IMG/VR virus record: IMGVR_UViG_3300030389_002414
Coordinates: 1 to 32,649 of that record
DNA from: a virus
Strand: one strand, 5' to 3'
Length of the DNA stretch: 32,649 nucleotides
How positions within the stretch are numbered: the first letter of the stretch is position 1; every line of letters starts with the position of its first letter. Below, in pieces: positions 1 through 32,649 of the stretch. The position numbers were made by a program, and so were the translations under genes. The notes below the pieces were generated by a model. That model did no database searches and was not told where the DNA came from. It saw nothing but the letters and a program-made list of their open reading frames with translations.

Positions 1-580
1 ACTCATATACCTCTTTTACAACTGTTTTAAGAATAGTTTCTGTAAACGCTCTTTCAGCCTCCGAGCTATCTGTTCTCGCTGTTGAACCTAAAGAACCTGC
101 TACGCCCGCAGAACCAAAGTCGCCATTCGTGTTAATCCATGTTTGAATACCACCCATAGTTCTAGCTTCCGCCGCTGAACCTGCATCTTTTATCTGATTA
201 GATAAAAGAATAGCCTCTAGGTCACGCTTAATTTCTTTAGAAGCCTTCGCCAATTGGTAAGCCTGCTCGCTCTTGCGGCCAGCTTTGTCGACTGCTTCTA
301 ATGTGCGAGACACGGATATAGTCTTCTGCAGGATCTGACATTGGTTATTCAAACGTGTGGTTGCAGATAGCGTTGCTGTTGACGCATCGGCTCCCTCGAT
401 TGCCGCATTAGACATATTAACACTTGCTAATGCGTCTGTTTGCCACTCGTGCAAAGTGTTTGACGCTTTACCTTGTCCAATACTGTTCATAAAAGGCGTG
501 TCTGTAGGTGAGATTGAGTAAATAACATCCTGCAAGTCTTCTCTACTACCGACCGCCGCATGATTTGAAAATACAGCCAT
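1..580 (-). CDS. Major capsid protein, N-terminal 193 codons (cut by window start)
   Basis: This is the shell-forming major capsid protein of the SU10 type (DUF5309/SU10_MCP family). Translation from the ATG at 580 begins MAVFSNHAAVGSREDLQDVI and continues with SPTDTPFM, LHEWQTDALAS and IEGADAS, the usual N-terminal signature of that family as I know it. The frame is open to base 1, where it ends at VVKEVYE. It lies directly downstream of the scaffold gene, as expected for a head module. The family is usually about 300 residues, so about one third is missing here. The matching C-terminal codons are found at the other end of the window (32560-32649). Family assignment is strong and the break is a window or contig edge, not a mutation. 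Confidence 0.93.
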   Translation of the reverse strand, partial: MAVFSNHAAVGSREDLQDVIYSISPTDTPFMNSIGQGKASNTLHEWQTDALASVNMSNAAIEGADASTATLSATTRLNNQCQILQKTISVSRTLEAVDKAGRKSEQAYQLAKASKEIKRDLEAILLSNQIKDAGSAAEARTMGGIQTWINTNGDFGSAGVAGSLGSTARTDSSEAERAFTETILKTVVKEVYE

Positions 581-592
581 GATTATGTTCTC

Positions 593-1594
593 CTATAACA
601 TGGCCTCAAAAACATTAGCTACATCTTTTATGTTGCCTGTTTTCTTAGCCTGTGATTTAAGTTTTCTAATCCTTTGGCTTTGGCTGTCTGATGGTTGCGA
701 TACACCGCTCTTAATCATCTTAGGAGCAGATTTTACTTTGGTTATAACTTTTGGTTTTGCTTGTCTTGCCTTTAACCCTTCGTGGGCTAAATCGCAAAGA
801 AACGCAAACCTGCTGTCAATTGTTGCGTTCAACTCTTGATCTGTATAACCTACGCTCATAGCAACATCTCGCATATTCTTCTTAACTTCTTTGCCCTTTT
901 CAGGGTGAAAGTAGTCTGGAAGTCTGTCTGCGACTTTTTTCTTTTCTGCTTCTAATCTTTGTGCAAGACGCTTTTGATTTTCCGCTTGTTGCTCTGTAGC
1001 AAGGCGGTGTTGTTCTTGCCTGATTATTGCTAGTTGTTTATCTCTTTCCTGTTGCTCGGCAACCTTCATCAAGTATGCCTCTGGATTACTTTGTTTAAGG
1101 GCAGATAAATCCTCTTGTTGATTTTGACCTTGAAGGTACTGGTCTAAAAGGTTTATGTATTCCGAATACTTTTGTCGCTCCTGAGTGTGTTTTTGATACG
1201 CCTCATCTTGCTCCGCTTTCTTCGATGATAATTCACTTTTTAAAGATTCAACTTCCTTCTTGTCATGTGCAAGAGATTCCATCTTTTTGCGAACATTAGC
1301 TTCAAGTTGATAGTTTTTAACCAAATCATCCAAAGTAACCTCATGCTCTTCACCTTCCGCTTTTACACGATAGGTTTCCGGTTGAGGTGCTTCTTCTTCT
1401 TCGGTTTGTTCCTCTACTTGTTCCTCAGATACTTCCTCAGTCTCTTTGGCTTCAACAACTTCTTGTTCTTGTGGTTCCTCTTGAGGTTGATCTTGCGATG
1501 CCTCTCCTTGTTCCATTAAGTTCATGATTTTGCCTGCGGCCTGTTCTACATTTAACGATTCCATGCCTTGTTCTTGGGTGACAGTTTCGCTCAT
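593..1594 (-). CDS. Capsid scaffolding protein
   Basis: A 333-aa protein immediately upstream of the capsid gene, the normal place for a scaffold. Residues 25-75 are extremely rich in Glu and Gln. There is a short conserved-looking block (YRVKAEGEEHEVTLDDLVKN, about 75-94), then a long charged coiled-coil stretch (about 95-225), and a basic C-terminal tail with RIRKLKSQAKKTG. An acidic, helical scaffold with a basic capsid-binding C terminus is the usual design. It would template procapsid assembly and leave the head before or during packaging. The start has an AAAAGGA ribosome site about 6 nt upstream. I recognise it from position and composition, not from a diagnostic motif. Confidence 0.85.
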   Translation of the reverse strand: MSETVTQEQGMESLNVEQAAGKIMNLMEQGEASQDQPQEEPQEQEVVEAKETEEVSEEQVEEQTEEEEAPQPETYRVKAEGEEHEVTLDDLVKNYQLEANVRKKMESLAHDKKEVESLKSELSSKKAEQDEAYQKHTQERQKYSEYINLLDQYLQGQNQQEDLSALKQSNPEAYLMKVAEQQERDKQLAIIRQEQHRLATEQQAENQKRLAQRLEAEKKKVADRLPDYFHPEKGKEVKKNMRDVAMSVGYTDQELNATIDSRFAFLCDLAHEGLKARQAKPKVITKVKSAPKMIKSGVSQPSDSQSQRIRKLKSQAKKTGNIKDVANVFEAML

Positions 1595-1605
1595 TTATTT
1601 TCCTT

Positions 1606-1833
1606 TTAAAAAAATTTCCATTTGCTATTATGGACAGCTTTGTTATAAGCAATGCTTTCAAAGTGTCCAATAATCTTTTGTAATGCTTTTATCATTCGAT
1701 AGGATTCTTCCCTTCCTTCAAAATCTTCTACCGCACTATTCGCTATTTGCGATAAATATTCATTTGTAATAGTCTCCACCGACTTTTTAAAAGCCGTGTT
1801 TTCTAATAATTCCCTCGCTTCGTGTTCTGTCAT
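1606..1833 (-). CDS. Small helical protein of the head module, function unknown
   Basis: A 75-aa protein (MTEHEARELL...) between the scaffold gene and a 233-aa virion-region gene, in the same direction with gaps of 1-11 nt. It is predicted all-helical from composition and has no Cys, signal peptide or membrane segment. The C terminus is basic and aromatic (KWKFF). Small proteins of this type commonly sit beside the scaffold in podovirus head modules. I do not recognise a domain and assign no function; a head-assembly role is inferred only from position. Confidence 0.7.
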   Translation of the reverse strand: MTEHEARELLENTAFKKSVETITNEYLSQIANSAVEDFEGREESYRMIKALQKIIGHFESIAYNKAVHNSKWKFF

Positions 1834-1834
1834 G

Positions 1835-2536
1835 TTATGGGTCTGTATATGTTTCGTTTAACCTTGATTGATCAAAATCTGCGCCCATTCCTGAGAATGT
1901 ATATCTATTCTTTTTAGCCTCTGCTTCTTCTGCTTCTTTTTCCGCAACAAACTCATCAAATGTTTGTGGTGGAGTATAACTCGTTATATTTCTATATACA
2001 TTCGGTGTTCCAAACTCAAACCCTGTTGGGAGGGTGTCTGTAAATCCTGCAACGCCCGACCTAAACATAGGGTTGCTAGCCATATTAGACATTAATCCAA
2101 CTGTGTTTGTTGTCGGGTTCATTCCGTAAAATTGTCCTGTTAAATTTGTTGGCATAAAGTTAAGACCGCTGACGGCGCCTGTTAAATTACTGACCGGCTC
2201 AAACACCTGATCAACATTTTCTACAACATTTTGATTTGCAACGGCGTCAAGTGCTTGTTGCACCGCCGTTGGCACATAATCTGTTGTGTAAGGTACGGCT
2301 CCAACACTTTTTCCAAAATCTGATTCTGCGTAATCCCGTGATGAATCAAACAATGTATCTTGTATTGTTCCTTGATAGGGTTCATTTGCTCCCATCACCC
2401 CTTCATCAACTACTTGGTTTTGTAAAGCCGTAGCCTGATTAATTATCGACTGCCCTTGGTCATACATATTCGCAGAATAATCTGTAAGCGTTGGCATTCT
2501 GTTGTAAAGTAATTGAAATGCTGTTTGAAAATCCAT
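1835..2536 (-). CDS. Putative virion protein of the head module, unknown
   Basis: A 233-aa protein rich in Asn, Gln, Thr and Gly, with repeated short runs such as NLTGAVSGLNFMPTNLTG around residues 117-135, and a charged Glu/Ala/Lys stretch at about 195-210 (EKEAEEAEAKKN). There is no signal peptide or clear membrane helix. Its ATG overlaps the stop codon of the 1058-aa gene by one base (TAATG), indicating coupled translation. A low-complexity N/Q/T-rich composition next to portal-linked genes fits an internal or minor head protein. No family is recognised. Confidence 0.65.
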   Translation of the reverse strand: MDFQTAFQLLYNRMPTLTDYSANMYDQGQSIINQATALQNQVVDEGVMGANEPYQGTIQDTLFDSSRDYAESDFGKSVGAVPYTTDYVPTAVQQALDAVANQNVVENVDQVFEPVSNLTGAVSGLNFMPTNLTGQFYGMNPTTNTVGLMSNMASNPMFRSGVAGFTDTLPTGFEFGTPNVYRNITSYTPPQTFDEFVAEKEAEEAEAKKNRYTFSGMGADFDQSRLNETYTDP

Positions 2537-5500
2537 TACATTATCCCCATTGACATAGGTTCATTCATTGCAAGCAATCCCATTGCGCCGTCTTGTCTTC
2601 TAACAATCGGTTGCCCTATATTCTTAATTAAATTTTTCAACTCTTCTGTAATCGGAATACTTTTGAATTTATATTTCTTTCCGTCTGCCCCGGTCATTGA
2701 AACTTCCTCAACAGTAGCACCGATTTTCTTAGCATACGAATCTATAAACTTCTGCATCTTTTTATAGTTTTCTTGTGATGCTTTGCCAGTTGCGCTATAC
2801 ACAGATTTAAAAGTTGGAAACACAACTCTATCATATCCCTCATCAATTGCTAATTTGATTGATTCCTTTACTCCAAACTCATGTTCATTTTTTAACGGAA
2901 AATCAGGCAAAAGAATTTCTTGTTTGTCTTTCATTCTTTTTGCTGATTGCTTTAAAGAAAGTTCTAACAAATTAGGTTTGAGTGTTCTATTTCTCGTTCC
3001 CGTATTATGTATTTTTATAGATAAATCTTGTAATTCTGGGTCATTCGCAATATTTACAATTTCTTGCGATGAAATATCTTTTGTTTTTAACTTGTTTAAA
3101 GCATCTCTTGTTTTAAAAAAATACTCAATATTTTCTCTCTCAACCACAGGTAAATTTACACTTTCTCCTTTGTATGTAAATCCTGTTACTTCTTGTGTTT
3201 GGGGATTTCTAATAGCTGTTGATTGTAACAAATTATATAATTTTTCTGGGCTATCTGCTCCCGCATCAAATATTTCGTCATAATCTTGATTTCTTGCCAT
3301 AATCGCAGACTTATAATCTGAATTAAGTTTTTGTAAAGTCATTTGAAAAGATTTTAATACAACATCTTTATTGTTATCTATCAACTTTATTTGTTCTTGA
3401 TCTCTGATTTTCTTTAATTCATTTTTTTCTAATTGATATCTATTTAACCTATCAATAATTCTTTCATTGTTTTGTGTTTCATCAGGAATTCGGTCAATTA
3501 AATTTTCAATTCGTCTTGCTGTCTGTGATTTAGTTGTAAAAGGAGTGCCGGAAATGTTCTCTTCTAAGTTAATTTTTCTATCCAAATCAGTAAATTCTTT
3601 ACCTAAATCTTTTACTTGCTTTTCAAACAACTTTACATCCTTCAAGGAGCTTCCATAAGTTCCCTTATCTCCCCTTGCTGTTTTATGTGCATCTGATTGA
3701 ATCTCTTCCGTAAACAATGCTTTTTGATCTGGATATTCGTCTACAACTCTATCCGTAAAGCGCAAATGTGCAAGCCCATAAGCTCGGCTCATTGCAGACT
3801 CAGGTGAATACTCAAATTTACTGGTGCTTTCTTTTGGAATAGGAAAATGACCCTTTCCCATCATCCGATAATCAATGTCGGCTAAATTTTGATAGCGTAT
3901 GTCAGGTTTATTTCCTATACTTGCATCAATTTCATAACGCTGACCTCTTTGGGGAGGGTTTTTAAACCTATATCCATAAACTTGATAGTTTGGTGCTTGT
4001 GCGGCTCCTTTTTGTTCAAAAGTAAAATCTACGTATGGGTCAGTTCCAATATCAGCCATTCCACCAGTAAATCTTTGTGGAGCAGGATAACCTTCTATAT
4101 CCCTAATTGCTCTTTGCTCTTGTATTTCGACATCTGACATACCTAAATGTAAGTCGTCCAAAGCGTTTTCGCCCGGTGCGCTTAAATCTACACTCTCTGA
4201 TCTTCCGTTAAACATTACTGATTGATTTCTTGGATCTCCAATATTTCGCAACGTATACCCGGTATTACTAGACAAAGTAAAAGGCATCATTCCAAAGTCG
4301 TCACCGATAAATTCTATTGCCTTATACTCTGCTAACTCTGTTAAAGCCTTCTCTAAGTTTTCACTCAAGCTATCTTGAGCATAATCAAACATACCATTAT
4401 CTTTTAAAAACTCTTGTATCTCTTCATCATCTAATGGTCTACCTACTTTTGCCTCCTCTGCATCAATTTTCTTTACAACTTTAGTTAAGTTATTTGTGTC
4501 GATGTCAAATTTACCCATTACTCCAATTAAATCATTGCTCCTATAATAATCTGCATCTCGCACAGAAGGAATAAATTTCGGCAACTCGTTTTCTATAAAT
4601 TCTTGTGTTAGTTCTTTTTGATTTGTTATATAGTTGCTGTATCTTAATTCAGCAGGCAAAGGCATATCAAAATCAAAACCATTTTGGTTTTTGCTGATTA
4701 TATTTCTTGCGGCTTCCAATTTATCTACAAAATCATAAGAATCAACATCTGTTTGGTAACCACCTAGATGCTCAAAGAAAACTGTTTCTCTTGCTGGCCC
4801 TTCGTCGCCTGCTTCTTGCATATACACACCTAAGTTATCCCCAAATCGCAATTGATCATAAGAAATATTATCTAGTGTAAAATCTCTTAATTGAGCCATT
4901 CTGTTATCCATTGCCCCATCGTAACCATAAACTTGATTATCGCCTATTCTGGGGTCATCGCTCATTCTTTCATCTATGTTCCTAAAATCAAACAGCTTAT
5001 CTCGTTGAATATTTATTGTGTTGTCTTTTACATAATCCATCACTTCTTGTTTTGTAAACTTGTCTTTAGATTGTAAAAAGTCATCTAAGCCCATCCATGC
5101 TCTTTCCTCTTCCTTAGTGCTTTTCTTAATCATATTTAAGAATTGCTCTCCGGTGCCAGATGGTTGGTTTATATTTTCAACTGCTCTAAGTGTGGGTGAA
5201 TAGTACCCGTATTCATCCATATCATCAAATTTACCTAGTAAGCCACCGCCGCCTCCTTTACCATACATCTTAGAAAGCATGGGTGCGTTTATGTCTTTTG
5301 ATAGATCGGCAGTTTGCTCAAACACATTTTTGCCTTGTCCAAACATTTCTTGTAAATAATTTTTTGCCGCAGGAAGAAACGGAGCCAATCCTAATAAGGC
5401 TGTTTTGGTAGCCCCGGCGGGAGTTGTACTGCTTAATAATGCGTCTGAAAAGTCGCCCGCTGAACTTTGCCCGAATATTCCTTTGGATTGTTCAGGTAAT

Positions 5501-5712
5501 AATCCGAGTTTTGTTGCGTAATCTGTGGAACCTATGACGTTTTCAGGTTTTATCATACCGCTCATAGTAAATGGCAACCCAAACAAATCAATCATTCCGG
5601 TTCCAATCTGAGGAATACCACGGCCTAAAGTATAAGCTGTTTTGCCTAACGCATCGCCAACTTTCTGGGCATAATCACCTAAGTTAAACTCTTCTTCTTC
5701 TTGCAATAACAT
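2536..5712 (-). CDS. Large polyvalent protein, probably packaged or internal virion protein
   Basis: A 1058-aa protein between the portal gene and the scaffold block. The N terminus is acidic, followed at about residues 20-130 by Gly/Ala/Leu-rich segments that could associate with membranes. Around residues 640-680 is a stretch (AYGLAHLRFTDR... FTEEIQSDAHK) matching the hallmark of a domain found in phage and mobile-element polyvalent proteins. Its partner block near residues 950-1040 includes AIDEGYDRVVFPTF, KKMQKFIDSYAKKIGA and a final VRRQDGAMGLLAMN. The middle is a charged coiled coil. Such proteins are thought to be delivered with the DNA and act early in the host, but the enzymatic activity of this domain is unknown to me. 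Its position between portal and scaffold supports a virion location. Confidence 0.8.
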   Translation of the reverse strand: MLLQEEEEFNLGDYAQKVGDALGKTAYTLGRGIPQIGTGMIDLFGLPFTMSGMIKPENVIGSTDYATKLGLLPEQSKGIFGQSSAGDFSDALLSSTTPAGATKTALLGLAPFLPAAKNYLQEMFGQGKNVFEQTADLSKDINAPMLSKMYGKGGGGGLLGKFDDMDEYGYYSPTLRAVENINQPSGTGEQFLNMIKKSTKEEERAWMGLDDFLQSKDKFTKQEVMDYVKDNTINIQRDKLFDFRNIDERMSDDPRIGDNQVYGYDGAMDNRMAQLRDFTLDNISYDQLRFGDNLGVYMQEAGDEGPARETVFFEHLGGYQTDVDSYDFVDKLEAARNIISKNQNGFDFDMPLPAELRYSNYITNQKELTQEFIENELPKFIPSVRDADYYRSNDLIGVMGKFDIDTNNLTKVVKKIDAEEAKVGRPLDDEEIQEFLKDNGMFDYAQDSLSENLEKALTELAEYKAIEFIGDDFGMMPFTLSSNTGYTLRNIGDPRNQSVMFNGRSESVDLSAPGENALDDLHLGMSDVEIQEQRAIRDIEGYPAPQRFTGGMADIGTDPYVDFTFEQKGAAQAPNYQVYGYRFKNPPQRGQRYEIDASIGNKPDIRYQNLADIDYRMMGKGHFPIPKESTSKFEYSPESAMSRAYGLAHLRFTDRVVDEYPDQKALFTEEIQSDAHKTARGDKGTYGSSLKDVKLFEKQVKDLGKEFTDLDRKINLEENISGTPFTTKSQTARRIENLIDRIPDETQNNERIIDRLNRYQLEKNELKKIRDQEQIKLIDNNKDVVLKSFQMTLQKLNSDYKSAIMARNQDYDEIFDAGADSPEKLYNLLQSTAIRNPQTQEVTGFTYKGESVNLPVVERENIEYFFKTRDALNKLKTKDISSQEIVNIANDPELQDLSIKIHNTGTRNRTLKPNLLELSLKQSAKRMKDKQEILLPDFPLKNEHEFGVKESIKLAIDEGYDRVVFPTFKSVYSATGKASQENYKKMQKFIDSYAKKIGATVEEVSMTGADGKKYKFKSIPITEELKNLIKNIGQPIVRRQDGAMGLLAMNEPMSMGIM

Positions 5713-7730
5713 CAGTTAGGTATCTCCGTGTTCCCAGTCATATCGTTTGCAACTTTTGTGGCTTTGATTTGTGCCTCTGCCAAAAATTCCTGTTTCTTTA
5801 ATTCTAGTTCCTGCATCATCTTTTCACGCTGTAGCTGAATATCTGCTTCCATCTTGCGTTGTTTGATAGCAATATCGGCTTCTGCCTTTTGTTTGTCAAT
5901 GGCTATTTGCGCTTGTGCTTGTTGCATAGCGGCGGTAACTACTGGGTCTTGTTTCTTTTGTTGACCTTGTTGGGCAAGCATTTGGTCTTGTTCTGGGGTA
6001 ATCTCTCTGAAGAATTGTTTTGTATCTTTGAACCCAGACGTTTCTATAAACTTAGCTAAAGTTTCCCGATATTGACCAACGCTAACCAACGGATTGTTCG
6101 GGCCAAACAATTTTAGTATTTCTTCTTGTTTCTGCATCACCATTTGTAATATGGCCATTTGTTGTTTCTGGTCGCCCGTGCCTAACCCTACATTTACCAC
6201 TACATCATATTGAGTATCCCATAAACTAGGGTCTACATTGATGTATTTACCCCGCATCCGTATAATCTGCGGTTTGCTGTCGTATTTGCAAGCAAGGTGC
6301 AAAATACCCTTGAATAAACTCTTAATTCCTGTTTCCGCAAATATCCTAGCTATCAGTTCAATCTTGCCAGTTGCGGCGTTGGTAGATGCGGCAATGGCGG
6401 CGGCTGTTACATTCTGTAATACATCTGGAGCCAAACCTTGCATCGCATCGGTTATGCCTGTTCTTTTGCCTTGTACTGCGTCTAAATATTCGAGCATTGG
6501 GAATGCTTGGTTTGCCAACTGCGGGACAGTCATTGGCACGATTGCGTTTGGATTCTTTAATCTAACAACTCCTCCCGCTGTAACATTTAACAAATCATCT
6601 AGGTTTGCTTGTCCCTCTACAACTCCAACTCTAGGGGCAAGCGACAAATATAACGAGTCAAGGATTGCTCTGGTTATAGCTGTTTTTTGTTCTTGGATAT
6701 CCATTGACCTATCAGCCAAAGATTGTCCAAAAAACTTATGCGGCAATGGATAAGGGCAAATAGAATGAAACGGGTTGAAGTCAATTTCTTCATTTGACAA
6801 TATCTCGTTGCCAGAATACACAACTTTGCGCCTCTCGGCTATCCCGTCATCATTAAAATCTGTAAACAGATAACACTCAAAAACCTCTATCTCTTGCATA
6901 GATACATCAAGAGACTCCATATCGTTTGGTTGCTCACCTTCTGAGAATCTACTGACTCTTTCCGGTGTATATGACAACTCATCATAGGCAGGAAGGTTCT
7001 CAACAACTTCTGGGTCAAACCCCAAAGCCACTAAATCTGTTCTTGTAACTAATTTTCTGTGAGCGCAAAATGGGCTTTCTTCTATTGTCTTGCCCTTCTT
7101 GCTTATCAAAAACTCTTCTGGTGGCAATGACTCAACTACAATCTTTCCTGTGCTTGTCTTCTTTCTGACCTCAACAGCAAAGTTTCTTTTTGTAATTGCT
7201 TCGCCTAATTCATTTTGTATAATTTCTTCTGTTATCTCTTGGCTGACCACTTCTCTTGTCTCATCAGCCAACAACATAGTCATTTCTTCTTCGGTTAACG
7301 ACTCATAAGTTTCGGTGTTGGCATGTTCTTTTTCTTCGTAATAGGCTTTAAAAATACCCACTTTCTGCGTTAGCGCAGTCTTCATGGTTTCATGCAAAAT
7401 ATCAAAACCATCATTTTGAGTGTAAAACACCCAGTTACAATAATCTGTAATTTGTTCGGCAATCTGTACGCCTCGCGGGTTTCTGGCCTCAAACTTAACC
7501 GCATTCTCGCTACTAGCAAAAATACGCATCAGATGTGGCATAGCCCCGTCAACTGCCTCAGCTACTTCCCCGGTTACAATCGTGCTTCGACCCTCAACTT
7601 CTGTGCCATAGGGTCTTCTTAGATACGCTTCAAAAGACTTGCGTCTTTCGGTCGTTGTCTCACTTTCTATGTACCCTATTGCCGAGTCCAGTTCGGCTTG
7701 AACTATTGTTTTTAGTTTGTTTTCGTTCAT
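5712..7730 (-). CDS. Portal protein (head-tail connector)
   Basis: A 672-aa P22/SU10-type portal. It forms the dodecameric ring at one capsid vertex through which DNA is pumped in and ejected. The N-terminal third carries typical portal text (RSTIVTGEVAEAVDGAMPHL, MRIFASSENAVKFEARNP, YCNWVFYTQNDGFDIL). The centre has YPLPHKFFGQSLADRSMDIQ and GITDAMQGLAPDVLQNVTAAA, close to conserved portal helices. The last about 90 residues are a Gln/Lys-rich coiled coil, corresponding to the barrel region of P22-like portals. It follows the large terminase gene with one small overlapping ORF between. The ATG has a GGAG about 10 nt upstream. Confidence 0.95.
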   Translation of the reverse strand: MNENKLKTIVQAELDSAIGYIESETTTERRKSFEAYLRRPYGTEVEGRSTIVTGEVAEAVDGAMPHLMRIFASSENAVKFEARNPRGVQIAEQITDYCNWVFYTQNDGFDILHETMKTALTQKVGIFKAYYEEKEHANTETYESLTEEEMTMLLADETREVVSQEITEEIIQNELGEAITKRNFAVEVRKKTSTGKIVVESLPPEEFLISKKGKTIEESPFCAHRKLVTRTDLVALGFDPEVVENLPAYDELSYTPERVSRFSEGEQPNDMESLDVSMQEIEVFECYLFTDFNDDGIAERRKVVYSGNEILSNEEIDFNPFHSICPYPLPHKFFGQSLADRSMDIQEQKTAITRAILDSLYLSLAPRVGVVEGQANLDDLLNVTAGGVVRLKNPNAIVPMTVPQLANQAFPMLEYLDAVQGKRTGITDAMQGLAPDVLQNVTAAAIAASTNAATGKIELIARIFAETGIKSLFKGILHLACKYDSKPQIIRMRGKYINVDPSLWDTQYDVVVNVGLGTGDQKQQMAILQMVMQKQEEILKLFGPNNPLVSVGQYRETLAKFIETSGFKDTKQFFREITPEQDQMLAQQGQQKKQDPVVTAAMQQAQAQIAIDKQKAEADIAIKQRKMEADIQLQREKMMQELELKKQEFLAEAQIKATKVANDMTGNTEIPN

Positions 7731-7815
7731 TCAGTAGTTGCTCCAACGCTTCTATGCGTTTTTCTAATTCATCTATCCGTTTATGAGGATTTACACCTTG
7801 TTTCTCTAATATCAT
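7660..7815 (-). CDS. Small coiled-coil ORF between terminase and portal
   Basis: A 51-codon ORF read directly from the sequence. Its ATG (7815-7813) overlaps the terminase stop in an ATGA arrangement, so translation would be coupled. The protein starts MILEKQGVNPHKR, then has a heptad-like IDELEKRIEALEQLL segment and a polar basic tail. It overlaps the first 71 nt of the portal gene in another frame. Small coiled-coil ORFs of this kind are common between terminase and portal in podoviruses. The exact ATGA junction and the otherwise unexplained gap between terminase and portal support it. The function is unknown. Confidence 0.6.
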   Translation of the reverse strand: MILEKQGVNPHKRIDELEKRIEALEQLLNERKQTKNNSSSRTGLGNRVHRK

Positions 7816-9065
7816 ACGACCCACCTATGATTAGGCTGTGGAATGTGACCCCAACTCTCATTGGTCATAAACTCACAGCTAGTACATAGATAACGCAAAC
7901 AATCAGCGGAGTGGCTATGTTCATCATGCAACGGGCTTGAAGGTTCGCCCGCACTATTAATCGTTCTGCGGTATCTTTTTATATGGTTTACTAAATCTTT
8001 GGTTTTTTCTTTATCAAACCAAATCCTCGGCATAACCATGCGAGTCTTCATTATACCCTGTTCAACGTCCATGCGCCCTAGTGTAAATACATCTCGACCC
8101 ATGCCACGGAGCATCTCTTCTGTGCTTTTGCCGTGTTTAAAATCTTTGTGGGTAGCGTCATGAGGCAAATAATCTGTACCCCAGTTCCAATCCCGTGTTT
8201 CTAGTTCCTTTATATAGCTTTCTAATGTTCTGTGACTATCTTCTATAAAATCAATAACTCGTAACTCTGATGCCGCCATCTGTACTAAAATGATCGCCAT
8301 GCTATCGTTCCAACCCAAATCCCAAACAGTATGAACTTTTAATTGTGGGTCATAAGGCACATTCCGTATTCTACCCTCTGATATGACATCTTGTATTTCT
8401 TTAGTATAAATTGCGCCTTCTACTGTCGGGCGGCATTTTCCTTCCCAAACAGTCAGGTAACCTACCGGGTCTCGTTGTTTCCACTGTTTCCTTTCTTTTT
8501 CTAACTCTACCGGGAAAAATGGGTTGTCATTGTAATTAACCTGCACTACCCAACTATCATCCGGTGGGTTTTCTACAAACCTTTGATATGTTGGGTCAGT
8601 ATCTAACTCAGGGTTAAAAGATAACCAAATCTCACTTTTTTCCTTCCGAATTGTTGGAATCAGTACATCCCATGACTTTGTTGTTACGTTGGCGGCTTCC
8701 TCTATCCAACAAATATCCGTACCCTCGTACGATTTTAAATTTGCTACTCCTTGCTGTCTTATGCCAATAAATGTTATTTCGGAACCGTTTCGACCACATA
8801 TCTTTTGCTCCATAACATCAAACGCATTATGTAAGCCCATGTAACCAATCTGATCTTTTAATAATCTATGAACAGATTCTTGAATAGATTTTTGTGTTTC
8901 TCTTGCACAAAGCACCCGTAACGGACGTTCTGCACACATAGCAATTATTGTTCTGGCAATCGTCCATGACTTGCCGCTTCCTCTGCCGCCATATAAAACC
9001 TTGACTCTCTTTGGCTTAAATATCGGCAAGAGTTTTTTTGGTATTTGTAGAGGATAAGTGCTAAT
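7812..9065 (-). CDS. terL: Large terminase subunit (PBSX-type), probable ATT start
   Basis: The DNA-packaging motor: an ATPase plus a nuclease that cuts the concatemer. Counting from a TTG codon at 9029, the Walker A motif GGRGSGKS is at residues 14-21 and Walker B DICWIEE at 105-111. The C-terminal nuclease domain has VWDLGWNDS (Asp 237), LPHDATHKD and a final HDEHSHSADCLRYL. The TTG has no ribosome site, whereas in the same frame an ATT at 9065 follows GGAGGT by 6 nt and overlaps the small-terminase stop as TAATT, where a TAATG would be expected. I therefore place the start at ATT, giving 417 aa and the LQIPKKLLPIF leader typical of the family. A G-to-T sequence error is the alternative. 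Confidence 0.93.
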   Translation of the reverse strand: MSTYPLQIPKKLLPIFKPKRVKVLYGGRGSGKSWTIARTIIAMCAERPLRVLCARETQKSIQESVHRLLKDQIGYMGLHNAFDVMEQKICGRNGSEITFIGIRQQGVANLKSYEGTDICWIEEAANVTTKSWDVLIPTIRKEKSEIWLSFNPELDTDPTYQRFVENPPDDSWVVQVNYNDNPFFPVELEKERKQWKQRDPVGYLTVWEGKCRPTVEGAIYTKEIQDVISEGRIRNVPYDPQLKVHTVWDLGWNDSMAIILVQMAASELRVIDFIEDSHRTLESYIKELETRDWNWGTDYLPHDATHKDFKHGKSTEEMLRGMGRDVFTLGRMDVEQGIMKTRMVMPRIWFDKEKTKDLVNHIKRYRRTINSAGEPSSPLHDEHSHSADCLRYLCTSCEFMTNESWGHIPQPNHRWVV

Positions 9066-9427
9066 TAGTCTACCTCCACTCCAATCACTTCAATACTTGT
9101 TGTAACTTGTATTGGGTCGCCGTTTGCGCCAACAAGCTCATTAACCTGTCTTTCCTTCCAACCTGCTCTGGTCTTAAGCCAGAACATTTGTGCTGATGTG
9201 TTGCCGCCTTTTGCTTGTTCAAACAAACTTTTCGCTATCGTTGCGTTTGCGTCTATACGACCCTCATCTAATTCTTTTTTATAATATTTTACTAACGTAT
9301 CGGCAGAAATATCCATTTTACTTGCTATGTCCTCATGCGTAACTCCAACCGCCGACAACGTTCTTGCCATTGTTTTTTTTTCGGTAGTTGGCTCATGGGC
9401 CGGTCTGCCTCTGCTTGCACTTGCCAT
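9065..9427 (-). CDS. terS: Small terminase subunit-like HTH protein
   Basis: A 120-aa protein directly upstream of the large terminase, with a one-base stop/start overlap. It opens with a basic GRPAHEPT segment, then a helix-turn-helix at about residues 25-55 (VGVTHEDIASKMDISADTLVKYY) and a second block, ANATIAKSLFEQAKGGNTSAQMFWLKTRAGWKE. This layout matches DNA-binding proteins that precede terminase genes in many phages and serve as the packaging-site recognition subunit. The C terminus (residues 100-120) is beta-like. The ATG at 9427 has a GGAG 9 nt upstream. The function is inferred from family resemblance and position. Confidence 0.82.
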   Translation of the reverse strand: MASASRGRPAHEPTTEKKTMARTLSAVGVTHEDIASKMDISADTLVKYYKKELDEGRIDANATIAKSLFEQAKGGNTSAQMFWLKTRAGWKERQVNELVGANGDPIQVTTSIEVIGVEVD

Positions 9428-9443
9428 CTTTTATAACTCCGAT

Positions 9444-10634
9444 TTAATCAATTAACTTTGCTTTACTTCCTGTAAAATCTTCCCACCTTTTTACAATTAC
9501 ATCGCAATAAATTGGGTCTAACTCCATCAACCTTGCACTTCTGCTAACCTTTTCACAGGCTATCAACGTTGACCCAGAGCCACCAAAGAAGTCCATCACA
9601 ATAGAATTTTTATTAGAAGCGATGAGTAATTGGTTTTCTATAAGCCCGACTGGTTTTACAGTTGGATGTTCCTTTAAGTTTTCCCTTTTGTATTCTAGTA
9701 ATTTGGAATAAGAAACTCCCTGCACTCCGTTGTTAAAAATAGCGCTTTTTCGAAAAACTAAAAGATATTCAACATCTGGTCTATATTGACCACCCAACGG
9801 AATAGCATTTGGTTTTTTCCAAAATAAGATGTTAAAAGCATACTTGTTTTTTACCGCATATTGTAAATAATCTGGAACAAGATCCTTGTTGCAAAATATG
9901 TACGCACTCATGTTCTTCGGAGCAAAAACAGAAGGTAAAACTTCTAAAAATAATTTTGGGTCAAATTCACATAAATGTTTAATTCTATCTCCTGTTTTTT
10001 TTGCCGCTTTTCCTACTGGTTGATTAATTCCCCCAGTAACAACCATTCTATAGGGAGGATCCGTAAAAACCATATCGGCTTTTTCTCCTCCCATGATTCT
10101 TTCAATTTGCTCAACGCTCGTGGAATCTCCACATAAAAGTTTATGGTTGCCTAACTGATATAAATCACCCTCTTTTGTTTGTGCTTCTTCGTTTACCTCT
10201 GGGATTTCATCTTCATCGGTTAATCCATCCTTTGAGCCTTCGGAAAGAATCTGAGCCATTTCCTTCTCATCGAATCCGAGCAAACTTGTATCGAACCCAT
10301 CTTCTTCTAACCCTTTTAACTCTAACGAAAGTAACTCCTCATCCCAACCTGCATTTAAAGCAAGTTTGTTATCTGCAATAATATAGGCTTTTTTCTGGGT
10401 TTCCGTTAAATGCTCTAAGCGTACACAAGGAACCTCCGGCAATCCTAACTTTCGAGCCGCTAGTAATCTTCCATGTCCTGCAATGATTGTGTTTTTCTTA
10501 TCAATTAAAATAGGGTTGTTAAAACCAAACTCTGTAATGCTTGCCGCTACCTGACTAACCTGATTTTCTGAATGAGTCCGGCTGTTGTTTATGTATGGAA
10601 TTAATTTATCAGTTTTTAGCTTTTCGATTCTCAT
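9444..10634 (-). CDS. ParB-like nuclease domain fused to beta-class DNA methyltransferase
   Basis: A 396-aa two-domain protein. Residues 1-95 form a ParB/sulfiredoxin-like domain with IIAGHGRLLAARKLGL (50-65). An acidic linker (about 120-155) follows, then an N4-cytosine/N6-adenine methyltransferase with catalytic DPPY at 192-195, HPTVKP at 323-328 and the SAM-binding FFGGSGS at 349-355. DPPY before FxGxG marks the beta class. No restriction endonuclease gene is adjacent, so it is an orphan methylase. It may protect phage DNA from host restriction or mark DNA for packaging, the latter suggested by its place just upstream of the terminase genes. The target site cannot be read from the sequence. 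Confidence 0.93.
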   Translation of the reverse strand: MRIEKLKTDKLIPYINNSRTHSENQVSQVAASITEFGFNNPILIDKKNTIIAGHGRLLAARKLGLPEVPCVRLEHLTETQKKAYIIADNKLALNAGWDEELLSLELKGLEEDGFDTSLLGFDEKEMAQILSEGSKDGLTDEDEIPEVNEEAQTKEGDLYQLGNHKLLCGDSTSVEQIERIMGGEKADMVFTDPPYRMVVTGGINQPVGKAAKKTGDRIKHLCEFDPKLFLEVLPSVFAPKNMSAYIFCNKDLVPDYLQYAVKNKYAFNILFWKKPNAIPLGGQYRPDVEYLLVFRKSAIFNNGVQGVSYSKLLEYKRENLKEHPTVKPVGLIENQLLIASNKNSIVMDFFGGSGSTLIACEKVSRSARLMELDPIYCDVIVKRWEDFTGSKAKLID

Positions 10635-10646
10635 TGATACTCTTCA

Positions 10647-10919
10647 TCAACAATCCCACTTTTTTAACGCTAATGCTTTTCTCGTTGGGCGACCCTTTTT
10701 GTCTTTCATCGGGCCTTTAACTCCCGCCATTCTAGCACAAAATGATTTACGCCTAGCCGCCGCTTTTGGGCTTCTCTTCGCTTGTTTTGCAGACACAGGG
10801 GCTTTTAAGTTGCTTCCTGTCTCCCGGTTTATCTTTTCTCGACCTGCTTTCGTCAACCCGCCGCTTCTAGATTTATGCTTTCCAATCTTTAAACTAACAT
10901 TCTTTTTCGCCGCCATCAT
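10647..10919 (-). CDS. Small basic protein, DUF6321-like
   Basis: A 90-aa strongly basic protein. It contains the order GGLTKAGREKINRETGSNLK, a Lys/Arg-rich middle (RSPKAAARRKSFCARM) and GPMKDKKGRPTRKALALKKW, which matches what I know of DUF6321. This family occurs as short phage proteins and as a domain in bacterial proteins; its function is unknown, though the charge suggests nucleic-acid contact. The start overlaps the preceding stop as ATGA. It belongs to a run of Lys-rich small proteins that opens the late operon. Confidence 0.72.
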   Translation of the reverse strand: MMAAKKNVSLKIGKHKSRSGGLTKAGREKINRETGSNLKAPVSAKQAKRSPKAAARRKSFCARMAGVKGPMKDKKGRPTRKALALKKWDC

Positions 10920-11149
10920 CGAAACCTTTTTGTTTTAGCCGCCACCTTTTTAGGTTGTTTGCTAAATTGCTTGCCTGCCTTGTTTGCCTTGGCCTTGGCT
11001 CTATTCGTAGCGGCTTTTTCTGCGGCTGTAAGCGATTTCCATGCGGCTTTAGGCAAATACCTCTTTTTTCCTTTAGAGGGTTTGCCATCTGATGTTGTCC
11101 AATCTTGCTTAGTCCATTTTTTTAGCGACTTTTGTGATTTTTTAAGTGC
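10916..11149 (-). CDS. Basic protein, C-terminal half of a DUF5872-like unit
   Basis: A 77-aa basic protein: MALKKSQKSLKKWTKQDW, then KPSKGKKRYLPKAAWKSLTAAE, then a Lys/Ala tail (AKANKAGKQFSKQPKKVAAK). In the DUF5872-type proteins I know, this text follows a GKPGQWSxRKAQ block in one chain; here that block is encoded by the separate gene at 11357-11554. I chose the ATG at 11149. A GTG at 11191 would add 14 residues but lies deep inside the upstream gene. The ATG overlaps the upstream stop by 8 nt. Its role is unknown; DNA binding is likely from charge. Confidence 0.7.
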   Translation of the reverse strand, partial: ALKKSQKSLKKWTKQDWTTSDGKPSKGKKRYLPKAAWKSLTAAEKAATNRAKAKANKAGKQFSKQPKKVAAKTKRFR

Positions 11150-11360
11150 CATCTCTTTTTCCGTAGCTGTAGGCTTTCGTCCTAGCCTCACTCATAGGAA
11201 AAACCGGGTACCAAACCATCTGATGTTTTTTATTAAAAGTAATTTCTCTTTGTTTGTCTGTTAGAGGCGGATTTGGTGAACGTAGCACAACAATATTTGG
11301 GTCTGGTACAAATCTAAACTTCCCCGTCATATAATATTCTGCGTGTTTATATACTTTCAT
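11142..11360 (-). CDS. Unknown 72-aa protein between the two DUF5872 halves
   Basis: A protein starting MKVYKHAEYYMTGKFRFVPD, with a central PPLTDKQREITFNKKHQMVWYPVFPMSEARTKAY. It is mixed in charge and rich in aromatics, unlike its Lys-rich neighbours. The start overlaps the upstream stop as ATGA, and its own stop overlaps the next start by 8 nt, so it is tightly embedded in the operon. There is no signal peptide or membrane segment. I do not recognise the family. Confidence 0.65.
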   Translation of the reverse strand: MKVYKHAEYYMTGKFRFVPDPNIVVLRSPNPPLTDKQREITFNKKHQMVWYPVFPMSEARTKAYSYGKRDGT

Positions 11361-11554
11361 TTATATCCACCGCCCTTGGCCTTGTATTCTCTTGCAAGCA
11401 TTTGAGCCTTACGCCCTGACCATTGTCCCGGCTTGCCGCCCTTTGACCCTGCCTTTATCTTATTAAACAAAGCCTTTCTCATAGTCGGTTTCGTATAATT
11501 ACCTGCCTCATTAACTCTGCTTTTTGGTTTTTTTGCTTTTGTTTTTTTCGACAT
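11357..11554 (-). CDS. Basic protein, N-terminal half of a DUF5872-like unit
   Basis: A 65-aa protein starting MSKKTKAKKPKSRVNEAGNY and ending in GGKPGQWSGRKAQMLAREYK plus a Gly-rich tail. This GKPGQWS-RKAQ block is the recognisable first part of DUF5872-type proteins. The remaining part is found two genes downstream (10916-11149). The ATG at 11554 is preceded by AAGAAAG. A longer reading from 11602 exists but overlaps a better-supported small ORF. The protein is strongly basic and its function is unknown. Confidence 0.7.
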   Translation of the reverse strand: MSKKTKAKKPKSRVNEAGNYTKPTMRKALFNKIKAGSKGGKPGQWSGRKAQMLAREYKAKGGGYK

Positions 11555-11672
11555 TAGATGCTTTCTTATCAGGTTTAGGCCCATATGCAACTTTTTTATC
11601 AACCGGAACAGGTTTTTTACTCAGTAAGTATGCCTGCATTTTTGCTATGTCATCTTTTTTTAGGGTTTGCAT
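11511..11672 (-). CDS. Small Lys-rich ORF
   Basis: A 53-codon ORF read from the sequence. It begins MQTLKKDDIAKMQAYLLSKK and becomes almost entirely Lys/Ser/Pro toward the end. An AAGGA lies 5 nt before the ATG, a better ribosome site than that of the following gene. It overlaps the 236-aa gene by 23 nt and the DUF5872 N-half gene by 44 nt in a different frame. It could be one more basic protein of this cluster. Confidence is limited by the overlaps. Confidence 0.5.
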   Translation of the reverse strand: MQTLKKDDIAKMQAYLLSKKPVPVDKKVAYGPKPDKKASNVEKNKSKKTKKQS

Positions 11673-12360
11673 CTTCTTCCTTTGAATACAAGTTATTAAA
11701 GGTTACCTCTGGGTTCGTGTAGCTGTCATCTTGCTCTGCACAAAATGAATGATTGTTTGGTTTGAAATCTGGTCTACCTTCCCCTGTAATCCAATATGCC
11801 GGGCTAGTTACCCTGCACCTATTGTTAGGTATTGCAACAATGTTCCCTTTATATCTTCCCTCTGTGAGAGTGATAACGTGGCTTTGTTTATGTTGTGCAG
11901 GGTCTTCTGAAACTGTGCTTTGGGCATAGTCTACAGTAAAATGATAACGACCTTTGTACCAATCAGAGCCAATTTTACACAACCACGGGCTAGGTTTTAG
12001 CCTAGAGTATGATGTTACAGAATGATAATAACTGCTACAATCCCACGGCTGTACCAGATGCGTTGGCATTCTTTCAGGCCAATCATCTAACGGGATATCC
12101 CCAACCATAGAAATAATTGGCATTTTTGCCCAACAAGCCCCGCCATGAACATTTGGGGTAACTCCGTCATCTGCTTCATAACCAGTAAAAACAACATGAA
12201 ACGCTAAACACTTATCAGGCTCAGTACGCACCCCGCAAACGATAGCGTGGACAAACTCGCCTTTATATGTGTCCTCTAGCCCGTTTGTAAACTCTTTGCG
12301 AATCCATACCTTAAACAGCGGAATATTCTGCTCATATAGGTCGCTGTTTAGATACGGCAA
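11650..12360 (-). CDS. Conserved phage protein of unknown function (236 aa)
   Basis: A 236-aa globular protein, starting MPYLNSDLYEQNIPLFKVW, with GGACWAKMPI, HLVQPWDCSSYYHS, SPWLCKIGSDWYKGRY and ITGEGRPDFKPNNHSFCAEQ. I recognise this text as a conserved phage family, but no function is known to me. It is rich in Trp, Tyr, His and Cys with no membrane segment, and mixed alpha/beta is likely. It is the second gene after the late promoter and immediately follows a 43-aa basic protein. Its position upstream of the methylase and terminase suggests a packaging or capsid-related role, by inference only. Confidence 0.75.
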   Translation of the reverse strand: MPYLNSDLYEQNIPLFKVWIRKEFTNGLEDTYKGEFVHAIVCGVRTEPDKCLAFHVVFTGYEADDGVTPNVHGGACWAKMPIISMVGDIPLDDWPERMPTHLVQPWDCSSYYHSVTSYSRLKPSPWLCKIGSDWYKGRYHFTVDYAQSTVSEDPAQHKQSHVITLTEGRYKGNIVAIPNNRCRVTSPAYWITGEGRPDFKPNNHSFCAEQDDSYTNPEVTFNNLYSKEEDANPKKR

Positions 12361-12492
12361 TTATGCTCTTCTTTTTGGCTTTTTCATTGCTCTTAGTTTA
12401 GCCATTCTTTGCGCCATTGTCATTTTTTTTCCACCTGCCGCAGAACCCTTTTTCTTGCCGCCCATTGCAGAGCCTTTTTTCATTCCGACCAT
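12361..12492 (-). CDS. Very small Lys/Gly/Met-rich protein, first gene of late operon
   Basis: A 43-aa protein starting MVGMKKGSAMGGKKKGS, repeating the KKGSA-GGKK unit twice and ending AQRMAKLRAMKKPKRRA. I chose the ATG at 12492 because GGAGGT lies 6 nt upstream; a longer open frame upstream runs through the terminator hairpin and is not credible. It is the first gene after the late promoter and terminator. Histone-tail-like composition suggests nucleic-acid binding. No family is recognised. Confidence 0.7.
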   Translation of the reverse strand: MVGMKKGSAMGGKKKGSAAGGKKMTMAQRMAKLRAMKKPKRRA

Positions 12493-12504
12493 TTCATAAC
12501 CTCC

Positions 12505-12542
12505 AAAAAAAAACCCCGAGAAAACAAGGAGTAAACTCGGGG
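12505..12542 (-). terminator. Intrinsic terminator between late promoter and first late gene
   Basis: On the minus strand a CCCCGAG/CTCGGGG stem (12542-12536 with 12520-12514) encloses a 15-nt loop and is followed directly by nine T. It lies about 45 nt after the predicted late transcription start and a few bases before the GGAGGT of the first late gene. A strong promoter followed by a terminator before all late genes is the lambda Q/PR' layout. The loop TTTACTCCTTGTTTT is antisense to a ribosome-site segment of three early genes. Confidence 0.8.
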
Positions 12543-12594
12543 ATATACAGTAAAGATGGATGGGTAGGTTTTTAGGAGACACTTACCCACGTCA

Positions 12595-12624
12595 ATTTTA
12601 CCAATTTTTTTTTATTTTTGTCAA
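12595..12624 (-). promoter_or_regulatory. Strong sigma70-type late promoter
   Basis: Minus strand: consensus -35 TTGACA at 12624-12619, an 18-nt A-rich spacer and -10 TAAAAT at 12600-12595. Transcription would start near 12588 and run leftward into the late operon after crossing the terminator at 12542-12505. The leader also contains a TGGGTA/TACCCA pair (12589-12584 with 12566-12561). Confidence 0.72.
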
Positions 12625-12654
12625 GGTAAATAAATAAGTTTTTTTTATATTGAT

Positions 12655-12707
12655 TCAACTTGGTCAACTTGGTCAACTTTTTAACATGGCCAACTTGGCC
12701 AACTTAG
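12655..12707. repeat. Six 9-bp tandem units, consensus YCAACTTGG
   Basis: On the plus strand: TCAACTTGG twice, TCAACTTTT, a degenerate TAACATGG, CCAACTTGG and CCAACTTAG, with almost exact 9-bp phasing over 53 bp. The CCAACTTGG copies contain palindrome-like TTGGCCAA junctions. Next to it (12600-12654) the DNA is nearly pure A/T. It could be activator or repressor sites upstream of the late promoter, or origin iterons beside an AT-rich unwinding segment. Confidence 0.8.
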
Positions 12708-12741
12708 AATGAGAAATAACCCTCACCCCTTATTTCTCATT
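12708..12741. terminator. Perfect 12-bp inverted repeat after the 142-aa gene
   Basis: AATGAGAAATAA (12708-12719) and its exact complement (12730-12741) enclose a 10-nt loop that is G-rich on the minus strand. It abuts the stop codon of the minus-strand gene at 12743, so it probably ends the early leftward transcript. A run of T follows only on the plus strand (12741-12744), so strength on the minus strand is uncertain. Confidence 0.55.
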
Positions 12742-12742
12742 T

Positions 12743-13171
12743 TTACAACCATCTGTGTTTTAATCTATAACCATCGCCAAATAACTTGCGACTTGCAGAA
12801 TAAACAACGTGAAACCCCATATCCATTCCACCACCTTTTACTACACAACCATTGTATTTTTTATGTGGTTTGTAACCTAATAAATCCTGCAAAAACCAAT
12901 CAATACATATGATGTTATTGTCCTTAACTATATGAAACGAAATAACTCTTGTTGCTCCCGCACTACTAACGTGTCTTAAAATTCCCCATATAGTGATTTG
13001 TCCGTGAATGTAGTTGCAATAAAAACGCCCCAAATCTTCTGCTTTTTCTACCGACATTTTGGGGTTGTTATGAATTAAATAATCTCTAATTTCGCAAACT
13101 GTATCGTGTTCACCGTCATCCACAATAACCTCCGAATCGGGGTCTATTAACTTTTCTCCGCAATCTACCAT
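12743..13171 (-). CDS. Conserved protein with GGGMDMGFHVVY motif, unknown function
   Basis: A 142-aa protein. The first 55 residues are acidic and helical (VCEIRDYLIHNNPKMSVEKAEDLGRFY). The C-terminal half has RHVSSAGATRVISFHIV, GYKPHKKYNGCVV, GGGMDMGFHVVYSASRKLF and a terminal LKHRWL. I recognise this second part as a conserved family in phages and integrative elements (SSxGxxRVISxxI ... GGCGMDMGFHVVY). No biochemical role is known to me. Its start overlaps the previous stop as TAATG. It lies in the short leftward early operon after the divergent promoter at 13.5 kb, so it is probably expressed early. Confidence 0.75.
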   Translation of the reverse strand: MVDCGEKLIDPDSEVIVDDGEHDTVCEIRDYLIHNNPKMSVEKAEDLGRFYCNYIHGQITIWGILRHVSSAGATRVISFHIVKDNNIICIDWFLQDLLGYKPHKKYNGCVVKGGGMDMGFHVVYSASRKLFGDGYRLKHRWL

Positions 13172-13473
13172 TACTTTCTCCGCTCAATTAAATCTTGATG
13201 AATGGAAGACATTATTCTCATTGAATGTGCTAGTCTGCCCTCTTCAAAAAGTTTTTCAAAAGTATCTTCTGCAACTTTTTTTGCCATTTTCTTTTGCGCC
13301 CGAAACTGCCGTAACTCTTCTTGCGACTCAATTTGGCTTTCGACCCGTTTTATAAAATAACTAACGTAAATATTTTTATACAACTCTCGGATTTCTTCTC
13401 GCCACTCTTCCGACATTTGCCCCGCAGGAATATTGCACATTTCTGCCGCCGTAGCTTTATCATGCCCTTCCAT
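13171..13473 (-). CDS. Small helical early protein, unknown
   Basis: A 100-aa charged, all-helical protein starting MEGHDKATAAEMCNIPAGQM, with a coiled-coil-like centre (KRVESQIESQEELRQFRAQKKMAKKVAE). It is the first gene of the leftward early operon, directly behind a consensus promoter with -10 TATACT. The ribosome site AAACAAGGAG is identical to that of two other early genes and complementary to the loop of the late terminator. No family is recognised. Confidence 0.7.
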   Translation of the reverse strand: MEGHDKATAAEMCNIPAGQMSEEWREEIRELYKNIYVSYFIKRVESQIESQEELRQFRAQKKMAKKVAEDTFEKLFEEGRLAHSMRIMSSIHQDLIERRK

Positions 13474-13490
13474 ATTTTTCTCCTTGTTTA

Positions 13491-13531
13491 CTGTATAAAT
13501 CCAGTATACTACACTAGTTTATGTTTGTCAA
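13491..13531 (-). promoter_or_regulatory. Early leftward promoter with AGTATAC operator-like site
   Basis: Minus strand: -35 TTGACA (13531-13526), 17-nt spacer, -10 TATACT (13508-13503). The -10 lies inside AGTATACT, a perfect palindrome that also occurs beside the Cro-like gene at 17.06 kb. A related CTGTATA lies just downstream (13491-13497). This promoter drives the 100-aa and 142-aa genes and is likely controlled by the Cro-like protein. Confidence 0.75.
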
Positions 13532-13556
13532 TCTTTTTATTTGTTTGTATAACGAT

Positions 13557-13585
13557 TTGACTTTTTGTTTATAGTATGATACAAT
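13557..13585 (+). promoter_or_regulatory. Early rightward promoter
   Basis: Plus strand: -35 TTGACT (13557-13562), 17-nt spacer, -10 TACAAT (13580-13585). The spacer carries AGTATGATAC, related to the AGTATAC motif. It is divergent from the promoter at 13503-13531 and drives the two plus-strand genes at 13662 and 13891. Confidence 0.7.
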
Positions 13586-13661
13586 GTCTTATCAGTCAAG
13601 AATTTTTTGGTTGGTATGTTCTTTAACAATTCGGCGGGCTTGTATAAACAAGGAGAAGATT

Positions 13662-13850
13662 ATGTATGCACATGAACTTAAAACTTTTTTTAATACAGTA
13701 AAAGGTAAAGATGGGGAACGTAAGGTTTTGCTTTACGACCCAAAAAATGATGGAAACCATAAAGATATAACCGACTACCCGACATTGGAATATGAAGGGA
13801 TAGAAGGGCCAAACGGCGAAATTATTTTTACAGTAATTCATAGCAAGTAA
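13662..13850 (+). CDS. Small early protein, unknown (62 aa)
   Basis: A 62-aa protein starting MYAHELKTFFNTVKGKDGER and ending in an acidic beta-like part (YPTLEYEGIEGPNGEIIFTV). I chose the ATG at 13662 because AAGGAG lies 6 nt upstream; upstream in-frame starts fall near the promoter. The ribosome site contains AAACAAGGAG, shared with two leftward early genes. It is the first gene of a two-gene rightward operon. No family is recognised. Confidence 0.68.
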   Translation: MYAHELKTFFNTVKGKDGERKVLLYDPKNDGNHKDITDYPTLEYEGIEGPNGEIIFTVIHSK

Positions 13851-13890
13851 CTTTTAACCGCAAGCCCGCTGATCTTTACAGGAGATGGAT

Positions 13891-14325
13891 ATGTTTATCA
13901 TAAAAGATAATAAAAATATCGACCCATCTGTTTTTCTAAAAGTCGGAGAAACATTTGGTGGCTTTCGTGAGAAACAGGCGGTCGATAAAGCGTTAGAGTT
14001 TTTTTTCAACAATCTCCCAGTTTGGGATAAGTTTCATGATTTAAGTTTTTTTGTACTGGAACAGGAAGGGAAGGATAAACTCGGAGTTGCTTTCATATGG
14101 AATCAGTTGAGATGGTATGTTCATTTTGAATTGCGACAACGTGAGTTAGCGTTCAAATTAAATAATAATTACACGCCGCTATACGCTAGGGTTTTTAACT
14201 CTGCTTTAAAAAACAGTAATAGGGAAATGTTTTATAATGTTCGCAAAAGTTTGTTTAATTCAATTGACTTCAATGAAGCCGGAGTATTTTGGAGATACTT
14301 GCAACGTTTAAGGAAGTTTAAATAA
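13891..14325 (+). CDS. Unknown early protein (144 aa)
   Basis: A 144-aa protein starting MFIIKDNKNIDPSVFLKVGE, rich in Phe, Asn, Leu and Arg, with a basic helical C-terminal third (NSALKNSNREMFYNVRKSLF). I chose the ATG at 13891 because the AGGAG then lies at 6-nt spacing; the ATG at 13885 touches the AGGAG. It follows the 62-aa gene by 40 nt in the same operon. Its end overlaps the stop of the convergent minus-strand gene by 8 nt. No domain is recognised. Confidence 0.68.
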   Translation: MFIIKDNKNIDPSVFLKVGETFGGFREKQAVDKALEFFFNNLPVWDKFHDLSFFVLEQEGKDKLGVAFIWNQLRWYVHFELRQRELAFKLNNNYTPLYARVFNSALKNSNREMFYNVRKSLFNSIDFNEAGVFWRYLQRLRKFK

Positions 14326-14512
14326 TTTTAAACAATGGTTTCTTTTTGCCCGGTTGATCACGCCGGGCTACTTTCTTTTCTTTCACAAGAACCGCAATTC
14401 TGCTGTTGATGGTATGCTTTTCTGTATAATCTTGTAGCTCCTCAAAAATATCATCAACTGTGCTTTCGCCATTTTCCTGTAAATATTGAACAATTAACTC
14501 ACCTAGACTCAT
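14318..14512 (-). CDS. Small winged-helix-like protein
   Basis: A 64-aa protein starting MSLGELIVQYLQENGESTVD, with DIFEELQDYTEKHTINSRIAVLV and a basic wing-like end (KVARRDQPGKKKPLFKII). The order of three helices then a beta-wing resembles small winged-helix DNA-binding proteins. It is the last gene of the leftward replication operon, and its start overlaps the previous stop as ATGA. A regulator role is plausible but unproven. Confidence 0.65.
   Translation of the reverse strand: MSLGELIVQYLQENGESTVDDIFEELQDYTEKHTINSRIAVLVKEKKVARRDQPGKKKPLFKII
14348..14382 (+). terminator. Probable terminator of the rightward two-gene operon
   Basis: Plus strand: GCCCGG (14348-14353) and CCGGGC (14363-14368) form a six-pair GC stem with a 9-nt loop, followed by a pyrimidine-rich run (TACTTTCTTTTC). 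It lies 22 nt past the stop at 14325, inside the convergent gene. An AT-only palindrome, GTTTAAATAATTTTAAAC (14316-14333), covers both convergent stops just before it. Confidence 0.45.
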
Positions 14513-14751
14513 TTCTTTGCGTAGCTGTCTAAAACTGTTTTCTTTGTGACTTCCAATAATTCTAAAATGCTTTGTCGATTTTCGTCTTTCGCCTTCATCC
14601 GGAAATGACCTTTGCTATCTACATAAATAATTAAAAAATTATACTGATTGTTAAAATCTTTAGAAAGTTCTGCTAATTCTTTTGCCAACGGGTTATTCGA
14701 CGGTTGTTCGATATTCATTGGCGTTATCTCAAATTTTACTTCTTCACTCAT
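14509..14751 (-). CDS. Unknown 80-aa protein of the replication operon
   Basis: A protein starting MSEEVKFEITPMNIEQPSNN, with a helix (LAKELAELSKDFNNQY), a beta-like NFLIIYVDSKGHFRMK and a final helix. It overlaps the antiterminator-like gene by 8 nt and the next gene by 4 nt. There is no membrane segment or Cys. The family is not recognised. Confidence 0.65.
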   Translation of the reverse strand: MSEEVKFEITPMNIEQPSNNPLAKELAELSKDFNNQYNFLIIYVDSKGHFRMKAKDENRQSILELLEVTKKTVLDSYAKK

Positions 14752-15103
14752 CCAACCCCCTCGCTATTATACTTTTTGCTAAAAATAAATTTTGCTCAAA
14801 CTCATGCTTCCCCATCTTCAATCTAGCCGCCAATTGTGATTTTGACAACTGTCTACATTTTACATATCTATACACAATTATTTTTTTAAGTTTTTCAGGG
14901 AGCTGACAAACCAATCCTTCCACTCTCTCAGCTTGTTGAGTATTGAAAAACTCTGGTTCTTTTTTTTCTTCATCGAAAACCTCTCCTGCTTCTGGTACAT
15001 ATTTATGTTCAATGCTTCTGCAAGTCGTATCAATATGTGGCCCGCCATCTGGCAAACTCTTTAGATAACTATACCAATTTTGCAGGGCATCTTCTACGTT
15101 CAT
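14744..15103 (-). CDS. Q/RinA-like antiterminator or late-gene activator
   Basis: A 119-aa protein. The N terminus MNVEDALQNWYSYL recalls the opening of phage Q-type antiterminators. The C-terminal half, QLPEKLKKIIVYRYVKCRQL then SKSQLAARLKMGKHEFEQNL, has the LP-x-KLxxII-xx-RY followed by helix-turn-helix pattern of Q/RinA and sigma region 4 relatives. Such proteins let polymerase pass the terminator after the late promoter or activate late transcription. That fits the promoter-terminator pair at 12.5-12.6 kb, the only strong control site upstream of the late genes. The start overlaps the previous stop as ATGA. The family call is by pattern, without a search. Confidence 0.65.
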   Translation of the reverse strand: MNVEDALQNWYSYLKSLPDGGPHIDTTCRSIEHKYVPEAGEVFDEEKKEPEFFNTQQAERVEGLVCQLPEKLKKIIVYRYVKCRQLSKSQLAARLKMGKHEFEQNLFLAKSIIARGLDE

Positions 15104-15444
15104 TCATATATGCTTGGCTGTTTTGTTTCAAGCCGTCCGCTAGTGAATAACCATCCGATTGTAGCACGATGCGCCTCTTCCCATAATTCTTTTTTTTCTT
15201 CCCGAGATTTATTACCTTGGTCAATTTCATAGTGACACCCTGCTCCATTCGTGTTGCATACAAAAGCCACTCTAAAATCATGCGCTTTAATGCCCTTGCC
15301 TTTTTGGTCACGGATTTGGTTTGAGTGTGCCGCCACTATACTCCCGTCATTGGAACGCCCACAACAAAAACAATACGGAGCGTCTTTTGCCATTCGTAGT
15401 AATTTTTTATTTCTATAGTTTTTACTTAGCATAGGGCATTTCAT
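15100..15444 (-). CDS. DUF1364-like putative HNH nuclease
   Basis: A 114-aa protein with CFCCGRSNDGSIVAAHSNQI, then KGKGIKAHDFRVAFVC, CHYEIDQG and WEEAHRATIGWLF. The CxxC, AHSN and CH-E-D arrangement matches the zinc/HNH-like DUF1364 family that lies beside nin-type recombination genes in lambdoid phages. It may cut branched or recombination-intermediate DNA. A later ATG at 15432 is an alternative start; neither start has a clear ribosome site. It overlaps NinB by 23 nt, so coupled translation is likely. Confidence 0.72.
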   Translation of the reverse strand: MKCPMLSKNYRNKKLLRMAKDAPYCFCCGRSNDGSIVAAHSNQIRDQKGKGIKAHDFRVAFVCNTNGAGCHYEIDQGNKSREEKKELWEEAHRATIGWLFTSGRLETKQPSIYE

Positions 15445-15817
15445 CTAACAAATGTTCAATGTGAATATTTTCATCCCTACAAAAACTTTGCAAATCGTTT
15501 AGTAGATTGCTAAATTCTTCTTTATTCAATTTTGCCGTGCTCTTGTAAATTTTCACCTCTTTGTTATCTGGTGCTTTTTCGATTGTAACTGGTAGCAATG
15601 CTTGTTTCAAGACTTCATGCCATGCCGCCGCTCTATACTTTACCCCATCAATAGAGTGTTGTTCTTCTATTTCTTTTAAGATTGCCCAATATAATCTGTT
15701 TTGTTCGACTGTTCTTTTTCGTGGTTCAATCGTGCAAACATAATCGTCCGGGCAACTGTTGATTTTTTCAACCGCCTTTTTTCTTCCCTCTTTAGTGCTT
15801 AGTAGAAAATAATCCAT
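15422..15817 (-). CDS. ninB: NinB-like recombination protein
   Basis: A 131-aa protein with the NinB text RKRTVEQNRLYWAILKEIEE, then AAAWHEVLKQALLP and TAKLNKEEFSNLLNDLQSF. NinB (lambda Orf) binds single-stranded DNA and assists or replaces RecFOR in phage recombination. The length is normal for the family. It lies between the replisome-organizer-like gene (26-nt overlap) and a DUF1364-like gene, the lambdoid nin-region order. It would work with ERF and YqaJ encoded on the opposite strand. Confidence 0.85.
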   Translation of the reverse strand: MDYFLLSTKEGRKKAVEKINSCPDDYVCTIEPRKRTVEQNRLYWAILKEIEEQHSIDGVKYRAAAWHEVLKQALLPVTIEKAPDNKEVKIYKSTAKLNKEEFSNLLNDLQSFCRDENIHIEHLLDEMPYAK

Positions 15818-16274
15818 CTATGTCTCCCGTTATTTCACCAAACCTTCTTTTAAAATTAGATAAAACTTTTTTCTTAAAAACCGGAAATGGTTCTTCATCT
15901 TCAACATATTCTATTCCCAATGATTGACCCATTTTTATAATTCCGGTGGACGAATTAAACCACAAATCCTTTTCCTCTGGTGCTGGAATGTAGTGTTCAT
16001 CTTCCCATCTATGACCATTTAACCATGTACTTAGATGGCATAAAAACTGTAATTTTGATTTATCTAAAACTCCATCCTTGTCAACAAACCCTCTACTTTT
16101 ATATTCACCTTTTTTCCAAAAATAATATATTTGAGCAATTGTTTTTTGTTTTTCTATACAAAACTTTTTCAAATGCCTGTAATTTTTTTTGAATGCTTTT
16201 CGGGCTTGTTGTTTTGCTGACTTCTTATCAACGACTTCCCAAAGCTCATCGAACTCATCTTCTTCCTTTGCCAT
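15792..16274 (-). CDS. Replisome-organizer-like protein (C-terminal domain type)
   Basis: A 160-aa protein starting MAKEEDEFDELWEVVDKKSA, then KQQARKAFKKNYRHL and LCHLSTWLNGHRWEDEHYIP. The F-x-x-[FL]W ... KxxARKA ... ATWLNxxRWED pattern is the C-terminal domain seen in phage replication proteins that recruit the host helicase or loader. The N-terminal origin-binding domain of longer relatives is absent. I chose the ATG at 16274 because AAGGAG lies 6 nt upstream; its ribosome segment AAACAAGGAG is shared with two other early genes. It is the only replication protein found, so the phage must use host polymerase. Confidence 0.75.
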   Translation of the reverse strand: MAKEEDEFDELWEVVDKKSAKQQARKAFKKNYRHLKKFCIEKQKTIAQIYYFWKKGEYKSRGFVDKDGVLDKSKLQFLCHLSTWLNGHRWEDEHYIPAPEEKDLWFNSSTGIIKMGQSLGIEYVEDEEPFPVFKKKVLSNFKRRFGEITGDIDGLFSTKH

Positions 16275-16355
16275 ATTTTCTCCTTGTTTAAGACGCAAAA
16301 AGACCATTGTCAAAAAACTAAGTGATGTATCCGGTGTGACCATCTGACAGTTGGC

Positions 16356-16472
16356 TTAGTCCCAATCCTGTCGGCAATAATCAGGTGTCTCCCCTCGCTC
16401 TCTAGCCATTAATCCTAGAGCCTCATGCCCATCTAGCTTTCTTCTAACCCGGTCGCATTTCCCGGCTAAAAC
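16356..16472 (-). other. Open frame without a canonical start, in the 191-nt gap 16275-16465
   Basis: The gap between the replisome-like and VRR-NUC-like genes is more GC-rich than its surroundings. On the minus strand it is open for 38 codons (VLAGKCDRVRRKLDGHEALG ... TPDYCRQDWD). The first codon after the preceding stop is GTT, with AAGGA 6 nt upstream; the only ATG is at 16409. It may be a small gene with a damaged start, or non-coding. A CTCTAG/CTAGAG hairpin also lies here. Confidence 0.3.
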
Positions 16473-16771
16473 TCAAAATCCTTTACTGTCCATCTGTTTT
16501 TAACTTTGTACCAACCCTCAACAACAACTCTCCAGTTGGACTCCAACATTACTGTTAATACTTCCGAATCCTCAATTTTGCGAATCCGGGAACTCATATT
16601 ATTCTTGGAAGTAGTCTGAATTGCAACTGTTTGTTTATTACCAATTGCTAAGATATCAATACATCCGTACAAATCATGTCTCGTTTTTGTAAACGCATTC
16701 CATTTTTCAACATTAGCAACTAAGTATCCTTGCTCTCTCCATCGCAATTGACTTCTTTGGCTAAGGTTCAC
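16466..16771 (-). CDS. VRR-NUC / resolvase-like PD-(D/E)XK nuclease
   Basis: A 101-aa protein starting MNLSQRSQLRWREQGYLVAN, then RHDLYGCIDILAIGNKQTVA, IQTTSKNN and a closing beta part with VEGWYKVKNRW. The order (N-terminal helix, DLYGxIDIL, then QTTS in place of the usual ExK) is that of small phage nucleases related to VRR-NUC and Holliday-junction resolvases. The likely active-site residues are the Asp in DIL and the Gln in IQTT. The start is GTG, overlapping the Cro-like stop as GTGA. It probably trims or resolves DNA during recombination. Confidence 0.72.
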   Translation of the reverse strand: MNLSQRSQLRWREQGYLVANVEKWNAFTKTRHDLYGCIDILAIGNKQTVAIQTTSKNNMSSRIRKIEDSEVLTVMLESNWRVVVEGWYKVKNRWTVKDFEF

Positions 16772-17004
16772 TTATTACCCCAATGTTTATTTTCAAAATC
16801 CAACCACTCCTGATTAAATACAACGGGGTTCAATTCAGAAAGCGGTATTCCTGTTTTTACTCGCACAGCAGGGCAGTATTTTGCAGGAATAACAATGTCC
16901 CCATCCTTTATCCATTTGTTTACAGTCGCCCTCGTTAGGTTAAGAATCTTCGCTAACTCGCTAGTTTTTAAACCTGTTTTGAGTACTACAATTTTATCTG
17001 ACAT
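16768..17004 (-). CDS. Cro/YdaS-like transcriptional regulator
   Basis: A 78-aa protein. The helix-turn-helix covers about residues 13-32 (KTSELAKILNLTRATVNKWI) and is followed by IPAKYCPAVRVKTGIPLSEL, the P-A-x-x-CPAxxxxTG signature of the YdaS/Cro family. I chose the ATG at 17004; upstream in-frame starts lie in the promoter region. AGGAG is 11 nt before it, which is long. It is divergent from the ERF operon and flanked by AGTATAC motifs at 17035 and 17057, which are likely its own operators. It probably represses early promoters at both 17.05 and 13.5 kb. No CI partner was found. Confidence 0.8.
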   Translation of the reverse strand: MSDKIVVLKTGLKTSELAKILNLTRATVNKWIKDGDIVIPAKYCPAVRVKTGIPLSELNPVVFNQEWLDFENKHWGNK

Positions 17005-17034
17005 TGTAAAATAAACTCCTATTTGTATAAAAAA

Positions 17035-17066
17035 AGTATACATTCGTTTCGGTTTTTAGTATACTA
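17035..17066. promoter_or_regulatory. Divergent early control region with two AGTATAC operators
   Basis: AGTATAC at 17035-17041 and the perfect palindrome TAGTATACTA at 17057-17066 have cores 23 bp apart. That equals the spacing of a -35 and -10 pair. On the plus strand TATACA (17037-17042), a 17-nt spacer and TATACT (17060-17065) make a promoter for the ERF gene. The same sites can be read on the minus strand toward the Cro-like gene. A protein bound here would block both. Confidence 0.6.
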
Positions 17067-17093
17067 CAAAAAACAGTAAAGAAAGGAAAATTT

Positions 17094-17627
17094 ATGTCTA
17101 TACCAGAAAAAGTCAAATTAAATGTCAAAGTACATGAAGCCTTGATGGTAGTGCGAGAAGAGGTTTTGATAAATGCTAAAGAAATGTCCGGGGAAAATAA
17201 ATATCAAGGTTTTAAATATTATACATTACAAGATTTTATGCCCGCTTTAATAAAAAGCCTTAGAAAAAATGGCTTATCATATGTCGAAAATTTTAGCCCT
17301 ACTGAGGCTTCTTTGACAGTCATCGATAAACAAAGCGGTAGTTATGTGACCACTACTTGCCCTATTGATTATTCTCACTTAAAGGGCGCATCTCCGATGC
17401 AATCGATAGGCGCTTCCATGACTTATGCTCGTAGATATATGTGGGTAAGTTTATTGGGCCTAGTTGAATTTGATGCAGAGGATGGCGGTGATATTGAACT
17501 TAATGAATTAGATCAAGGTAAATCTGCCATAGAAGACAAAGCAAATGCCCCAGAAAATATAGCTGACAAGTTAAAACGGATTCAAGCAGAAAACCTAGCA
17601 AAGCGGGAGCCTTCTAATGATTCGTGA
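17094..17627 (+). CDS. erf: ERF-family single-strand annealing protein
   Basis: A 177-aa recombinase that binds single-stranded DNA and pairs complementary strands (Rad52-like superfamily). It contains KYQGFKYYTLQDFMPALIKS near residues 37-56, then GASPMQSIGASMTYARRYMW and VSLLGLVEFDAEDGGD, the ERF core. The C terminus is acidic then Lys-rich. AAAGGAAAA lies upstream of the ATG. It is the first gene of the rightward operon and overlaps the YqaJ exonuclease gene, giving a two-component annealing/exonuclease system like lambda Beta/Exo. It would mediate circularisation, concatemer formation and gene exchange. Confidence 0.93.
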   Translation: MSIPEKVKLNVKVHEALMVVREEVLINAKEMSGENKYQGFKYYTLQDFMPALIKSLRKNGLSYVENFSPTEASLTVIDKQSGSYVTTTCPIDYSHLKGASPMQSIGASMTYARRYMWVSLLGLVEFDAEDGGDIELNELDQGKSAIEDKANAPENIADKLKRIQAENLAKREPSNDS

Positions 17628-18372
17628 TAACGAAATATGTGTAAGTCAAAGAACCTTTGATTGGTGGTATAGGAGGTTGGGGCGTATAACCGCTAGTGAT
17701 ATTAGTATTTTATTTTCTGAGCCTAGAGCAAAAGCAGATAAAGACAAACTAACAAAAACTCAACAATCGTATGTAATTTCAAAAGCGTCTGAACGAGTTC
17801 AATTACAACAATTACATTTAATGCACTTACACAGAATTTATAATGAGCAAAGCAATTTGGCTGACAAAAACGCTGATGTAGCACGAGGCGTTACACTTGA
17901 ACCCGAGGCACAATTAATGTTTATAAATGCTTTATGTAAACATTTTCCAAGGGACGGCAAAAAATTAGATTTTGATACTTGTGGTTTATTTATTCATCAG
18001 GCTATGCCGTTTTTTGGCGCAAGCCCGGACGGCATTGTTTATGATACTGAAACCGAAAAAATTGAATCAGTTGTAGAAATTAAATGCCCTCGTGTAGCAG
18101 GTCATTATGAGGTGATTTCAACTAAAAAAGTTAAGCCTGCATATTATTATCAGATGCTTGCTCAGGCTTTTATTCTTGGAACGGAGACTTGTGAATTTGT
18201 AAGTTACTGTGATGAGGTTCCATTTGATCATCAACTTGTTGTTCTAACGCATAAATTTAAAAATTCAGAAAAAGAACAATTAATTGAAAAGGTGGAAAAA
18301 TTTAATACGCTGATTGAGGTTGAAAAAGAAAAATTATTGAATACTGAAGATTGGGTTAAATTCGATGGGTAA
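17617..18372 (+). CDS. YqaJ-family exonuclease
   Basis: A 251-aa nuclease of the lambda-exonuclease fold. It shows RLGRITASDISILF (20-33), ARGVTLEPEAQ (89-99), the active site FFGASPDGIV (132-141, Asp 138) with VVEIKCP (152-158, Glu 154 and Lys 156), then PAYYYQMLAQAFILG. It would degrade 5' strands from double-strand ends and hand the 3' tail to the ERF protein encoded just upstream (11-nt overlap). The family length is normal and all catalytic residues are present. Confidence 0.93.
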   Translation: MIRDNEICVSQRTFDWWYRRLGRITASDISILFSEPRAKADKDKLTKTQQSYVISKASERVQLQQLHLMHLHRIYNEQSNLADKNADVARGVTLEPEAQLMFINALCKHFPRDGKKLDFDTCGLFIHQAMPFFGASPDGIVYDTETEKIESVVEIKCPRVAGHYEVISTKKVKPAYYYQMLAQAFILGTETCEFVSYCDEVPFDHQLVVLTHKFKNSEKEQLIEKVEKFNTLIEVEKEKLLNTEDWVKFDG

Positions 18373-18607
18373 ACTAGTTATTGGTTTGGCTTGTTTAATA
18401 CCTCTGTTTGGGACGTATTTAATTTATACCGATTTTTTAAAAGTGTTAGAAAACGCTAGGGTTGCCGCATTTGAACAAGGTGTTGCCCAAACAACAAATA
18501 AGTATGAGGCAATATTAGAAATAGAAAGGAGTCCAGAATGGATTGATACCCAATGTATGATGTTAAATTTTGAATGGATAGATGAAGTAAACAATCAAGG
18601 AAAATAA
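18365..18607 (+). CDS. Small single-membrane-span protein, unknown
   Basis: An 80-aa protein with a hydrophobic N terminus (LVIGLACLIPLFGTYLIYTD, residues 4-23) that can span the membrane or act as an uncleaved signal anchor, followed by a charged soluble part with one Cys. It overlaps the exonuclease gene by 8 nt and precedes a 98-aa gene. Its place in the recombination operon suggests early expression, so an early membrane or superinfection role is possible, but nothing diagnostic is present. Confidence 0.65.
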   Translation: MGKLVIGLACLIPLFGTYLIYTDFLKVLENARVAAFEQGVAQTTNKYEAILEIERSPEWIDTQCMMLNFEWIDEVNNQGK

Positions 18608-18608
18608 T

Positions 18609-18905
18609 ATGAATGATTATTACAGAAAGAAACAAGGCGATTATGACGAACCACGTCGGGAGCAAACAAAACAAAAACCTCAATTTACAGCAAATGCGGG
18701 TTTGCCGTACAAAGACGGAGAGGAGACAAAATACGCTAATCACAATGTTGGCGCTGTTTTTATAAACAATAAAGGCGGCCTAACCTTAAACCTGAATGCT
18801 GTTGTGATGGCAGGTATTGTGCAAGGTGTGTTGGCAAGGGGTGGCAAACCAACAATAAACATCTTTTTGAACAATGTCGAAGAAGAGCAAAATCAGCGAA
18901 ACTGA
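18609..18905 (+). CDS. Unknown early protein (98 aa)
   Basis: A protein with a very polar first half (MNDYYRKKQGDYDEPRREQT) and a beta-like second half (VGAVFINNKGGLTLNLNAVV, then GKPTINIFLNNVEEEQ). It follows the membrane protein by one base. There is no Cys and no membrane helix. A disordered tail plus a small beta fold is compatible with nucleic-acid or protein binding; the family is unknown to me. Confidence 0.65.
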   Translation: MNDYYRKKQGDYDEPRREQTKQKPQFTANAGLPYKDGEETKYANHNVGAVFINNKGGLTLNLNAVVMAGIVQGVLARGGKPTINIFLNNVEEEQNQRN

Positions 18906-19050
18906 ACAACAACTCCTGCAAATAGAGGAGGAGATTTTAAATGCCCCTTTGCGGGATTTTTTAAAAGAAGCGGAAGAGTTGGGTTACACCTTTTTTTGTA
19001 AAGATATAATAAAGAAAGTGATGGTGGCCCGACTCAGTAAGACCAGATAG
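18874..19050 (+). CDS. Small helical ORF at the end of the rightward operon
   Basis: A 58-codon ORF found by reading the strand: MSKKSKISETEQQLLQIEEE, then ILNAPLRDFLKEAEELGYTF and a basic end, KVMVARLSKTR. It overlaps the 98-aa gene by 32 nt and the convergent endolysin gene by 17 nt. There is no clear ribosome site, so translation may be coupled. An AGACCA/TGGTCT hairpin (19040-19057) spans both convergent stops and may assist termination. Function unknown. Confidence 0.55.
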   Translation: MSKKSKISETEQQLLQIEEEILNAPLRDFLKEAEELGYTFFCKDIIKKVMVARLSKTR

Positions 19051-19408
19051 TTGGTCTGGGATGCGTTGAGGAGGCCGTGAGCGTGTCCAAATGGATAAAG
19101 CGGCCATTTCCCTTCTGAGCGATCCCGATGCCTGTAAAGCCCATATTTAAGGCAATAACTAATAAATTGTAAGCATCACCCCTAGAAACAGCTAAATCAA
19201 CCGCTTGCCCGGTGGTATGCGCTCCCGGGGTTTTCTTTTTAGCTTCTATCGGGTGTGTTGAGTCTCGATATCCAGAGGTAATTCTCAGCGGCTTACCATA
19301 GGTTTCACGTAAAACATTTAATTGGTCGAGAAAGGGTTGTTGCATGGCAACATTACCAGTATGGGAGCAAACGAACTCAGATTCTTTGAAGTATTTGCCG
19401 TAATTCAT
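19034..19408 (-). CDS. Endolysin, peptidase M15 (D-Ala-D-Ala type)
   Basis: A 124-aa zinc peptidase that cuts the peptide cross-bridges of peptidoglycan at lysis. It contains LRITSGYRDSTHP (41-53), the metal site GAHTTGQAVDL (62-72, His 64 and Asp 71) and RFIHLD (103-108, His 106), the M15_3 pattern. No signal peptide is present, so it needs the holin to reach the wall. Its start overlaps the holin-gene stop as ATGA. It is the last gene of the late operon, with the holin immediately upstream. Confidence 0.93.
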   Translation of the reverse strand: MNYGKYFKESEFVCSHTGNVAMQQPFLDQLNVLRETYGKPLRITSGYRDSTHPIEAKKKTPGAHTTGQAVDLAVSRGDAYNLLVIALNMGFTGIGIAQKGNGRFIHLDTLTASSTHPRPTIWSY

Positions 19409-19860
19409 ACTTTGGGTTCTTTCTTTTCCATAATTTCTTGCAACTCTTTGCTTTTTTCTTTAGAGCCTGTACTAGAGCCAAAATAGTAATTGATACAACT
19501 CATCAATGCTCCAGAGAGTAACCCGAGTATATATAAAGCGATCTCGTAGCTTTTACCCTCTGTTATGTCTAAAAATAATATTGCAGTCATCATTCCAAAA
19601 GTTAACAGCACAATAAGTATTGCAAGGCATGGTACGATGACCTTATTTATAAAAGGGGCGAATTGAGATGTGGCGACACGGATTTCTCTTTCCCTTGCCG
19701 ATGCGGTATTAGCGTGTTCTGCTGAAAGTCTGGCAAGTTCGCCAGTTTGCTCCATTTGTTTTAATTCTTTTAATGCTTTCTGTTTAGCCTGTGGGTCAGG
19801 AATTAATTTGTCGATAAGTTTTTCACCGACTGGTAATAGTGAACCAATAAGATTTAACAT
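19405..19860 (-). CDS. Holin of the GTA 3TM family
   Basis: A 151-aa protein with the family opening (VGEKLIDKLIPDPQAKQKAL), a charged helix, then hydrophobic spans at about 74-97 (VIVPCLAILIVLLTFGMMTA) and 105-125 (YEIALYILGLLSGALMSCIN), followed by YYFGSSTGSKEKS. This matches the 3TM holin superfamily known from gene transfer agents and alphaproteobacterial phages. It would open the inner membrane for the M15 endolysin encoded directly downstream. Confidence 0.9.
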   Translation of the reverse strand: MLNLIGSLLPVGEKLIDKLIPDPQAKQKALKELKQMEQTGELARLSAEHANTASAREREIRVATSQFAPFINKVIVPCLAILIVLLTFGMMTAILFLDITEGKSYEIALYILGLLSGALMSCINYYFGSSTGSKEKSKELQEIMEKKEPKV

Positions 19861-20373
19861 TTATTTACTCGCTTCCGTAATTGCATCAATTAAAAACCAA
19901 ACAAGAAAAATTAATATTCCTGATAACACGACAAGAGCCGTGCCCATTTTGGTTTTATATAAAAAATCTTTCCGTTTACGCATCTGACGATAAACAGTTT
20001 GTTCTCTCTTTTCTTTAATCTCTCTGCGTTTTTTAATGAATGTTCTATAGCCTTCAATCCCTCCCCAGTCTGATTGCCAGTTAGCTGTAAAAAATTCTCG
20101 TAAAAGTTTCTCTTGTTCCTTTATTTTGTTTTCTAAAACAATGCTGTCTAACGCTTCTTGTGTTGCTGACTTTTGTAATTTTTTTAAAACCTTTGGTTTG
20201 CTTTTTCCGTATTCTTTTTCCTGATTTAAATATTCTTTTGCATCTTCAATATTAGAAGCCCATCTACTAAGATGGCCCCACATGTCCTCCATGTCTCTGC
20301 CGACTGCTACCGCTTTTTTCGCAAGCGTGAACGCTGTCGAGGCCGCAGAAATAGCCGTAATTGGGTCTATCAT
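19861..20373 (-). CDS. Conserved lysis-region protein with C-terminal membrane span
   Basis: A 170-aa protein: an N-terminal Ala-rich helix (ITAISAASTAFTLAKKAVAV), MEDMWGHLSRWASNIEDAKE, a charged coiled coil, RKRREIKEKREQTVYRQMRK and one membrane span at about 143-165 (TALVVLSGILIFLVWFLIDA). I know this architecture from phage lysis cassettes, always beside a 3TM holin, but its role is not established. A spanin-like or holin-partner role is possible. It ends one base before the holin start. Confidence 0.75.
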   Translation of the reverse strand: MIDPITAISAASTAFTLAKKAVAVGRDMEDMWGHLSRWASNIEDAKEYLNQEKEYGKSKPKVLKKLQKSATQEALDSIVLENKIKEQEKLLREFFTANWQSDWGGIEGYRTFIKKRREIKEKREQTVYRQMRKRKDFLYKTKMGTALVVLSGILIFLVWFLIDAITEASK

Positions 20374-20385
20374 TTCGTATAACCA

Positions 20386-20550
20386 TTATTGTAATTTTAA
20401 GATAATTGTAATTAAAATAATTATGATTGAGCCAAACGAACCTATCAATATCATTTCCAGTCGTCTAACCCTCGATAGAATTTCTAACCAACGTTCAGAA
20501 CAAACTGCCTCGTGCGTTGAAAGTCTTTTGTCTAATTCGTTTGTATTCAT
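20386..20550 (-). CDS. Small membrane protein of the lysis cassette
   Basis: A 54-aa ORF found by reading the minus strand. Its ATG (20550) overlaps the stop of the upstream gene as TAATG. It has a polar helix (MNTNELDKRLSTHEAVCSER) and a C-terminal membrane span (MILIGSFGSIIIILITIILK). Small helix-plus-span proteins of this kind accompany holins in several phages (for example the XhlA type). It fills the otherwise empty gap between the 125-aa gene and the 170-aa lysis-region gene. Confidence 0.7.
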   Translation of the reverse strand: MNTNELDKRLSTHEAVCSERWLEILSRVRRLEMILIGSFGSIIIILITIILKLQ

Positions 20551-20927
20551 TAGCCACCTGCACTAGCACCATTTAAATTAATCCATGTTTGATTGTCTTC
20601 GTCCCAGTTATAAGGATTTCCATCAGTAGGCATTGCGCTAGGTGCTTGCCATGTAGCATCCGCAGTCGACATCGACCAACTGTTATAAGGTTTCGGAGGC
20701 ATAAATAAATCTTGATCTACAAAATAAGTAAAACCTTTACCTGCATAATTTCCTCTGAAACTTGCATTGTAAGAGGTTTGTTTCCATGTACCACCCAAAA
20801 GGTTTGTGCATAAATCCTGACCTAAAGATTCTTGCTCCACTCCATCACTATTTATCATATCTTTGTTATCAACTGCTGTAACTCTTAATACTACATTTGC
20901 ACTATTTAATTCTGCAAAATGTGCCAT
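20550..20927 (-). CDS. Tail-region protein of a marine-phage family, unknown
   Basis: A 125-aa protein starting MAHFAELNSANVVLRVTAVD, with LGGTWKQTSYNASFRGNYAG, a FMPPKPYNSWSM segment and PYNWDEDNQTWINLN. I know this text as a recurrent family in cyanophages and other marine phages, found near tail fibres. Its function is unknown. The repeated Trp/Tyr/Asn pattern in the second half suggests a small beta domain, possibly carbohydrate-facing. AAGGAG lies upstream of the ATG. The 49-nt gap before it contains a second AAGGAG and a CTTATG/CATAAG hairpin but no ORF. Confidence 0.78.
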   Translation of the reverse strand: MAHFAELNSANVVLRVTAVDNKDMINSDGVEQESLGQDLCTNLLGGTWKQTSYNASFRGNYAGKGFTYFVDQDLFMPPKPYNSWSMSTADATWQAPSAMPTDGNPYNWDEDNQTWINLNGASAGG

Positions 20928-20976
20928 TTCAAACTCCTTTTATATACTTTTTTATAACTCCTTATGTTGTTAAAAA

Positions 20977-21570
20977 TCATAAGGCTAATCCAGTTGACTC
21001 ATTGTTTTCTCCAATATAGCCTTTTAAAAATGTATTGAATGACAAACTAATTCTTTCTTTACCTACCACTTTTTCTACCATGTGAACTAAATTTGAAGGA
21101 AAAATAATTAAATCATTTGTATGTGTTTCAAACCACCAACTTTTGGAATTATATGAATTATATTCTTCGGTAGGTAAATCTATTGTTTCATAAGTATTTT
21201 TATAAAAATAAATTTTATCTTTTTCTTTATCAGCTTGAACATAAAAAACACCAGATATAAAACTATTTGGGTGTGCATGTTTGTGGTGAAACTGACCTTC
21301 TTTTGTATAGTTGCACCATGACTGCGTTATGTAAGGTTCAACATTATTTTTAGGCGTATAGATGTTTTGAAAATATTCTTTTAAAGATTTATCAATAAAC
21401 TGTTTTAGTTTTTTCATTTCTTTGTTTTGTAAAATATTTTTGTTTATTGATGTTGTATTTCCTGTGTTGTTTCTTGTTTCTTGCTTTATTAAAAACTTTG
21501 TTTCTTTTTCTGTAATTCCATCATATTTAAAAAATGTAACCGCAGTCGGAAATAATGAATGCGTTATCAA
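20977..21570 (-). CDS. 2OG-Fe(II) oxygenase, TIGR02466-like
   Basis: A 197-aa iron/2-oxoglutarate-dependent oxygenase. It contains ITQSWCNYTKEGQFHHKHAH (81-100), where His residues supply the metal site, PNSFISGVFYV, NDLIIFPSNLVHMVE (His 163) and ERISLSFNTF (Arg 173 for 2-oxoglutarate). This matches the putative oxygenases common in marine phages. The substrate is unknown; a virion or tail-fibre residue is one possibility because the gene lies between tail and lysis genes. The start is TTG, overlapping the upstream stop as TTGA. Confidence 0.88.
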   Translation of the reverse strand: MITHSLFPTAVTFFKYDGITEKETKFLIKQETRNNTGNTTSINKNILQNKEMKKLKQFIDKSLKEYFQNIYTPKNNVEPYITQSWCNYTKEGQFHHKHAHPNSFISGVFYVQADKEKDKIYFYKNTYETIDLPTEEYNSYNSKSWWFETHTNDLIIFPSNLVHMVEKVVGKERISLSFNTFLKGYIGENNESTGLAL

Positions 21571-21833
21571 TCTAAAGCCCCATTTATTTTCCCTTGCATT
21601 TTTGCAATTTCAACTTTTTGTTTTTCTGTCCAAATAGTGTTTATAGAGTTTTCAAAATCTCTTGCTTTTTGTTGCACATCTCTAATTTCTTCCATAGAAG
21701 GTTGTGGTCTATCGTCTTCCCATTTTGTAAACTTGCCATCTGCAATTTCCCACGTTGCACTAGGGCGTAACATTTCGATTGCACTGTCAATTCCTGTAAG
21801 TCTGTAAATTTTATCTTTTGGTTTTATTTCCAT
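21567..21833 (-). CDS. Small tail-region protein, XkdW-like
   Basis: An 88-aa protein with LRPSATWEIADGKFTKWEDD at about 22-41 and PSMEEIRDVQQKARDFENSI, then a helical C terminus. The LRPxAxW ... PTxEEI arrangement resembles XkdW-type small proteins found downstream of tail-fibre genes, some of which are thought to help fibre assembly. It sits between the glycine-rich tail protein and the oxygenase. Assignment is by pattern only. Confidence 0.6.
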   Translation of the reverse strand: MEIKPKDKIYRLTGIDSAIEMLRPSATWEIADGKFTKWEDDRPQPSMEEIRDVQQKARDFENSINTIWTEKQKVEIAKMQGKINGALD

Positions 21834-21841
21834 TAAGATTC

Positions 21842-22741
21842 CTACGGTAAAACATATTTAACAATAACAACGCCCTTGCCACCATTTCCGCCGTTATCAG
21901 AAGTAGGGACTCGTTTGCCGCCACCGCCACCTCCGCCGAGATTTTCAGTGCCAGCTGTAGCAAGTAAGGTTGGACTGCCTTTACCTCCATTACCGCCGCC
22001 TCCTGCGCCACCGGAGCCAATAGTACCTCCATCGCCGCATCCGCCACCACCACCGCCAGCGTAGACGACATCAACACCAGTAATTGAAGATGGAGTTCCG
22101 TCGCCACCATCTCCTCCAACACTTGGAGTAATACTACCATTACTGCCTGCGGTAGAAGCACCACCGCCACCGCCACCGCCACCATTTGAATTACCTCCGC
22201 CCCCAAAACCGCCATCTTTTCCTTGAACTAGTGAAGCAGGGGCGCCATTTCCACCGTCCGAACTAGCCGCAGGGGTATTACCATCACCAGAGTCACCATC
22301 TTCATTTGTTCCACTTCCTCCGCCACAACCGCCATTTCCCCCTAAATTAACGGCAGATGGGCCATTCCCAGAACCGCCGCCACCACCTCCGGCAGAGGTT
22401 ATTGTTGTTCCTACTCCGGTTGTGTCAAAGGTTGAAGAAGCTCCACCATTTCCTCTGTTTGTAGCACCAGAACCAGTTCCATTGCCGCCACCTCCAACGG
22501 TAATGCCGTATGAATTTCCTGCGACTACGGACAAATTTGTTCCCGTTCTAAATCCTCCTGCTCCGCCACCCCCACCATTGGCGTTACCTCCACCACCGCC
22601 TCCACCTACAACAAGGTAATCTATAGATGTAACACCTGCCGGACAAACAAACGTACCATTACCGTTGAAAACTTCTGTAGTAACAGTTCCACTTGTACCA
22701 ACCGTAAAATTAGAAAATAATAATTGATGTATTCCAACCAT
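21842..22741 (-). CDS. Glycine-rich tail fibre / adhesin-like protein
   Basis: A 299-aa protein. About residues 15-45 form a beta-like lead-in (VTTEVFNGNGTFVCPAGVTS) ending in DYLVVGGGGGGG. The remainder is repeated Gly-rich patches separated by SVVAGNSYGITVGGGG and similar turns, ending GGNGGKGVVIVKYVLP. This Gly-rich design is typical of marine phage tail tips and suggests a polyglycine-type sandwich used for surface binding. The DNA is a GCC/ACC-rich low-complexity stretch unlike the rest of the genome. Its start overlaps the upstream tail gene as TAATG. Confidence 0.8.
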   Translation of the reverse strand: MVGIHQLLFSNFTVGTSGTVTTEVFNGNGTFVCPAGVTSIDYLVVGGGGGGGNANGGGGGAGGFRTGTNLSVVAGNSYGITVGGGGNGTGSGATNRGNGGASSTFDTTGVGTTITSAGGGGGGSGNGPSAVNLGGNGGCGGGSGTNEDGDSGDGNTPAASSDGGNGAPASLVQGKDGGFGGGGNSNGGGGGGGGASTAGSNGSITPSVGGDGGDGTPSSITGVDVVYAGGGGGGCGDGGTIGSGGAGGGGNGGKGSPTLLATAGTENLGGGGGGGKRVPTSDNGGNGGKGVVIVKYVLP

Positions 22742-23673
22742 TACGAAACATTCCCTGTAAGTACAGCATACGACGCTGATAAAAATAAAATCGATGCAAC
22801 GCCATTTGCTCCAATAGTAGCGGTAGCAGTTGCACTCGCACCCTCTGCAACAAACATGTTAGTTATACCAGAACTAATCGTTGCGGTTGCTCCATTTGTA
22901 GAAATTATGGAAACAATATCTCCTGTACCAAAAGTAGTTGCAGGCACAGTAAAGTTTACGTTTGCGCTATTAAATACAACATGATTCCCTGCATCGCCAA
23001 CCGCTAAGGTGTAGGCATCGCTTTTAATAGAACCGGATAGGGGTATATCTCGCAAATTACCATCAACGTCTGATACAACCGTACCACTTGTTATTGCTCC
23101 TGCCGCACTTACACTTACTGCCGAATCGATTGTTTTATTAGTGAGTGTTTGCGCTGAATTTAAATCAACATCTCCCGTTGCTCCCTTGGCTCCAAATATC
23201 TGCCAGTTGCTTGGATTACTACTTGGTACGTTGTTTAGGTTAGACGCTGTTCTGGATAAATAACTATTGCTATCGCTTTCTAAAAATACGACATCGTTAA
23301 TGGCGTACGTGGTTGTAGCCGTATAGTTTCCTCTAGCAGTAAAACCAACCTCAGCGGGAGTTGAACTGTTTTCAAATCTACTTACCAAAGCAACTAACCC
23401 AGTTCCTGATGCCGAAGCATTTACTTTATCGCCTGCCGCCATATTTATAGGAGCATCAAACGCTTTTAACGTGGTATCAGATGTTACAGTCTGTGTTAAT
23501 AAACTAAGTTCGCTAGATGTGCCTGAGTCGAAAAAAGATAGCGTTACATCTAAATTACCGCCAGTAGGATTAGATATTAATAAACTATGAAGAGAAGCTT
23601 CTAATGTTGCAGGAACAGTCATCAACGTAGTAGATGCTGTACCAATTTCAATGGGTTGGCCGACTAATGCCAT
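22741..23673 (-). CDS. Tail fibre protein with carbohydrate-binding-like module
   Basis: A 310-aa beta-rich protein. Around residues 115-165 is YTATTTYAINDVVFLESDSN ... SNPSNWQIFGAKGATG, resembling a CBM5/12-type chitin-binding repeat joined to a collagen-like GATG turn. Then come AQTLTNKTIDSAV, a linker typical of fibres, and a Ser/Ala-rich C-terminal beta domain. It would form part of the receptor-binding apparatus. GGAGGATAATATC precedes the ATG. It follows the N-terminal fibre gene by 4 nt. Confidence 0.78.
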   Translation of the reverse strand: MALVGQPIEIGTASTTLMTVPATLEASLHSLLISNPTGGNLDVTLSFFDSGTSSELSLLTQTVTSDTTLKAFDAPINMAAGDKVNASASGTGLVALVSRFENSSTPAEVGFTARGNYTATTTYAINDVVFLESDSNSYLSRTASNLNNVPSSNPSNWQIFGAKGATGDVDLNSAQTLTNKTIDSAVSVSAAGAITSGTVVSDVDGNLRDIPLSGSIKSDAYTLAVGDAGNHVVFNSANVNFTVPATTFGTGDIVSIISTNGATATISSGITNMFVAEGASATATATIGANGVASILFLSASYAVLTGNVS

Positions 23674-23677
23674 GATA

Positions 23678-25162
23678 TTATCCTCCGAAAACTAAAGCCA
23701 TTGCCACGGCCTGTGTTGTTGATTCGCCTTTCGGCTCGAATGTATTTGATGCGAGAGTTGTAATATTTGCTGTTGTAAGTGTTACTGCTCCGGTTTGCGC
23801 CGCTCCACCTTGTATGCTAAAAGATGTTACTGCGGTTCCCACATCAAATGCCGCATCATTAAACGCACTACCAGAAAACACTTTTAATTTATTCTGCGTA
23901 GTGTTGAAGTAAAGAGTTCCGTCTGTAAGCGCATCCCCATCTAAATCTGTACTAGGGTCGCTTGCCGCTGTTCCTAAATAGATGTCTTGGAAGCTATCCA
24001 GATGTGCTTCTGCCGCTGATGCCGAGTTTGCCGCATTGCTTGCTTGCGTTGTTGCCACCGTTTGAGACGATGCCGCCGCAAGAGCAGATAATTCAGCAGA
24101 TTGCGCTGATAATAATGCCGCCGCCTGACTACTTGCCGCTGACGTTGCACTTCCTAATATATCATCCACATAGGCTTTACTTGTAGCGTGGCTTGATGCT
24201 GTTGGGGTTTCGTTTATACCAGTTATACGATTACCGCCCATAGCGATATCGCCACCCATTGTACCGCCTGTAAGGCTCAATTTAAGGGCATCTTGTGTTT
24301 CCATTTGCCCTTTGTTAATTGCTCCTGAAGTTGTAGAAGCTGACCCGATATTTAATATTGTATTGCCACCCATGTGCAACGTGCCTGTCATAGAGCCACC
24401 CGTTAAAGTGAGCTTTGTGGCAAGAACACTTGTCATTGTGTTTGCGAAATCGGCATCATCATTTAATGCGTCTGCTAATTCTCCTAAAGTATTTAATAAC
24501 GCAGGAGCAGAACTTACTAAAGCACTTATTTCAGAATCAACATAGGATTTGCTTGCGGCATCACTAGCATTAACTGGTGTAGACAGTCCCGTAATTGTAG
24601 CAGTTGTCGCCGCATCCATATTAAGACTGCCGTTGATAACCATGTTTGTAAATGTAGATGTACCTGCCCCTGCTGTTACATTACCAGTTAAATCACCGCT
24701 ATAGCTACCATGAAAACTTCCGAACACATTCCCTGCGCTAATCGTTGTACCTACAATTGAGTCGGCAGACACTGGCCCGTTAATTTTAGTGGTTGCAGTG
24801 ATGATGCTAAATGTTCCTGTGGTTGCTGATGATGCGCCAATAACTACATTATCTAAACTACCACCGCTTACAGTTAATAAAGAAGTTGTTAAAGCACTTG
24901 GGCTAAACTCACCCGTTGAGGTAAATTGTCCATCAACACTTAAACCAGATGTTAATTCAGCAGAAGCATTAACAGTTAGTTTTCCACCTAATGTTAAAGT
25001 ATCGGCACTTGACCCACTTTGGAAGTCTTTCAAGTGCGCCATCAACTCTCTAATACTATTATTGACCAGAGAAGGTGCCATTCCTTCTGCTAAGTTAATT
25101 CCGTCAATATCTGTGTTAGAGGAGGCGGTTGCGTTGTATTCTGATATTTTTGTCTTTGCCAC
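23678..25162 (-). CDS. Tail fibre protein (virion-proximal)
   Basis: A 494-aa fibre. The N terminus EYNATASSNTDIDGINLAEG followed by MAPSLVNNSIRELMAHLKDF is the well-known podovirus fibre anchor motif (AEGMAPSxVN). The body has repeated ALKLSLTGGTMGGDIAMGGN and TSKAYVDD units of trimeric fibre shafts, an Ala/Ser-rich coiled coil (about 345-385), and DGTLYFNTTQNKLKVFSGSA near the end. It is expected to attach to the tail hub and carry distal adhesins encoded next. The start is GTG, with AAAGGA upstream. Confidence 0.88.
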   Translation of the reverse strand: MAKTKISEYNATASSNTDIDGINLAEGMAPSLVNNSIRELMAHLKDFQSGSSADTLTLGGKLTVNASAELTSGLSVDGQFTSTGEFSPSALTTSLLTVSGGSLDNVVIGASSATTGTFSIITATTKINGPVSADSIVGTTISAGNVFGSFHGSYSGDLTGNVTAGAGTSTFTNMVINGSLNMDAATTATITGLSTPVNASDAASKSYVDSEISALVSSAPALLNTLGELADALNDDADFANTMTSVLATKLTLTGGSMTGTLHMGGNTILNIGSASTTSGAINKGQMETQDALKLSLTGGTMGGDIAMGGNRITGINETPTASSHATSKAYVDDILGSATSAASSQAAALLSAQSAELSALAAASSQTVATTQASNAANSASAAEAHLDSFQDIYLGTAASDPSTDLDGDALTDGTLYFNTTQNKLKVFSGSAFNDAAFDVGTAVTSFSIQGGAAQTGAVTLTTANITTLASNTFEPKGESTTQAVAMALVFGG

Positions 25163-25175
25163 AGTTTATCCTTTA

Positions 25176-27236
25176 TTACAAGTCGCTTGTTTGTAAATAT
25201 TGATTAAATAATTGAGCAAGCAAAGCAACCATTCTTGGTTCATTTGGCGTTAATGCTACAATTTCTTTAATCTTAATATGTGCTTCGGGGTCGATTATCA
25301 TTTTTGCAAGATTCTCCGCTTGATCTCCAAATAGTACTGAATCTATTATTTCTCCAATAACCCTTACAGGTTGGTCTAGTCTTATTTTTTCTGTCGCTTT
25401 TGTTGCAGGCCCAGTTTCTATGCTTTTTACTTCTGGTTGTAAAAATGCGGTTGGCGAACCTCCTTTTGCAACTGACCCGGCAATGCTCAAAATATCTGCA
25501 AGTTCAGATAAAGTGTTGTATTCTTCTGGTTCTAACAACTCTTTTAAACTAGCATTAACATTTGGGTTTTTAATTGTTTTGTTTGCAAATTGTCGCCCTA
25601 TATCTATTCTTTCGCCTTCAATTAATTCTGTCTGCTTGTCTTGCAAACCTCTTAAAGTTTTTTCTAATACCGATTTTTTAACTTCTTGAAATAGTTGTGG
25701 GTTTGCGGATTTTAAATAAGGCTTAACCCTTTTAACGTAAGTTGGCTGACCTAGAGAAACTTTTTCAACAATTCTATCTAAATTTGCGGCACCTGTTTTT
25801 AATATGCCGTCAAATAACTCCGTAACATCTGAAATTGGTTCTGAAAGCTCCGAGTATCGCAATTGAGCCGCATCATATTTTCCATCAGGAGAAGCCATAG
25901 ACAAACTATCATTTAAAGAATTTTTTATATCAACAATCATTCTGTTCATATTTGCTTTTAATCCTTTATTAGCATCTTCTAAAAACAGAAAATCTATTTC
26001 ATCTTTTGCTCCGGTTAATGTTTCAAAGTCATTTTGCAAAACTTTTTCTACCTTTTCTTCTCCTTCTTGATTTTTTGTTCTTTTTGTTTTTTCAAAAAAC
26101 CCTTTTATTCTAAGTAAAGCGTTTCTTTTTCTTCCACCCTCCACTTCTTTTTCTATAAGACCATCTATCAAATCAACAACTGGTTTTACATCAACGGGGT
26201 CAGCGGTTCTAGCCGCATCTCTATACATATCTTTTGATATATCTCTTCTTTGATTAACTAAATTATCAACGATTGCTTTAGCCTGTGTCTTAACAGCACC
26301 ACCAACATCTCCTATATCTGCCCTTCTTGTTTCGCCCAAAGATTCTAAAAAGGTTTTTATTGCAGGAATTGTCCCTGTACCTTTTCTTGGGTCATCATCC
26401 GGAAACTCCCCTGTTTGCCTTGCCTTATATGCTCGCTCCATCAAGTCAGCAGACTCCCCGGCTCTTCCTAACGCTTGTTGTCTGCGTTTCATGCTTGCTA
26501 ATTGTGTAGTTTCGCCGCCAAACAGAGGTACTTTATACTTCTGTGATAGATTAAGTCTTTCTAACAATTTATTTGTGTCTAAATTTTCAATATCTTTTGC
26601 TTTAAAGATATTTCGCACAGCTACTTCTCCCGCCGGAATTAACTGGGTAATTGCATCTAACCCGCCTGCTGTTAATGCCCTGCTAGTATCTGGTTTAAAT
26701 TCTTGTCCTAGAATGTAATCTTCTGCTGATTGTCTAGCAATATTTGATAAGGCTCCCGCTTTACCAGTTAATGCCATAGACCCCGCCGCTCCAAACGGGC
26801 CTGTCATAACAGCAGGAGCAGTCATGGTTCCAGTTATAGTTTGTGGTGCTGAAAACAGAATATCTGGCAACGCTCTTGCTGTCCTAGCTGTTCCAGTTTT
26901 ACCTAACTCAAAATCGGGTAATACTTTAAACAAATCACCTACAATATTGTCCTTTGTAACATTTCTTCTAACAACTGGCTCACCTTCTCGCATAAAAACT
27001 TTTTCACCTGTTACTTTACTTAGGTATTCTAATAATTTACTTTCATCATCAAAAACACCTGCTCGTAAGTTAACACCCACATCTTTTATTTCATCTCCTT
27101 TTAAGACTTTTTGTTTAGCTTGTTGAGAAGATGTAAGTTTTGGGTCTTTTGTAAAAACAAGTTCGCCATTTATTACATTTGCTTCTTTGCGTAAAATTAA
27201 GTCTAAATGCTCTGGGTTGTTTTCATCAAATCTCAT
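25176..27236 (-). CDS. Putative internal virion / DNA-ejection protein
   Basis: A 686-aa, mostly helical, charged protein. Residues about 125-165 are Gly/Ala/Met-rich (TMTAPAVMTGPFGAAGSMAL) and could insert in membranes. The remainder is long helices with Lys/Glu patterning. It has no enzymatic motif I can see. Placement between the ejection-type proteins and the fibres, plus size and composition, fit the ejection proteins of P22 and T7-like phages. The start overlaps the upstream stop as ATGA. Function is inferred from context. Confidence 0.6.
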   Translation of the reverse strand: MRFDENNPEHLDLILRKEANVINGELVFTKDPKLTSSQQAKQKVLKGDEIKDVGVNLRAGVFDDESKLLEYLSKVTGEKVFMREGEPVVRRNVTKDNIVGDLFKVLPDFELGKTGTARTARALPDILFSAPQTITGTMTAPAVMTGPFGAAGSMALTGKAGALSNIARQSAEDYILGQEFKPDTSRALTAGGLDAITQLIPAGEVAVRNIFKAKDIENLDTNKLLERLNLSQKYKVPLFGGETTQLASMKRRQQALGRAGESADLMERAYKARQTGEFPDDDPRKGTGTIPAIKTFLESLGETRRADIGDVGGAVKTQAKAIVDNLVNQRRDISKDMYRDAARTADPVDVKPVVDLIDGLIEKEVEGGRKRNALLRIKGFFEKTKRTKNQEGEEKVEKVLQNDFETLTGAKDEIDFLFLEDANKGLKANMNRMIVDIKNSLNDSLSMASPDGKYDAAQLRYSELSEPISDVTELFDGILKTGAANLDRIVEKVSLGQPTYVKRVKPYLKSANPQLFQEVKKSVLEKTLRGLQDKQTELIEGERIDIGRQFANKTIKNPNVNASLKELLEPEEYNTLSELADILSIAGSVAKGGSPTAFLQPEVKSIETGPATKATEKIRLDQPVRVIGEIIDSVLFGDQAENLAKMIIDPEAHIKIKEIVALTPNEPRMVALLAQLFNQYLQTSDL

Positions 27237-28528
27237 TGAAATATGCCTTTCACAGAACCATCCTTATTTTTCAACCTATTTCTTTTAAAATACAAATATT
27301 CGTCAAATATATCATCAGGGATAGAACGTCTAAAACGCTGTTTCGATAATTCGTACAATTTTTTGGCGGCCTGTATGTTTTCTGCCCCTCTCTGAATTCC
27401 TGAATAATCGCTATCCATTATTTCTACTTCTCTTTCAAATAATTCAGCAAATTGCACTTTTTTAATGTTTACCAAAACTTTTAACAAGGCTTCTCTATCC
27501 ATATCAAACGGGTTCGCTGTTGTTGCTGTTGCTAACATCTGTCTTTCAGGGTCAGTAATCGAACCTTGTCCCTTTAATTTTTTTGCACTAGCTAATGCCT
27601 GACTTGCGATTTGATTGAAAAACACTTTTGTTGCCGCTGATTTGTCTTTGTTTGATTTATTATAAAACTCTGGGGTAAGCAAATCTCCCATTTCAAAAAA
27701 CTTGCCCAAAGAATTTAACCCCTCTATAAAATCTGTTGCAAACATTTGTATACCGCCCGTTGTGGTCATAAAAATTTGGTCATTATTTACAGCGGACAAC
27801 ATATCGTTTGTTGTGTCTAATGTTTGCGTAATACCACTTACAGCGGCAAAACCATCTTGTAGTTGGTTTTTAGCCTTAATTGCCTGTTCCAATAATGGTA
27901 AATTTTCCTTACCAATATTTACTAATGGATTTTTTGCAAGTTTTAATTTAGATACATCTCTGGGTTGACCTGTGCTAACATCTACTATCTTACCGCCTAC
28001 CACACCTACCGGAACAGTATTACCTTGTTCATCAACCATAAAATTAATATTAGATGGCTTACCTAATTGAGCCATCAAACCTCCAACTCCTAACAAGTTA
28101 GCGAATTGCTGTTGTTTTAGTTTTTGGTTCATTAGATTTTGAGCCATCAGGTTTTGATACCCGCCACCTAGCGCCTCACCAATCGAACCGCCTTTGGTGG
28201 GCTGTAACAAACCGATAGCCATTGCGGTTGATGGGTTCATCATAAATTGATTTATGTTGCCTAATATGCCTTGTTTTTGCGGCTGTTGGCCCATAACGCT
28301 TCCCATTTGCATATCTTGAGTTTTGACGGGTGCTATATTTGAACTTGGGGTAATGCCATAACTAGGGGTTATGTTTTCGACGTTACCTACTAAATTTGCT
28401 CGTGGGTTAGGTTGCGAACGTGCGGGTGTTGGTAACCCTAATAAATTTCCACCTTGACTTCCACCCGTGCCAAATGACTGATTCATTTGTAACAGATTTA
28501 ATAAATCATTAAAATTAAATGATGACAT
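27233..28528 (-). CDS. Putative ejection-associated virion protein
   Basis: A 431-aa protein. The first 130 residues are low in charge and rich in Asn, Gln, Gly and Met (disordered). The rest is helical, with FFNQIASQALASAKKLKGQG, SITDPERQMLATATTANP and a basic C terminus (YFKRNRLKNKDGSVKGIFQ). The SITDxER-xxL block is recurrent in large phage virion proteins that I associate with genome delivery. It lies between the glycine-zipper protein and the 686-aa protein. No domain name can be given with confidence. Confidence 0.6.
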   Translation of the reverse strand: MSSFNFNDLLNLLQMNQSFGTGGSQGGNLLGLPTPARSQPNPRANLVGNVENITPSYGITPSSNIAPVKTQDMQMGSVMGQQPQKQGILGNINQFMMNPSTAMAIGLLQPTKGGSIGEALGGGYQNLMAQNLMNQKLKQQQFANLLGVGGLMAQLGKPSNINFMVDEQGNTVPVGVVGGKIVDVSTGQPRDVSKLKLAKNPLVNIGKENLPLLEQAIKAKNQLQDGFAAVSGITQTLDTTNDMLSAVNNDQIFMTTTGGIQMFATDFIEGLNSLGKFFEMGDLLTPEFYNKSNKDKSAATKVFFNQIASQALASAKKLKGQGSITDPERQMLATATTANPFDMDREALLKVLVNIKKVQFAELFEREVEIMDSDYSGIQRGAENIQAAKKLYELSKQRFRRSIPDDIFDEYLYFKRNRLKNKDGSVKGIFQ

Positions 28529-28537
28529 AATTTTTCC

Positions 28538-29368
28538 TTAACTAAATAACCCGCCCAAAGCCGCTCCTGCAATAGCACCATATGGGCCTCCCAATTGCGC
28601 CCCTAACATAGCCCCACCTGCCGCTCCTGCAATCGGATTAGTATAAGGGGCGGGTGTCGTAGCTACTTGTCCCATAGGTGCGCCGTATGCGGCGGCTAGG
28701 AATGGTTGTAGTTTTGCTTGTGGTAAATTTTGTGCAAAGTTAAATCTGTCTATAGCGTCTTTCAATGCAAGTTGTTGATAACCTTCTGAAACTTGTCCTA
28801 GTTGTAACATTCTATCTATATCTGCGTAATCTTGTGCCGCCATAAAAGGTGCTAATTGTGTTTGGGCAAGCTGATTTTGTCTTTCTCTTGCATAATTATC
28901 AAAGGCAAGTTGACCTGCTGTGTCTGTCAAAGCACTAGCAAACTGACTCGTTGCCCGGTCTTGTAAATCTGCCATCGCCCCCGAACCATAACGCCCTGCC
29001 ATAGATGCTTGTGAGTTAATCTGGTTCATAGCATCAAAATACTTTTGTTGAGCCGCGTCAGCCGCCGTGTTAAACCTTGCACTAAAGTAAGGGTTGTCGG
29101 CTGTTAAATAATCGCCTGATATAGTATCAAACACCTGTTGTTGTGCCGCAGGTATTAATGGGCTACCCATTGCGGCTCTATTTTGTGCCGCTGTTAATCC
29201 TGCTTGCGTTTGTTCGCTTGGACCTACAAATGTGTCGTCCGGGAAAAACTGTGGCGTATCTTGCGTTTGATAAATGTTTTTAGCTTCTTGTAACCCGTAT
29301 TCAACAAAAGGTTCTTGTGTAGGGTTTAATTCGGTAACAGTCCGTTGTACTCCACCGCCTCCGCTCAT
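28538..29368 (-). CDS. Putative ejection protein with C-terminal glycine zipper
   Basis: A 276-aa protein. The centre has a helical block (FNTAADAAQQKYFDAMNQIN, SQASMAGRYGSGAMADLQDR) typical of marine podovirus virion proteins. The C-terminal about 35 residues (NPIAGAAGGAMLGAQLGGPY ... GAALGGLFS) form a glycine-zipper able to insert in membranes. Such proteins help form the DNA conduit through the host envelope. AAGGAG lies 5 nt before the ATG, which overlaps the previous stop. Confidence 0.7.
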   Translation of the reverse strand: MSGGGGVQRTVTELNPTQEPFVEYGLQEAKNIYQTQDTPQFFPDDTFVGPSEQTQAGLTAAQNRAAMGSPLIPAAQQQVFDTISGDYLTADNPYFSARFNTAADAAQQKYFDAMNQINSQASMAGRYGSGAMADLQDRATSQFASALTDTAGQLAFDNYARERQNQLAQTQLAPFMAAQDYADIDRMLQLGQVSEGYQQLALKDAIDRFNFAQNLPQAKLQPFLAAAYGAPMGQVATTPAPYTNPIAGAAGGAMLGAQLGGPYGAIAGAALGGLFS

Positions 29369-29766
29369 AATAACTCCTTAATATATTTTCTGGGTTTAAA
29401 TCCAAAGCGCGTTGCTTTGCGACTCCAACCTTTCCTCCACGATTCAAAAGAAATTTTGTTACATTTCATTTTTTGCGCGACTTCCTCTATCATGTGCCAT
29501 TTAACATAATCATCTATTTTTGGGTCACAATACCCCGCCCACAGATGAAATGTTTGTTCCTTTTGTATTTGACCAACAATAAATCCAATTGGTTTATCAA
29601 CATTGAAAGCAATCCAGAGCGTTGAATGTCCATTCAGGATGTCCGCAAAGATTTCCTCTGGAATCCATTGCTCCGGACTCTTTCGTAAAACCAACTCTAA
29701 CTTAGGTCGTAAATATTCCCAATACAACTTTAACTCTGCGGGTGGTATGTATTTTTTGCTTATCAC
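29365..29766 (-). CDS. GNAT-like protein of the tail module
   Basis: A 133-aa protein with WIPEEIFADILNGHSTLWIA, then VDKPIGFIVGQIQKEQTFHL, MIEEVAQKMKCNKISFESWR and ATRFGFKPRKYIKELL. The order resembles an acetyltransferase (GNAT) fold, including GFKPR near the end, but the R/QxxGxG/A acetyl-CoA loop is not evident. T7 gp13, a small virion-morphogenesis protein, is a known GNAT-like precedent. It may be structural rather than enzymatic. The start is GTG, overlapping the previous stop as GTGA. Confidence 0.65.
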   Translation of the reverse strand: MISKKYIPPAELKLYWEYLRPKLELVLRKSPEQWIPEEIFADILNGHSTLWIAFNVDKPIGFIVGQIQKEQTFHLWAGYCDPKIDDYVKWHMIEEVAQKMKCNKISFESWRKGWSRKATRFGFKPRKYIKELL

Positions 29767-30077
29767 CCGATGACTAAATAACTAAATGTTGCGCTTGCCG
29801 CTGTGTTTGCGCTATGCGATATTGTTGCAGAACCATTTACTTTTTCTGAAATAAACATATCATTCATAAATGTCGCCGATGCTGTGTTAGTAGGCATAAA
29901 CAAAACAACGCTATCTGTGCTTATTCTTACATCTGGCAAACTTGTTGCCGTTGCGCTACCTGCCGCTAAGTTTATCGTGCCTGTTGCGTTTATTTTACCA
30001 CCCATAGCATTATTGACAACCTCGGATATTTGTCTTGCGGTTCCCCCTGCATACGGTAAAACACGATATTGGCTCAA
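29763..30077 (-). CDS. Small beta-rich tail or decoration protein
   Basis: A 104-aa protein starting MSQYRVLPYAGGTARQISEV, then VNNAMGGKINATGTINLAAG, STDSVVLFMPTNTASATF and SATISHSANTAASATFSYLV. I recognise this as a recurrent beta-rich podovirus family next to the nozzle gene, with no firm function (a tail-knob or decoration role is plausible). The start is TTG; AAGGGG lies 7 nt upstream and it overlaps the previous stop as TTGA, which supports it. Confidence 0.68.
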   Translation of the reverse strand: MSQYRVLPYAGGTARQISEVVNNAMGGKINATGTINLAAGSATATSLPDVRISTDSVVLFMPTNTASATFMNDMFISEKVNGSATISHSANTAASATFSYLVIG

Positions 30078-31495
30078 CGCATTCCCCTTGCTTTAATATC
30101 TAAATCCACTCCAACAGCGGCCGTATAGTTGCCACTCGGAGACACTTTTACACGATGGTATCTGCCGTGACTACGCAAAGAACATCTATTCTCACTATCC
30201 GCACTAGCAACTGCACCAAAAGAAACTTCGCTGTCTAATCTCGCTCTGCTTGCAATAGAAACATTTGCTGTACCAGAATCAACTTGTGGTTTTGCTAAAG
30301 TGATAATAGAATTTTGACCCACAAGGTCGCCAGTTATAATTTCTGCTCCTGTAGTTGCGCCTGAAAAGGCTACAATTTTTCTATCCTCTACCCCTGCAAG
30401 CAATGTGTTATCAGCAACCCAGAATCTATCATCTAAACTAATTCCTAAGTCATCTAAACTTGCAGAATAATTATCTAACGATTCAAGCGTAATACCTTCC
30501 GTTTCAACACTTGCGATAAAATCTGCTGTGGTTTCACCTCTTGACCATCTTTGAATTTGCCAATTGTAAATTAATATTGATTGAATCGAACTATTGTTTG
30601 TGTAAAGCCAAAAAATACATCTTCTCACCGGGTCAACAGCTACACTCATATTATTTAATAATGCCAACTCGGCATCATTAAAAAAGAAACGATCTATTTT
30701 CTCAGCACCGATTGGCTGTACTTGTGTCCCATCACAAAAATAAAATCCATCATCAGATAAAAAGAATGAAAGGTTTCCGTATTGGGCTATAGATTTAGGC
30801 TCCAAACAACCTAAACCCCTACTAATCGTATCAAACTGAAAGTAAAACGGCGCTCCTGAATAAGTCATGCGAGATATACCACGTTGCAAAAAGATAAGTC
30901 CAAATTCACCCCCGGTTATGCCAACAATATTACCGCCATCGGGAATTATTTGAAAATCTGATTGACTCGTTGGCCCGCTTGACCAGTCGGTTTCATCGTT
31001 TATATCTGACCATAAAACTTTATTTGGTTCTTCATTTGTTCTGCCACAAACAACAAAATCTCTAACAACACTTACAAAATGCGCTGTAGGTGCGGCACTT
31101 GCTAAATCTGCAAAGTTACTACTTGTTCCTATCGTGTAAGCCTGTACAATCTCTTCTCCGTTTGCGGCTAGTACAACCTTACCAAACTGTGCAGTAGACC
31201 ATCTACCGCTTTCTCCTGCGCTGTAATCACCCGCTTGGCTGATATTTGTTAAGTTCAAATTACTAGAACTATATTCAAACAACTTTGTGCTAGAAGAGGC
31301 GAAAACCTTTGTTGTATCGCCAAATCTACCAGAAAAAACACCGTTTAAATTTTCACTAGCATCATTACTAATAGCTGATATGCTAGGCAAAGGCCCATAA
31401 CCAATTTGCTGTGGTATAACATTTTTTGCTTCAACTAACGCACCTGCTACTGGTGGTTGATCGGGAAGCCATTCGCCGAAAGTTACTTTTTCCAT
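30074..31495 (-). CDS. Tail nozzle / packaged-DNA stabilisation protein (P22 gp10-like)
   Basis: A 473-aa beta-propeller-like protein with FGEWLPDQPPVAGALVEAKN near the N terminus, GRWSTAQFGKVVLAANGEEI, FVVCGRTNEEPNKVLWSDIN, GFYFCDGTQVQPIGAEKIDR and YNWQIQRWSRGETTADFIAS. These are characteristic of P22 gp10-like stabilisation proteins and of related nozzle proteins. It plugs or extends the tail below the adaptor after packaging. The start overlaps the adaptor stop as TAATG. Confidence 0.9.
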   Translation of the reverse strand: MEKVTFGEWLPDQPPVAGALVEAKNVIPQQIGYGPLPSISAISNDASENLNGVFSGRFGDTTKVFASSSTKLFEYSSSNLNLTNISQAGDYSAGESGRWSTAQFGKVVLAANGEEIVQAYTIGTSSNFADLASAAPTAHFVSVVRDFVVCGRTNEEPNKVLWSDINDETDWSSGPTSQSDFQIIPDGGNIVGITGGEFGLIFLQRGISRMTYSGAPFYFQFDTISRGLGCLEPKSIAQYGNLSFFLSDDGFYFCDGTQVQPIGAEKIDRFFFNDAELALLNNMSVAVDPVRRCIFWLYTNNSSIQSILIYNWQIQRWSRGETTADFIASVETEGITLESLDNYSASLDDLGISLDDRFWVADNTLLAGVEDRKIVAFSGATTGAEIITGDLVGQNSIITLAKPQVDSGTANVSIASRARLDSEVSFGAVASADSENRCSLRSHGRYHRVKVSPSGNYTAAVGVDLDIKARGMR

Positions 31496-32103
31496 TACGT
31501 TACACTCATTGCCATTGGGTTGCCGCTAAACTCGCCTCTATCATCAGAGGAGGTTAATTGTATTCTTGCTCGGTCATACAAACTAGCCCAAACTGCTAAT
31601 CTTTGGTCATTCATCAGAAACGGTTCTGACTCACCTAACGCCGCATACAATAAGCAATCTGGAGCAATCGTTAGAAATGTGTTGCTTGTATTGCTGTCGC
31701 TTAAAAAATCTGGAGCGGCATAATATAACAATTTGCCTGTATACGTTGTATCTGGTCTTGGCCCAAACTTAAAGTTGCTTCCATCCATTGTATAAAAAAC
31801 AGGTTTACCCGTTTCGGTTGTCCTTGCTGTTCTAAAAAATGTTGTAGGTGGCAAATAGTCTAGCTGTGTTATCGGAGTGCTTTCTATATGTAACTCTCGC
31901 AACTCTAAAAAATCACTAGGGATAGATATATCTGTTGAGTTTATTGTTAAATCAGTAGATGTGAGCATCTGACGCAAACGCAAATCCCTACGCATACGAA
32001 CTTCACCTAATTTGATAAAATCAACAATCTGCGTTGACAAATCATCTCTTGCCAAATAATTAGCAACTAAACTTTGTAAATCTGAATAGGTTGCAATAGC
32101 CAT
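31495..32103 (-). CDS. Head-tail adaptor protein (P22 gp4 / T7 gp11-like)
   Basis: A 202-aa protein starting MAIATYSDLQSLVANYLARD, with FIKLGEVRMRRDLRLRQM, a beta segment (IPSDFLELRELHI), GKPVFYTMDGSNFKFGPRPD and LLYAALGESEPFLMNDQRLA. This is the adaptor fold that attaches to the portal and receives the nozzle. AGGAAG lies upstream of the ATG. It sits between the 99-aa post-capsid gene and the nozzle gene, the usual order. Confidence 0.9.
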   Translation of the reverse strand: MAIATYSDLQSLVANYLARDDLSTQIVDFIKLGEVRMRRDLRLRQMLTSTDLTINSTDISIPSDFLELRELHIESTPITQLDYLPPTTFFRTARTTETGKPVFYTMDGSNFKFGPRPDTTYTGKLLYYAAPDFLSDSNTSNTFLTIAPDCLLYAALGESEPFLMNDQRLAVWASLYDRARIQLTSSDDRGEFSGNPMAMSVT

Positions 32104-32403
32104 TTATATTCTTCCTGTCCGTGTGCGAAAAAACCTATTATCTGGGTCATTTAAAAATTGTCGAAATGCTTTTTCATCAAGCACCTTAAATCCTCTTAAA
32201 ATACCTTTCTTGTTCAAGGCATCTATTACTGTTAATGGGATTGATGCAACTTTGTTTCCAAATAAGTTATCTGACCACCGAGCATTTTCATCAAAAGAAT
32301 TAAATTCTTTTTTATTCTTTTCGATAATCGGGGTACAGTCTTGCACATCTTCTACTATGCAAACACCATCCTGCTTATGATAAAGCGTGTTTTTATAATT
32401 CAT
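32104..32403 (-). CDS. Small post-capsid protein, conserved, unknown
   Basis: A 99-aa protein starting MNYKNTLYHKQDGVCIVEDV, with ARWSDNLFGNKVASIPLTVI and FKVLDEKAFRQFLNDPDNRF ending in RTRTGRI. I recognise this family as usually lying between capsid and adaptor genes in SU10-capsid podoviruses. Its role is unknown. AAAGG lies 6 nt before the ATG. It follows the 156-nt capsid-adaptor intergenic region, and its basic C terminus may contact DNA. Confidence 0.75.
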   Translation of the reverse strand: MNYKNTLYHKQDGVCIVEDVQDCTPIIEKNKKEFNSFDENARWSDNLFGNKVASIPLTVIDALNKKGILRGFKVLDEKAFRQFLNDPDNRFFRTRTGRI

Positions 32404-32424
32404 TATCTACCTTTAAAAAAGGGG

Positions 32425-32550
32425 GAGGGGTTGATTGGTCTAAAGATACTGCTCTAACACCACGGCTTTTTTTTAATCAACTTTCGTTAATCAGCGTACC
32501 TCATGGCATAAAGTCTCTCAGGTAGTCTATGGAGAAATTATCAACCCCTC
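32425..32550 (-). repeat. Long-range 11-bp inverted repeat between capsid and adaptor genes
   Basis: GAGGGGTTGAT at 32425-32435 is the exact reverse complement of 32540-32550, 104 nt apart. It lies within the 156-nt space (32404-32559) that has no gene. On the minus strand the distal arm is followed by CCCC and six T. Inside are UACCU/AGGUA pairs and a GAAA-capped hairpin. It may be a partial terminator or a stable RNA that sets capsid-to-tail expression ratio. Confidence 0.5.
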
Positions 32551-32559
32551 ATGGCAAAC

Positions 32560-32649
32560 TTACGCTAAGTCAGCACATATTCCATGCGCTCCCTCGTTTA
32601 GAACACCTAGAGTACACTCTGTAACGATTTGTTGTTTAGCGGCTTGGTC
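32560..32649 (-). CDS. Major capsid protein, C-terminal 29 codons (cut by window end)
   Basis: Read from base 32649 on the minus strand: DQAAKQQIVTECTLGVLNEG then AHGICADLA and a TAA at 32562-32560. This matches the end of DUF5309/SU10-type capsid proteins (KQQIVxExTLExRNExAHG-xADL). It is upstream of the adaptor gene, as expected. It must be the missing end of the capsid gene at 1-580; about 90-100 codons between the two pieces are absent. Several residues (C, G, L, C) differ from the usual text, possibly contig-end error. Confidence 0.85.
   Translation of the reverse strand, partial: DQAAKQQIVTECTLGVLNEGAHGICADLA

Follow-up and report, generated by a model that had tools for sequence, protein, structure and literature searches.

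A late-operon leader complementary to early ribosome sites in a lineage-specific manner in marine phages

In a marine phage contig of 32,649 bases from IMG/VR, referred to here as the window, and in several of its relatives, the late operon opens with a promoter and an intrinsic terminator, and the short leader between them is complementary to ribosome sites of the phage's own early genes, with a lineage-by-lineage covariation that is limited to early ribosome sites. That the leader RNA and its early targets have changed together in several lineages suggests an RNA switch turning off early genes. Judging from these sequence comparisons, repression of early translation by a trans-acting late-leader RNA is the best explanation of the data, and one that we consider probable. 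Structural and packaging genes of the window occupy the minus strand; the early block, at ~12.7-19.0 kb, includes genes for an Erf-like annealing protein, an exonuclease, NinB and a replication protein, together with a DUF968-like gene.

The late leader of the window and its early targets

The elements of the late leader region are the following.

12595-12624, minus strand: late promoter of the sigma-70 type (TTGACA, 18-nt spacer, TAAAAT)
12505-12588, minus strand: predicted short leader RNA of ~84 nt, from the presumed start to the terminator T-run
12560-12590, minus strand: 5' hairpin of the predicted fold, whose loop holds TGTCTCCT (~12582-12574)
12544-12561, minus strand: antisense segment A, ATCCATCTTTACTGTATA, located in the open linker and unpaired in the predicted fold
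12522-12531, minus strand: antisense segment B, CTCCTTGTTT, inside the terminator loop
12514-12542, minus strand: intrinsic terminator, a hairpin with 7 bp in the stem and 15 nt in the loop, where the late operon starts

The promoter, located 5' of the terminator, is close to consensus, with a TG extension and 11 matches out of 12. The minus-strand terminator sequence is CCCCGAG[TTTACTCCTTGTTTT]CTCGGGG followed by T9, with the stem formed by 12542-12536 and 12520-12514, the loop by 12535-12521 and the T-run by 12513-12505. Transcription from a start predicted at ~12588 to 12505 would yield an RNA of ~84 nt, and the promoter and terminator thereby predict the same length as the original prediction, made from the letters of the window alone. 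In the predicted fold, an open linker separates a 5' hairpin from the terminator hairpin, which ends in a U9 tail compatible with a stable, Hfq-bound, RNase E-processed RNA. No Rfam family reaches its gathering score anywhere in the window. Just upstream of the late promoter, positions 12650-12706 carry the repeats TTGGTCAAC/TTGGCCAAC (minus strand AAGTTGGCCAAGTTGGCCA...AAGTTGACCAAGTTGACCAAGTTG), which resemble regulator sites and were not seen in G001, the nearest relative.

The sites complementary to the leader are distributed over the early block.

13480-13497, minus strand: target of both segment A and segment B, in the 5' leader and ribosome site of gene 13171-13473
13646-13655, plus strand: target, ribosome site of gene 13662-13850, exact AAACAAGGAG
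16280-16289, minus strand: target, ribosome site of gene 15792-16274 (PHROG 270/9327 replication protein), exact AAACAAGGAG
17073-17082, plus strand: target, leader of the Erf-like annealing gene 17094-17627 (PHROG 155 Erf), ACAGTAAAGA, 10 nt
13877-13890, plus strand: probable target, leader of gene 13891-14325 (PHROG 13625), GAGATGGAT, 9 bp with TACAG adjoining
15820-15828, minus strand: possible target, ribosome site of the NinB gene, facing TGTCTCCT of the 5' hairpin loop (helix -17.0 kcal/mol)

AAACAAGGAG, the complement of CTCCTTGTTT, occurs exactly four times in the contig, at the terminator (12522-12531) and at three ribosome sites (13480-13489, 13646-13655 and 16280-16289); its mean count in dinucleotide shuffles is 0.15, and four was never reached in 100 of them. 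The terminator, its loop word and the three matching ribosome sites are exactly as originally described, and the claim that the 10-mer is confined to three early genes holds for the whole contig. Two further antisense words escaped that description: TGTCTCCT in the 5' hairpin loop, and TCTTTACTGTATA in the linker (~12556-12544), of which 11 nt match TATACAGTAAA directly upstream of the ribosome site of gene 13473 and 10 nt a stretch of the Erf gene leader (17073-17082). Segment A as a whole is complementary to sites upstream of genes 13473 (minus), 17094 (plus) and 13891 (plus). Exact complements of at least 10 nt to the leader are found at four genes of the window, against 0.11 with dinucleotide-shuffled leaders (P = 0.00025).

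Given that the promoter of gene 13473 (13531-13503) predicts an mRNA beginning at about the first base of the target, nearly the entire 5' leader of this gene, predicted at 23 nt, would be covered by the pairing. An inverted repeat, ACTG-N8-CAGT, spans the -10 box and start of the same promoter (13490-13525), between divergent genes, and is a possible operator. Gene 15792-16274 lies upstream of NinB and of a Q-like gene, and its ortholog in G001 retains AACAAGGAG; the G001 ortholog of the Erf-like gene pairs through another segment (13 bp). The NinB pairing is not consistent between lineages.

Conservation and covariation in related phages

Relatives were found through the gene downstream of the terminator and through the terminase. 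All eight close marine relatives that hold the region (G001, G002, G003, G004, G005, G019, G020 and G024) have a terminator at the equivalent place together with the promoter and leader, the promoter being least clear in G004; similar promoters at the equivalent place are found in G001, G002, G003, G005, G020 and G024. In G001 all three antisense segments are conserved while the terminator stem changes with compensation, such that an identical 15-nt loop sits on a compensated stem, and the 5' hairpin likewise combines an identical loop with a compensated stem. The same holds for sister pairs, in which antisense segments are conserved and stems compensated.

Further from the window, the antisense segment shifts in position and sequence, being located in the terminator loop in the window, G001 and G004 and in the linker before the terminator in G002 and G003. 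G004 has a related loop, CTTCCTTGTTTT, on a different stem, and its loop word TTCCTTGTTTTG is complementary to CAAAACAAGGAA. In G002 the leader word CTTTCATCTGAA faces TTCAGATGAAAG and two neighbouring genes, a cluster of three, the best helix comprising 12 exact pairs and helices reaching up to 14 bp when wobble pairs are counted. The antisense segment of G024 is identical to that of G002, yet is paired with other genes. In G003 the leader word TCTCCAAA is complementary to TTTGGAGA at seven early ribosome sites. The recurrent TTTGGAGA before seven early genes of this phage (contig L083), several of them with preceding C runs, resembles a lineage-wide standard early leader. The PHROG 13625 early gene has orthologs whose ribosome sites differ between the window lineage, G003 and G004; in three phages (G001, G003 and G004) the ribosome site of this ortholog is covered by the best helix with the phage's own leader. 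On these sequence grounds, the conserved feature is antisense to the phage's own early ribosome sites somewhere in the accessible late leader, not the loop as such. Exact loop conservation was accordingly abandoned as too narrow a test, since the segment shifts between loop and linker. Elsewhere, the 18-nt loop word turned up in three contigs that are unrelated, and in none of them does it form a terminator loop.

Covariation was assessed by scoring, for each gene with an ATG start, the best contiguous helix between a leader and positions -24 to +3; scores were averaged separately for early and late genes, row and column means were removed from the leader-by-genome matrix and leader labels permuted. 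Gene starts were called mechanically and the division into early and late genes was our own. Leaders were not picked for pairing, although the G002 and G003 matches had been noticed before the test was designed. Unrestricted RNAduplex ranking proved too noisy, owing to long internal loops, and was replaced by contiguous helices. With six independent leaders, the true assignment was the best of all permutations at early genes (1/720) and all six own-leader residuals favoured pairing there; with ten leaders the result was 3/20000 label permutations. Late genes were ordinary in the same permutation test (198/720), and at early genes no effect was seen with the antisense leader, the reversed leader, the flanking 80 nt on either side or windows displaced by 27 or 54 nt. 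The covariation foreseen in the original prediction between the loop and early ribosome sites is therefore recovered in a broader form. The permutation result was robust to omission of wobble pairs, to the use of four scores and to removal of G003, and stood at 2/120 with the main score when both G003 and G004 were removed. An ortholog-paired test gave p = 0.003, with the own leader ranking first in 17 of 44 cases where 7.3 would be expected. Relative to 400 random segments of their own genomes, the leaders of the window, G002, G003 and G004 rank in the top 0.5% for early-site pairing, that of G020 at 2%, and that of G005 is ordinary. The lambda 6S leader shows no pairing with its own early genes in the same kind of test, which indicates both that the method does not yield positives by itself and that pairing of a late leader with early genes is not general. 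Calculated binding energies, which are supportive only given that co-folding is unable to model loop kissing, were -7 to -14 kcal/mol for early targets, -3.9 for the first late gene and -4 to -9 for most late genes tried.

In part of the group the terminator is present without the pairing. Loss of complementarity from a retained terminator loop, which the original prediction held to speak against a regulatory role, is literally the case in G002 and G003, whose antisense is found in the linker instead; such loss does apply to the distant freshwater group and largely to the G005 and G020 lineages. In G005/L375/L376 and in G020, own-leader pairing is weak or absent (borderline in G020), and freshwater relatives with 65% terminase identity keep the terminator and short leaders with a TCTCC core that show no covariation with early sites. 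The terminator being found in these three groups without detectable early pairing, the function, if real, would be limited to part of the group. The freshwater late leaders (L116, L123, L125, L137, L145, L147 and others) are ~50 nt long, with TCTCC between the -10 box and the terminator, and the start codon directly follows the T-run, apparently without a Shine-Dalgarno site. G005 encodes a CI/LexA-like repressor (L085, 8212-8811; PHROG 4, E 5.6e-16), suggestive of at least this relative being temperate. Among cultured phages, the only blastn hits were short and fell in small genes of phages that are unrelated, and terminase relatives reach ~52% identity at most.

Proposed mechanism and alternative explanations

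We propose that the late promoter fires without phage help and that transcription would halt at the leader terminator, producing a stable RNA of ~84 nt with a 5' hairpin, an open pyrimidine-rich segment and a terminator with a U-tail. The accessible segments of this RNA would pair in trans with the Shine-Dalgarno regions of several of the phage's own early genes, among them those for replication and Erf recombination and several small genes of unassigned function, and block their translation; the pairing covering the Shine-Dalgarno site, translation repression is the simplest outcome. Made while the late promoter idles, the RNA, through its own level or through late mRNA carrying it, may damp early genes. 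Once a late antiterminator or activator acts, the leader would become the 5' end of the late mRNA, so that early-gene repression would rise as late expression begins. We infer from these patterns that the RNA would accumulate and act in trans, that it is a repressor and is not itself sponged, and that it marks an early-to-late switch. The silencing function originally suggested for the loop finds support in the own-leader covariation at early sites, production of the RNA and silencing itself being part of the same inference.

The partner of the leader in antitermination could plausibly, if only suggestively, be the product of the following gene.

14744-15103, minus strand: candidate late regulator or antiterminator, Q-like (weak PHROG 79 match, sigma region 4-like model)

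Three of seven orthologs of this protein match the Q-like PHROG 79, albeit weakly (best E 2.6e-4), and its structure model is similar to sigma region 4, with a best Foldseek E of 0.04. The protein and its orthologs are small and conserved; cysteines 28 and 66 are invariant, and the C-terminal half is like sigma region 4. Based on the model, it may represent a candidate late regulator of a little-described family.

Chance is the alternative that deserves most attention, even if we find it unlikely: A/G-rich Shine-Dalgarno sites will match pyrimidine-rich leaders by composition, and the terminator might merely insulate the late operon. The leaders are indeed rich in anti-SD cores and, when these are held fixed in the shuffles, the window alone is not significant (p = 0.18), in line with the original caution that part of the match is expected by chance; the argument is therefore carried by the comparative test. 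Distant relatives that retain the terminator without covariation also fit this reading. Shared composition, however, cannot give own-leader specificity for early but not late genes, such that the permutation test strongly disfavours it; G002, G003 and G004 exceed core-preserving shuffles (p ~0.001), and the four 10-nt matches of the window far exceed their expectation.

Phage late-operon leaders are known sites of antitermination control, and the anti-SD segments could act solely in cis, controlling translation of the first late gene or aiding antitermination, with early pairing as a by-product. The freshwater leaders, with TCTCC between promoter and terminator and no early covariation, would suit such a role. 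We nevertheless judge it very unlikely, since the leader is predicted to bind the first late ribosome site weakly compared with the early targets and since it leaves unexplained why the segment tracks early ribosome sites. Most improbable in our view is that the shared words are DNA sites bound by a phage regulator at the late promoter region and in early gene leaders. TATACAGTAAA upstream of gene 13473 does overlap the inverted repeat around that promoter, which would allow part of segment A to be an operator half-site, but the words lie on the Shine-Dalgarno site itself and without exception in the complementary orientation, the control with the antisense leader shows no effect, wobble pairs lengthen several duplexes and no palindrome is common to the lineages.

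Should repression in trans by the leader be confirmed, a by-product of antitermination would gain a clear job, that of shutting early genes in step with late transcription, and lineage-specific cross-regulation would be predicted in mixed infections. The wider proposal, that the late leader in this marine phage lineage serves as a fast-evolving antisense RNA dedicated to regulating a whole early regulon, with a lineage-specific early ribosome site and a co-evolving leader forming a per-phage RNA 'key' for the early-to-late switch, we hold to be evenly balanced between true and false. The search itself, in which a leader is compared with the early sites of its own phage under permuted labels, is usable on any phage group.

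Comparison with known phage systems

In the open-access literature we found no late-leader RNA aimed at the early regulon of its own phage, although one may exist elsewhere. Phage antisense RNAs that block translation initiation include c4 RNA of P1/P7 and sar RNA of P22, the former covering a ribosome site and using loops (PMC12197685). Unlike the leader described here, they have a single target, the antirepressor, are not late leaders and control no regulon; no antirepressor appeared among the early genes scanned, as judged from their general annotation.

The lambda 6S RNA is the PR' leader of that phage, and is equivalent to the window leader in genomic position and mode of production but without pairing to its own early genes. 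It is Hfq-dependent and its function is unexplored (PMC12197685). StxS, a phage small RNA made between the late promoter PR' and the terminator tR', has a late toxin gene and host rpoS as its reported targets (PMC7873438). While the lambda late leader RNA has no assigned role, StxS is proof that such leaders can regulate. Like StxS, the RNA proposed here would be a short product of a constitutive late promoter, terminated before antitermination, and is predicted to block translation by pairing in trans at the ribosome site. Upstream of their late operons, the window and the eight close relatives that include the region have a late promoter with an intrinsic terminator immediately behind it; sequence and covariation point to trans pairing over ribosome sites. 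The proposed RNA differs from StxS in being aimed, by prediction, at several early genes of its own phage and in a covariation of segment and targets between lineages.

In T4, the RegB endoribonuclease shuts off many early genes by attacking the GGAG of their Shine-Dalgarno sites (PMC3014915). RegB is a protein nuclease, whereas in the window phage an RNA would do the same job. By analogy, StxS is best regarded as the closest precedent of the proposed late-leader RNA in origin, and T4 RegB as its parallel in effect.
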